Part shown: piece by piece, positions 1 through 41,087 of the stretch
Numbering within the stretch: the stretch's first letter is position 1
Layout: each line of letters opens with the position of its first letter
NCBI GenBank assembly: GCA_029821755.1
Contig: JALGSV010000031.1
Coordinates: forward strand, 1-41,087
Direction: 5' to 3'
Source: Candidatus Zipacnadum vermilionense
Lineage (GTDB): Bacteria; Armatimonadota; Zipacnadia; Zipacnadales; Zipacnadaceae
DNA: 41,087 nt
The notes under the pieces: generated by a model
What the model was told of the DNA's origin: nothing
Database searches by the model: none
Seen by the model: only the letters and a program-made list of their open reading frames with translations
Position numbers and translations under genes: made by a program

Positions 1-1916
1 CTCTGAGCAGGGGACCCCAGTTGCTGGTGGATACCCTCCGGCACTGGACGGCACAATTGGCGAGTCCCCGGCTGATATGCTCAGACCAGCGCCTAGTTGA
101 TTTTCTGGACATCGAGAGCTACCTCATGCGGGTCCAGCAAGCCGCAGCGGGAGGGTTGTCGCCCATGGACGGCTACACTAAGTGCTGGATTCGCGACTCG
201 AATGGCCCCGTGCGCTATCTGTTGGCCTGCGGGGACTATGACGCGGTTAAGCGCTATCTGGTCTTCCAGTTCAAGGGCTACGCCGAGCAGGGCAAGGTCA
301 GCAACAACTTACTGCTAGACCTGGTTCTCCCCGCGCAGGCCAAGCAGTTGGATTGGAGCACTGTTCAGGTCCCGGCGGCGGAGATCGCTAGCTTCATGAT
401 CCTGCAGCGCTACTGGTACTGGCGTCACACCGCGGACAACAATTTGGTCCGGGAAGAGTGGCCGATGTTGCGCCGCTGCCTGCTGGGCCAGAAGGTGGAC
501 GAGCGCGGAACTCTCCCCTTCTTCGGCGACGAGACCTATCGCTTCCCCGGCTACGAAATCTTCAACCAAGGCCAGCCGGCGCCCGACTACGTCAACATGC
601 GTCTGCGCTCCCTCGACTCGGCGATGGAGTACGTAGTGGCGGCCCAGGCGCTCGCGGAGATGGCTCCGGCCGTGGGAAGGGGTGGTGAGGTAGGGGAGTA
701 CCGGGCCGCGGCAGACCGCGTTCAGCAGGCGACCGAGCAGCACTTCTGGCAGGCCGACCGTGGCTACTACGCGCCGGCCCTCTCCGACATGACCCCGGAG
801 GTCCAGCAGAATCTCTTCGCGCCGGTCAACCTGCACTCTTGGTGGTTGGCCTACGCCAGCGCCGACGCGCGGCAGATGGCCAATCTGGATGCCGTCGTTC
901 GCTATCTCGCCAAGCCCTCCGGCACTCTCCTGACCACTCCCGAGTTCGGCTACTACGTCCCCATGACGCCGGGCTACCTGCTCTACGCCCTGTCCGCGGT
1001 CGGCCACCCCGGCCGCGACCAGGCACTGAAGGGAGTGCTCGCCGCGGCAGAGGCCAGCGGCGGCTACGCGGAGATGAACACGCCGGACGACCGCCCCGCC
1101 GAAACCATCTGGGGCCAACACCGCTTCCGTCCCTGGGGGGGGGGTATCAACGCAGAGGCCGTACTCTACGCCCTGACCGGCTTTGAGGCCGATGCGCCAA
1201 ACCGGCTCATATCTCTGAGCCCTTGGCTCCCGGCGGGGATGAGGGAGCTATCGATTCCGCTCTCCGCGGGCTCCGCGCGGTTTGCCCTGCGGCTTACGCC
1301 GGAGCGCTGCGAGGTGGAGGCGAAGGAGGGGGACCACGAGCCTTACGGTGTCACGCTGCGCCTGCTTACCACCGGCACGCCCCCCCAGGTCAATGGCAAT
1401 TGGCAGGAACGGGGGGGAGCACTTCAGGTGCTACCGGGTCCCTATGGCCAGACCGAGATTCGCCTCACGGGGGCACGCGTCGGCCCCAAGCAGCCTCTGA
1501 CGATCACCTTCGATCGTCCCCTCGAGCCCGCCCGCGCCAAGATGCCCCCTCGGCAGCCCTTCACCTGGAACCCACCACGCGCCGAGTGGCTCAAGCCCGT
1601 AGTCCTGCTCACCTGGGACCCCCAGGCCCTGGTCGAGCAGCGGGCAAAGCATGGGGCGGAGCTGGCCGTGCTTGACACCAAGATATCCTGGCCCACCTCC
1701 TACCTGCGCTCGTGGTTGTTCACCGGGTCGGGCGCGCGGCGGGGCAAGTTGGTAGTCCTCGACGTTGCCGGTTGGCCGGGTGCCTTCAAGCGGGCGGAGT
1801 ACTGGAGTGACGGAGGAGAGGGAGGCAAGCTGCTAAAGGAGTTCGAACAGGCGGGGGGACAGGTGGAACGGGTGGAGACACGGCGGCGGTTCACAGACGA
1901 GGTGTCGGATATCTAG
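1..1916 (+). CDS. Six-hairpin (alpha/alpha-toroid) glycoside hydrolase, 5' partial
   Basis: The frame is open to the left edge of the window. The first possible internal start is a TTG at 21, but the helical catalytic part begins almost at once there, so an N-terminal portion is probably missing. The visible part (about 630 residues) has a W-I-R-D segment near residue 57, followed by helical repeats rich in Trp, Tyr and Arg, as in alpha/alpha-toroid glycosidases (debranching-enzyme, GH15 or GH78-like). A beta-rich region follows (about residues 400-500, with an SLSPWLPAGM-type segment). The last 100 residues fit no domain I recognise. The exact GH family cannot be assigned, so the substrate is unknown. 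An in-frame run of ten G at 1135-1144 encodes Trp-Gly-Gly-Gly. The gene converges on the next one and shares its stop tetranucleotide. Confidence 0.75.
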   Translation, partial: LSRGPQLLVDTLRHWTAQLASPRLICSDQRLVDFLDIESYLMRVQQAAAGGLSPMDGYTKCWIRDSNGPVRYLLACGDYDAVKRYLVFQFKGYAEQGKVSNNLLLDLVLPAQAKQLDWSTVQVPAAEIASFMILQRYWYWRHTADNNLVREEWPMLRRCLLGQKVDERGTLPFFGDETYRFPGYEIFNQGQPAPDYVNMRLRSLDSAMEYVVAAQALAEMAPAVGRGGEVGEYRAAADRVQQATEQHFWQADRGYYAPALSDMTPEVQQNLFAPVNLHSWWLAYASADARQMANLDAVVRYLAKPSGTLLTTPEFGYYVPMTPGYLLYALSAVGHPGRDQALKGVLAAAEASGGYAEMNTPDDRPAETIWGQHRFRPWGGGINAEAVLYALTGFEADAPNRLISLSPWLPAGMRELSIPLSAGSARFALRLTPERCEVEAKEGDHEPYGVTLRLLTTGTPPQVNGNWQERGGALQVLPGPYGQTEIRLTGARVGPKQPLTITFDRPLEPARAKMPPRQPFTWNPPRAEWLKPVVLLTWDPQALVEQRAKHGAELAVLDTKISWPTSYLRSWLFTGSGARRGKLVVLDVAGWPGAFKRAEYWSDGGEGGKLLKEFEQAGGQVERVETRRRFTDEVSDI

Positions 1917-3928
1917 CTCCGGATCCACGTCGGATCCGCTTCCCGTCGCGTCAGGCCCAGCTCGATCCAGGGAAGGAAATCGGTGACTAGCCGCGGGTTG
2001 TAGTTGAACACAACGAACCCCGCCGCGCCCTGCTTGCGTACCGCCTGGATCTGGTCCGCCAACTGCTGTGGCGATCCGAACGGGCAGTTGTCGGCGAACG
2101 CCCCTATCCCCACTGCCAGAGGGACGGCGCCCGCCAGTTGGGCAGTCTGGTCCTGTATGTAGCCCTGGAACCGCTGCAGGTTGTCGGTGTAGTCCATCGG
2201 GCACAGGAAGTCCACCAAACCCTCCTTGGCCCAGGCCGCCGGGGTCTGGCCGCTCTCGTCGGCGGTAGTGCGCCAGTTGGGGAAGGTCGCTACGGACAGG
2301 CGCACCTGGGGCCGCACCGCCTTCAGTTGCGCCCGCAGCGCTCGCAGCAGATCCGTCAGTACCCCCTGTCGCCACTGCAGGAAGCGAGCGCGCAGCGGCC
2401 CGGCGGCCAGGTCCTGCGGCCATTCGTCTACCTTCACCCCGGTCGCCTTCTCGAATTCCGCCCGGCAGCGCGGGCAGACGCACGTATCGGTATCGTCGTA
2501 GCGGAAGTAGTCAAGCTGCAGGCCTTGCACCGGATAGCGCAGCACGATCTCCGTAGCCACTGCCAGTAGTTGCTCCTGGTTGCGCGGGTCGGTGGGGCAG
2601 AGCCAGTCTACTGTCTTCCCCTGGCTGTTCACCGCCATCCTCCCCTGGGCGGCCAACGCGCTCTTCACCGACTTGGCAGTGAACAGGCACTGCAAGGCTA
2701 TCAGCCGCGGATGTACCTCCAGCCCGTTCGCCTTGCCCGCCGTAACGGCGGCCTGCAGGTAGTCACAGTCTCCCTGCGCCGCCCGTGGCAGAACCCCACT
2801 GGGGTAATAGGCCGCCCCGGCGGTGGCCATGTAGGGGAAGACCACGTTGAAGTGAGCTTTCGCCAAGCGGGCCATGGCCGCGTCCCAACTGCGCGCGCCG
2901 TCCTGGGGCCACGGATATCCCCAGACACCACGTATCTCAGGCGCCGGCGAGGAGTAGGCAGCCCAGTAGCTGCGGGTAGCCAGGTCGGTCGCCTGCTTGA
3001 CCTGGGTCTCGGCCTCTTCCATCTTCCCCTGCGCCATGAACTCGCTGACCCTCCATAGGGCCGCCTCGGCACGTTTGGCGTAGTCCCACGCCTCCGGCTC
3101 GGCTCCCTCCGGGCGCGCCCGCCAGGCGTTCATCAGGTCCGCCAGGCAAGCGTAGCGCCCGATTGGGCCCAACTCCTTGACAGTGCGTGGTAGCGTTTGA
3201 CTCACCACCCGGGGCGCCACTCGGCCCAGAATCGCCCACAGTACGGCCGAGAGAGCGGGTACATCATTCGACCGCGGTACGAAGGCGAGAAAGCAACCGC
3301 TGTCGGTGAGGGCCAGAGCAGGCTGGGGCTCGCCTCCTCCCGGTGTCTCCCACCATCCGGCGATGCTTGCCCCTTCTCCCACCAGTGTGAAACTGCGCTG
3401 GAAGTACGGTGCCAGCGTCATCGCGGGTGGCGCTCCCACCAGGCTGACCGTATCCGGCCGCAGGATAGCCCGCGTGCCCTCTTCTAGCTGCGCATAGCCG
3501 CCGGTCTTCACGCCCAGTCGACTCTCCAACTGGTCCCCGGCAACGTGGAAGGCGATCAGGGCCGCTCCCTGATCCATTGCCGCCGAAAGCAGATTCACCT
3601 CGGCGGGCGACAGTGCGCGGTTGTAGGGTAGAATGATGGCGGCGGCTTGGCGTGGGTCAACGCGGCCATTGGCGACCTCGGTGTCCGTGGTCGTCTGGAA
3701 AGGCAACCCGACCCGTCTGAGGGCACGCTGGACGGCCTCGTCGGCGTCCCTGGCTATACGTGTCATCCATGCCGCATCCGGGCCGACGTTCACGCCGCGT
3801 ATCACCAGGATGTATCCGGGAGCCCCTGGGGCAGCGCAGACAGGAGTCGCCCCCCAGTGACAGCGCCATGCCGCAGTCCCCACCAGCGCTAACCCCAACA
3901 CCGCGAGTACCGGCCAGCGTCGCCTCAT
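1913..3928 (-). CDS. GHL10-type glycosyl hydrolase-like protein, exported
   Basis: This is a 671-residue protein with a signal peptide or N-terminal anchor (MRRRWPVLAVLGLALVGTAAW). About residues 35-220 resemble a ThuA/GATase1-like alpha-beta domain. From about residue 330 comes a glycosyl hydrolase-like 10 (GHL10, formerly DUF187) TIM barrel: it opens with EIRGVWGYPWPQDG and contains LQLDYFRYDDTDTCVCPRC, the family's conserved D-Y-x-R-Y strand. That strand is followed by an unusual C-x-C-x2-C knuckle that could bind metal. The start at 3928 is chosen because its ATG overlaps the exporter's TGA stop (ATGA) and AAGGAGG lies 10 nt upstream. A longer reading to 4009 gives an Arg/Gly-rich leader typical of a shadow. 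The family is thought to act on polysaccharides or cell-wall glycans; the substrate here is unknown. Confidence 0.85.
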   Translation of the reverse strand: MRRRWPVLAVLGLALVGTAAWRCHWGATPVCAAPGAPGYILVIRGVNVGPDAAWMTRIARDADEAVQRALRRVGLPFQTTTDTEVANGRVDPRQAAAIILPYNRALSPAEVNLLSAAMDQGAALIAFHVAGDQLESRLGVKTGGYAQLEEGTRAILRPDTVSLVGAPPAMTLAPYFQRSFTLVGEGASIAGWWETPGGGEPQPALALTDSGCFLAFVPRSNDVPALSAVLWAILGRVAPRVVSQTLPRTVKELGPIGRYACLADLMNAWRARPEGAEPEAWDYAKRAEAALWRVSEFMAQGKMEEAETQVKQATDLATRSYWAAYSSPAPEIRGVWGYPWPQDGARSWDAAMARLAKAHFNVVFPYMATAGAAYYPSGVLPRAAQGDCDYLQAAVTAGKANGLEVHPRLIALQCLFTAKSVKSALAAQGRMAVNSQGKTVDWLCPTDPRNQEQLLAVATEIVLRYPVQGLQLDYFRYDDTDTCVCPRCRAEFEKATGVKVDEWPQDLAAGPLRARFLQWRQGVLTDLLRALRAQLKAVRPQVRLSVATFPNWRTTADESGQTPAAWAKEGLVDFLCPMDYTDNLQRFQGYIQDQTAQLAGAVPLAVGIGAFADNCPFGSPQQLADQIQAVRKQGAAGFVVFNYNPRLVTDFLPWIELGLTRREADPTWIRS

Positions 3929-5787
3929 TCCCCCACGGCCTCCTTGTCTCGCAGCGTGGCCTCGTGCTCCTCGATCTTCTCCTGCCCGCGCTTGAACTGC
4001 ACCTCGCACAACTTTGCGTAAAGGCCCCCCGCCGTTGCCAGTTCGGCATGGGTTCCCCGCTCGACGATCTGCCCGTGGTCCATCACCATAATCTGGTCCG
4101 CATTCATGACTGTCGAAAGTCGGTGCGCGATACTGAACGTCGTGCGGTCCTTCATCAACTTTTCCAGCGCCTCCTGGATGAGCGCTTCCGACTCGGAATC
4201 CAGGTCGGAAGTGGCCTCGTCGAGAATCAAAATACGCGGGTTGCGTAGAATCGCCCGGGCAATCGAGATACGCTGGCGCTGGCCGCCGCTGAGCCGGTCG
4301 CCGCGCTCGCCGACCTGGGTCTCGTACCCGTCCGGGAACTCCATGATGAAGTCGTGGGCGTTGGCCGCGATGGCGGCTTGCACGACTTGCTCGTCGCTGG
4401 CGTTCGGCCGCCCGTACTTGATGTTCTCTCGCAGACTCCCGGAGAAGAGGAAATCCTCTTGCATCACCATCCCGATGTGTCCGCGCAGGGCCCGCAGCGA
4501 CAAATCGCGCAAGTCGATGCCGTCCAGGAGTATCTGTCCATTGCCCGGGTCGTAGAAGCGGGGGATAAGGTGCACCATGGTTGTCTTCCCGCTTCCCGAG
4601 GGGCCCACCAGTGCTACAACCTGTCCGGGCTCAGCCACAAGGTTGATATCCCGCAAGACAGGCTCCGTGGGCTCGTAGGAGAAGTCGACGTGACGGAACT
4701 CCACCCGCCCCTCGACGCTCTTGGGCTTCACCGCGTTCTTACTCTCCTGGATCTCGGGGGGGGTGTCGAGGGTGTCGAAGATGCGGTCGACCGCCGCCAT
4801 GGCGTTGTTGAGCACGTCGTTGGCGGTGACGATGCTGATGATCGGCTGGAACAGCATCCACAGGTATCCCCGAAACATGATCAGCTGCCCGAGGGTGAGG
4901 TTGTTCATGAACAGGATTTGGTAGCAGCCGAAGGCCAGCACCATGAGGTCGGACAGCCCTGTGATGACGTTGGCGTTGTTACCCAGGATGGTTCGCAGGC
5001 GCCCCAAGCGCACCTTCAGGCGAATGTTGGCGCGAATCTCCTTGACGAAGCGCCGAGCCTCCCACTGCTCCCGGGCAAAGCCTTTGACAACTTTGATCCC
5101 CGCGATGTCCTCCGAGAGCATGGAGTAGACCTGGGAGAACTGGTCGCGCTGCTCGGCCGCCTCCCGCCGAATCTGGCGCCGCATCGTCATGAAGTTGAGG
5201 GCGTACAGCGGTAGGGAGAAACTGGCGATGATCGCCAGCCGCCAGTTGATGAAGTAAAGAATCACAATGGCCACCAGCACCATCATGGAGTCGCTGATGA
5301 CCTGCACCAGGTTCCCGGAGAGCGTGGCCTGAATGGCATCCACGTCGTAGAGGAGGCGGGCCATGATCCAGCCGTGGGGGTTCTGCTTGTAGAAGCGCAG
5401 GGACAGGCGCTGCAAATGGCGGAACAACTTCTGCCGCACGTCAAACAGAATGCGGTTGCCCACCACCAGCAGGATCATCTGTTGCAGGTAACTGACGAGC
5501 CACTGGCTGATATTGACCCCGGCGATGATAGCGAAAAGGAGGGCGAGATAGTGAGCGGTCTCGAGACGCCCCTGCTGGAGCGCGGGATTCGGCGGCAGGG
5601 CTCCTCCCGCGCCCGAGGCGACTCCGATCAGGCCTTGCAGGCGCGCAAAGGCCTGGAATTTGTCCACCAGCTGTCCGATCACCCAGGGCATAATCAGCGT
5701 GAAGGACCGGCTGAGGAAGACCAGCAGGAGGGAAACCAGCAGCATCCAGCGGTATCTGCGAGCGAAGGTCAGGAAACGCCAGAACAT
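3925..5787 (-). CDS. MsbA-like ABC exporter (membrane domain fused to ATPase)
   Basis: This 620-residue half-transporter would act as a homodimer in the cytoplasmic membrane, moving a lipid, drug or peptide outward. Residues 1 to about 330 form the six-helix ABC exporter membrane domain; hydrophobic stretches begin at about residues 15, 80, 100 and 165. The nucleotide-binding domain follows, with Walker A GPSGSGKTT near residue 400, signature LSGGQRQR, Walker B ILILDEATSDLD and the H-loop histidine in IAHRLST, all intact. The first extracellular loop has an insertion rich in Gly, Ala and Pro (about residues 55-70). It starts with ATG at 5787. A TTGCCA-N18-TATAAT promoter lies just upstream. 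Its stop overlaps the start of the GHL10 protein, so the two are translationally coupled. The cargo cannot be read from sequence. Confidence 0.95.
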   Translation of the reverse strand: MFWRFLTFARRYRWMLLVSLLLVFLSRSFTLIMPWVIGQLVDKFQAFARLQGLIGVASGAGGALPPNPALQQGRLETAHYLALLFAIIAGVNISQWLVSYLQQMILLVVGNRILFDVRQKLFRHLQRLSLRFYKQNPHGWIMARLLYDVDAIQATLSGNLVQVISDSMMVLVAIVILYFINWRLAIIASFSLPLYALNFMTMRRQIRREAAEQRDQFSQVYSMLSEDIAGIKVVKGFAREQWEARRFVKEIRANIRLKVRLGRLRTILGNNANVITGLSDLMVLAFGCYQILFMNNLTLGQLIMFRGYLWMLFQPIISIVTANDVLNNAMAAVDRIFDTLDTPPEIQESKNAVKPKSVEGRVEFRHVDFSYEPTEPVLRDINLVAEPGQVVALVGPSGSGKTTMVHLIPRFYDPGNGQILLDGIDLRDLSLRALRGHIGMVMQEDFLFSGSLRENIKYGRPNASDEQVVQAAIAANAHDFIMEFPDGYETQVGERGDRLSGGQRQRISIARAILRNPRILILDEATSDLDSESEALIQEALEKLMKDRTTFSIAHRLSTVMNADQIMVMDHGQIVERGTHAELATAGGLYAKLCEVQFKRGQEKIEEHEATLRDKEAVGE

Positions 5788-5818
5788 GACAGTCTATCCG
5801 TCGGGGCGGTTGAACAAG

Positions 5819-5848
5819 ATTATACGGGCCAGCCTAGCCCGGTGGCAA
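5819..5848 (-). promoter_or_regulatory. Sigma70-type promoter of the ABC exporter
   Basis: On the minus strand, TTGCCA (5848-5843) is separated by 18 bp from a perfect TATAAT (5824-5819). The -10 lies 31 bp before the ATG of the exporter, and the same hexamers with the same spacing precede the receiver gene at 6358. It should drive the exporter and the coupled GHL10 gene. Confidence 0.6.
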
Positions 5849-5866
5849 GGCGTACGGGTCAAACGA

Positions 5867-5893
5867 AACGGGGACACCCAAGGTGTCCCCGTT
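5867..5893 (-). terminator. Perfect 12-bp hairpin, likely terminator of the receiver gene
   Basis: The arms at 5867-5878 and 5882-5893 are exactly complementary, with a 3-nt loop. On the minus strand the stem ends in GTTTCGTTT, a weak T-rich tail. It lies 34 bp after the receiver gene's stop and upstream of the exporter promoter, so a terminator role is plausible. The ggggacacc/ggtgtcccc arms also recall the palindromes elsewhere in the window. Confidence 0.5.
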
Positions 5894-5926
5894 GACTGTG
5901 AGCACCGATCCGCGGCTCGAGCGCGG

Positions 5927-6358
5927 CTAGACGTCCCAAACGGTCTCTCCCTCGTCGTCGCCCAAGCTCCCTCCGCCGGGACCCGAGTCCAGACTCTGGA
6001 AGATACGCTCGACGAAGGTCAGCAGCTCGCGCGGGTTGAAGGGCTTGGTCAGGTATGAACTGACGCCCGAGGACCAGCCGCGGAAAATGTCCGCGTCCTG
6101 CGCCCTAGCAGTGAGCATGATGACGGGGATGTCGCGGGTCTTGGCGTCGGCCTGGAGCTTCTTAAGCACCTCAAAGCCGTCCATGCGCGGCATCATCACG
6201 TCCAGGATAATCATGTCCGGGCTTTCCTTGGCCACCTGTTCCAGCGCTTCGACGCCATCGTAAGCAGTCAGCACTTGGTATCCGACTTTCTCCAGGTTCA
6301 CCTGAACGAGGCGCACGATATGCCGCTCATCGTCAACCACGAGTATCTTTCTGGCCAT
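5927..6358 (-). CDS. Stand-alone response regulator (CheY-like receiver)
   Basis: This 143-residue protein is a single receiver domain plus about 20 extra residues. The phosphoacceptor is Asp53 (IILDVMMPRMDG). The acidic pair Asp9-Asp10 sits in KILVVDDE, the conserved Thr in IMLTAR, and the Lys in LTKPF. No DNA-binding or enzymatic output domain follows. It therefore probably signals by protein contact or acts as a phosphate relay. It has ATG with AAGGAGG 10 nt upstream and a consensus-like promoter 90 bp further up. No histidine kinase is encoded in the window, so its partner is unknown. The C-terminus is acidic and Gly-rich (GGGSLGDDEGE). Confidence 0.93.
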   Translation of the reverse strand: MARKILVVDDERHIVRLVQVNLEKVGYQVLTAYDGVEALEQVAKESPDMIILDVMMPRMDGFEVLKKLQADAKTRDIPVIMLTARAQDADIFRGWSSGVSSYLTKPFNPRELLTFVERIFQSLDSGPGGGSLGDDEGETVWDV

Positions 6359-6448
6359 GGCGCAAAGTCCTCCTTACTGGGACGCCAACCTGGTCCGGTA
6401 GCCCGCGTATCTCCGCCTCTAATCCTCCGGGGCCCCCAGGTCATCTGC

Positions 6449-6478
6449 ATTATAACAGACAGTTTGTTCAGTTGGCAA
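6449..6478 (-). promoter_or_regulatory. Sigma70-type promoter of the receiver gene
   Basis: TTGCCA (6478-6473) and TATAAT (6454-6449) lie on the minus strand with 18 bp between them. Hexamers and spacing are identical to the exporter promoter at 5819-5848. The predicted leader to the ATG at 6358 is about 85 nt and carries the AAGGAGG ribosome site. Confidence 0.6.
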
Positions 6479-6496
6479 GCGAGTAGCGGCGCATTT

Positions 6497-6511
6497 GCCG
6501 CCCCTGGCGGC
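6497..6511 (-). terminator. Short GC hairpin after xylulokinase
   Basis: There is a perfect 6-bp gccgcc/ggcggc stem with a 3-nt loop, 15 bp past the xylB stop. No T tract follows, so it is only a weak candidate for ending the sugar operon. Confidence 0.25.
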
Positions 6512-6526
6512 TAGTGCTTTCAGCCG

Positions 6527-8059
6527 TTACTCCTTGTCAACCAGAGCTTGAGCCCCGTCGAACGATTTCTCAAGCTGTGGGTATAGTTCGCGGTACAGGC
6601 GGTAGTATCCTTCGTGCCGTTCCACTTCCGACGGCTGGGGCGTCAGCTCGTCCACTACCGAAATGGTCTGTCGGCAGGCCTCAGCCACCGAGGGGAACAC
6701 CCCGCACCCCACAGCAGCCAGCAGCGCTACCCCAAACGCGGGGCCCTCGTCCACGTTGATGGTAACGTGCGGTTCTCCCGTGACATCCGCCTGGATCTGT
6801 CGCCACAGCTTGCTCCGTGCTCCCCCGCCGGAGGCCCGGACTTGCTTAAAGGGCGTGCCCATCGCCTTCATGATCTCGAACGAGTCCCGCATCCCCATCG
6901 CCACGCCCTCCAGGACGGCCCGGATCATGTGCGCCTTGGTGTGGCGGATGGTCAGCCCGGAGAAGACGCCCTTGGCGTTGGGGTTGGGGTGGGGGCAGCG
7001 CTCGCCGGTCAGATAGGGTAGGAAGACCAGTCCCTCGCTGGTCGGGACCGAGGCGGCCGCCTCCGTCATGTACTCGTAGGCGTCCCGGCCGCTTTCGGCC
7101 GCCCTGTCCTTCTCGATCTGGCAGAGCGTATCGCGCATCCAGCGCAGCGAGCCGCCTGCCGATTGCATCACGCCCATCACATGCCACTTGCCTGGCACCG
7201 CGTGGCAGAAGGTTTGCGTGCGCAGCTGGGCATCCATCAGCGGCTGGTCGAGGTAAGCGAATACCACTCCGGAAGTGCCAATCGTACTGCTCACCACTCC
7301 CGTCTCCACAATTCCGTTACCCACGGCACCCGAAGCCTGATCCCCGCCTCCACCTACCACCGGCGTCCCCGCCTTGAGGCCTGTCGCCTCCGCTGCAGCC
7401 GGAGTGATCTGGCCGCTAACCTCTTGCGACTCGTGTACCTCCGGCAGCCACTCGCGGGGTATCGCGATCCGGTCCAGGATAACGTCGGACCAGCGGCGCT
7501 GCGGCACGTTTAGCAGAGAGGTGCCCGAGGCGTCGCTCACCTCCGTGGCGTATTCGCCGGTCAACCGCAGGCGGATGTAATCTTTCGGCAGGAGCACCTT
7601 GCGGACCCGGGCGTAGTTCTCGGGCTCGTTGTCCCGGAGCCAGATGATCTTGGGCGCCTGGAATCCGGTCAGGATTGGATTGCAGGTCTCGGCGACGACG
7701 GTTTCCTGGCCCACAGTTTCGGTGATCCAGTCGCACTGCGCCTGCGTCCGCTGGTCGCACCAGAGGATCGTTGGGCGGATGGCCTCGCCCTTCGCATCTA
7801 GAAAGACCGACCCGTGCATCTGCCCGGAGAGTCCCACCGCGCGGACCTCTTCGCCCCTCACACTCGCTACGGCCAGTGCCTGGCGGACAGTGGCCAGGAC
7901 CGCTGTCCACCACTCCTCCGAGTCCTGCTCGTACCAGTTGGGGCGAGGCGTGAGCAGCGGGTACTCGCTCAGCGCCCGGCTGACGATCTTGCCCGTCTCC
8001 TCCACCAAGACCGTCTTAGTACCGCTAGTTCCGATATCAAGGCCCAGCAGGTAGGCCAT
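6527..8059 (-). CDS. xylB: Xylulokinase (FGGY family)
   Basis: This 510-residue enzyme has the usual length for an FGGY carbohydrate kinase. It phosphorylates D-xylulose to xylulose 5-phosphate with ATP, in the cytoplasm. The N-terminal phosphate-binding motif LGLDIGTSGTKTVLV opens the actin-like fold. The QMHG segment (GLSGQMHGSVFLD) and the ILWCDQRT segment are typical of xylulokinases. The C-terminal half has GGGARSKLWRQIQADV. ATG at 8059 is preceded by AGGAGGGTGATCC. It is last in a minus-strand series after a cyclophilin-like gene (63-bp gap). Its product is a transketolase substrate, and a transketolase is encoded divergently at the other end of the operon. A related ketose or polyol could be the real substrate. 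Confidence 0.92.
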   Translation of the reverse strand: MAYLLGLDIGTSGTKTVLVEETGKIVSRALSEYPLLTPRPNWYEQDSEEWWTAVLATVRQALAVASVRGEEVRAVGLSGQMHGSVFLDAKGEAIRPTILWCDQRTQAQCDWITETVGQETVVAETCNPILTGFQAPKIIWLRDNEPENYARVRKVLLPKDYIRLRLTGEYATEVSDASGTSLLNVPQRRWSDVILDRIAIPREWLPEVHESQEVSGQITPAAAEATGLKAGTPVVGGGGDQASGAVGNGIVETGVVSSTIGTSGVVFAYLDQPLMDAQLRTQTFCHAVPGKWHVMGVMQSAGGSLRWMRDTLCQIEKDRAAESGRDAYEYMTEAAASVPTSEGLVFLPYLTGERCPHPNPNAKGVFSGLTIRHTKAHMIRAVLEGVAMGMRDSFEIMKAMGTPFKQVRASGGGARSKLWRQIQADVTGEPHVTINVDEGPAFGVALLAAVGCGVFPSVAEACRQTISVVDELTPQPSEVERHEGYYRLYRELYPQLEKSFDGAQALVDKE

Positions 8060-8122
8060 GGATCACCCTCCTGAAGGACAAGCTTGGCGACCTGTCCAGC
8101 AATCGCTACTATCCCTTACTAC

Positions 8123-8500
8123 TTACTCCTCAACCTTCTCGATTACCACGCGCGTCCCCGAGGGCACGGCCTTGAAGACCGTGGGGTCGCCCTCAATCTT
8201 GCCGAAGACGTTGACGGTGCTGGCCGGGCGTATCTCGTTGCCCCGGCTCATTGGGGTCGGGCCGAAGAAGATGCAGAAGGCATTCCCTGGCGGCCAGTAC
8301 CCCAGGTCGCCCATCTCCACGACCTCCTGCCCATTCTCGTCGCCAAGGTGCAGTGAGATGCCGAAGTAGATCTCGTCGCCCCAGGTGTTGCCCGTCGCCT
8401 CGATCGGCAGCGCCTCCCAGATCGCCTGGGCGGTACGACTGTCGTTGAGTGCAGCCGTAGCCGTCGCCGCTCCCGCAGTAATTCTGATGAAATTGGCCAT
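8123..8500 (-). CDS. Cyclophilin-like protein (DUF369, TM1367 family)
   Basis: This 125-residue protein matches the TM1367/DUF369 cyclophilin-like fold. Recognisable segments are RTAQAIWEALPIEA, WGDEIYFGI, GDLGYWPPGNAFCIFFGPTP and an STVNVFGKI strand. Structures of this family resemble cyclophilin, but proline isomerase activity is not established, and the conserved surface suggests a small-molecule ligand or enzymatic role. ATG at 8500 is chosen because AGGAGGG lies just before it; upstream codons in the same frame overlap the isomerase gene and look like noise. It sits 29 bp after a TIM-barrel isomerase and 63 bp before xylulokinase, so it is probably co-transcribed with sugar catabolism genes. 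Confidence 0.88.
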   Translation of the reverse strand: MANFIRITAGAATATAALNDSRTAQAIWEALPIEATGNTWGDEIYFGISLHLGDENGQEVVEMGDLGYWPPGNAFCIFFGPTPMSRGNEIRPASTVNVFGKIEGDPTVFKAVPSGTRVVIEKVEE

Positions 8501-8529
8501 GCTGGTCCCTCCTGACGCTCTCGGCGCCA

Positions 8530-9351
8530 TCAGCACCACTGCTTCAGGTGCCGTAGCCCCTGGACAAACCCCGCCTCTCGGCCTACGGCGCCGTCCTCGT
8601 GCTCGATGCTGAGCACGCTGTCGTATCCGTTGTCCCGCAGGCGTCCGACGTACACGCCCCAGTCGATCTCGCCGTACCCCGGAATAACATAACGCCACCA
8701 GCCGTAGGTCTGGTTCCCGAGAAACGCCCGCTTGTGGGCCACGATCTCGGTGTCCTTGGCATGGGTATGGAAGATGCGCTTCGCATAGCGCTCAACCGCC
8801 ATGAGATAGTCAATGTCCTGCCACAGCAAGTGCGAGGGGTCGAAGTTCAGCCCGAAGTTCTCGTCCGTCACCAACTCGAAGCACAGGTCCCACTGGGCCA
8901 GGTTCATGATGCAAGTGGCGAACCAGTTCTCCAGCGCCAGCTTCACGCCCAGGTCGGCAGCTTCCTTGCATAGTTCGCGGTAGAAGGGCGCCGTTATCTC
9001 CTGTAGCGTCTGCTCGCGCGTCATCCCCGCCGGAGGCAAGCCGGCTATGCAGCACACCACGTCGGTGCCTGCCTGCCGCGCGACCCGGACCAGGTCCCGC
9101 ACCACTTTGTGATTGCGCGTCCGAGTGGCCTCGTCCGCGTCGCTGATGTTGACGTACGCCGCCAGGCTCGATACGTGCAGCCCTGCTGCGGCGGTCGCCT
9201 CAAGTAGCTTCTCCGGCGTCGCGGCATCGAAATGCGCGCACTCCGGAGCTGCATAGACCTCCAGCGCGTCAAACCCCGCCGCCGCAGCGAACGAGGTCAC
9301 GGTCTCGATGGTATCTCCGGCAAAAGGTACTGTCAGTAAGCCGACTTCCAT
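8530..9351 (-). CDS. Sugar phosphate isomerase/epimerase (xylose isomerase-like TIM barrel)
   Basis: This 273-residue AP-endonuclease-2/xylose-isomerase-like barrel has the four expected metal ligands in order: Glu in KLALENW, Asp-x-x-His in NFDPSHLLW, His in FHTHAKD and Glu in LSIEHED. Enzymes of this group interconvert ketoses or inosose derivatives (IolE, IolI, IolH, tagatose 3-epimerase). The sequence alone does not say which reaction this one performs. ATG at 9351 has GGGAGG 10 nt upstream. It lies 42 bp after glycerate kinase and 29 bp before the cyclophilin-like gene. The GWWRYVIPGYGEIDW segment just before the last strand is typical of oligosaccharide-associated isomerases in carbohydrate degraders. 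Confidence 0.88.
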   Translation of the reverse strand: MEVGLLTVPFAGDTIETVTSFAAAAGFDALEVYAAPECAHFDAATPEKLLEATAAAGLHVSSLAAYVNISDADEATRTRNHKVVRDLVRVARQAGTDVVCCIAGLPPAGMTREQTLQEITAPFYRELCKEAADLGVKLALENWFATCIMNLAQWDLCFELVTDENFGLNFDPSHLLWQDIDYLMAVERYAKRIFHTHAKDTEIVAHKRAFLGNQTYGWWRYVIPGYGEIDWGVYVGRLRDNGYDSVLSIEHEDGAVGREAGFVQGLRHLKQWC

Positions 9352-9393
9352 TAGGTCAAGCCTCCCTGTAGCGGCGGATCGTTCCGTGCGGCG

Positions 9394-10548
9394 TCAACGC
9401 GACGCCAGTCTACCGTCCCGGAGCGCCTCGCCTACCTCCCGGCCCACTTGATGCAAACGCTCGCGAGCCACCTCGGGGTCCATGGCCTCCTCTATCGAGG
9501 CCAGGCCCTCCGAGCTGGCCCAGGAGGCGCTGATGCCCCAGGCGGATAGCTCCTCCGGCGTGCAGTCGATCACCCCAGCGACGGCAGCCACCGGCACCCC
9601 TATCTCTCTCCCCACTTGCGCCACCGCGTAAGGGGCCTTCCCAAAACCGGTCTGGCTGTCAATACGGCCCTCGCCGGTCAGCAGCAGGTCAGACCCGGCC
9701 GCTTGTTCACGCAGGCCCACTACTTCCAGTATCACCTGCGCGCCGGGCTCCAAGGTCGCGTTGCAGAAGGCGACGAGTCCCGCGCCCAGGCCCCCGGCCG
9801 CCCCCGCTCCCGGCAAGTCCGCGACGGTCTTGCCCAGTTCCTTCTCAATAAGCGCGGCGAAGTGCTGGAGACCCACCTCCAGTTCTTCCACCATCTGCGG
9901 CGTAGCGCCCTTCTGGGGCCCGTATACGCACGCTGCACCCTCCGGCCCATACAGCGGGTTCTTTACGTCACAAGCGACGCGGAAGCCGCTATCGGCTAAG
10001 CGTACATCCAGCTTGGAGACGTCGATGTGGGCGATGCGATTGAGGCTGCGGCCGTTGGCGCGGGGCACCTCCCGCCCCTCAGTGTCCAGAAAGCGCGCTC
10101 CCAACGCCTGCGCTAGCCCGGCGCCGGCGTCGTTGGTGGCGCTGCCTCCCACGCCGATGATGAATTCTCGGCAGCCCAGATCCAGCGCGGCTTGGATCAA
10201 CTGGCCAGTCCCGTAGGTGCTGGTGAGCAGAGGATTCCGACGGGCAAGCGGGATCAGCGCCAGGCCTGACGCCGTCGCCATCTCAATCGCCGCTGTCCTG
10301 GCATCTCCCAGCAGCCCGAACTGGGCCATGGCTGGGGTGCCCAGCGGGCCGCTGACCCGCTCGGTTATGAAACGCCCCCCGGTAGCTTTCACCAGGACCG
10401 CGGCGGTGCCGTCGCCTCCGTCGGCGATGGGCACCATGATGATTTCGGCGTCCGGCAGCGACTCTCTTAGGCCGTGCTCTAGCGCCTCGCAGACTTCATG
10501 GGCCGGCAGACAACCCTTGAAGCCATCTGGCGCGATGACGATTCTCAC
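9394..10548 (-). CDS. glxK: Glycerate 2-kinase (GlxK/GarK family)
   Basis: This 384-residue class-II glycerate kinase converts D-glycerate to 2-phosphoglycerate with ATP. It is recognised from the N-terminal IVIAPDGFKGCLPAHEV, the IADGGDGTAAVLVKATGG loop, and GVGGSATNDAGAGLAQALGA, which forms the active-site cleft. The length matches the family (about 380). The start is GTG at 10548, with AGGAG 11 nt upstream. It is separated from the preceding isomerase by 135 bp, so a separate promoter is possible, although I found none that was convincing. In this context it could salvage glycerate made from sugar acids (glucarate or tartronate-semialdehyde routes), which suits the neighbouring iolB and isomerases. 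Confidence 0.92.
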   Translation of the reverse strand: MRIVIAPDGFKGCLPAHEVCEALEHGLRESLPDAEIIMVPIADGGDGTAAVLVKATGGRFITERVSGPLGTPAMAQFGLLGDARTAAIEMATASGLALIPLARRNPLLTSTYGTGQLIQAALDLGCREFIIGVGGSATNDAGAGLAQALGARFLDTEGREVPRANGRSLNRIAHIDVSKLDVRLADSGFRVACDVKNPLYGPEGAACVYGPQKGATPQMVEELEVGLQHFAALIEKELGKTVADLPGAGAAGGLGAGLVAFCNATLEPGAQVILEVVGLREQAAGSDLLLTGEGRIDSQTGFGKAPYAVAQVGREIGVPVAAVAGVIDCTPEELSAWGISASWASSEGLASIEEAMDPEVARERLHQVGREVGEALRDGRLASR

Positions 10549-10683
10549 GAGTTAACGATCTCCTGAATGATGGCGATAATATTGCGCTTACGATCAGGGC
10601 GCAGTAAGAAAACACACCCGCGTTCTAAGGGAAGCAAATCGGGTAACCTGCCCCTGGCCCATGAATAGGGGAATTGCAGACCC

Positions 10684-11610
10684 TTACATCTCCGCCCAGG
10701 CCCGCAGGAAGGTCCGCTTGGTGCTGGCCAGAATGAGTTGTGGACTCTCCCCGGCCAGCGGTTTGACCTCGAAGGTCAGCACCGGCTTCGGGGTCGGCAC
10801 CGGGGTTTTGAAGTACCCGCTGTAGATGAGCGTCTCCAGGAACTCCTTCAGTTGCGGCACGTCGGTCTCGGTGCCGGCCATGCCAAAGCGCGGGTGCTGG
10901 TCGCCATAGGCGGGGTGGCTCTCTTCCTGCATCGCGCAGTTGCCGGCGTGCACATGAATCAGATAATCAATCACCTGCTCGAGGCATTGTGCCGGGGTCT
11001 CGCCCAGCAGCGGGAGGTGCGACAGGTCGATGGTCAACCCGAAGTTGGGGGTGTGGGCCCGCACGCGTGCCGCCACCGCCGCCGCTCGGTCGCTGGGACC
11101 GATCAGGCAGCGCTTGTCGATGGTATGGTCAAAGGTCTCCAGGGTGATCCACACCGGGACGTCCTCGGCGCGATCCTGCGCGTGTTGACAGCACTCTACC
11201 AGGGAGTCGACCAACAAGTCCAGTTGTCTCTCGCGCTCGGCGTCATCGGGATCCGGTCCACTGAGTACCGCGACCAGCGGAGCACCCAACTCGTAGGCGG
11301 CGTCGACGGAGGTCTTAACCTTGTCTATCGCCGCCTTGCGGCCAGCCTCGTCCGGGTCGTTGAGGCTCAGCTTCGCCCCCAGGAGCGGCGGCTGGCTCGC
11401 GACGATCAGGTGAGTAGCCGACTGCTCCGCGATTGCGCGGATCTTCGCATGAGTGGCGCTGTCACTCGGCTTAATCTCCAGGACATCGAAGAACTCGTCC
11501 AGACAGACCTCCTGGATGGACGTCAGCAGCGACGCCTCGTCGCTTGCGTTGGGATAGGCCATGGGGTGCACAATCCCCAATAGCATCTGATTTCGCCAGG
11601 ATTCGATCAT
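10684..11610 (-). CDS. Sugar phosphate isomerase/epimerase (second TIM barrel)
   Basis: This 308-residue barrel belongs to the same AP-endonuclease-2 superfamily as the gene at 8530 but is clearly divergent from it. Candidate metal ligands are Glu in VWITLETFDH, Asp in LTIDLSHLP, His in HVHAGNC and Glu in VLTFEVKP. ATG at 11610 has AAGGAGAG 6 nt upstream. It follows iolB by 52 bp, so an inosose dehydratase or isomerase role (IolE, IolI or IolH-like) is a reasonable guess. The sequence does not prove it, and ketose epimerase is an equal alternative. No IolC, IolD or inositol dehydrogenase is present in the window. Confidence 0.82.
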   Translation of the reverse strand: MIESWRNQMLLGIVHPMAYPNASDEASLLTSIQEVCLDEFFDVLEIKPSDSATHAKIRAIAEQSATHLIVASQPPLLGAKLSLNDPDEAGRKAAIDKVKTSVDAAYELGAPLVAVLSGPDPDDAERERQLDLLVDSLVECCQHAQDRAEDVPVWITLETFDHTIDKRCLIGPSDRAAAVAARVRAHTPNFGLTIDLSHLPLLGETPAQCLEQVIDYLIHVHAGNCAMQEESHPAYGDQHPRFGMAGTETDVPQLKEFLETLIYSGYFKTPVPTPKPVLTFEVKPLAGESPQLILASTKRTFLRAWAEM

Positions 11611-11662
11611 GATTGCTCTCCTTCTTTGCGGGTGATGGACGGGGGCCGCTGTTCTGACGGCT

Positions 11663-12490
11663 CTAGAACCCCATGTCCTTAGCCATCTCTCCGGCCGCCT
11701 TGACCCAAGTATGCTGGGCGTCGTCGCGTGGCTTCATGCGGCGGTCGGTGTGGCCAGCCAGCATCCACAGATAGTACAACTGATACCCCGGCGCGGCAAC
11801 CACCGGGTGGTAGCCCCGCGGCAGCAGGATCGTGTCGCCGTCTTCCACCGGATAGGCCACATCTAGGCTGCGGTCGTCGGTGTACATGCGCTGCAGTCCG
11901 AACCCCTGCGGAGGGTTGAACCGATAGTAGTAGATCTCCTCCATCCGCACTTCCTCCGGGTAGGCGTCCACCTCGTGCTTGTGCGGCGGGTAACTTGACC
12001 AGTTGCCCGGCGGGTTGAAGGTCTCGCCCACCACCAGGCGCTGCGCTTGCGGGACATTCGCGCCAATGACGTCATGCACCTCCCGCCGCCAGTTCCAGTT
12101 ACCGACGCGGTTTACCTGCACCTGGTCCGGGTGGATGATTTGCACCGGGCCGCGGCTGTTGGAGGGAGCGCTGCACAGCGCCAGCAGGGCTTTACTCTTC
12201 GCGGCCACCCGGCAATCGGTCGCCGGAGGGACGAACACTGCAGTCGCTTGCCCCCCAAAGACCGTCGTGCGTCCCCCCAGGTTCTCGTGCGTCTCTCCTC
12301 CGGCGGCGAAGTCGACGATTCCGGTGAGGCACATCAGGACATACTCCTGGTGCGCCGTGTCCAACTCGAAGGTATCGCTCGATTCCAGCCGGAGCAGCGA
12401 GAAACCGAGAAGGCCCAGGGGCCCGGAGCCGGCGGTGTAGATCTCCGTTAGCCCGGGCTCCGGACGAATGCGCAGACGTAAGTCGGTCAT
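11663..12490 (-). CDS. iolB: 5-deoxy-glucuronate isomerase
   Basis: This 275-residue bicupin of the IolB family converts 5-deoxy-D-glucuronate to 2-deoxy-5-keto-D-gluconate in myo-inositol breakdown. Diagnostic segments are the NRVGNWNWRREVHDVIG stretch, VVGETFNPPGNWSSYPPHKH with its metal-binding histidines, MEEIYYYRFNPPQGFGLQRMYT, and the C-terminal LLPRGYHPVVAAPGYQLYYL. Length matches the family (about 270). ATG at 12490 has GGAGG 7 nt upstream. It is the first gene of the minus-strand sugar run and is divergent from transketolase. The other inositol genes are not here, so they are either elsewhere or IolB serves a different uronate-type sugar. Confidence 0.95.
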   Translation of the reverse strand: MTDLRLRIRPEPGLTEIYTAGSGPLGLLGFSLLRLESSDTFELDTAHQEYVLMCLTGIVDFAAGGETHENLGGRTTVFGGQATAVFVPPATDCRVAAKSKALLALCSAPSNSRGPVQIIHPDQVQVNRVGNWNWRREVHDVIGANVPQAQRLVVGETFNPPGNWSSYPPHKHEVDAYPEEVRMEEIYYYRFNPPQGFGLQRMYTDDRSLDVAYPVEDGDTILLPRGYHPVVAAPGYQLYYLWMLAGHTDRRMKPRDDAQHTWVKAAGEMAKDMGF

Positions 12491-12671
12491 GGCGTACCTC
12501 CGATGGCGCTGTTCTCCGCCGCCTCGCCGCTTTCCTCCCTGTCCGCGAAGACGTGGCGACGTGGAGATCGGGGTTTGACAGGGACGGGGGTCTGAGCGTA
12601 TCCTTCAATCTCTGCAACAGTCCGTCATCCCCCCGCAGTTTGGGGCTCTGCGGCAGGAGGTACCGTGCAGT
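12491..12671. promoter_or_regulatory. Divergent control region between iolB and transketolase
   Basis: This 181-bp region must hold start signals for both directions. The plus-strand promoter is described separately. The minus strand carries the iolB ribosome site (cggaggtacgcc before the ATG), but no minus-strand promoter with good hexamers was found. An inverted repeat (ccgcag 12633-12638, ctgcgg 12648-12653) sits directly before the transketolase AGGAGG and could affect its translation. Confidence 0.4.
12575..12604 (+). promoter_or_regulatory. Sigma70-type promoter of transketolase
   Basis: A perfect TTGACA at 12575-12580 is followed after 18 bp by TATCCT (12599-12604, four of six consensus positions). 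The predicted leader is about 60 nt and ends in AGGAGG (12655-12660), 11 nt before the ATG at 12672. Confidence 0.5.
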
Positions 12672-14759
12672 ATGCCGCTCGTGAACAGCCAAACTGGGGA
12701 GACGCAACAGCGTTTCTCCCCCGATGAATTATGCCAGAAAGCCCAGGAAATGCGTGCCTGGGCGATGACTGGGATTGCTTTCGCTTGCTCGGGACATCCG
12801 GGCGGGTCGTTGTCGGTGATGGATCTGGCTGCCGTTCTCTACTTGGAGCACCTGAACCACGACCCCGCCCATCCCGACTGGCCCGACCGCGACCGGGTCT
12901 TCTGGTCGGCGGGCCACAAGGCTCCCGCTCTGTATGCTGCCCTTGGCATGTCCGGGTACTTCGACCAGCGCTCCGTCACGCTCTTCGACCAGCCCCTGCC
13001 CGAGGTGGACCTGCGTGGCGTGGAGCAGATCTGTCTGTTGCGCCGGCTCGGTTCAGGATTCGAGGGGCATCCCAACCGCCTCCGCCTACCGGGGGTGGAA
13101 CTTTCGGCTGGCTCGTTGGGCCAGGGCCTGGGCGCCGCCGTGGGCTCGGCGCTGGCCGCCCGACTGCAGGGCAAGTCCTATCACGTGTACTGCCTCATGG
13201 GCGACGGCGAGCAGCAGGAGGGCAGTGTCTGGGAAGCCGCCATGGCCGCCGCTCACCATCGCTTGGACAACCTCACCGCGGTCATCGACCGTAATCACCT
13301 GCAGATCGACGGCCGCACCGAAGAGGTCATGCAGGTCGAGTCGCTGGCCGACAAGTATCGCGCTTTCGGCTGGACGGTGCTGGAGATAGACGGGCATGGC
13401 CTGGAGGCGATCCTGGGAGCTCTCCGCCAGGCCGATGCCCATCAAGGCAGCCCCACGGCTATCATCGCCGAGACCGTCAAGGGCTGCGGCGTTAGCTTCG
13501 CGGCCGGAGTCTGCGCCTATCACGGCGTAGCCCCGAAAGACGGCTTGTGCGGCGAGGAGTCCCTGGAGACGGCCCTGTCTGACTTGGGGATGCAGGAGCA
13601 GATCAACCCCGAGCGCCTCGCCCGTCTCCAGGCCGCCGTCGAGCGCTACCAGCAGGCAGTCGACGAGTACGTAGCCGCGCGGGTGCCGCGCTTCTCTGAT
13701 GACTACTGGTGGAACCACGCGGAGAACATGCGGGTGCAGATGGACGCCACCCGCAACGGCTTCGGCCGCGGGATCGCTTCGTTGGGCGCTGATGAGCGCT
13801 TCGTAGCGCTGGGCAGCGATATCACCGAGTCGATTCGCATGGACCGCTTCTACCGCCCCGACGGGAAGCATGAGGATCCCGACCGCAAGCGCCGTTTCCT
13901 GAGCATGGGCATCGCTGAGGCGAACGCCACCTCAGTCGCTGCGGGCCTGGCCAAAGAGGGAATGGTCCCCTTCATCGGCTCCTATGGCGTCTTCATCACC
14001 GGTCGCAACTGGGATCAACTGCGCACCACGGTGGCGTATAACGAACTGAACGTCAAGATCGTCGACGCCCATGGCGGCGTGTCGGTAGGCCAGGACGGCG
14101 CTACCCATCAGGCGTTGGAGGAGATCTTCCTCATCACTGCCCTGCCGCACTTCACCATGGCCGTCCCCTGCGATGCGATTGAGGCCGAGAAGGCCACCGG
14201 TGCCATCGCCGCCATGCAGGGCCCTGCGGTGGCCCGGTACGCCCGCGAGGCTACGCCTGTGGTCACGCACCCGGATGCTCCCTTCGTCCTGGGCCAGGCC
14301 AACGTGATCCGCTTCCGCCGGGAGGCCGGCAACTTCGCCGACGCCTTCGAGACCGTGCTGGCGGCTGAGTACGAGGACGAGCAGGAGCACGTGGCCATCC
14401 TGGCCTGCGGGCCGACGGTTGCCGAGGCCATGCGGGCGGCCTACCTGCTGAAATGTGAACATAACCTGGAGACGCGTGTCCTCAACCTACACACGGTCGC
14501 TCCGTTGGACGTGGCCGCCATAGCCGCTGCGGGACGGGAGGTCGGTGTTCTCCTCACCGCTGAGGAGCATCAGGTTGGAGGTTTGGGGAATCCGGTTGCA
14601 GCGGCTTTGTGCGAGGCCAACCTGGACCGCGGCGTACGCTTCCGGCGGATCGGAGTCCCGCACACCTTCGGCGAATCCGGGCAACCGTGGGAACTGATCA
14701 AGTTCTTCGGCCTGAGCGCCGAGCATCTGGCCCAAGCGGCGCTGGAGCTTCTGGAGTAG
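12672..14759 (+). CDS. tkt: Transketolase
   Basis: This 695-residue thiamine-diphosphate enzyme of the pentose phosphate pathway transfers two-carbon units between sugar phosphates. The N-terminal GHPGGSLS motif (residues 41-48) and the ThDP/Mg motif MGDGEQQEGSVWEAAMAAAHHRLDNLTAVIDRN are intact, as is the SAGSLGQGLG loop. The pyrimidine-binding half begins at about residue 360 (GIASLGADERFVALGSDI) with Glu in GIAEANA. The C-terminal domain ends with EEHQVGGLGNPVAAAL. The layout looks like the archaeal split transketolase halves joined in one chain, shorter in places than the E. coli type. ATG at 12672 has AGGAGG 11 nt upstream. Xylulose 5-phosphate from the nearby xylulokinase is its expected donor. 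Confidence 0.95.
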   Translation: MPLVNSQTGETQQRFSPDELCQKAQEMRAWAMTGIAFACSGHPGGSLSVMDLAAVLYLEHLNHDPAHPDWPDRDRVFWSAGHKAPALYAALGMSGYFDQRSVTLFDQPLPEVDLRGVEQICLLRRLGSGFEGHPNRLRLPGVELSAGSLGQGLGAAVGSALAARLQGKSYHVYCLMGDGEQQEGSVWEAAMAAAHHRLDNLTAVIDRNHLQIDGRTEEVMQVESLADKYRAFGWTVLEIDGHGLEAILGALRQADAHQGSPTAIIAETVKGCGVSFAAGVCAYHGVAPKDGLCGEESLETALSDLGMQEQINPERLARLQAAVERYQQAVDEYVAARVPRFSDDYWWNHAENMRVQMDATRNGFGRGIASLGADERFVALGSDITESIRMDRFYRPDGKHEDPDRKRRFLSMGIAEANATSVAAGLAKEGMVPFIGSYGVFITGRNWDQLRTTVAYNELNVKIVDAHGGVSVGQDGATHQALEEIFLITALPHFTMAVPCDAIEAEKATGAIAAMQGPAVARYAREATPVVTHPDAPFVLGQANVIRFRREAGNFADAFETVLAAEYEDEQEHVAILACGPTVAEAMRAAYLLKCEHNLETRVLNLHTVAPLDVAAIAAAGREVGVLLTAEEHQVGGLGNPVAAALCEANLDRGVRFRRIGVPHTFGESGQPWELIKFFGLSAEHLAQAALELLE

Positions 14760-14760
14760 C

Positions 14761-14778
14761 ACAGGCTTCCCAGCCTGT
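14761..14778 (+). repeat. Small hairpin between transketolase and archease
   Basis: This is a 7-bp acaggct/agcctgt stem with a 4-nt loop, immediately after the transketolase stop. There is no T tail. The arms resemble the inner part of the 19-bp hairpin at 39645-39690, so it may be a related dispersed palindrome or a weak attenuator. Confidence 0.4.
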
Positions 14779-14797
14779 ACCTCCCGCGCTACCGACC

Positions 14798-15217
14798 ATG
14801 GGCACCTATCAGGAAATCGAGCACACTGCCGACTACGCTCTGCTCGTCCGGGGCACTGACCTGCGCGACCTGCTGCAGGCCGCCGGGGAAGGCTTTCTAG
14901 CTTTGGTGACGGACGAGGGCCGGCCCGCACCTACCCGTTCGGAGGAGTACGAGGTGATGGCGGAGGACGCCGCGGCCCTGGTGATGCGCGCCGTCCGCGA
15001 GTTGCTCTACTACCTCGAAGAGGGTGAACTACCGGTCGTCTTCGAGGCGCTCGCCGTGACGGAAGGCCCGGCGACGGCGCGCCTGCGAGCCGGACTCGTT
15101 CCCTTAGAGGACGCCCGCCAACACCTGCACCGCGCTATCAAGGCCGTGACCTATCACGACCTGGAGTTGCGACGCGACGACGAGGGCTTGAGCCTCGTTC
15201 TGACCTTTGATACCTGA
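14798..15217 (+). CDS. Archease
   Basis: This 139-residue protein is of the archease family (DUF101). Typical segments are YQEIEHTADYALLVRG, LRDLLQAAGEGFLALV, an acidic middle, and IKAVTYHDLEL near the end. The His-Thr-Ala-Asp and late Tyr-His-Asp positions match the metal-binding acids of the family. Archease is known to activate the RNA ligase RtcB by promoting guanylylation. No rtcB gene is in this window, so its partner must be elsewhere or different. ATG at 14798 starts at the family's usual position, yet no Shine-Dalgarno sequence is visible before it. It follows transketolase by 38 bp and precedes smpB by 17 bp, suggesting co-transcription. Confidence 0.9.
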   Translation: MGTYQEIEHTADYALLVRGTDLRDLLQAAGEGFLALVTDEGRPAPTRSEEYEVMAEDAAALVMRAVRELLYYLEEGELPVVFEALAVTEGPATARLRAGLVPLEDARQHLHRAIKAVTYHDLELRRDDEGLSLVLTFDT

Positions 15218-15234
15218 CGGCATCCGGAGTAGCC

Positions 15235-15693
15235 GTGCCTGATACCACCGTAGCAACCAACCGCCGCGCCTACCACGACTACTTTGTCGAGGACAAGCTC
15301 GAGGCGGGCGTCGCCCTGGCTGGCTGCGAGGTCAAGTCAGTGCGAGCCCACCACGTCAGCCTGCAAGAGGCGTACATCGAGATCCGCAGCGGGGAGGCCT
15401 GGGTGGTAGGGATGCGCATCTCGCCGTACCAGACGGGCGCCGGCCAACCCGCGTTGGAGCCGAATCGCCCCCGCAAGCTGCTGCTGCGCCGGCGCGAGAT
15501 TGATCAACTGGACCGCCGCGTGCGTCAGAAGGGGTACACGCTAATCCCGTTGCGCTTGTACTTCAGCGATCGTGGGTATGCTAAGGTGGAGGTCGGAGTG
15601 TGCCGAGGCAAGCGTCAGTACGACAAGCGCGAGGCGATAAAGGAACGTGACGAGCGCCGCCGCACCGACCGCGCGCTGGCGGAACGCAGGTAG
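15235..15693 (+). CDS. smpB: SsrA-binding protein SmpB
   Basis: This 152-residue partner of tmRNA delivers it to stalled ribosomes for trans-translation. Conserved segments include NRRAYHDYFVEDKLEAGVALAGCEVKS (given in two parts: residues 8-17 and 18-35), SLQEAYIEI, RPRKLLLRRREI, and the basic tail KRQYDKREAIKERD typical of the part that enters the mRNA channel. Length matches the family (about 150-160). It starts with GTG at 15235, with a partial ribosome site (CGGAG) 5 nt upstream. It lies 17 bp after archease, so two RNA-related genes are neighbours. No tmRNA gene was found next to it, although that is a common arrangement. Confidence 0.95.
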   Translation: MPDTTVATNRRAYHDYFVEDKLEAGVALAGCEVKSVRAHHVSLQEAYIEIRSGEAWVVGMRISPYQTGAGQPALEPNRPRKLLLRRREIDQLDRRVRQKGYTLIPLRLYFSDRGYAKVEVGVCRGKRQYDKREAIKERDERRRTDRALAERR

Positions 15694-15766
15694 CGCAACC
15701 GCTGGCAGGAAAATGATGCTGTAGTGTAGAATTGGGTAGAGCCCGGGACTTGAGGAGATGAGAACG

Positions 15767-16156
15767 TTGCCTGACATCCTGGTGGTGGACGACGAGCCGG
15801 CGGTGTGCACCGCACTACGTTTGACCCTCGAGCAGAAGGGCTTCGGAGTCAGCACCGCCCAGAACGGTCGCGACGCGCTGCGCCAACTCTGTTCCCGCAG
15901 TTCCGAGGACCGGCCGTATGACGCAATCATTCTGGATATCGTGATGCCCGACATTGACGGTTGGGAGGTCCTGCGGGCCATTCAGAACAACCCGCTGTGG
16001 AAGGACATCCCGGTGGTGGTCATCTCGGGGTTCGCCCACGATCCGAGGGACTATACGCAGGTCACTCGCTTCAACGCCGTCCTAGTTGAGAAGCGGGAGG
16101 ATTTCGTGGATGTCGTGGGGGAGGTGCTCGATCGCGTGCTGGCCGCGCCCGCCTGA
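15767..16156 (+). CDS. Stand-alone response regulator (receiver domain)
   Basis: This 129-residue single receiver domain has the phosphoacceptor in AIILDIVMPDIDGWEVL, acidic residues in DILVVDDEP, a Ser in VVVISGF at the switch position, and Lys in LVEKRED. The usual K-P is K-R here, and no output domain follows. TTG at 15767 is preferred because GAGGAG (15752-15757) lies 9 nt before it. The in-frame ATG at 15758 abuts that GAGGAG with no spacing and is the alternative start. It lies 73 bp after smpB. It resembles the receiver protein at 5927 in size, but the two are clearly different. No kinase is nearby. Confidence 0.9.
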   Translation: MPDILVVDDEPAVCTALRLTLEQKGFGVSTAQNGRDALRQLCSRSSEDRPYDAIILDIVMPDIDGWEVLRAIQNNPLWKDIPVVVISGFAHDPRDYTQVTRFNAVLVEKREDFVDVVGEVLDRVLAAPA

Positions 16157-16197
16157 GCAGCAGTCGCGGCGAGAGCGTTACCTGAATGTAGAGCCAC

Positions 16198-16229
16198 CAA
16201 CAGCGCGGGCTTACGGGCCCGCGCTGTTG
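16198..16229. terminator. Perfect 13-bp hairpin between convergent genes
   Basis: The arms at 16198-16210 and 16217-16229 are fully complementary, with a 6-nt loop. It lies between the stop of the receiver gene (16156) and that of the DUF5060 glycosidase (16240), so it could serve both strands. Neither side has a clear T run, so termination may depend on the hairpin or on Rho. Confidence 0.55.
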
Positions 16230-16239
16230 CTGTCCTGCG

Positions 16240-18603
16240 TCACTTGGCGATGACCTTGATCGCCAGATCGGCCGTGAGGGGCGGCAGAGCCAGCGCCAGG
16301 TTACCATCCGCGGAGTTGGCGTCCTGGGTCCTCTGGACCTTCCCCGCCACGGGATCCCAGAACTCCACGCGGTAGTCACCTGGCTTCAGCCCGCTCAGCG
16401 TCGCCGTGACCCCCGTAATCGGGTTTCCTCCCCCGTCCCGCCGTCCCAGGCCGTCAAAGTTGTAGACGTAAAGCCGCGCCGCGTCCTCACTCTGCATCGC
16501 CTGCACTTTCAACGGCGTATCCGGCGTGAGCGGGACCTTGGTCAGCTGATACCCTTTACCCCGCCGGTCCTCGCCCGCCACAAAGGCCTGCAGGCCCTTC
16601 ATGTAGTCGCCCAGCTTGTACTGTTCCCATTCCTTCTGGTACCAGAAAGCCCCCGGCGCCGACCACGGCATCATCGCTGACACCCACATCCCGCAGCGGA
16701 ACTCCTGTAGCCAGCGCGACTCCGGCACCGGCAACTCCGAAGTCTGCGGGCCGTACTCGATGAAGATAAAGGGCTTGCTGTAGTTGAGCCGCTTGGCGAA
16801 CGACTCATTCATCCCCTCGTCGCGCCGCTTCCAGTAGGAGTCGGACTGGATGTATTCGATCTCCGGGAGATTCCACAGTTCCTCGCCGCCCTGGCCCCCT
16901 CGGTCCCAGTACAGGGCGATATGCGAAACGATCATGTGCGGCTGCTGGTCGGCCTGCCGCAGGTACCGAGCCATCTCCTTGTGCCAGGCCGCTGACTGCT
17001 CCGGGTTGTACCCCTCCGAAAGGTCGATCTCATTCCACAGGTCCCAGGAGAAGACATTGCGGCTGTAGCCCCAGCGTGCCGCGATGTACCGGTAGCGTTG
17101 CTTGACATCCGCCTTGGCCTTCTCGCTGGTGAAGAACATGAACGGCGCCGGCAGGAAACCCCCGTTCTCGATGGCGTAGGGGTTGTATTGCCACTCCGCG
17201 TCGTACTTATCCTGGCGCAACTGGCCGTGCGACCCCAGGGTGATCTCCAGCAACAGGTCGTTCCGTGCGGCCAAGTCCACCGCGTAGTCCAGCCGCCAAG
17301 CGTTGTACTGCGCGTACCGCCCCAGATCGGCAAAGCGCGAGTGGTACTTCTGGCTCCACTCAATCCCTGCCCACCATGCGCACATCCAGGTTCGTACTAC
17401 ATTGATCCCGGCCTGCCGGAAGAGGGGGAAGAAGTGGTCGAAGTCATAGGTTCCCGGCTGCGCCTCAGCTTGATCCCCGCCATCGCGCATGTTAATGGCG
17501 AAGGGGTACAGGTAGTCCCCATTCTCATACTCGAAGTAATGCGGATCGCGCTTGCTCACCCGGGCGAGGCCCTGGGGGTGTATCGGCGGCCCCGCCGTGA
17601 ACTGCTCCTCGGCGCTCTTGCGCATCCCGAGCGCGTCCCGAACTTGCACGTAGTAGCTCCACTTGCCGACTTCCCGGGGCGCGAACCGCACCCGCCACTG
17701 CGGTCCCCCGACCGGCGTCAGGCGCTCATACCCCTCCGGCGACTTGGTGCGGGTGAAGCCCTCATAGAAGAAGCCAGGGACGGTCACGGCCCCACCAGTG
17801 GGGGAGAGGAAGTGCCCCTCCACCTGTACCATCGCCGGATCGTACGGGTTCTCGTAGAGCTGATCCACCGGCCAGGACAGTTCGAACTTCTCGTATTGTG
17901 GGACCTGCGCGGCGTTGGCGGTAGGGGCAGCCAGGGCGGGGGGGGAGGCGGCTCCCCGCGTCTGCGCGCCCAGGGGGGCCTGATAGTCGCTCAGGGTCAG
18001 CCGATCAACCAGCACGCTACCGGTCCACGCCTTCTCGGAGAAGAACCGGATTCCGAATTCCTTCGGCCGGAAGGTCGTGTCGTACCAGGTCTGCTGGTGC
18101 CCACTCGGTTCCCAGTCCGGGCTGAAAGGGTGCAGGGAGAGCGAGAAGGTCATCCACTGCCCGGGTGTAAACGGGGCCCGCTGCTTGGGGTCAGTGCGGT
18201 CGTGGAGCGGGTAGGCCTGGTACCAGTAGTAGTGGTAGTCCTTGAGGTAGACCTGCAACTCCGCGCCGCTCGGGAAGTCCTTCGGGACGCGCACCCGGAA
18301 GGTAAGGCGCTGGTAGCCGGACCAGTCCTCCCAGCAGCGATAGGAGGCTCCCATCGCTCCGGGGAGAGAGCCGGCCAATTCCAGCGCCGGCCCTCCGCTC
18401 GCCCCGCCGGTGGGCACGATCCCGATCTGCTTGGAGCCCGCGTCCAGCTCACACGGGCGCCAGGTGCGGGCGTCAATCGAGAGGGGAAGAGAAGCGGGTC
18501 GAGTCTGTGCGGGGGCGGGCCCGGCCACGAGAGAGAGCAGCGCGCCGGCTAGAACGACCAGAAGCTGGCTGTTGCGATAGTGAGGGATAATGGTCATTGG
18601 CAT
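16240..18603 (-). CDS. Secreted multi-domain glycoside hydrolase (DUF5060 plus clan GH-A barrel)
   Basis: This 787-residue exported protein has a hydrophobic signal sequence (about residues 12-32, ending in a PAPAQ-type cleavage site). Residues about 40-210 form a carbohydrate-binding-like beta domain (YRCWEDWSGYQRLTFRVRVP). Residues about 240-335 match DUF5060 (LYENPYDPAMVQVEG, VPGFFYEGF). A TIM barrel (about 350-680) follows, and then a short beta domain. Likely acid/base is Glu525 in WDLWNEIDL and likely nucleophile Glu616 in FIFIEYGPQ, the clan GH-A arrangement. It probably cleaves plant or microbial beta-glycans; the exact bond is unknown. The start is ATG at 18603 or 18597, with no clear Shine-Dalgarno site. 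It lies 57 bp after the large flavoprotein gene on the same strand. Confidence 0.88.
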   Translation of the reverse strand: MPMTIIPHYRNSQLLVVLAGALLSLVAGPAPAQTRPASLPLSIDARTWRPCELDAGSKQIGIVPTGGASGGPALELAGSLPGAMGASYRCWEDWSGYQRLTFRVRVPKDFPSGAELQVYLKDYHYYWYQAYPLHDRTDPKQRAPFTPGQWMTFSLSLHPFSPDWEPSGHQQTWYDTTFRPKEFGIRFFSEKAWTGSVLVDRLTLSDYQAPLGAQTRGAASPPALAAPTANAAQVPQYEKFELSWPVDQLYENPYDPAMVQVEGHFLSPTGGAVTVPGFFYEGFTRTKSPEGYERLTPVGGPQWRVRFAPREVGKWSYYVQVRDALGMRKSAEEQFTAGPPIHPQGLARVSKRDPHYFEYENGDYLYPFAINMRDGGDQAEAQPGTYDFDHFFPLFRQAGINVVRTWMCAWWAGIEWSQKYHSRFADLGRYAQYNAWRLDYAVDLAARNDLLLEITLGSHGQLRQDKYDAEWQYNPYAIENGGFLPAPFMFFTSEKAKADVKQRYRYIAARWGYSRNVFSWDLWNEIDLSEGYNPEQSAAWHKEMARYLRQADQQPHMIVSHIALYWDRGGQGGEELWNLPEIEYIQSDSYWKRRDEGMNESFAKRLNYSKPFIFIEYGPQTSELPVPESRWLQEFRCGMWVSAMMPWSAPGAFWYQKEWEQYKLGDYMKGLQAFVAGEDRRGKGYQLTKVPLTPDTPLKVQAMQSEDAARLYVYNFDGLGRRDGGGNPITGVTATLSGLKPGDYRVEFWDPVAGKVQRTQDANSADGNLALALPPLTADLAIKVIAK

Positions 18604-18660
18604 GGATACTACGTCGCCGACGCGCCATATCTACAAACGCTTGAGTGACGGAGAGTGTTC

Positions 18661-21315
18661 CTACCTCGGTGACCGTCCGCGCAGGAACTCCCCAATACCC
18701 TCCGCGGCCCGGAATCCCTCCCCCACGGCCTGGGCGAGCGTTGCCCCGCCGTTCACCAGGTCGCCACCGGCAAAGACGCCTGGCCGCGAGGTCTGCATCC
18801 CTGCATCCACGGCCGCCAGGCCTCCCCGCGTCAGGTCCACCCCCTCCAACGCCGCCCGCACCGCCGGCGAGGGTTGCTGCCCGAGCGCCTCGACCAGCAG
18901 GTCTACGGGCAAGGCCCGCTGCGACTCCGGCTGCGCCAGTGGCCTCCGCCGCCCGCTCCCATCCGGCTCTCCCAGCAGCGTACTGACCACCTCCACCGCC
19001 CGCAGCCTCCCCTGCCTATCCGCCACGTAGTCTACCGGCTGGGTCAGGATCAAGAAATGCACGCCGGCCTCCAGCGCCTGATCGCGTTCGGCGGGCCACG
19101 CAGGCATCTCGGCAAAGGACCGCCGGTACACCAGGTACACATCCCGCGCCCCATGCCGCTGCGCCGCCATCGCCGCGTCTATCGCGGTGTTCCCTCCACC
19201 CAGCACCGCTACCTTCTCCGGTACTATCGCCTCGGGGTCGGCCTTCATCACTCGCAGAAAGCTGAGTGCATCCACGACCCCCTCCGTTGGTCGTGTCGCC
19301 CCGGGCAGGGCCGCCGACTCGCCCAACCCCATCCCCAGGAACACCGCGTCAAATCCCTCCGCGAGGAGACCCTCCACTGCGAGGTCCTCCCCCAGTCTCA
19401 CCTCATACTGACGCTCCAGGCGACCCCGACTGTCGCTGTCCAGGATCGCCGTCAGTTCACCGTCCAGCGCCTCACTGTCGAGACGCTCCGAGGGGATTAG
19501 TTCCCGTGCCGCGCCGCCGGTTTCGGGTGCCGCGTCAAAGACCGTCACCCGATGCCCCTGCTCCAACAGTCGCACCGCCGCCGCCACTCCCGCCGGCCCC
19601 GCTCCCACTACGGCTACGCGGTAACCGCTGTCCTCCTCCGGTACCTGCAGCACTGTCCAGCCTTCCCGCCGCGCCTTCTCCGCCACATACCGCTGCAGCG
19701 CTCGGATCGGTACGGCGCCGGTGCCAATGTACTGCTGGACGCATGCGCCCTCGCACTGCACCTCCGCCGGGCAGACGTGCGCGCAGATCTCCGGCAGCGG
19801 GTTATTGCGCCGCAAGATCTCATAGGCCCGCCGCTCCTCGCCGTCCGCTAAGGCTCGCACGAACCCGGGCACGTTCACCCCCGCCGGACAGGCCATCTCG
19901 CAGGTCGGTGCTACACAATCGCGGCACTGCGCCGCCAGCTCCCGGACCACTTGCGGATCTCGCATCCGCCCTAGCTGGAAGATGGGTCCGTAGATTTCGC
20001 TATCGCGCACCGGGCACCCCGCCCGGCCCCCGTCGCGCATGATCTGGGTGCAAGAGGAGCACGAGATGCACAGTTTCGTCGGCGTGAGCGACCCAGTCTC
20101 CATCAGCTCCCGCGCGAAGTCCGGGTAGGCCAGGGCCATGCGTCCCACCCCGGCCATGGCTGCCCATCCCCGCTTGACCATCGCCGCCGCCACCGGCGGG
20201 AAGAACTGGCGCAGCCAACTGAAGCCCGTGGCGATCAGCGGCAGTTCGGGGAGCGCCTCGTGGATCTGGCGGTTCAGGTCACACATCAGCGCGATGTCCA
20301 CGAGCGGGTGCTCTTGCGGGATGTACCCACCCACCTCCGCGGTGTCATACGGTCGCTCCACATGCGGGTTGTAGTACGGATTCCCGTAGCCCAGGTTGAC
20401 GAAGGCCACGCCCGCCGCCTGCAGTTGCCGCATCAGCTCGATCGGCTCGGCCAGGTCCGGCGCCATGGTCCCGTCCGTGGCCATGCCGAATCCCCAGGGG
20501 TAGGGCAGCGCGTCGTAGACGTTCAGGCGGGTGGTGAGGACGACCTCCGGCACCTCCGCCCGGATCCGTCGCGCCACCTCGAGCAGGAACCTCGTCCGGT
20601 TCTCAAAGCTCCCGCCGTAGCGGCTGTCTTCGCGGGTATGCGAAGCCAACAGCTCGTTGATGAGGTAGCGGTGAGTCGCCTTGAGGTCCACCGCGTCGAA
20701 CCCCGCCTCCCAGGCCAGGCGAGCCGCCGCCACGTACTGGTCCTGCAGCGCGTCGAGTTCCGCATCAGCAATCAGGGGATAGTCCGGGGACAGTTTGTGC
20801 CGGGGATCAAGCGGCTCCGAGTGGTGCGCAATGATCGGCTCGGGGAGCCCCCGCGGTTTGCTGTAGCGCCCGGAGTGCGTCAGTTGGGCCACTAGCATGG
20901 GCCGGTGAGTCTCGCCGAACACTGCCCGTGCCGCCGCGTGGGTCTCCTCCACCAGCCGGTGCAGCCCGTCTCGGTTCTCCGGCGTGAGGTAAAGCTGGCG
21001 GGGATTGGCCCGGCCCTCGAAGACCACCGCCGTCGCCTCCAGCCAGATCATCCCCGCCCCGCCTGCGCCAAAGCGTCGGTAGCGCCGGAAGGTCAGCTCC
21101 TGCGGATAGCCGCGCGCATCTCCGTCGCAGCCCTCCACCGGATGGATCATCAACGCATTGGGTAGGTCGTGCCCGGCTAGCGAGATCGGCCGCGTCAGCG
21201 CCGCGATGTCATCGTCATGGGGCAGCTCAACCCCTAGCTCGGCTAGCTTGGCCTCAATCTGAGTCCAAGTGTCGAAATGGAAGGGCTCGTGTGGCGACGG
21301 CTTGAGTAAATCCAT
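18661..21315 (-). CDS. Large OYE-type flavoprotein fused to Fe-S and GltD-like oxidoreductase modules
   Basis: This 884-residue cytoplasmic enzyme has three parts. Residues 40-405 form an old-yellow-enzyme (NADH:flavin oxidoreductase) barrel, with HSGRYS (147-152) and SRYGGSFENRTRFLLEV. The usual H-x-x-H active-site pair is K212-x-x-H215 here. Cys416, 419, 422 and 434 then form a C-x2-C-x2-C-x11-C cluster site, as in 2,4-dienoyl-CoA reductase. Residues 455-540 are a DPYD/GltD-type Fe-S domain with eight Cys (464, 467, 472, 476, 511, 515, 521, 525). An FAD/NAD(P) pyridine nucleotide reductase follows (GAGPAG at 571; VAVLGGGNTAIDAAMAA). It probably channels electrons from NAD(P)H through FAD and Fe-S to FMN and reduces an unknown unsaturated substrate. 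ATG at 21315 has AAAGGA about 13 nt upstream. Confidence 0.9.
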   Translation of the reverse strand: MDLLKPSPHEPFHFDTWTQIEAKLAELGVELPHDDDIAALTRPISLAGHDLPNALMIHPVEGCDGDARGYPQELTFRRYRRFGAGGAGMIWLEATAVVFEGRANPRQLYLTPENRDGLHRLVEETHAAARAVFGETHRPMLVAQLTHSGRYSKPRGLPEPIIAHHSEPLDPRHKLSPDYPLIADAELDALQDQYVAAARLAWEAGFDAVDLKATHRYLINELLASHTREDSRYGGSFENRTRFLLEVARRIRAEVPEVVLTTRLNVYDALPYPWGFGMATDGTMAPDLAEPIELMRQLQAAGVAFVNLGYGNPYYNPHVERPYDTAEVGGYIPQEHPLVDIALMCDLNRQIHEALPELPLIATGFSWLRQFFPPVAAAMVKRGWAAMAGVGRMALAYPDFARELMETGSLTPTKLCISCSSCTQIMRDGGRAGCPVRDSEIYGPIFQLGRMRDPQVVRELAAQCRDCVAPTCEMACPAGVNVPGFVRALADGEERRAYEILRRNNPLPEICAHVCPAEVQCEGACVQQYIGTGAVPIRALQRYVAEKARREGWTVLQVPEEDSGYRVAVVGAGPAGVAAAVRLLEQGHRVTVFDAAPETGGAARELIPSERLDSEALDGELTAILDSDSRGRLERQYEVRLGEDLAVEGLLAEGFDAVFLGMGLGESAALPGATRPTEGVVDALSFLRVMKADPEAIVPEKVAVLGGGNTAIDAAMAAQRHGARDVYLVYRRSFAEMPAWPAERDQALEAGVHFLILTQPVDYVADRQGRLRAVEVVSTLLGEPDGSGRRRPLAQPESQRALPVDLLVEALGQQPSPAVRAALEGVDLTRGGLAAVDAGMQTSRPGVFAGGDLVNGGATLAQAVGEGFRAAEGIGEFLRGRSPR

Positions 21316-21394
21316 GAGGCGGAAACGGTCCTTTACCGTGGTGGATCATGCCACCCCTATGCCGCCTCTCGAGAGGGGGGCTAGGAGGCGAGGG

Positions 21395-22699
21395 TTATTG
21401 CCCCTTATCCATCACCCGGTTCACATTGTTCGCCGCGTCCTTCAGTCCCCGCTCCACGCTCTTCTTGCCCACCCAGATCAGGTCAAACTGGTCCTTCAGA
21501 TACTGGCTGACTTCGGACCACTGGGCGATGTTAGGTGGCGTCTGGCCATAGCCGATGGCGTCCACGAATACCTTGCGGTTGTGCTTGCTCGAACCCTTCA
21601 GGTACGCCCCCTCCGCCACCGACTTGCGCGACGGCATTTTCTCCAGCTTGGCCGCCATGTACTCCTGTGCATGGGGGCTCATCAGGAACTTGAACAGTTC
21701 CCAGGCTTCCTGAGGGTGCTTGCAGGTCGCCGAGATGGCGTAGTTCTCCGTGCCCAGCAAGGTCGCTGCGCGCTTCCGGGTGGGCAGGGGCGCGATATCC
21801 CACTGCAACGCCGGTTGCTTGAGTAGCGTCTGTACGTCCCACGGCCCGGTCATGAACATGGCCACCTTGCCCGACATGAGCATGCTCACGCCTTCATTCT
21901 TCTCACCGGCGGTGGCCGGAGGGCAGTACGCGTCCTGGAGGCGCAGGTCACGCACGAAGGTCAGGGCCTCAATCGCTTCCGGGGAGTCAACGACACACCG
22001 CTGTCGGTCGTCACTCATGATGTTGGTGTTGTTCTGCCACAGCCAGGGATACAGGCGCGTGTCCCAGAAGTCTATGTACGCGCCCCACTGCTTCTGCTGG
22101 CCCTCGCCCTTGGTCAGGCGCCGGCAGGTCTCCCGGTAGTCGTCCCAGGTCCATGACTTGCCCGCCCCCGGATAGGGTACGCCCGCCGCATCGAACATCG
22201 CCTTGTTGTACACCAGCGCCAGTACCGAAGTGTAGCGCGGCAACGAGTACAGTTTGCCCTCCCACTTGCAGATGTCCAGCAAGCGCGGGTAGATATCCTG
22301 GAGGTCAAAATCCTCGTCCTTGTCCAGCAGCGGCCCGAGGTCAGCCAGCGTCCCCTTGGAGGCCAGTGGCAGATAGTACGCCCCGTGCAGCGACATGACA
22401 TCGGGTGGCGTCCCCGCCGCGATCATCGTCTGCAGCTTCTGCATCGCCTCTCGGCTCCCGGGCATGTTCTGTATCTGCACCTTGATCCCGGGGTGTTGCT
22501 GCTCAAACTCCTTGACCAGCGCCTGATTGGCTTCCAGTTCCGTGACCTCGGTCCAGGTGAACAGCACCAACTCGACCGGCGCGCTGCCCGCCCCTCCGGC
22601 TGTCGCCGGCTGCCCGCCCGCGGGCGTCTGGACTCGTTGTATACACCCAGCCATCAGCATGCCGCCTAGCAAGGCTACGGCTACCAGAAAACTGCGCAT
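21395..22699 (-). CDS. Sugar ABC transporter substrate-binding lipoprotein (family 1)
   Basis: This 434-residue extracellular solute-binding protein of the maltose-binding class is anchored by a lipidated Cys: a signal peptide ends in the lipobox LMAGC (residues 15-19 or so). A family-1 fold follows, with VLFTWTEVTELEANQALVKEFEQQHPGIKV given here by its start and end (LFTWTEV ... HPGIKV), GTPPDVMSLHG, LPRYTSVLALVYNKAMF, GKVAMFMTGPWDV and AWELFKFL. ATG at 22699 has GAGGAG 9 nt upstream. A longer frame to 22735 would delay the signal peptide and overlap rsmE. It lies just 13 bp after rsmE. No permease or ATPase genes are alongside, so it must work with a membrane complex encoded elsewhere. Ligand likely an oligosaccharide. 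Confidence 0.92.
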   Translation of the reverse strand: MRSFLVAVALLGGMLMAGCIQRVQTPAGGQPATAGGAGSAPVELVLFTWTEVTELEANQALVKEFEQQHPGIKVQIQNMPGSREAMQKLQTMIAAGTPPDVMSLHGAYYLPLASKGTLADLGPLLDKDEDFDLQDIYPRLLDICKWEGKLYSLPRYTSVLALVYNKAMFDAAGVPYPGAGKSWTWDDYRETCRRLTKGEGQQKQWGAYIDFWDTRLYPWLWQNNTNIMSDDRQRCVVDSPEAIEALTFVRDLRLQDAYCPPATAGEKNEGVSMLMSGKVAMFMTGPWDVQTLLKQPALQWDIAPLPTRKRAATLLGTENYAISATCKHPQEAWELFKFLMSPHAQEYMAAKLEKMPSRKSVAEGAYLKGSSKHNRKVFVDAIGYGQTPPNIAQWSEVSQYLKDQFDLIWVGKKSVERGLKDAANNVNRVMDKGQ

Positions 22700-22712
22700 G
22701 GAATACGTCTCC

Positions 22713-23462
22713 TCATTTGTCCTGTGCGACAGCATCGTCGCTCAATTCGTGCAGACACAGCGCGACCGCCACCGTCGCCGCCGTCTCGGCGCGCAGCACG
22801 CGCGCACCCAGGCTGGCTGGCTGCAACCCGGCCGCCACCGCCTGCGCCACCTCGGCGGGGGTGAAATCCCCCTCCGGCCCGATAAACAGCCCCAGGGCCC
22901 CCGTCGTGCCCAGTTCCGCTAGAACGCGCTTAAGCGGCGGCGGATTCTCTGTCGCCAGAAGCGCGAAGATGATACCAGGAACCTCCTGGGCTCGCCAATG
23001 CGCCAGCCCCTCCGGCAACTCCAGGGGCGCCGACACCGGTGGAATCGTCGGCGACTGGCACTGCCTCCCCGCGGCCTCCGCAATTCCGTTCCAGCGCTCC
23101 ACCTGCGCCGCCAGGCGATCCTCCCGCGGCCGGACGACTGACCGCTCCGTCACCAGTGGGACGATCTCCGCAGCACCCACTTCCGTCGCCTTCTCCAGCA
23201 TCCACTGAAAGCTCTTGTGCTTGGTCAGTGCCGCGTATAGCACCACCCGCACCGGCGGCTGCGGCCTCCCCACGCGCACCGCCACTACCCGCGCCGCCTC
23301 GCCCTCCAGCCGCGCCTCCGCCTCCTGCCCGTCCGGCAGCACCGCCACAAACGCCTCCGGTTCGCGCAGTCGCAGCACCTCCCGCAGGTAATGCCGCTGC
23401 TCCGCCGCCAGCGGGATGACGTCACCTGCGCCGTAGGACCGCCCGACGAAGATGCGGGTCAC
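22713..23462 (-). CDS. rsmE: 16S rRNA (uridine1498-N3)-methyltransferase RsmE
   Basis: This 249-residue SPOUT methyltransferase methylates U1498 of 16S rRNA. Family markers are the N-terminal RIFVG and YLREVLRLR segment, ALTKHKSFQWMLEKATEVG, and the trefoil-knot SAM site GLFIGPEGDFTPAEV, followed by LGARVLRAETAATVAV. The start is GTG at 23462, overlapping the last codon of prmA (GTGA), with GGAGGGAG 6 nt upstream. An in-frame longer reading to 23498 is not supported. Length matches the family. PrmA-RsmE is a common bacterial pair, and DnaJ commonly precedes them in Gram-positive genomes. Confidence 0.95.
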   Translation of the reverse strand: MTRIFVGRSYGAGDVIPLAAEQRHYLREVLRLREPEAFVAVLPDGQEAEARLEGEAARVVAVRVGRPQPPVRVVLYAALTKHKSFQWMLEKATEVGAAEIVPLVTERSVVRPREDRLAAQVERWNGIAEAAGRQCQSPTIPPVSAPLELPEGLAHWRAQEVPGIIFALLATENPPPLKRVLAELGTTGALGLFIGPEGDFTPAEVAQAVAAGLQPASLGARVLRAETAATVAVALCLHELSDDAVAQDK

Positions 23463-24325
23463 GAGAGCTCCCTCCGCCGCGCCACTACCGCCACCCACTC
23501 CCCCCGGTGCGCCTCCTCTGCCACCTCCAGCCCCGCCGCCCGCAGCGCCTCCACTAGCGCCGGCTGGCTCGTCTCGCTCGTGCCCGACAGTATCGCTCGG
23601 CCACGTGGCTGCAGGTATCCAGCCAGCCGCGGAATCAGCCGCAGCAGAAAGGGGGTATGCACGTTAGCCACGATCACGTCGTACTTGCCCCCCAGGTTCT
23701 CCAGGGCGTTCCCGGTCTCCACGGTGCACCGCTGCGCCACCTCGTTGCGCCGGAAGTTGCGCTGCGCCACCTCCACCGCCACCGGGTCCACCTCCCACCC
23801 CCGTACCGGGCCACTTCCCAGCCGCGCCGCCGCAATGGACAGAATCCCTGACCCAGCGCCGATGTCGGCCACGGTATCTCCGGGATTCAGGTGCGTTTCC
23901 AGCACCTCCAGGCACATCTGCGTGGTCTCGTGCGTCCCCGTCCCGAAGGCCATCTCGGGGTCCATCTGGATAATCAGGTCGTCTGGCCGCGCGGCCCCCG
24001 GCTGGTCCTCCGGCGGCCACGCCTCCCAGGTAGGCTTGATCACAAGCCGCCGCCCCACGCGTAGGGGGTGGTAGTGCGCCTTCCAGGAGGTAGCCCAGTC
24101 TTCCTCGGAGATCGTCTCCGTCTCGACCCGCAGTTCGGTGTCCAGGTCGTTCTCGCGGGCGAACTCCTCCCAGCGCCGCGTTACCGCGGCCACCACCTGG
24201 TCCGCCTGGTGTGGGTCGGCGCAATAGGCGGTCACCACCGCCGCGGATCCCGGTTCCGCGGAGACGCCACGACCGGTTAGAGCGATCAGCCAATCGCTGA
24301 CCAACTCTTCCCATTCAGCAGGCAT
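23459..24325 (-). CDS. prmA: Ribosomal protein L11 methyltransferase PrmA
   Basis: This 288-residue class I SAM-dependent enzyme methylates ribosomal protein L11. The motif I region VADIGAGSGILSIAAARL and the catalytic N-V-H-T-P-F stretch (usual family form N-x-x-x-x-P) are present. The N-terminal substrate-recognition half (MPAEWEELVSDWLIALTGRG) and the EEDWATSWKAHYHPLRVG segment match the family. ATG at 24325 gives the usual family length and start; a reading from 24481 adds Arg/Ser-rich noise overlapping dnaJ. No Shine-Dalgarno site is visible upstream. It lies 52 bp after dnaJ and overlaps rsmE by 4 bp. Confidence 0.95.
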   Translation of the reverse strand: MPAEWEELVSDWLIALTGRGVSAEPGSAAVVTAYCADPHQADQVVAAVTRRWEEFARENDLDTELRVETETISEEDWATSWKAHYHPLRVGRRLVIKPTWEAWPPEDQPGAARPDDLIIQMDPEMAFGTGTHETTQMCLEVLETHLNPGDTVADIGAGSGILSIAAARLGSGPVRGWEVDPVAVEVAQRNFRRNEVAQRCTVETGNALENLGGKYDVIVANVHTPFLLRLIPRLAGYLQPRGRAILSGTSETSQPALVEALRAAGLEVAEEAHRGEWVAVVARRRELS

Positions 24326-24377
24326 AGTGAAACGGAGAGCAGACCAGGAGGTGGGGGAGAGGGTGTCGGTGATGGGG

Positions 24378-25484
24378 TCAGCCTCCCAGGGAGTCGCGCA
24401 GGCGGTCGAAGATGCCCTTGTGAGGCGACGGCGGCTCGAACCCGTTCTCGCGCGCCAGTTCCTCCAAGAGCTCTCGCTCACGCCCCTCGAGATTTCGGGG
24501 TATGACTACCTGCAGATTGACCACTAGCTGACCGCGCCGGCCGCCGTTCTTATCCGGCAGTCCCTCGCCGGCCACCGCTAGCCGGTCCCCGGGCTGCGAC
24601 CCCGTCGGCAGCGGCACCTGTGTCTCGCCGGTCAGCGTGGGGATGGTCAGCGTATCCCCCAGCGCCGCCTGCAGATAGCTGATCTGGTGAGTCATCTCGA
24701 GATCTCGTCCGCGCCGCGTGAAAATCGGGTGCTTCTTGACGGCCAACCGCAGCAGCAGGTCTCCGGGCAGCCCACCCGGGACCTCCTCGCCCGCCCCCCG
24801 CATGACCAACTGATCCCCATGTCCCACTCCTGGCGGCACCTGCGCCGTCACTGTCTCGCGCCGCTGGGCGACGCCCTGCCCCTGGCACGCCGGGCATAGT
24901 TGCTCGGGGATCTGCCCTGCTCCGGCGCAGTGCGGGCAGGTATTGACCGTAGTCATTACGCCCAGGAAAGTGTTCACGGTCTGGCGTATCTGGCCCTGCC
25001 CGCCGCAGGCGCTACACCGGTTCAACGAAGTTCCCGGCTCAATGCCCTCGCCCTGGCAGTGCTCACACAGGGCGGGGCGGGTGTAGGTGACCTCGCGCTC
25101 GGCGCCGGCCAGCACGTCGTTGAGGTCAAGGGTGAGGGTTACCTCGAGGCTGCGGCCCTGGCGGGGACCGGCGCGACCAGGGCTGCCCACGGGGTTGCCG
25201 CCAAAGGCGGACTCGAAGATCTGCCACAGATCGGGCATGCCGCCAGCAAAGAGGTCGCCGCTTGCCCCACCCAGATCATACCGGCGTCGCTTGTCCTCGT
25301 CGGAGAGCACGGCGTAGGCCTCGGAGATGCGCTTGAAGGTCTCCTCCGCCTCTCGGTCCCCGTTGTTGACATCGGGATGGTACTTGCGCGCCAGTTGCCG
25401 GTACGCGCGTTTTATCTCTTCCGTGCTGGCCTCACGGCCTACACTCAGTATTTCGTAGTAGTCGGTAACCACTGCGCGAATCAC
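24378..25484 (-). CDS. dnaJ: Chaperone protein DnaJ
   Basis: This 368-residue type I J-protein stimulates DnaK ATPase and binds unfolded clients. The J domain has the HPD motif at residues 36-38 (KYHPDVN). A short Gly/Phe region follows (about 72-110). Four zinc-finger repeats have C-x2-C-x-G-x-G ([32 protein letters not shown]). The C-terminal client domain is complete. It starts with GTG at 25484 (a second GTG is at residue 5); the ribosome site is weak. It lies 48 bp after rpoZ. grpE and dnaK, often upstream, are absent, so this may be one of several dnaJ copies. The tail ends in [16 protein letters not shown]. Confidence 0.96.
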
Positions 25485-25532
25485 TCGCCTGAATGGGGGA
25501 GGTTGCCAAATGGGCCGCCGGCCCGACTCGGC

Positions 25533-26057
25533 CTAGTCCTCCCCTTTGTCCTCCTCGACTTCCTCGACTTCCTTTTCTTCCTCTGCCTCGCCTATGTGCT
25601 CGTCCTTTACCTCCTCGGCCTCCTCCTCCAGTTCCTCCGGTAGGATCTGGTCGGGCTCGTCGCCGAAGCCGAACTCGATCTCCGCCTCTCCCTCGTCGTA
25701 CTCCTCGCTGAAGGCACTCTCCAGTGCCTCTCCCTCCTCGAGCTCCTCGTCCTGGAGATCTTCTTCTTCGTCGACGATGGCGTCCGTAGCGATCTGGTCC
25801 TGGAGACTGCCGCGCCGCACTAGGTAGTCCTGTACTACCGGCTCGGGCTCGCGCATCATTTCCTCGGTGGCGTCCTGCAGCAGGACCTTCCCCGCCGCGA
25901 TCTCCTCCAGAGCGATAGTCAAGGGATTGCGGGCAGTCGTCTCCACCAGCGGGGGGGCGCCGTCCTTGATCTGGCCGGCGCGTGTGGCCGCGGCCACCAC
26001 CAGATCAAAGCGGCTTCCGAAGTGGCGGGATAGTTCATCAATTGAAATGGGGTTCAC
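25533..26057 (-). CDS. rpoZ: RNA polymerase omega subunit with long acidic C-terminal tail
   Basis: This 174-residue protein has an omega core in residues about 1-60: PISIDELSRHFGSRFDLVVAA, then VETTARNPLTIALEEIAAGKV. That region contacts the beta-prime C-terminus and helps core assembly. The family normally ends at about 70-110 residues. Here residues 61-95 link to a tail (96-174) in which 43 of 79 residues are Asp or Glu and only four are Lys or His. GTG at 26057 is chosen: GGAGG lies 8 nt upstream, and the longer frame to 26198 would run into the promoter. A strong promoter lies about 100 bp further up. It is the first gene of the minus-strand block that continues into dnaJ, prmA and rsmE. 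Confidence 0.88.
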   Translation of the reverse strand: MNPISIDELSRHFGSRFDLVVAAATRAGQIKDGAPPLVETTARNPLTIALEEIAAGKVLLQDATEEMMREPEPVVQDYLVRRGSLQDQIATDAIVDEEEDLQDEELEEGEALESAFSEEYDEGEAEIEFGFGDEPDQILPEELEEEAEEVKDEHIGEAEEEKEVEEVEEDKGED

Positions 26058-26297
26058 GTGGGCGACCTCCGTAGTGTAGAGACAGAACAAAAGGGGCTCT
26101 AAAGTGGACAACACAAAACGCCCGGCCCTCGCAGCCCGGCTCATAGCTTGCTTGCGATTGTGAGCATTCAGTATACCGACCGCAAGGCCGAGTGTCAATC
26201 ATGGGTCCGGTTAGCAGGTACACGCCACCGGCTGGGGAATCATACGCGCCATGGGAGTATCTGCCGAATCGTCCGTCCCGTGCAGGAGATGATTGCC
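26058..26297. promoter_or_regulatory. Divergent control region between rpoZ and the GH2 glycosidase
   Basis: This 240-bp region holds the rpoZ promoter (minus strand) and, overlapping its -10, a weaker plus-strand candidate (TTGCTT 26148-26153, 18 bp, TATACC 26172-26177) for the GH2 gene. The two could compete. The plus-strand leader carries GGAG 9 nt before the GH2 ATG at 26298. Direct repeats of gcccggc occur at about 26119 and 26134. Confidence 0.45.
26170..26198 (-). promoter_or_regulatory. Near-consensus sigma70 promoter of the rpoZ block
   Basis: On the minus strand, TTGACA (26198-26193), a 17-bp spacer and TATACT (26175-26170, five of six) form the best promoter of the window. Predicted leader is about 105 nt to the GTG of rpoZ. 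Confidence 0.7.
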
Positions 26298-29078
26298 ATG
26301 TCCGCACTGAAGCTCACACCTGCTCGCGTCAATCCTGTCGTGACCTGCCCCGGAGAGCGCCGTCTGAGTCTCGACGGTCCCTGGTGTTTCGCCCTCGACC
26401 CCGAGGACCGCGGCCTTGCCCAGCGCTGGTTTGCCCATCCGGAGGTGCTGACCGACACGGTCCAGGTGCCCGGCTCCTGGCAGGGCCAGGGCTTCGGCGG
26501 TGACGGCGAGGAGACGGTTCAGGACTTCCGCCTCCGTGCCCGCACCTACCGGGCCACCTACACCGGGACGGGCTGGTACGCGCGCCTTCTCGCTGTGCCC
26601 GAGGAAGAGGAATGGACGGGCTCCCGGCTGTGGCTCAACTTCGGCGGCGCACACCCGAGCGCCCAGGTCTGGCTGAACGGTCAACCCATCGGCGAGAACG
26701 ACCTCCCCTACGTCCCCTTCGCCTTCGAGGTAACCGACTTGCTCCGCCCCGGCGCCCAGAATGATCTCGTGATCCGCGTACACGAGCATAACCGTCACCT
26801 GGGCTTCTCCTACAACTGGCAGGGCAACTGGTCCGGGCTGTACCGCAGCGTGGAGCTAACCGCCACCGGCCCCGCCCACCTGAAGCGCCTCTGGCTATGG
26901 CCCCAGCCCGAGCGTGAGCTCCTCGTCGTCCGCGCACAGCTCGGAGGCGATTCCGGTCTGGTCCCCATGGTTCTCCGGCTGTCGGTATCCCTCCGGAACG
27001 ATTCTGCCCCTCCTCTCACCGCAGAAGTCCCGGTCACGGAACCAGAGCTGGAGTACGAGTTCCCCCTGCCCTCTCCCCGCCTCTGGTCCCCCGATACTCC
27101 CCACCTCTACCACGTTGATGCCGCACTGTACCAGGGAGAGATGCTTCTCGACGCCCGCGCCGACCGCGTGGGCTTTGTGGCCCTGGGTACCGAGGGCAAG
27201 CATTTCCTGATCAACGGTGAGCCTTTCTACATGCGCGGCAGCGGCGACTTCCTCGCCAACCCCGAAACCGGATCGCCTGACACCGACCGCGACCGCTGGC
27301 GCCGTAAGCTGCAGACCCTCCGCGACTACGGCTACAACCACGTGCGCTGCCAGTCGTACGCCCCTAGTCCCGAGTACCTGGACGCGGCCGACGAGGTCGG
27401 CCTGCTCGTACAGAGCGAGTTGGGGGTGCTGGGCGCCTGGGGCGGGCACAGCGAGTGGCACATCTACCCGTGGCCCCAGCCCACGGCGGACAATCGCGCG
27501 ATTCTCCAGCGCCAGTGGGACCTGGTCGTTGAGCGCGACGTAAACCATCCCTCGGCCAATCTCTACTGCATGAGCAACGAATGGCCTCCGGACATGCCCT
27601 ACCCGCGCACGGCCTGGGACTGCTACCGGCGCACCAAGGCCCTCAAGCCCACGGCTTTCGTCATCTGGACCGACGGCACTTACCGCGCCGACCTCCCCGG
27701 CGACTTTGTCAACGCCGAAGCGGCGATAGACGCGGAGTGCGATCTGCCCGTGATCCAGCACGAATTTCGCTGGTGGAGTTCCTTCCCCGACGTGCGCCTC
27801 ATGGACCGCTACTCCGGCGCGATCCGCCCCTACGGCGCCCAGATCGCCCTAGAGGCCGCCTCCCGCCACGGCCTCACCCACATACTGCCGGAGGCCGCTG
27901 CCAACAGCCAGCGTCTGCAATTCCTAGAGGCTAAGGCGAAGATGGAAGCCTGCCGCCGCGATAATCCTCGCCTGGCCGGCATCAGCCACTTCAGTTTCAC
28001 CGATCTCAACCCCTCCCCTCAAGGGATCGTGGACGAGTTCTACGAGCGCAAGTACGCGGACGCCCAGACCTGGCGGCAGACTAACGGTGACACGGTGGTG
28101 ATGTGCAGCCTTGGTTTCGATGACCGCGTCCTCGGCCCGGGTGACGCCCTCCGGTGCGCCTTCTCTGTCTCCGACTTTGCCCACCCACCCTTCTCGGCTC
28201 CGACGCTGGAGTGGCAGCTGGTGGCCGACGGGCGGGTGCTCGACAGCGGCGAGCTTACCTATGCCCACCAGCCCTATAGCACCTGTTCGGTGGGGGAAAT
28301 CGCGTCAACCATTCCCTCTGTCGATCAGCCCTTCGCCGCCCACCTGCGTGCCTCCCTCCACGAGGCCGGCCGCACCGTCACCAATCAATGGAGTCTCTGG
28401 CTCTTTCCCGACCCGCCGCCCCTCCCCGCTGGCGTCGCCGTATATGGCCAACCGCAGTACAGCTGGCTACGGTCCGTATCGGGGCTACCGGCGGCTACCC
28501 CCGAGAGCTTGGTGTCGGGCCAGGTGCACCTGGTGCTGACCGAGAGTCTTGACGAAGCTATGTCCGCCTTCGTCCAAGCCGGCGGTCGAGTCCTGCTGGC
28601 GGCCGGGGAGGGTCTGGTGCGGCCCTTGCATCCCAAGCTGGGCATGCGCAATCAGTACTTCTTCACCCCGCCGGCTAACTATCCCGCCTACGAGGATGGT
28701 CAGGACGGCACCATCATCCTGCCCCACCCTCTTCTCGGCGACTTCCCCCACGAGGGCTTCGCTGACCTCCAGTTCTTTCGGCTCATCGACGGCTGCCCGC
28801 CGCTGGACCTGGAGCCCCTCGGTCTGACCGCAGCCGACCCGGTGATTCGGGTGATCCATTCCTACCCGGTCGGTCGGCCTCTGGGCTACCTCCTGGAGTG
28901 CGCCTGGGGCCAGGGCAGTTTCATCCTGTGTTCCCTGGGCCTGGACCAGTCACATCTGGAGGCGCGCCACCTGCTAACACGAATCTGCGCCTACGCCCTG
29001 GACTCGCCGTTCCAACCCAACCTGGGGCTAACCGCTGAGGCGCTGGCGAGTCTCCAGCGTGCGGCCTCCTTCATCTAG
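26298..29078 (+). CDS. GH2 family glycosidase (beta-galactosidase/glucuronidase/mannosidase-like)
   Basis: This 926-residue protein has no signal peptide, so it probably acts inside the cell on imported oligosaccharides. The N-terminal sugar-binding beta domain includes VPGSWQGQGFGG and WLNGQPIGENDLPYVPFAFEV. An immunoglobulin-like domain and a TIM barrel follow (start near INGEPFYMRGSGDF, residue about 310). Likely acid/base is Glu428 in YCMSNEWPPD, and nucleophile Glu489 in VIQHEFRWW. The last 270 residues form extra beta-rich and alpha-beta domains (LVSGQVHLVLTESLDEAMSAF) not typical of LacZ. The start chosen is ATG at 26298, because GGAG lies 9 nt upstream. ATG at 26289 abuts that site. 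The sugar specificity cannot be told from the sequence. Confidence 0.9.
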   Translation: MSALKLTPARVNPVVTCPGERRLSLDGPWCFALDPEDRGLAQRWFAHPEVLTDTVQVPGSWQGQGFGGDGEETVQDFRLRARTYRATYTGTGWYARLLAVPEEEEWTGSRLWLNFGGAHPSAQVWLNGQPIGENDLPYVPFAFEVTDLLRPGAQNDLVIRVHEHNRHLGFSYNWQGNWSGLYRSVELTATGPAHLKRLWLWPQPERELLVVRAQLGGDSGLVPMVLRLSVSLRNDSAPPLTAEVPVTEPELEYEFPLPSPRLWSPDTPHLYHVDAALYQGEMLLDARADRVGFVALGTEGKHFLINGEPFYMRGSGDFLANPETGSPDTDRDRWRRKLQTLRDYGYNHVRCQSYAPSPEYLDAADEVGLLVQSELGVLGAWGGHSEWHIYPWPQPTADNRAILQRQWDLVVERDVNHPSANLYCMSNEWPPDMPYPRTAWDCYRRTKALKPTAFVIWTDGTYRADLPGDFVNAEAAIDAECDLPVIQHEFRWWSSFPDVRLMDRYSGAIRPYGAQIALEAASRHGLTHILPEAAANSQRLQFLEAKAKMEACRRDNPRLAGISHFSFTDLNPSPQGIVDEFYERKYADAQTWRQTNGDTVVMCSLGFDDRVLGPGDALRCAFSVSDFAHPPFSAPTLEWQLVADGRVLDSGELTYAHQPYSTCSVGEIASTIPSVDQPFAAHLRASLHEAGRTVTNQWSLWLFPDPPPLPAGVAVYGQPQYSWLRSVSGLPAATPESLVSGQVHLVLTESLDEAMSAFVQAGGRVLLAAGEGLVRPLHPKLGMRNQYFFTPPANYPAYEDGQDGTIILPHPLLGDFPHEGFADLQFFRLIDGCPPLDLEPLGLTAADPVIRVIHSYPVGRPLGYLLECAWGQGSFILCSLGLDQSHLEARHLLTRICAYALDSPFQPNLGLTAEALASLQRAASFI

Positions 29079-29105
29079 ACGAACCTGCGCGCCCGCCGGC
29101 ATAGC

Positions 29106-29135
29106 TTGACCCCTCAACAATGACTATGCTATGCT
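29106..29135 (+). promoter_or_regulatory. Sigma70-type promoter of argC
   Basis: TTGACC (29106-29111), an 18-bp spacer and TATGCT (29130-29135) lie 39 bp before the ATG of argC. The match is good but unproven. Confidence 0.5.
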
Positions 29136-29174
29136 TCGCCTGCTAGTTTTCGGACGAGACAGGGCGACAAGACC

Positions 29175-30212
29175 ATGCTAAGAGTGGCTATCTTCGGTGC
29201 GGCAGGTTACGGCGGAGTCGAGTTGATTCGCCTGCTGCTTGCCCATCCCGAGGTCCAAGTAACCTACCTCGGCGGGCACAGCAACGTCAACGAAAGGCTT
29301 GGCGACCTCTACCCCCACCTCCTGGGTGACCTCGATGCCGTCATCGGCCCCAGCGTGGTGGAGCTTGCCCTGGCGGAAGCCGACCTGCTGTTCTCTGCGC
29401 TGCCTCACGCCGTCGGTGCCCCCTTGGTGGCAGAAGCGCTCCGGGCGGGCGCCAAGGTCATCGACTTTTCCGCGGATTTCCGCCTCAAGGATGCCGCCGT
29501 CTACGCGCGCCACTACGAGGAACATCCAGCCCCGCACTTGCTGGAGAAGGCCGTCTATGGCCTGCCGGAGTTGCACCGCCGGGAGATCAAGCAGACCCGC
29601 CTGGTGGCCGTGCCCGGCTGCTACCCCACCGGCGCTATCCTGGCCCTGGCCCCGGCCGTGAAGGCTGGCCTGATCGAGCGCCAGGGGATCATCGTCGACA
29701 GCAAGTCCGGGGTCAGTGGGGCCGGCCGGACGAGAATGACCCTCATGACCCATTTCGCCGAGATCAACGACTCGGTGCAGGCCTACAACGTCGCCAAACA
29801 CCGCCACCACCCGGAGATAGAGCAAGAGCTGGGCACTCTCGGCGGCCCGGTCGGCGTCACCTTCACGCCCCATTTGATGCCCACGACCCGCGGCATCCTG
29901 ACCACCGCCTACGGCCGTCTCCGGCCAGGCCTCGGTCAGGAGCAGGTCGAATCGGCCTACCGCGCCTTCTACAAGGCCGAGCCCTTCGTCACTGTCCTGC
30001 CTTGGGGCAAGCAGCCCGCGACCAAACACGTCAGCGGCTCAAACCGCTGCCACCTCGGCCTAGCCATCGACGAGGCCGCCAGCCTGCTCATTGTCACGAG
30101 CGTCATCGACAATCTGATCAAGGGCCTCAGCGGCGCCGCCGTCCAGTGCCTCAACCTGATGCAGGGGTGGCCCGAAACCACCGCCCTCGAGCGCCCCGCC
30201 ATGTGGCCGTAG
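29175..30212 (+). CDS. argC: N-acetyl-gamma-glutamyl-phosphate reductase
   Basis: This 345-residue NADPH-dependent enzyme of arginine synthesis makes N-acetylglutamate semialdehyde. Markers are VAIFGAAGYGGVELIRLL at the N-terminus, SALPHAVG, VIDFSADFRL, and the catalytic Cys149 in VAVPGCYPTGAIL, followed by SKSGVSGAGRT. Length matches the long-type ArgC (about 345). ATG at 29175 is the family's usual start, with a weak AGGGCGA ribosome site. It precedes argJ by 67 bp, so the two probably form an operon. The other arginine genes are elsewhere. Overlapping reverse-frame ORFs here are shadows. Confidence 0.97.
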   Translation: MLRVAIFGAAGYGGVELIRLLLAHPEVQVTYLGGHSNVNERLGDLYPHLLGDLDAVIGPSVVELALAEADLLFSALPHAVGAPLVAEALRAGAKVIDFSADFRLKDAAVYARHYEEHPAPHLLEKAVYGLPELHRREIKQTRLVAVPGCYPTGAILALAPAVKAGLIERQGIIVDSKSGVSGAGRTRMTLMTHFAEINDSVQAYNVAKHRHHPEIEQELGTLGGPVGVTFTPHLMPTTRGILTTAYGRLRPGLGQEQVESAYRAFYKAEPFVTVLPWGKQPATKHVSGSNRCHLGLAIDEAASLLIVTSVIDNLIKGLSGAAVQCLNLMQGWPETTALERPAMWP

Positions 30213-30279
30213 CGACCTCGCTGGCCGGGCCCGTGCCGCAACCACACCGAGTATCGACTGTCTCCCCGAGGAGCGCCCA

Positions 30280-31521
30280 ATGACCGACACGCCCTTCCAC
30301 GAAATCCCCGGTGCCGTCACTGCCCCGCGGGGCTTCCGGGCGGCAGCGATCAACTGCGGCATCAAGCCTCACCAGTTGGACCTCGCCCTGGTCTGCTCGG
30401 ACCTGGCGGCAACCGCCGCTGTGACCGTCACCACCAACCGCTTTCGCGCCGCCCCCACTTACGTGACCGAGGAGCACGCGGCCGACGGCTTCGCTCGCGC
30501 GGTCATCACCAACAGCGGCAAGGCCAACGCCGCCACCGACGAGCGCGGGTGGGCCATGGCCCGGGAGATGACCCAACTCGTGGGTGACGCTCTGGGCCTC
30601 CCGGCGGCCGAGGTCCTCGTCTGCTCGACCGGCCACATCGGCGACCTGCTGCCCATGGACAAGATCGTCGGCGGTATGCCCCGGTTGGTTGCTGCGCTGC
30701 GGCCCGACGGTGGGGAAGAGGCGGCCCAAGGCATTATGACCACCGACACCTTCCCCAAGCACCTGGCCGTGGAGTTCGAGGTAGAGGGCAAGTCCGTCCG
30801 CTTGGGTGGAATCTGTAAGGGCGCCGGCATGATCTGCCCCAACATGGCTACCATGCTCTGCTACCTCACCACCGACCTCGCGGTCCCTGCCGACCTGCTC
30901 CGCCCCGCCCTGCGCGCGGCCGTGGACCAGTCCTTCAACTGCATCACCGTCGACGGCGATATGTCCACCAACGACACCGTCATCCTCCTCGCCAACGGCG
31001 CCTCCGGCGCAGCCGTCACGTCCGCCGACGATCCTGCGTACGGCACCTTCTGCGCCGCCTTGCAGCATGTCACCCGAGAGCTGGCGAAGATGATCGCCCG
31101 CGACGGAGAGCGCTGCACCAAGTTCGTCACCATCCGCGTCACCGGCGCCCAGGGCTCTGCTCAGGCCCGCCACGTCGGTCGCACTATTGCGAACTATCGC
31201 CTTATGCAGGCCGCTATCTTCGGTGGCGACTACAACTGGGGCCGCCTCGCCGCCGCCGTGGGCTGCGCCGGCGACTTCATCGAGCCCCGCTTGCTCACGC
31301 TCACCATGGTGGGCATAACGCCCTGGGAGAAGGGCAGGAATCTTGACTTCGACCTGACCGAGGGCCGCCGCCGCATGACCGCGCCGGAGATATCCATCGA
31401 GGTAGACCTGGGCCTCGGCGCCGCTGAGGGCACCGTCTGGACCTGCGACCTGACCCCGGGGTATGTTGAGTACAACGCCGAGTACGAGACTTCACTGTTC
31501 GGAGAGACCCAGGAGGACTGA
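30280..31521 (+). CDS. argJ: Bifunctional glutamate N-acetyltransferase/amino-acid acetyltransferase
   Basis: This 413-residue autoproteolytic enzyme recycles the acetyl group in arginine synthesis. The cleavage site is in GAGMICPNMATML; Thr191 should become the new N-terminal nucleophile of the beta chain. The N-terminal segment begins with PGAVTAPRGFRAAAINCGIK and contains VITNSGKANAATDERG and LVCSTGHIG. The C-terminal half has QSFNCITVDGDMSTNDTV and ends in GYVEYNAEYET, as in ArgJ. Whether it also starts the pathway from acetyl-CoA (bifunctional) cannot be seen. ATG at 30280 has GAGGAG 7 nt upstream. It follows argC. Confidence 0.97.
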   Translation: MTDTPFHEIPGAVTAPRGFRAAAINCGIKPHQLDLALVCSDLAATAAVTVTTNRFRAAPTYVTEEHAADGFARAVITNSGKANAATDERGWAMAREMTQLVGDALGLPAAEVLVCSTGHIGDLLPMDKIVGGMPRLVAALRPDGGEEAAQGIMTTDTFPKHLAVEFEVEGKSVRLGGICKGAGMICPNMATMLCYLTTDLAVPADLLRPALRAAVDQSFNCITVDGDMSTNDTVILLANGASGAAVTSADDPAYGTFCAALQHVTRELAKMIARDGERCTKFVTIRVTGAQGSAQARHVGRTIANYRLMQAAIFGGDYNWGRLAAAVGCAGDFIEPRLLTLTMVGITPWEKGRNLDFDLTEGRRRMTAPEISIEVDLGLGAAEGTVWTCDLTPGYVEYNAEYETSLFGETQED

Positions 31522-31873
31522 GCGACAAGCTAGGCCGCGTACCCGCGGCCGCTGTTGAGGGCTGCGCCCGGACCGCGCCCAGAGGACCGAAGCTCCGCCA
31601 TGGAGCGGCTGCTTGCTCCACATGCTCGGCCTTCCCCACCCGGAGAAGGATATGCCGTTGGCGGCGAGGAAGACGTTCTGGAACGGATAGGCATGTTTCG
31701 TATATGCGTGATGTGCCTGGGACTGTCGGCGATGCGAGGAGAGAAGACTGCCGCACCGCCGTTCTGAGCGGGGCATGCCCTGTCCTCTCCGGGTAGGAGC
31801 GAGGTAGGGGATGAGACTCCCCGCTGGACTGCCGACTACACAGGCCCTGATCCCAGCCGCTGAGGATTCCATT
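31522..31873. other. Intergenic region after argJ with several inverted repeats
   Basis: This 352-bp gap contains no gene I can support; a 70-codon plus-strand frame at 31555 has low-complexity composition and no ribosome site. There are local palindromes. agaggac (31581-31587) can pair with gtcctct (31792-31798) across 210 nt. Inside are gctcc/ggagc and aggca/tgcct pairs and a gggcatgccc palindrome. A structured RNA is possible but did not match any family I know (not RNase P, SRP, tmRNA). If the next gene starts at ATG 31811, the gap is 289 bp. Confidence 0.35.
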
Positions 31874-32608
31874 TTGCGCTACGGAATCATCTCCGATATC
31901 CACAGTAATCTCTCTGCCCTGGAGGCGGTCCTCACCCTCGCCCGCCGGGGTGAGGTCGAGGAGTATGTCTGTCTCGGCGATATCGTCGGCTACGGGGCCA
32001 GCCCCAACGAGTGCTGCGAAATCGTGCGCGACTTGCCGGTAACGGTTATCTGCGGCAACCACGATGTGGCGGCCATCCAGCCCGGCCGCGAAATCTGGTT
32101 CACTCCCGCCGCCCGCGCCTGCATCCTGTGGACGCGCGAGGTCCTCACCGACGAGAATAGAGACTTCCTGGCAGCCCTGTCCCCCCGGGCAAACGTGGCG
32201 GGAGCGGCGATGTGCCACGGCTCTCTCCCCGACCCGGATTTCTACACCACTACCCCCGAAGAGGCTCTGCTCAGTCTCCGCATGATGGAGGGGCCTCTGG
32301 CCTTCTTCGGGCATACCCACTTCGCCGAGTGGTTCTGCCATGGCGGCGAGATACTGGTTCCCGAGGAAGCCACCCGCCCGCAAGGCGGCGTGTGTACGCT
32401 GGAGGTGGGCTACCAGTACCTACTCAACCCGGGCGCGGTGGGCCAGCCCCGCGACGGCAACCACCAGGCCAGCTTCGCCATCTGGGACACGGAGGCCAGG
32501 ACGGTGGAGATCCTCCGTCTGGACTACAACATCGCCGAGGCGCAGCGGCGCATATACGCCGCCGGTCTCCCCGAGAACATGGCCCTGCGGCTGACCCTGG
32601 GTATCTGA
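31874..32608 (+). CDS. Metallophosphoesterase (YfcE/MJ0936-like phosphodiesterase)
   Basis: This is a 244-residue calcineurin-like metallophosphoesterase of the compact YfcE/MJ0936 type. All motifs are present: GIISDIHSNLSAL, LGDIVGYGASPNE, ICGNHDV, MCHGSLPDP and FGHTHFAEWF, giving the two-metal active site for phosphodiesters. The natural substrate is unknown. The start preferred is TTG at 31874, because GAGG lies 8 nt upstream and homologues begin with R-Y-G-I-I-S-D-I-H. A longer reading from ATG 31811 adds 21 atypical residues but has a purine-rich upstream region too. It lies 352 bp after argJ. Confidence 0.88.
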   Translation: MRYGIISDIHSNLSALEAVLTLARRGEVEEYVCLGDIVGYGASPNECCEIVRDLPVTVICGNHDVAAIQPGREIWFTPAARACILWTREVLTDENRDFLAALSPRANVAGAAMCHGSLPDPDFYTTTPEEALLSLRMMEGPLAFFGHTHFAEWFCHGGEILVPEEATRPQGGVCTLEVGYQYLLNPGAVGQPRDGNHQASFAIWDTEARTVEILRLDYNIAEAQRRIYAAGLPENMALRLTLGI

Positions 32609-32724
32609 CCCCGAGGTTGGGGAGCCGCGGGGGGGGGGCCATCGTGGGGCGGGCATTACGCGGGACACGGGCCCGGCGCGATATCTGTCGCAACGCAGCT
32701 TCCGCCGCCTGCCCTTCCCGCCTA

Positions 32725-32753
32725 GTGACGCGCCTCTCGTGAATGGGTATAAT
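32725..32753 (+). promoter_or_regulatory. Sigma70-type promoter of the small BON-like gene
   Basis: GTGACG (32725-32730, four of six), a 17-bp spacer and a perfect TATAAT (32748-32753) lie 47 bp before the ATG at 32801. GAGGTGA precedes that ATG by 5 nt. Confidence 0.6.
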
Positions 32754-32800
32754 ACGTTGTGCAAATAGCCTGATGGCCTCCGTGGTTCGAGGTGACACCC

Positions 32801-33043
32801 ATGCCTCTGGAAGACAGCAAGACTCGCCGTCGCGTCGAGCACGAAATCGCTAAGCACGACCTAGATTTCGCCCTGGCCACCGTGGCGGTGATCAACCAGG
32901 TCGCTTACTTCACCGGCCGTATCCGCTCGATGCGCGGTACCGGCCGAGGTGGAGAAACCAAGAAGGCGATGGAGAGAGTGTGCGAGGCCATTATCGCGCT
33001 CCCTGGCATCAAGGATGTAATCCTGGACTGCCAGTTCGACTGA
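32801..33043 (+). CDS. Small BON-like protein, function unknown
   Basis: This 80-residue protein starts at ATG 32801, because GAGGTGA lies 5 nt upstream; GTG at 32792 is inside that ribosome site. A basic N-terminus (SKTRRRVEHEIAKHD) is followed by VAVINQVAYFTGRIRS and by AMERVCEAIIALPGIKDVILD. The repeated beta-alpha-beta pattern, with a strand-turn-Gly-Arg and a late L-P-G-I-K-D-V, resembles a minimal BON domain. It has no signal peptide or membrane segment, unlike most BON proteins. It has its own good promoter and is 143 bp before a fumarase subunit. Identity is uncertain; function not assigned. Confidence 0.7.
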   Translation: MPLEDSKTRRRVEHEIAKHDLDFALATVAVINQVAYFTGRIRSMRGTGRGGETKKAMERVCEAIIALPGIKDVILDCQFD

Positions 33044-33186
33044 ACTGCTCGGTGGGTCCGCCTCTTCCGGGTAGGCGGGCTTCCGGTCCGTTCTGCCTTG
33101 TACATGCGTCGCCCAGGGCGCTCTGGAATCTTGTCGTCCGCGGCGGAGCTACCGGCCTTGGCGAACCCGCTCTTCCCTACCTCCTC

Positions 33187-34029
33187 ATGCGTCAGCTCTC
33201 TGCCTCACAACTCACGGCGCCCGTTCGCGCGCTCCTGCTGGAGATGGCCTTCCGTCTGCCTGAGGACGTTCGCCAGGCCCTGGCGTGCGCTCGCGGCACC
33301 GATCGCTCGCCTCGCGCGCGGGAGATCCTGGGGCTGCTCCTGGACAACGTAGCCGCGGCGGAGACTGAGAGTCTCCCCCTGTGCCAAGATACCGGCCTGG
33401 TGGTCGTCTTCGCCGAGGTGGGGGAGGAAGTCTGCCTGGAGGGCCACCTGCAGGGAGCGATCGACGAGGCGGTAGCAGCCGCCTACACCGAGGGTTACCT
33501 GCGCCCCTCGGTTCTGGCCGACCCTCTGCGCCGCAACAGCAACACCGGCGCCAACACCCCGGCCATCATCCATTTGGAGTGGGTCCCCGGGGACCAGTTG
33601 ACTCTCCACGTAGTCGCCAAGGGAGGCGGGAGTGAGAACCAGAGCGGCCTGTGGATGCTCTCGCCCAGCCACGGACGCGAGGGGATCATCAGCGCCGTAG
33701 TCGAGCGCGTCCGCCGGGCCGGGGGACAGCCTTGCCCGCCCCTCATACTGGGCCTGGGAATTGGCGGCAACTTCGAGACCGCTCCCCTCCTGGCCAAGCG
33801 CTCCCTGTTCCGCTCGCTCGGTGAGCCCTCACCCGACCCCGACGTGGCTGCGCTGGAGGCGGAAATTCTGGCGGCGGTCAACGCCACCGGCGTGGGGCCG
33901 CTAGGGATGGGCGGCGACACCACTGCCCTGGCCGTCCACGCGCTCACCGCCCCCTGCCACCTGGCCAGCCTCCCGGTCGCGCTCAACGTCCAATGCCACG
34001 CCGCTCGTCACGGTACGGTGGTGATCTAA
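33187..34029 (+). CDS. Class I fumarate hydratase/tartrate dehydratase alpha subunit
   Basis: This 280-residue protein is the alpha subunit of the two-chain, [4Fe-4S]-dependent class I hydro-lyases (FumA-type; L(+)-tartrate dehydratase TtdA). Candidate Cys ligands are in SLPLCQDTGLVVVF, GGQPCPPLILGLGIGGNFE and NVQCHAARH. GGGSENQSG is also typical. ATG at 33187 fits homologue starts, although no Shine-Dalgarno site is seen. The frame is open upstream to 32980 over the small gene but is a shadow there. The beta subunit follows after 3 bp. Fumarate hydration (TCA cycle) versus tartrate dehydration cannot be told apart by sequence. Confidence 0.92.
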   Translation: MRQLSASQLTAPVRALLLEMAFRLPEDVRQALACARGTDRSPRAREILGLLLDNVAAAETESLPLCQDTGLVVVFAEVGEEVCLEGHLQGAIDEAVAAAYTEGYLRPSVLADPLRRNSNTGANTPAIIHLEWVPGDQLTLHVVAKGGGSENQSGLWMLSPSHGREGIISAVVERVRRAGGQPCPPLILGLGIGGNFETAPLLAKRSLFRSLGEPSPDPDVAALEAEILAAVNATGVGPLGMGGDTTALAVHALTAPCHLASLPVALNVQCHAARHGTVVI

Positions 34030-34032
34030 CCC

Positions 34033-34605
34033 ATGAGCGACCCCACCGCCTCATCGGAAGCGACTCCCCTGCGCCTGGACCTGCCCTGGGACCACGAGTG
34101 TGTCGCGGCTCTCCGCGCCGGGCAGGACGTGCGGCTGTATGGGGAGATATTCACCGCTCGCGATGCCGCTCATGCTCGCCTGCTGGCGGCCCTGGAGGCG
34201 GGTGAACCGCTGCCGCTGGAACTGGAGGGCGCAACGCTCTACTACTGCGGTCCCACTCCCGGCCGTCCGCCCCGCGTGGTCGGTGCCGCGGGTCCCACCA
34301 CCAGCAGCCGCATGGATCGCTATGCTCCCGCTCTCTACCGCGCCGGCGTGCGCGCCACCCTCGGCAAGGGCGAACGGGGTCTATCCGTGCGCGAGGCCTG
34401 TTGCGAGTGCGGCGCCGTCTATCTCATCACCGTCGGTGGTGGTGGAGCGCTACTGGGCAGCCGCATCGTGGAAGCCGAGGTCATCGCCTACCCCGAGCTT
34501 GGTCCCGAGGCTATCCGCCGCCTGGTCGTCGAGGACTTCCCCGCCTGGGTCGCCTACGATGCCCATGGCGGCAGCATCTTCTCGGACGAGGAGGACCTGC
34601 CCTAG
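34033..34605 (+). CDS. Class I fumarate hydratase/tartrate dehydratase beta subunit
   Basis: This 190-residue C-terminal (beta) partner of the class I hydro-lyase has the expected length. Markers are LYGEIFTARDAAHARLL, LYYCGPTPGRPPRVVGAAGPTTSSRMD, a GKGERG stretch and VYLITVGGGGALLGSRI. ATG at 34033 is 3 bp after the alpha subunit stop, so both come from one mRNA. It ends in an acidic SDEEDLP. A hairpin follows at 34624. Confidence 0.93.
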   Translation: MSDPTASSEATPLRLDLPWDHECVAALRAGQDVRLYGEIFTARDAAHARLLAALEAGEPLPLELEGATLYYCGPTPGRPPRVVGAAGPTTSSRMDRYAPALYRAGVRATLGKGERGLSVREACCECGAVYLITVGGGGALLGSRIVEAEVIAYPELGPEAIRRLVVEDFPAWVAYDAHGGSIFSDEEDLP

Positions 34606-34623
34606 GACGGTCCGAATACAAGT

Positions 34624-34642
34624 GCCGCTCGGTACGAGCGGC
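34624..34642 (+). terminator. Hairpin after the fumarase beta gene
   Basis: This is an 8-bp perfect stem (34624-34631 with 34635-34642) with a 3-nt loop, 18 bp after the beta subunit stop. No T tract follows. It may reduce read-through into the TPR gene. Confidence 0.4.
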
Positions 34643-34715
34643 GTGAAGTATCCGGCCCCTTCCCGTCGAGCAACATGCGTCTCCGCGGGGCCGAACACGC
34701 GGCAGGCAACCAACC

Positions 34716-36056
34716 GTGTACTTCTTCCTCCCTCCCGTAGCCAACTTCGTGTACGTCCTGGGTCAGCTCGTCCTCCCCGCCGGGCGCCTCGGCCGGGCCC
34801 TCGCGCGTTTCTTTCTGACTCAGGCCCTCTTCTTCAACCCTCGGCACGACCGAGCGGTCGGCTACCTCGACTACCTGCGCGGCGTGCAGCAGATGGAGCT
34901 GGGCGACCCCGATGAGGCCCTCGTCCTGCTCCGTCGGGCCATGCGCGCCCTCCCCGGCGACCCCGCCGTGGCTCTGGATGCCGGGGTGGCCATGACTATC
35001 GCCAGCGAGCACGAGGCGGCGGCCAACACCCTCAGCCGCCTGCTCACCACCCACCCCCGCCGGATGTCCCAGGAACCGCAGCTCTGGTTTGCGCTGGCCT
35101 GGTCTTATACGCGTCTGGGGAAGTACACGCAGGCCCTGGAGACAGCGCGGCAGGCTGCCGAGGCCCGGGCTGTTTCCCCCGGCCTGCGGCTCAGCGTCGC
35201 CCTGGCCCGTCTGGGCGGCGGCGCGGGCTTGGAGACGGAGGTCATCCAGGCGGTGCTCCGCCGCCATCCGCGTCTGCTCCCCAACGTCCTGGAGTTCCTC
35301 GAGCACCTAGCCGAGTCCGGCAAGGCCACCGCGGCTGAATCGCTCCTGGCGGCACTGCCCGAGAGCCTGCGTCCTCGCGGCCTGCGGCTGATCGTCCTGT
35401 CCTCCCTCAACCGCGACTCCCTTGCCGCGGCGCGCTGGGGGCTGGATCATCTGCTAGCTGTGGCAGGCCGCGGGCCGCAGGTGCTGCTGCTGGAATCGCG
35501 GCTGCGGTTGCACGAGGGGAATCCGAGGGCGGCGATCAAGACCGCACAGGAGGCTCTGGCTCAGGCGCGGGGTCCGGAGACTGAGGCTCCCGCGGAGGAG
35601 CGACTGGGGGAGGCGCTGTTGGTGAGCGGTAGGGAAGAGGAGGCCTATGGGCACTTCGCGCAGGCGTTGAGTCTGGGGAGTCGGTCGGCGCTGGCCGGGG
35701 GAGTGGTGGCCCAGAGGCTGCTCGCCCAAGGCAAAGTGCAGGATGCCCAGAGCGTTTTCCTGATGACGCGTCAGGGCACTGACCTCGGGGTAGCCTACGC
35801 CCACGCCGCGACGGCTCTGATCCTGCTGGAGACCGGGCATCTCTCCGAGGCGGTCTCCCTCGCCGAACAAGCCTGGGAGGCCTCCCGCACCCTCCCCGCT
35901 TGGGCGGCCCAACCTCCGGTAACGCGCGCCCTGAACGCGGTGGTCACCAGTGCGGCGCAGCAAGCCTTGGCCCAAGCCCGCGAGGCCAACGACGAACACC
36001 TCACCAAGCGTGCCCAACGCCTTCTTCGCCGCCTAACCGCCACTCCCGGCGAGTAG
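34716..36056 (+). CDS. TPR-repeat protein, membrane-anchored
   Basis: This 446-residue protein has an N-terminal hydrophobic segment (YFFLPPVANFVYVLGQLVL) and then tandem tetratricopeptide repeats: helix pairs such as GDPDEALVLLRRAMRALPGD, KYTQALETARQAAE, NPRAAIKTAQEALAQ and HLSEAVSLAEQAWEA. TPRs bind other proteins, so it is probably an assembly or scaffold factor; the partner is unknown. The start chosen is GTG at 34716, 110 bp after the fumarase beta gene. The ribosome site is weak (GGCAGG). It is followed by tRNA-Ser on the other strand. Confidence 0.82.
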   Translation: MYFFLPPVANFVYVLGQLVLPAGRLGRALARFFLTQALFFNPRHDRAVGYLDYLRGVQQMELGDPDEALVLLRRAMRALPGDPAVALDAGVAMTIASEHEAAANTLSRLLTTHPRRMSQEPQLWFALAWSYTRLGKYTQALETARQAAEARAVSPGLRLSVALARLGGGAGLETEVIQAVLRRHPRLLPNVLEFLEHLAESGKATAAESLLAALPESLRPRGLRLIVLSSLNRDSLAAARWGLDHLLAVAGRGPQVLLLESRLRLHEGNPRAAIKTAQEALAQARGPETEAPAEERLGEALLVSGREEEAYGHFAQALSLGSRSALAGGVVAQRLLAQGKVQDAQSVFLMTRQGTDLGVAYAHAATALILLETGHLSEAVSLAEQAWEASRTLPAWAAQPPVTRALNAVVTSAAQQALAQAREANDEHLTKRAQRLLRRLTATPGE

Positions 36057-36100
36057 TTCCTGCCCCTGCAGTTGTGCCTGCCTTTGTGCCTGTAGTGTCC

Positions 36101-36188
36101 TGGCGGAGGGGGTGGGATTCGAACCCACGGCGCCTTGCAGCGCAACGGTTTTCAAGACCGTCGCCTTAGACCACTCGGCCACCCCTCC
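36101..36188 (-). tRNA. tRNA-Ser(UGA)
   Basis: Read on the minus strand: acceptor stem GGAGGGG (36188-36182) pairs with CCCCTCC (36111-36105), discriminator G and encoded CCA (36103-36101). The D arm (GCCGAGTGGTCTAAGGC), anticodon stem ACGGT/ACCGT with loop CTTGAAA (anticodon TGA), long variable arm (a class II feature of serine tRNA) and T arm GTGGGTTCGAATCCCAC are all intact. A promoter lies just upstream. Confidence 0.96.
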
Positions 36189-36198
36189 GCGCAAGAGA

Positions 36199-36228
36199 AG
36201 TATAGCCGGGGCACGGGACCCAATGCAA
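36199..36228 (-). promoter_or_regulatory. Sigma70-type promoter of tRNA-Ser
   Basis: On the minus strand, TTGCAT (36228-36223), an 18-bp spacer and TATACT (36204-36199) lie 10 bp before the 5' end of the tRNA. The geometry puts the start about 4 nt before it. Confidence 0.6.
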
Positions 36229-36392
36229 GTGAGGAGTAGCGGGCCGGGAACCGCCTCTCGTCTCGAACGTTGCGCCCTCCCCTCCCCCCACTCGCCACTC
36301 CCCAGCCGCGTGTGCGTCTCGCGCGCACGAAGGAATCACCCGCCTCACCGCGAATACTCCTTCGTCACCGCCCAACTTACGGAGGTCTAACC

Positions 36393-37424
36393 ATGAACAG
36401 AACCCTCGTCACCGGCGCCGCTGGACAGGTCGGCTGCCGCGTCGTTCGCCAACTGCTGCAGAAAGGCTATGAGGTCAAGGGCTTGATCCTGCCCAACGAC
36501 CCAGTCGCGCACCGCTTGTCCGGACTACAGATCGAGGTCCTGGAGGGCGATTTGCTCGACCCCTCCGTGGCCGAGGCGGCCGTGGCGGGCGTGGATGGCG
36601 TAGTTCACACCGCCAACCTCGTCTCCCCGCTGGAGGGCATGGACGACGCCGCCTGGTTTGACAACAACGTCCGCACCACCTTCAACATCGTGCGCGCCGC
36701 GGGCGACCGGGCTGACGACCTGGAGCGCTTCGTCTCCTTCAGCTCCTCCGGCGTCTACCCCAACGACTCGCACCAGGTCGCCTGTGCTTACCATCCCGTG
36801 GACGAGCTGCACCCCCAGCACCCCGAGCCTATCTACACGTTGAGCAAGTGGATCGGCGAGGACATCGTGCGTGCCTACGAGGCCTCCACCGGTCTGCGTG
36901 TATCGATCATCCGCCCCTCCGGCATCATGTCCGGCGCCGATGTCCTCAGCCGCTGGACCGCCGGTTTCGTCGCGACCGTGCTGGAGATCGGCATGAAAGC
37001 GCCGCAGGGCGAGATGTACCTGGCCGGCGGCGGCGAGCCTTGGGATGACCTGCTGGCGCTCGCGACCGGCCCCGACCAGCCCTGCGCGGTGACCGACACT
37101 CAGGGCCGCCCCTGGGCCTACCAGCCGGTGGATGCCCGGGACGTCGCCCGCGGCGCCATCTGCGCTCTGGAGCACCCCGCCGCTCTCGGCGAGGCCTTCA
37201 ACATTGCCTCCCCCGAGTCCATCACCTACCCCCTGGCCGCCCAGGTCCTGGCCGAGGCCACCGGCCAGGAGGTGCTCGAATGGCAGGCCCCGGTCCGCTG
37301 GCTCTATGACCTGGACATCACCAAGGCCAAGGCCTGGATCGGCTACAATCCCGAGTGGGGTGTTCGTGAGATGATCGCCGACGCCCTGGCCTTCCAGGCC
37401 GGCGAGACCGACGGGATGGAGTAG
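36393..37424 (+). CDS. NAD(P)-dependent epimerase/dehydratase, extended SDR (copy 1)
   Basis: This 343-residue extended short-chain dehydrogenase has the nucleotide-binding motif intact (VTGAAGQVG: Gly8, Gly11, Gly14), a Ser in FVSFSSSGVYPND and the catalytic Tyr148-x3-Lys152 in IYTLSKWIGED. It probably uses NAD to oxidise or epimerise a nucleotide sugar or related substrate; the substrate is unknown. ATG at 36393 has GGAGG 7 nt upstream; the frame extends upstream only as noise. It is followed after 70 bp by a paralogue (about half identical by eye, sharing S-R-W-T-A-G-F, W-x-Y-Q-P-V-D and Y-D-L-D segments). Confidence 0.9.
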   Translation: MNRTLVTGAAGQVGCRVVRQLLQKGYEVKGLILPNDPVAHRLSGLQIEVLEGDLLDPSVAEAAVAGVDGVVHTANLVSPLEGMDDAAWFDNNVRTTFNIVRAAGDRADDLERFVSFSSSGVYPNDSHQVACAYHPVDELHPQHPEPIYTLSKWIGEDIVRAYEASTGLRVSIIRPSGIMSGADVLSRWTAGFVATVLEIGMKAPQGEMYLAGGGEPWDDLLALATGPDQPCAVTDTQGRPWAYQPVDARDVARGAICALEHPAALGEAFNIASPESITYPLAAQVLAEATGQEVLEWQAPVRWLYDLDITKAKAWIGYNPEWGVREMIADALAFQAGETDGME

Positions 37425-37494
37425 GGGGAGTGGCACGTGGGAGGTGGGGAGGGTGGCGTTTGTGTCCCATGCGCAGCAACCGAGGAGAAAGACC

Positions 37495-38514
37495 ATGAAC
37501 CGCATTCTAGTTACAGGCGCAGAATCCCCCGCCGGGGGTGAGTTAGCCCGGCTACTGCTGGAGGCCGGCTACCAGGTGCGCGCCCTCTTCGCCCCTGGGA
37601 CCTCGCTGGCAAGCTGGACCTCCAGCGGCGCCGAGCTGGTCCAGGGCACGCTGGACGACGCGGCTCTGGCCGAGGAGACGGTCGAGGGCACCGACGCGGT
37701 GGTCCACATGTACGTGCGCATGGAGGCCCCTGCAGGGGTAAGCGACTCGGAGAACCTCCGGCACAATCTGCTCTGCACGCTCAACGCCGCCCGCTTCGCC
37801 GCCCAGGCCGGCAAACGCATAGAACGCTTCGTCTGCGGCTCCTCGTCGAGCGTCTATCCCAACGACACCCACGTCATCCGGGCGCTCTATCAGCCGATGG
37901 ACGAGAACCATCCCCTGCGCCCGCTGGACGCCTACTCCCTGGCACGACTCGGCGGAGAGCGTATCGCTCAGGCCTACTGGCAGGGCCAGGGTCTCCCTAT
38001 CAGCATCATCCGCGAGTCGGGGGTGCTGTCGGGGAAGGACGTGCTGAGCCGCTGGACCGCCGGTTTCGCCGCCGTGGTCTTGGAGATCGGCCAAGACCAC
38101 TCGGAGAGCGCGCTATGGGCCCCGGACGGCCGCGCGGCTGTCGCCGAGCTACGCGAGTTGACCGCCGCCGCTCCGGACCAGCCGTGCGCCGTTAGCGACC
38201 GCGACGGTCGCCCCTGGCTGTACCAGCCGGTGGACTACCGGGACCTCGCCGCCGGTTTCCTCTGCGCCCTCACTCACCCGCAGGCGGTCGGGAAGGCCTA
38301 CAACATCGCCTGCGCCCAGCCCATCTCCTTCCCCCGCGCCGCCGCTCTGCTCGCCGAGGCCCTGGGGAAGGAAGTGCTGGAATGGAAGGCGCCCACTCGC
38401 TGGGTCTACGACCTCGACTGCACGAAGGCGAGGGTGGAGATAGGCTACAAGCCCAGGTGGACGATCGAGAGGATGATCGAGGAAGCCGCAGGAAAACAGG
38501 GACCGGGTCTCTGA
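37495..38514 (+). CDS. NAD-epimerase paralogue with altered motifs (copy 2)
   Basis: This 339-residue paralogue of the gene before it starts at ATG 37495, with GAGGAG 8 nt upstream. The nucleotide loop reads VTGAESPAGG: the middle Gly is replaced by Ser11. The catalytic lysine is replaced (Tyr147-x3-Arg151 in AYSLARLGGE). The Ser region (CGSSSSVYPND) is kept. The rest aligns with copy 1 throughout, for example VLSRWTAGFAAVVLEIG and YQPVDYRDLAAGF. It may be a regulatory or structural partner of copy 1, may bind a different cofactor, or may retain weak activity. Those are inferences. Confidence 0.88.
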   Translation: MNRILVTGAESPAGGELARLLLEAGYQVRALFAPGTSLASWTSSGAELVQGTLDDAALAEETVEGTDAVVHMYVRMEAPAGVSDSENLRHNLLCTLNAARFAAQAGKRIERFVCGSSSSVYPNDTHVIRALYQPMDENHPLRPLDAYSLARLGGERIAQAYWQGQGLPISIIRESGVLSGKDVLSRWTAGFAAVVLEIGQDHSESALWAPDGRAAVAELRELTAAAPDQPCAVSDRDGRPWLYQPVDYRDLAAGFLCALTHPQAVGKAYNIACAQPISFPRAAALLAEALGKEVLEWKAPTRWVYDLDCTKARVEIGYKPRWTIERMIEEAAGKQGPGL

Positions 38515-38521
38515 GAAAGCG

Positions 38522-38576
38522 AGGGACGGACATGTTCCCCGCACGCGGAAGACTTGCGGAAAGCGTGCTCGTCCCT
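38522..38576. terminator. Interrupted inverted repeat between convergent genes
   Basis: Outer arms agggacg (38522-38528) and cgtccct (38570-38576) enclose inner arms gcacgc (38541-38546) and gcgtgc (38563-38568). It fills the 68-bp gap between the epimerase paralogue and the beta-propeller gene. It could act as a two-way terminator; the outer arms resemble the ggggac palindromes elsewhere. Confidence 0.4.
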
Positions 38577-38582
38577 GTATTT

Positions 38583-39773
38583 CTACCTCCAGTTATACAA
38601 TCCCAGCAATGCCGCCGGCACGTACCCCGGCGTCACTCCGCACAGCCAGCCGTGCTCCGGGTCCAGCCAGTACATGGCGTTGATGCGTTTCCAGCCCCTC
38701 TCCACGGTGACCCAGTGCCGCCCGCTGTCGTGGGTGTACAGCACCGCGCAGTCGTCCACCGGCACGCTCCCCTCCCAGCGCACCCCCGCGCTGACCCAGC
38801 CTCGACCGTCCTGGAAGAACTGCAGGCCCGTTAGGCTCTGCTGTGGGTTCAGGGGCGTTGCCACCTCCTGCCAGCTCTCTCCGCCATCGGTGGTGTGCAG
38901 CAACCGCCCTCCGGCCGCCCAGCCCTCCTGCGGTGTCAGGAACTGGCAGTACCACAGCGACGGCAGGTCCTGTTCCGCCACCAGCCGCTGCCAGGTGTTC
39001 CCACCATCGGTGCTTCGGGCGATGAAGCCCTTCGCGCGATAGCCCCCCACGTCCCCTACCGCAAAGTACAGGTTGGGCGTGGCGGCGTAGACATCACGGA
39101 GACCTACCCAGCCGGGAATGCCCAGATCCACCGGTTCCCAGCTCTCCCCGCCGTTTCGCGTGACGAAGGCCCGGTCATGGTACATCGCCCACAGTTCCTG
39201 CCCGCCGGTGACCTCCAGGTGGATCGCCCCGGAGATCTTCCCATGCAACGCCTCCGTCCAGGTCTCGCCCCCGTCGGTCGAGTGCATCAGCCGCGAGCGG
39301 TCCAGCCCGCCGGGGTGGATTTGCCCCAGCGCCCAGATATCGCTCTCTGACCGCATGCGCACCGCGTACCAGTTACGCCCCGTGGTCTTCCCGTCGTCGG
39401 CCACCACGTCGAACAGCGGCAGCTTCCGCCAGGTCAAGCCCCCGTCGTCGGTCCGGTACATCCCGTCGTGGCCGATGATCACGCCGGTTAGGTAGTTGAT
39501 GAAGTGGACATCGTTCTGGCTGCCCCCCAGCGAGCCCATGCCGCTGGCGCTGGTGGCGGGGTTGAGGAAGGTGAAGTTTCCGGGCTGCGTTCGTGGGGTG
39601 AGCGGGATGTACAGGAGCGACGCGGCGAGCAGGTACGCTCCCACCGGGGACAGGCCCCAGCCTCGTCTGCAAGGCTGGGGCCTGTCCCCGCCGTTCGCTG
39701 GATTGGCGCACGACAGGGAGAGGCAGTTCCTCGCAGACGGAGAAACCCCAGTCTCCCGGGAGGCCCTACTCAA
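38583..39773 (-). CDS. YCF48/BNR-repeat beta-propeller protein
   Basis: This up to 396-residue protein is made of repeated DGG-x-T-W or DGG-E-S-W turns (TDDGGLTW, STDGGETW, TRNGGESW, STDGGNTW, TTDGGESW), as in YCF48/Hcf136 or BNR-type propellers. A hydrophobic segment (VGAYLLAASLLYIPL) lies at residues 43-57 of the longest reading, so it is probably exported. The longest start is TTG 39773, which overlaps the upstream gene's stop and has a GGGGGGTGA stretch before it. That leader is read through a 19-bp hairpin (39645-39690). GTG at 39644 just after the hairpin is an alternative start giving about 353 residues. Function unknown. Confidence 0.75.
   Translation of the reverse strand: MSRASRETGVSPSARNCLSLSCANPANGGDRPQPCRRGWGLSPVGAYLLAASLLYIPLTPRTQPGNFTFLNPATSASGMGSLGGSQNDVHFINYLTGVIIGHDGMYRTDDGGLTWRKLPLFDVVADDGKTTGRNWYAVRMRSESDIWALGQIHPGGLDRSRLMHSTDGGETWTEALHGKISGAIHLEVTGGQELWAMYHDRAFVTRNGGESWEPVDLGIPGWVGLRDVYAATPNLYFAVGDVGGYRAKGFIARSTDGGNTWQRLVAEQDLPSLWYCQFLTPQEGWAAGGRLLHTTDGGESWQEVATPLNPQQSLTGLQFFQDGRGWVSAGVRWEGSVPVDDCAVLYTHDSGRHWVTVERGWKRINAMYWLDPEHGWLCGVTPGYVPAALLGLYNWR
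39645..39690. repeat. 19-bp perfect palindrome inside the propeller reading frame
   Basis: Arms at 39645-39663 and 39672-39690 are exact reverse complements, with an 8-nt loop. The repeat lies in frame in the longest reading of the propeller gene (codons for GDRPQPCRRGWGLSP), directly before the alternative GTG start at 39644. It resembles a REP-type dispersed palindrome. Shorter relatives with ggggac/gtcccc or acaggc/gcctgt arms lie at 5867-5893, 14761-14778 and 38522-38576. Confidence 0.75.
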
Positions 39774-41087
39774 CTTCCATCACCCCCCACAGATGCGGCT
39801 GGATCCGCGCCTCGATCCCAATGTCGCTGACGATCCCTGCCGCCCGGTTGGCCCAGTACATCCGCAGCACGTCGACCTGGCCCGCCGGGTCGGAGTAGAT
39901 CACCCCGAAGTCGCCGCGCAGCGCCTGCCCCGGCTGAGGCGTCGAGCGCAACGCCGCCAGGGGGATCGCCGCCTCTACCGTGTAGCCCTCCGGCGTTGTC
40001 TTCACTTGAATCTGCGCATTTGTGAGCAGCGTCACCCGGTCCACCTTGGTGTGCTGTGAGGGCGAGCTGAATACCTCCGGCTGGCCCATCCCCGGCACCA
40101 CGTAGTCATACAGCACTGCCGTGGGCTTGCCGCCGACCGGGGCGATGAGAATCCGCTTGTCCCCGGCCACCGCCTCCCCGCGTCCCGCCAGCGCCTCCGA
40201 GTCGGTGCCGATCTCAAAGACCGTGCAGTCCCCACCCTTGAAGGCCAGCTTCGGGTCCTGAGTGGCGTTCTTCCAAGGGCTATCATCGCGGACCTGGTAC
40301 GCCAAGTACAGGTTCCTGTCATCGTACCGCGCTGCCGCCCGGCAGGTGTGCGCCGGGTCGAAGTAAAAGTCGGCGAAGGTCCCCTCCGCCCACTGCCAGC
40401 CACCCAGGTCCCCGTCCACCGCCGGCGGCTGGGCCACGCGGGTGAGCTTTACCGGAGGCAACGCCGCCTCGGCCGCCCGCTTGGCCAGCAGTTCCTCCGC
40501 TTGCCGGTACTGCTCCAGCGTGAAGCGGCAGCGCGCCGCGGGCAGCAGTTGCAGGCTGTCCAGGCCTTTGACCTCATGCACCACGCAGGCGCTGTGGCCC
40601 TGGACCACGTAGAACCTTCCGTCCTCCGGGCTGCGCAGGAAGAACCCGCCAAAGGGCTCGGCTCCGCAACTGGTCTTGTTGAGCGACATCCCTTGCCTCA
40701 CCTTCGCCGGCAGGCTCTCCGGCGCCGAGTGCGCGTCCTGGAACAGCTCCCCAATGTACAGCCCATCCGCCGTCATTAGGAACACCTGCCCCATGTTGCC
40801 CATCATAGCGAAGACCTCGCCCCGGTCTCCGTCCATCTGCCCGTTACCGATGATGTAGAGCGGCCCGATCAACCTCCCCGGCTGCGCCTGGGGCGAGCGG
40901 TGCGAGCCGTGCACCCCCGGCCACTGGTTAGGGTAGACCCAGCGGGTACGGCCGTCGGGCTTGTAGCTGGTCAGCGGGCTCTGGTTCGCCAGGATGTTGC
41001 CCTCCCCGTCGCACTTGAGCGAGTTGCAGAACCACTCGACTTGCTGGTCGACGAGCAGTTGCGCTTGGGGTCCGTCGTAGAGAGGCG
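39766..41087 (-). CDS. Large secreted-type protein with CBM9-like domain, 5' partial
   Basis: The frame is open to the right edge, so the N-terminus is missing; at least 440 residues are visible. GTG at 40914 is in frame but is unlikely to be the start. The first half has a NHL/beta-propeller flavour (TADGLYIGELFQD, EDGRFYVVQGHSACVVHEV, with an EFCNS or WFCNSLKCDGEGNI segment). The last 200 residues resemble a carbohydrate-binding family 9-like domain: PPAVDGDLGGWQWAEG, ARYDDRNLYLAYQVRDDSPWKN, YTVEAAIPLAAL and GVIYSDPAG. It probably binds or processes polysaccharide outside the cell. It ends with MEVE and overlaps the propeller gene's TTG start. Confidence 0.75.
   Translation of the reverse strand, partial: PLYDGPQAQLLVDQQVEWFCNSLKCDGEGNILANQSPLTSYKPDGRTRWVYPNQWPGVHGSHRSPQAQPGRLIGPLYIIGNGQMDGDRGEVFAMMGNMGQVFLMTADGLYIGELFQDAHSAPESLPAKVRQGMSLNKTSCGAEPFGGFFLRSPEDGRFYVVQGHSACVVHEVKGLDSLQLLPAARCRFTLEQYRQAEELLAKRAAEAALPPVKLTRVAQPPAVDGDLGGWQWAEGTFADFYFDPAHTCRAAARYDDRNLYLAYQVRDDSPWKNATQDPKLAFKGGDCTVFEIGTDSEALAGRGEAVAGDKRILIAPVGGKPTAVLYDYVVPGMGQPEVFSSPSQHTKVDRVTLLTNAQIQVKTTPEGYTVEAAIPLAALRSTPQPGQALRGDFGVIYSDPAGQVDVLRMYWANRAAGIVSDIGIEARIQPHLWGVMEVE

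Follow-up and report, generated by a model that had tools for sequence, protein, structure and literature searches.

The rpoZ locus and the omega subunit that it encodes

The window, by which we mean the whole 41,087-nucleotide stretch of Candidatus Zipacnadum vermilionense DNA that was analysed, carries rpoZ, the gene for the omega subunit of RNA polymerase, together with the neighbouring genes and sequence features given in Table 1.

Table 1. Position of rpoZ, the segments of its product and the adjacent genes in the window
Feature	Position	Strand	Details
rsmE-type 16S rRNA methyltransferase	22713..23498	minus	PF04452, E 3.8e-40
prmA, ribosomal protein L11 methyltransferase	23459..24481	minus	PF06325, E 5.7e-71
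dnaJ, directly downstream of rpoZ	24378..25484	minus	PF00226/PF01556/PF00684
rpoZ, RNA polymerase omega	25533..26057	minus	174 aa; GTG start; TAG stop 25533..25535
Omega acidic tail, residues 96-174	25536..25772	minus	43/79 Asp/Glu; pLDDT 56-66
Omega linker, residues 59-95	25773..25883	minus	two weakly predicted helices (AlphaFold2)
Omega YLVRRG motif, residues 78-83	25809..25826	minus	pattern conserved in family
Omega core, residues 1-58	25884..26057	minus	Pfam (residues 9-58), AlphaFold2 and PDB alignment
Shine-Dalgarno sequence GGAGG	26066..26070	minus	8 nt before rpoZ GTG; from sequence

The rpoZ product matches two profiles, Pfam PF01192 (RNA_pol_Rpb6) over residues 9-58 (58.3 bits, cut-off 26; E 7.5e-16) and TIGR00690, the NCBI model for omega (47.3 bits, cut-off 23.6). 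Only omega/Rpb6-type profiles match the protein, and the HARE-HTH/delta domain was not found in it. The core is predicted by AlphaFold2 with a pLDDT of 92-97 over residues 21-60, and its best alignment in the PDB is with the omega chain 8i23_E (Z 9.4 over 62 residues); RPB6 and archaeal RpoK also align, the PDB matches listed being omega, RPB6 and RpoK chains. A profile search of the 4.39-Mb genome revealed the rpoZ of the window to be its only omega gene. The sequence-only reading had described an omega core followed by a 79-residue tail with 43 Asp or Glu residues, and its coordinates proved exact and its counts were confirmed.

Between the core and the acidic tail lies a linker with helices predicted at residues 73-82 and 85-94 (pLDDT about 60-76), which is about 70% identical in amino acid sequence within the genus. 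The last 79 residues include only 3 Lys or Arg, and the 116 residues that follow the core contain 51 Asp or Glu and 6 Lys or Arg, giving a net charge of -45. The low confidence with which AlphaFold2 predicts the tail is as expected of disorder. Among 479 predicted proteins, each of 100 amino acids or more, from 650 kb of the same genome, omega ranked first for Asp and Glu in the last 79 residues (43 versus 24 in the next highest protein, with a mean of 9.6 and a 99th percentile of 17), indicating that acidic C termini are not a general habit of this genome. We conclude that the protein of the window is a genuine omega subunit, the C terminus of which has become a disordered polyanion.

We also considered whether the tail could be the product of a frameshift or of a sequencing error in a GA-rich region, which the sequence-only reading had named as a case that would undo it. 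Two independent assemblies from the same genus (G001 and G002) encode omegas of 184 and 181 amino acids, with acidic tails of 123 and 126 residues and the same architecture as in the window. When the acidic parts from the genus were aligned in pairs, differences fell at 51-60% of third codon positions and at 18-30% of first and second positions, and aligned residues shared the Asp/Glu state in 77-82% of cases at an amino acid identity of 47-55%; synonymous distances in the genus are near saturation, and hence no precise dN/dS is given. This coding pattern of substitution and the shared architecture, together with the occurrence of acidic tails throughout the phylum described below, exclude such an artefact.

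Acidic omega tails across Armatimonadota and other phyla

The organism of the window is a member of Armatimonadota (Zipacnadia/WS1 group). We gathered omegas from 57 of 61 genomes and from 80 named contigs. The tails of 103 distinct complete Armatimonadota omegas, counted from the end of the core, have a median length of 76 residues (range 6-207) and a median net charge of -26, whereas the median length in three comparison phyla is 8-21 residues. A net tail charge of -15 or stronger was found in 72/103 Armatimonadota omegas versus 4/100 in the comparison phyla (Fisher p 7e-25, a value that is not tree-corrected and treats relatives within a phylum as independent sequences). The latter four came from two phyla, that to which an Aminicenantes genome belongs (Acidobacteriota by inference; 2/40) and that of a genome titled Actinomycetota (2/30); the third, Firmicutes, represented by the phylum-mates of a Tissierellia genome, gave none (0/30). 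At the level of families, 17 of 24 in Armatimonadota include a tail of -10 or stronger, and seven (f7, f11, f14, f18, f19, f23, and f24) do not. Within the family of the window, tails measure 114-124 residues in its own genus, as delimited by HMM, compared with 28-45 residues in sister genera. From these sequence comparisons, tail acidity is a widespread Armatimonadota trait and the great length seen here is a genus-level enlargement. Of the conservation in length and charge that the earlier reading had proposed to check, therefore, the charge holds, acidity being kept across the phylum, but the length, which varies about 30-fold, does not.

Acidic tails of comparable length also occur outside the phylum. 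Four of ten Aminicenantes-type omegas (L122, L131, L135, and L139) have tails of 93-106 residues with 53-66 Asp or Glu (55-62%); these omegas were found through the likeness of their cores to the query, and the count is thus no estimate of how frequent acidic tails are in that group. Judged by sequence, they apparently represent an independent second gain. Other kinds of extension were noted as well. An omega from the phylum of G064 (L225) has a 148-residue, lysine-rich tail of mixed charge with 30 Asp or Glu and 37 Lys or Arg, and a 220-amino-acid omega from Armatimonadota (L063) has a tail in which repeated KPKRTRKKKAE-type basic blocks alternate with acidic ones.

The segment between the core and the acidic part contains a local motif. 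In 12/14 members of the window's family (f1), the pattern Y-L-x-(R/Q)-R-G follows the core at a distance of 16-18 residues; in shuffled tails, it appeared in a mean of 0.07 and a maximum of 2 family members over 2000 trials. In family f6, Y(Y/F)AGR(D/E) lies at that same distance from the core, and other families have hydrophobic-acidic motifs of their own (EEDLLGGDLFGI in f5 and DDEDLDLFADMDL in f9), but the YLxRRG pattern itself is present in only 16/104 Armatimonadota tails. The likely role of the YLxRRG segment is to position the tail, whether it docks on the polymerase or binds back to the acidic part.

The setting of rpoZ also differs from that in other bacteria. The gmk-rpoZ order has been reported for 18,302 of 23,517 bacterial genomes (PMC9973325). 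By an approximate, motif-based search, gmk was detected upstream of rpoZ at 0/76 Armatimonadota loci with enough sequence, compared with 66/97 comparison loci, and a DnaJ motif directly after rpoZ at 65/100 Armatimonadota loci, compared with 0/100. Armatimonadota rpoZ has thus left its usual neighbourhood for a place upstream of dnaJ, which can be used as a marker. The tail does not depend on this linkage, as the median net tail charge is -26 both with and without an adjacent dnaJ.

Delta, HelD and sigma region 1.1

The sequence-only reading had proposed that the tail gives this lineage the function of the Firmicute delta subunit in the absence of a separate delta gene. The absence was borne out: no match over the cut-off of the delta model TIGR04567 was found in any of 61 Armatimonadota genomes, the window's genome included, under conditions in which the model recovered the B. 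subtilis and L. lactis delta subunits. Those matches below the cut-off that were translated turned out to be larger proteins of other kinds. Nor is there a hidden delta gene in the single HARE-HTH match of the genome, which is a 345-amino-acid protein of another kind without an NCBIfam match. This protein is encoded at L031:1408-2445, and a longer, similar protein is present in a relative (L055).

The proposed substitution, in contrast, is not supported. TIGR04567 matched over the cut-off in 12 of 31 Firmicutes genomes, and the 19 without delta have short omegas and no strongly acidic omega tail (0/30 Firmicutes omegas at -15, with one, L188, reaching -13). This indicates that lack of delta is not enough on its own to bring about an omega tail and that replacement of delta by such a tail is no general rule. 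The roughly 30-fold variation in tail length and the seven Armatimonadota families without a strong tail likewise argue against substitution, as does the presence of sigma region 1.1, which was detected in 52 of the 61 genomes, that of the window (G000) among them; the tail is thus no stand-in for a missing region 1.1 either. In one genome, rpoZ lies divergently beside an open reading frame with a sigma 1.1 domain (G049:C20:73258-74042). HelD, which works together with delta in B. subtilis, was not found over the cut-off in 31 genomes, where only weak helicase-domain matches below the cut-off were obtained.

Possible roles of the tail and comparison with known systems

As the leading explanation, we tentatively favor a tethered polyanion that competes with nucleic acids on RNA polymerase, by analogy with delta. 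The C-terminal region of B. subtilis delta (residues 91-173) is disordered, has a net charge of -47, and enters the main channel in competition with nucleic acids; it is restrained by a positively charged region on its N-terminal side, and without HelD, delta displaces about 80% of bubble DNA (PMC7749165). The delta-like acidity claimed for the omega tail is confirmed in that its net charge is close to this value, and a Firmicute delta in our collection (L290) has 56 Asp or Glu and 7 Lys or Arg in 100 amino acids. Further, the two arginines of YLVRRG lie N-terminal to the acidic part, a position comparable to that of the positive region in delta. This delta-scale charge, with a basic segment between core and acid, is what places the tethered polyanion first, and the retention of acidity while tail sequence and length change, the low-confidence prediction of the tail, and the lack of delta over the cut-off in 61 genomes also favor it. 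The likeness is one of analogy, not homology.

If this is so, omega would dock normally on beta-prime and thereby supply one tethered polyanion per polymerase, which would compete with RNA or DNA for basic surfaces of the enzyme in the main channel or the regions of nucleic acid exit. Such competition would weaken non-productive nucleic acid binding and aid recycling, much as the C-terminal region of delta does but from another anchor. Delta is anchored at the rim of the main channel and omega elsewhere on beta-prime. By a rough coil estimate, 116 residues span about 81 Å end to end and 40 residues 43 Å, and the 28-45-residue tails of the sister genera may thus fall short of the main channel, which speaks against a polyanion role. 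Also against it are the lack of HelD, the partner of delta, over the cut-off, the presence of region 1.1, another occupant of the channel, and, as judged from the sequences sampled, the delta-less Firmicutes without acidic omega tails. The fuller proposition, that omega, in a phylum without delta, acquired a permanently attached polyanionic tail regulating nucleic acid occupancy of the polymerase, convergent with delta and the RPB6 tail and gained again in some Aminicenantes, is a possibility that we put forward with some doubt.

A second explanation, serious but unlikely, is that the tail is a protein-docking arm in which short motifs would recruit a factor of transcription, repair, or translation, with electrostatic steering from the acidic stretches. 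It is supported by the eukaryotic omega homologue RPB6, which uses an acidic tail at its N terminus to recruit TFIIH by way of p62 (PMC8754651), by an omega-partner interaction known in Rhodobacter, that with GafA (PMC9638019), and by the YLxRRG motif of f1, its YFAGRE-like counterpart at the same offset in f6, and the separate motifs of f5 and f9. These motifs, however, differ among families, the YLxRRG pattern being confined to 16/104 tails, the tail consists mostly of low-complexity acidic sequence, and the partner is hypothetical. Somewhat less probable still, though also a serious rival, is an aid to assembly or solubility, i.e. an entropic bristle acting during polymerase assembly, perhaps with the neighbouring DnaJ. 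This is suggested by the role of omega as a chaperone in beta-prime folding (PMC7700224) and by the adjacent dnaJ (65/100 Armatimonadota versus 0/100 comparison omegas), and acidic low-complexity tails tolerate length drift of the kind seen here; but tail charge is independent of dnaJ adjacency, and a bristle would not need local motif conservation. Finally, a near-neutral low-complexity expansion that serves no dedicated function, to which the range of lengths across the phylum and between sister genera, the low identity of the acidic part within the genus, and the seven families without a strong tail would point, is improbable given the charge kept in 17/24 families, the agreement in Asp/Glu state, the roughly twofold excess of third-position changes over first- and second-position changes, and the lack of a comparable protein among those sampled in the genome.

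In the literature searched, from which subscription journals and preprints mostly fell outside, we found no description of a strongly acidic omega tail throughout a phylum, and the long acidic tail common in Armatimonadota is real, conserved, and apparently undescribed. The usual view of omega is that of a small assembly factor; an acidic arm throughout a phylum means that core polymerases differ between phyla, and a comparable acidic feature controls recycling in Firmicutes or factor recruitment in eukaryotes. The arm lends itself to in vitro comparison of one enzyme with and without its tail.

Overall, the protein of the window is a variant of omega and not a delta. It shares the core sequence, predicted fold, and single copy of a typical omega, which ends soon after the core, but continues for 116 residues. 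Like the Firmicute delta, it is a small polymerase subunit whose C terminus is a disordered acidic tail, similar in length and charge; unlike delta, it is anchored through omega, a core subunit, and the two are not homologous. RPB6 has a homologous core and a flexible acidic tail, but that tail is N-terminal, whereas the omega core here starts within the first nine residues and the tail is C-terminal; it is about three times longer than the human RPB6 tail (roughly 32-42 residues) and evidently independent of it. Most bacterial omegas lack an RPB6-type acidic tail, according to the RPB6 authors (PMC8754651). Omegas of Chlamydiae and Rickettsiales also have disordered C-terminal extensions, but these comprise 15-63 residues, occur in obligate intracellular bacteria, and are described without mention of acidity, and Chlamydiae, unlike Armatimonadota, keep the gmk-rpoZ order (PMC9973325). 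Lastly, phage SPO1 Gp44 (PMC8208478) is reported to aim DNA mimicry at RNA polymerase, in which it resembles the tail, but it is a separate phage inhibitor, whereas the Armatimonadota polyanion is the tail of a polymerase subunit.
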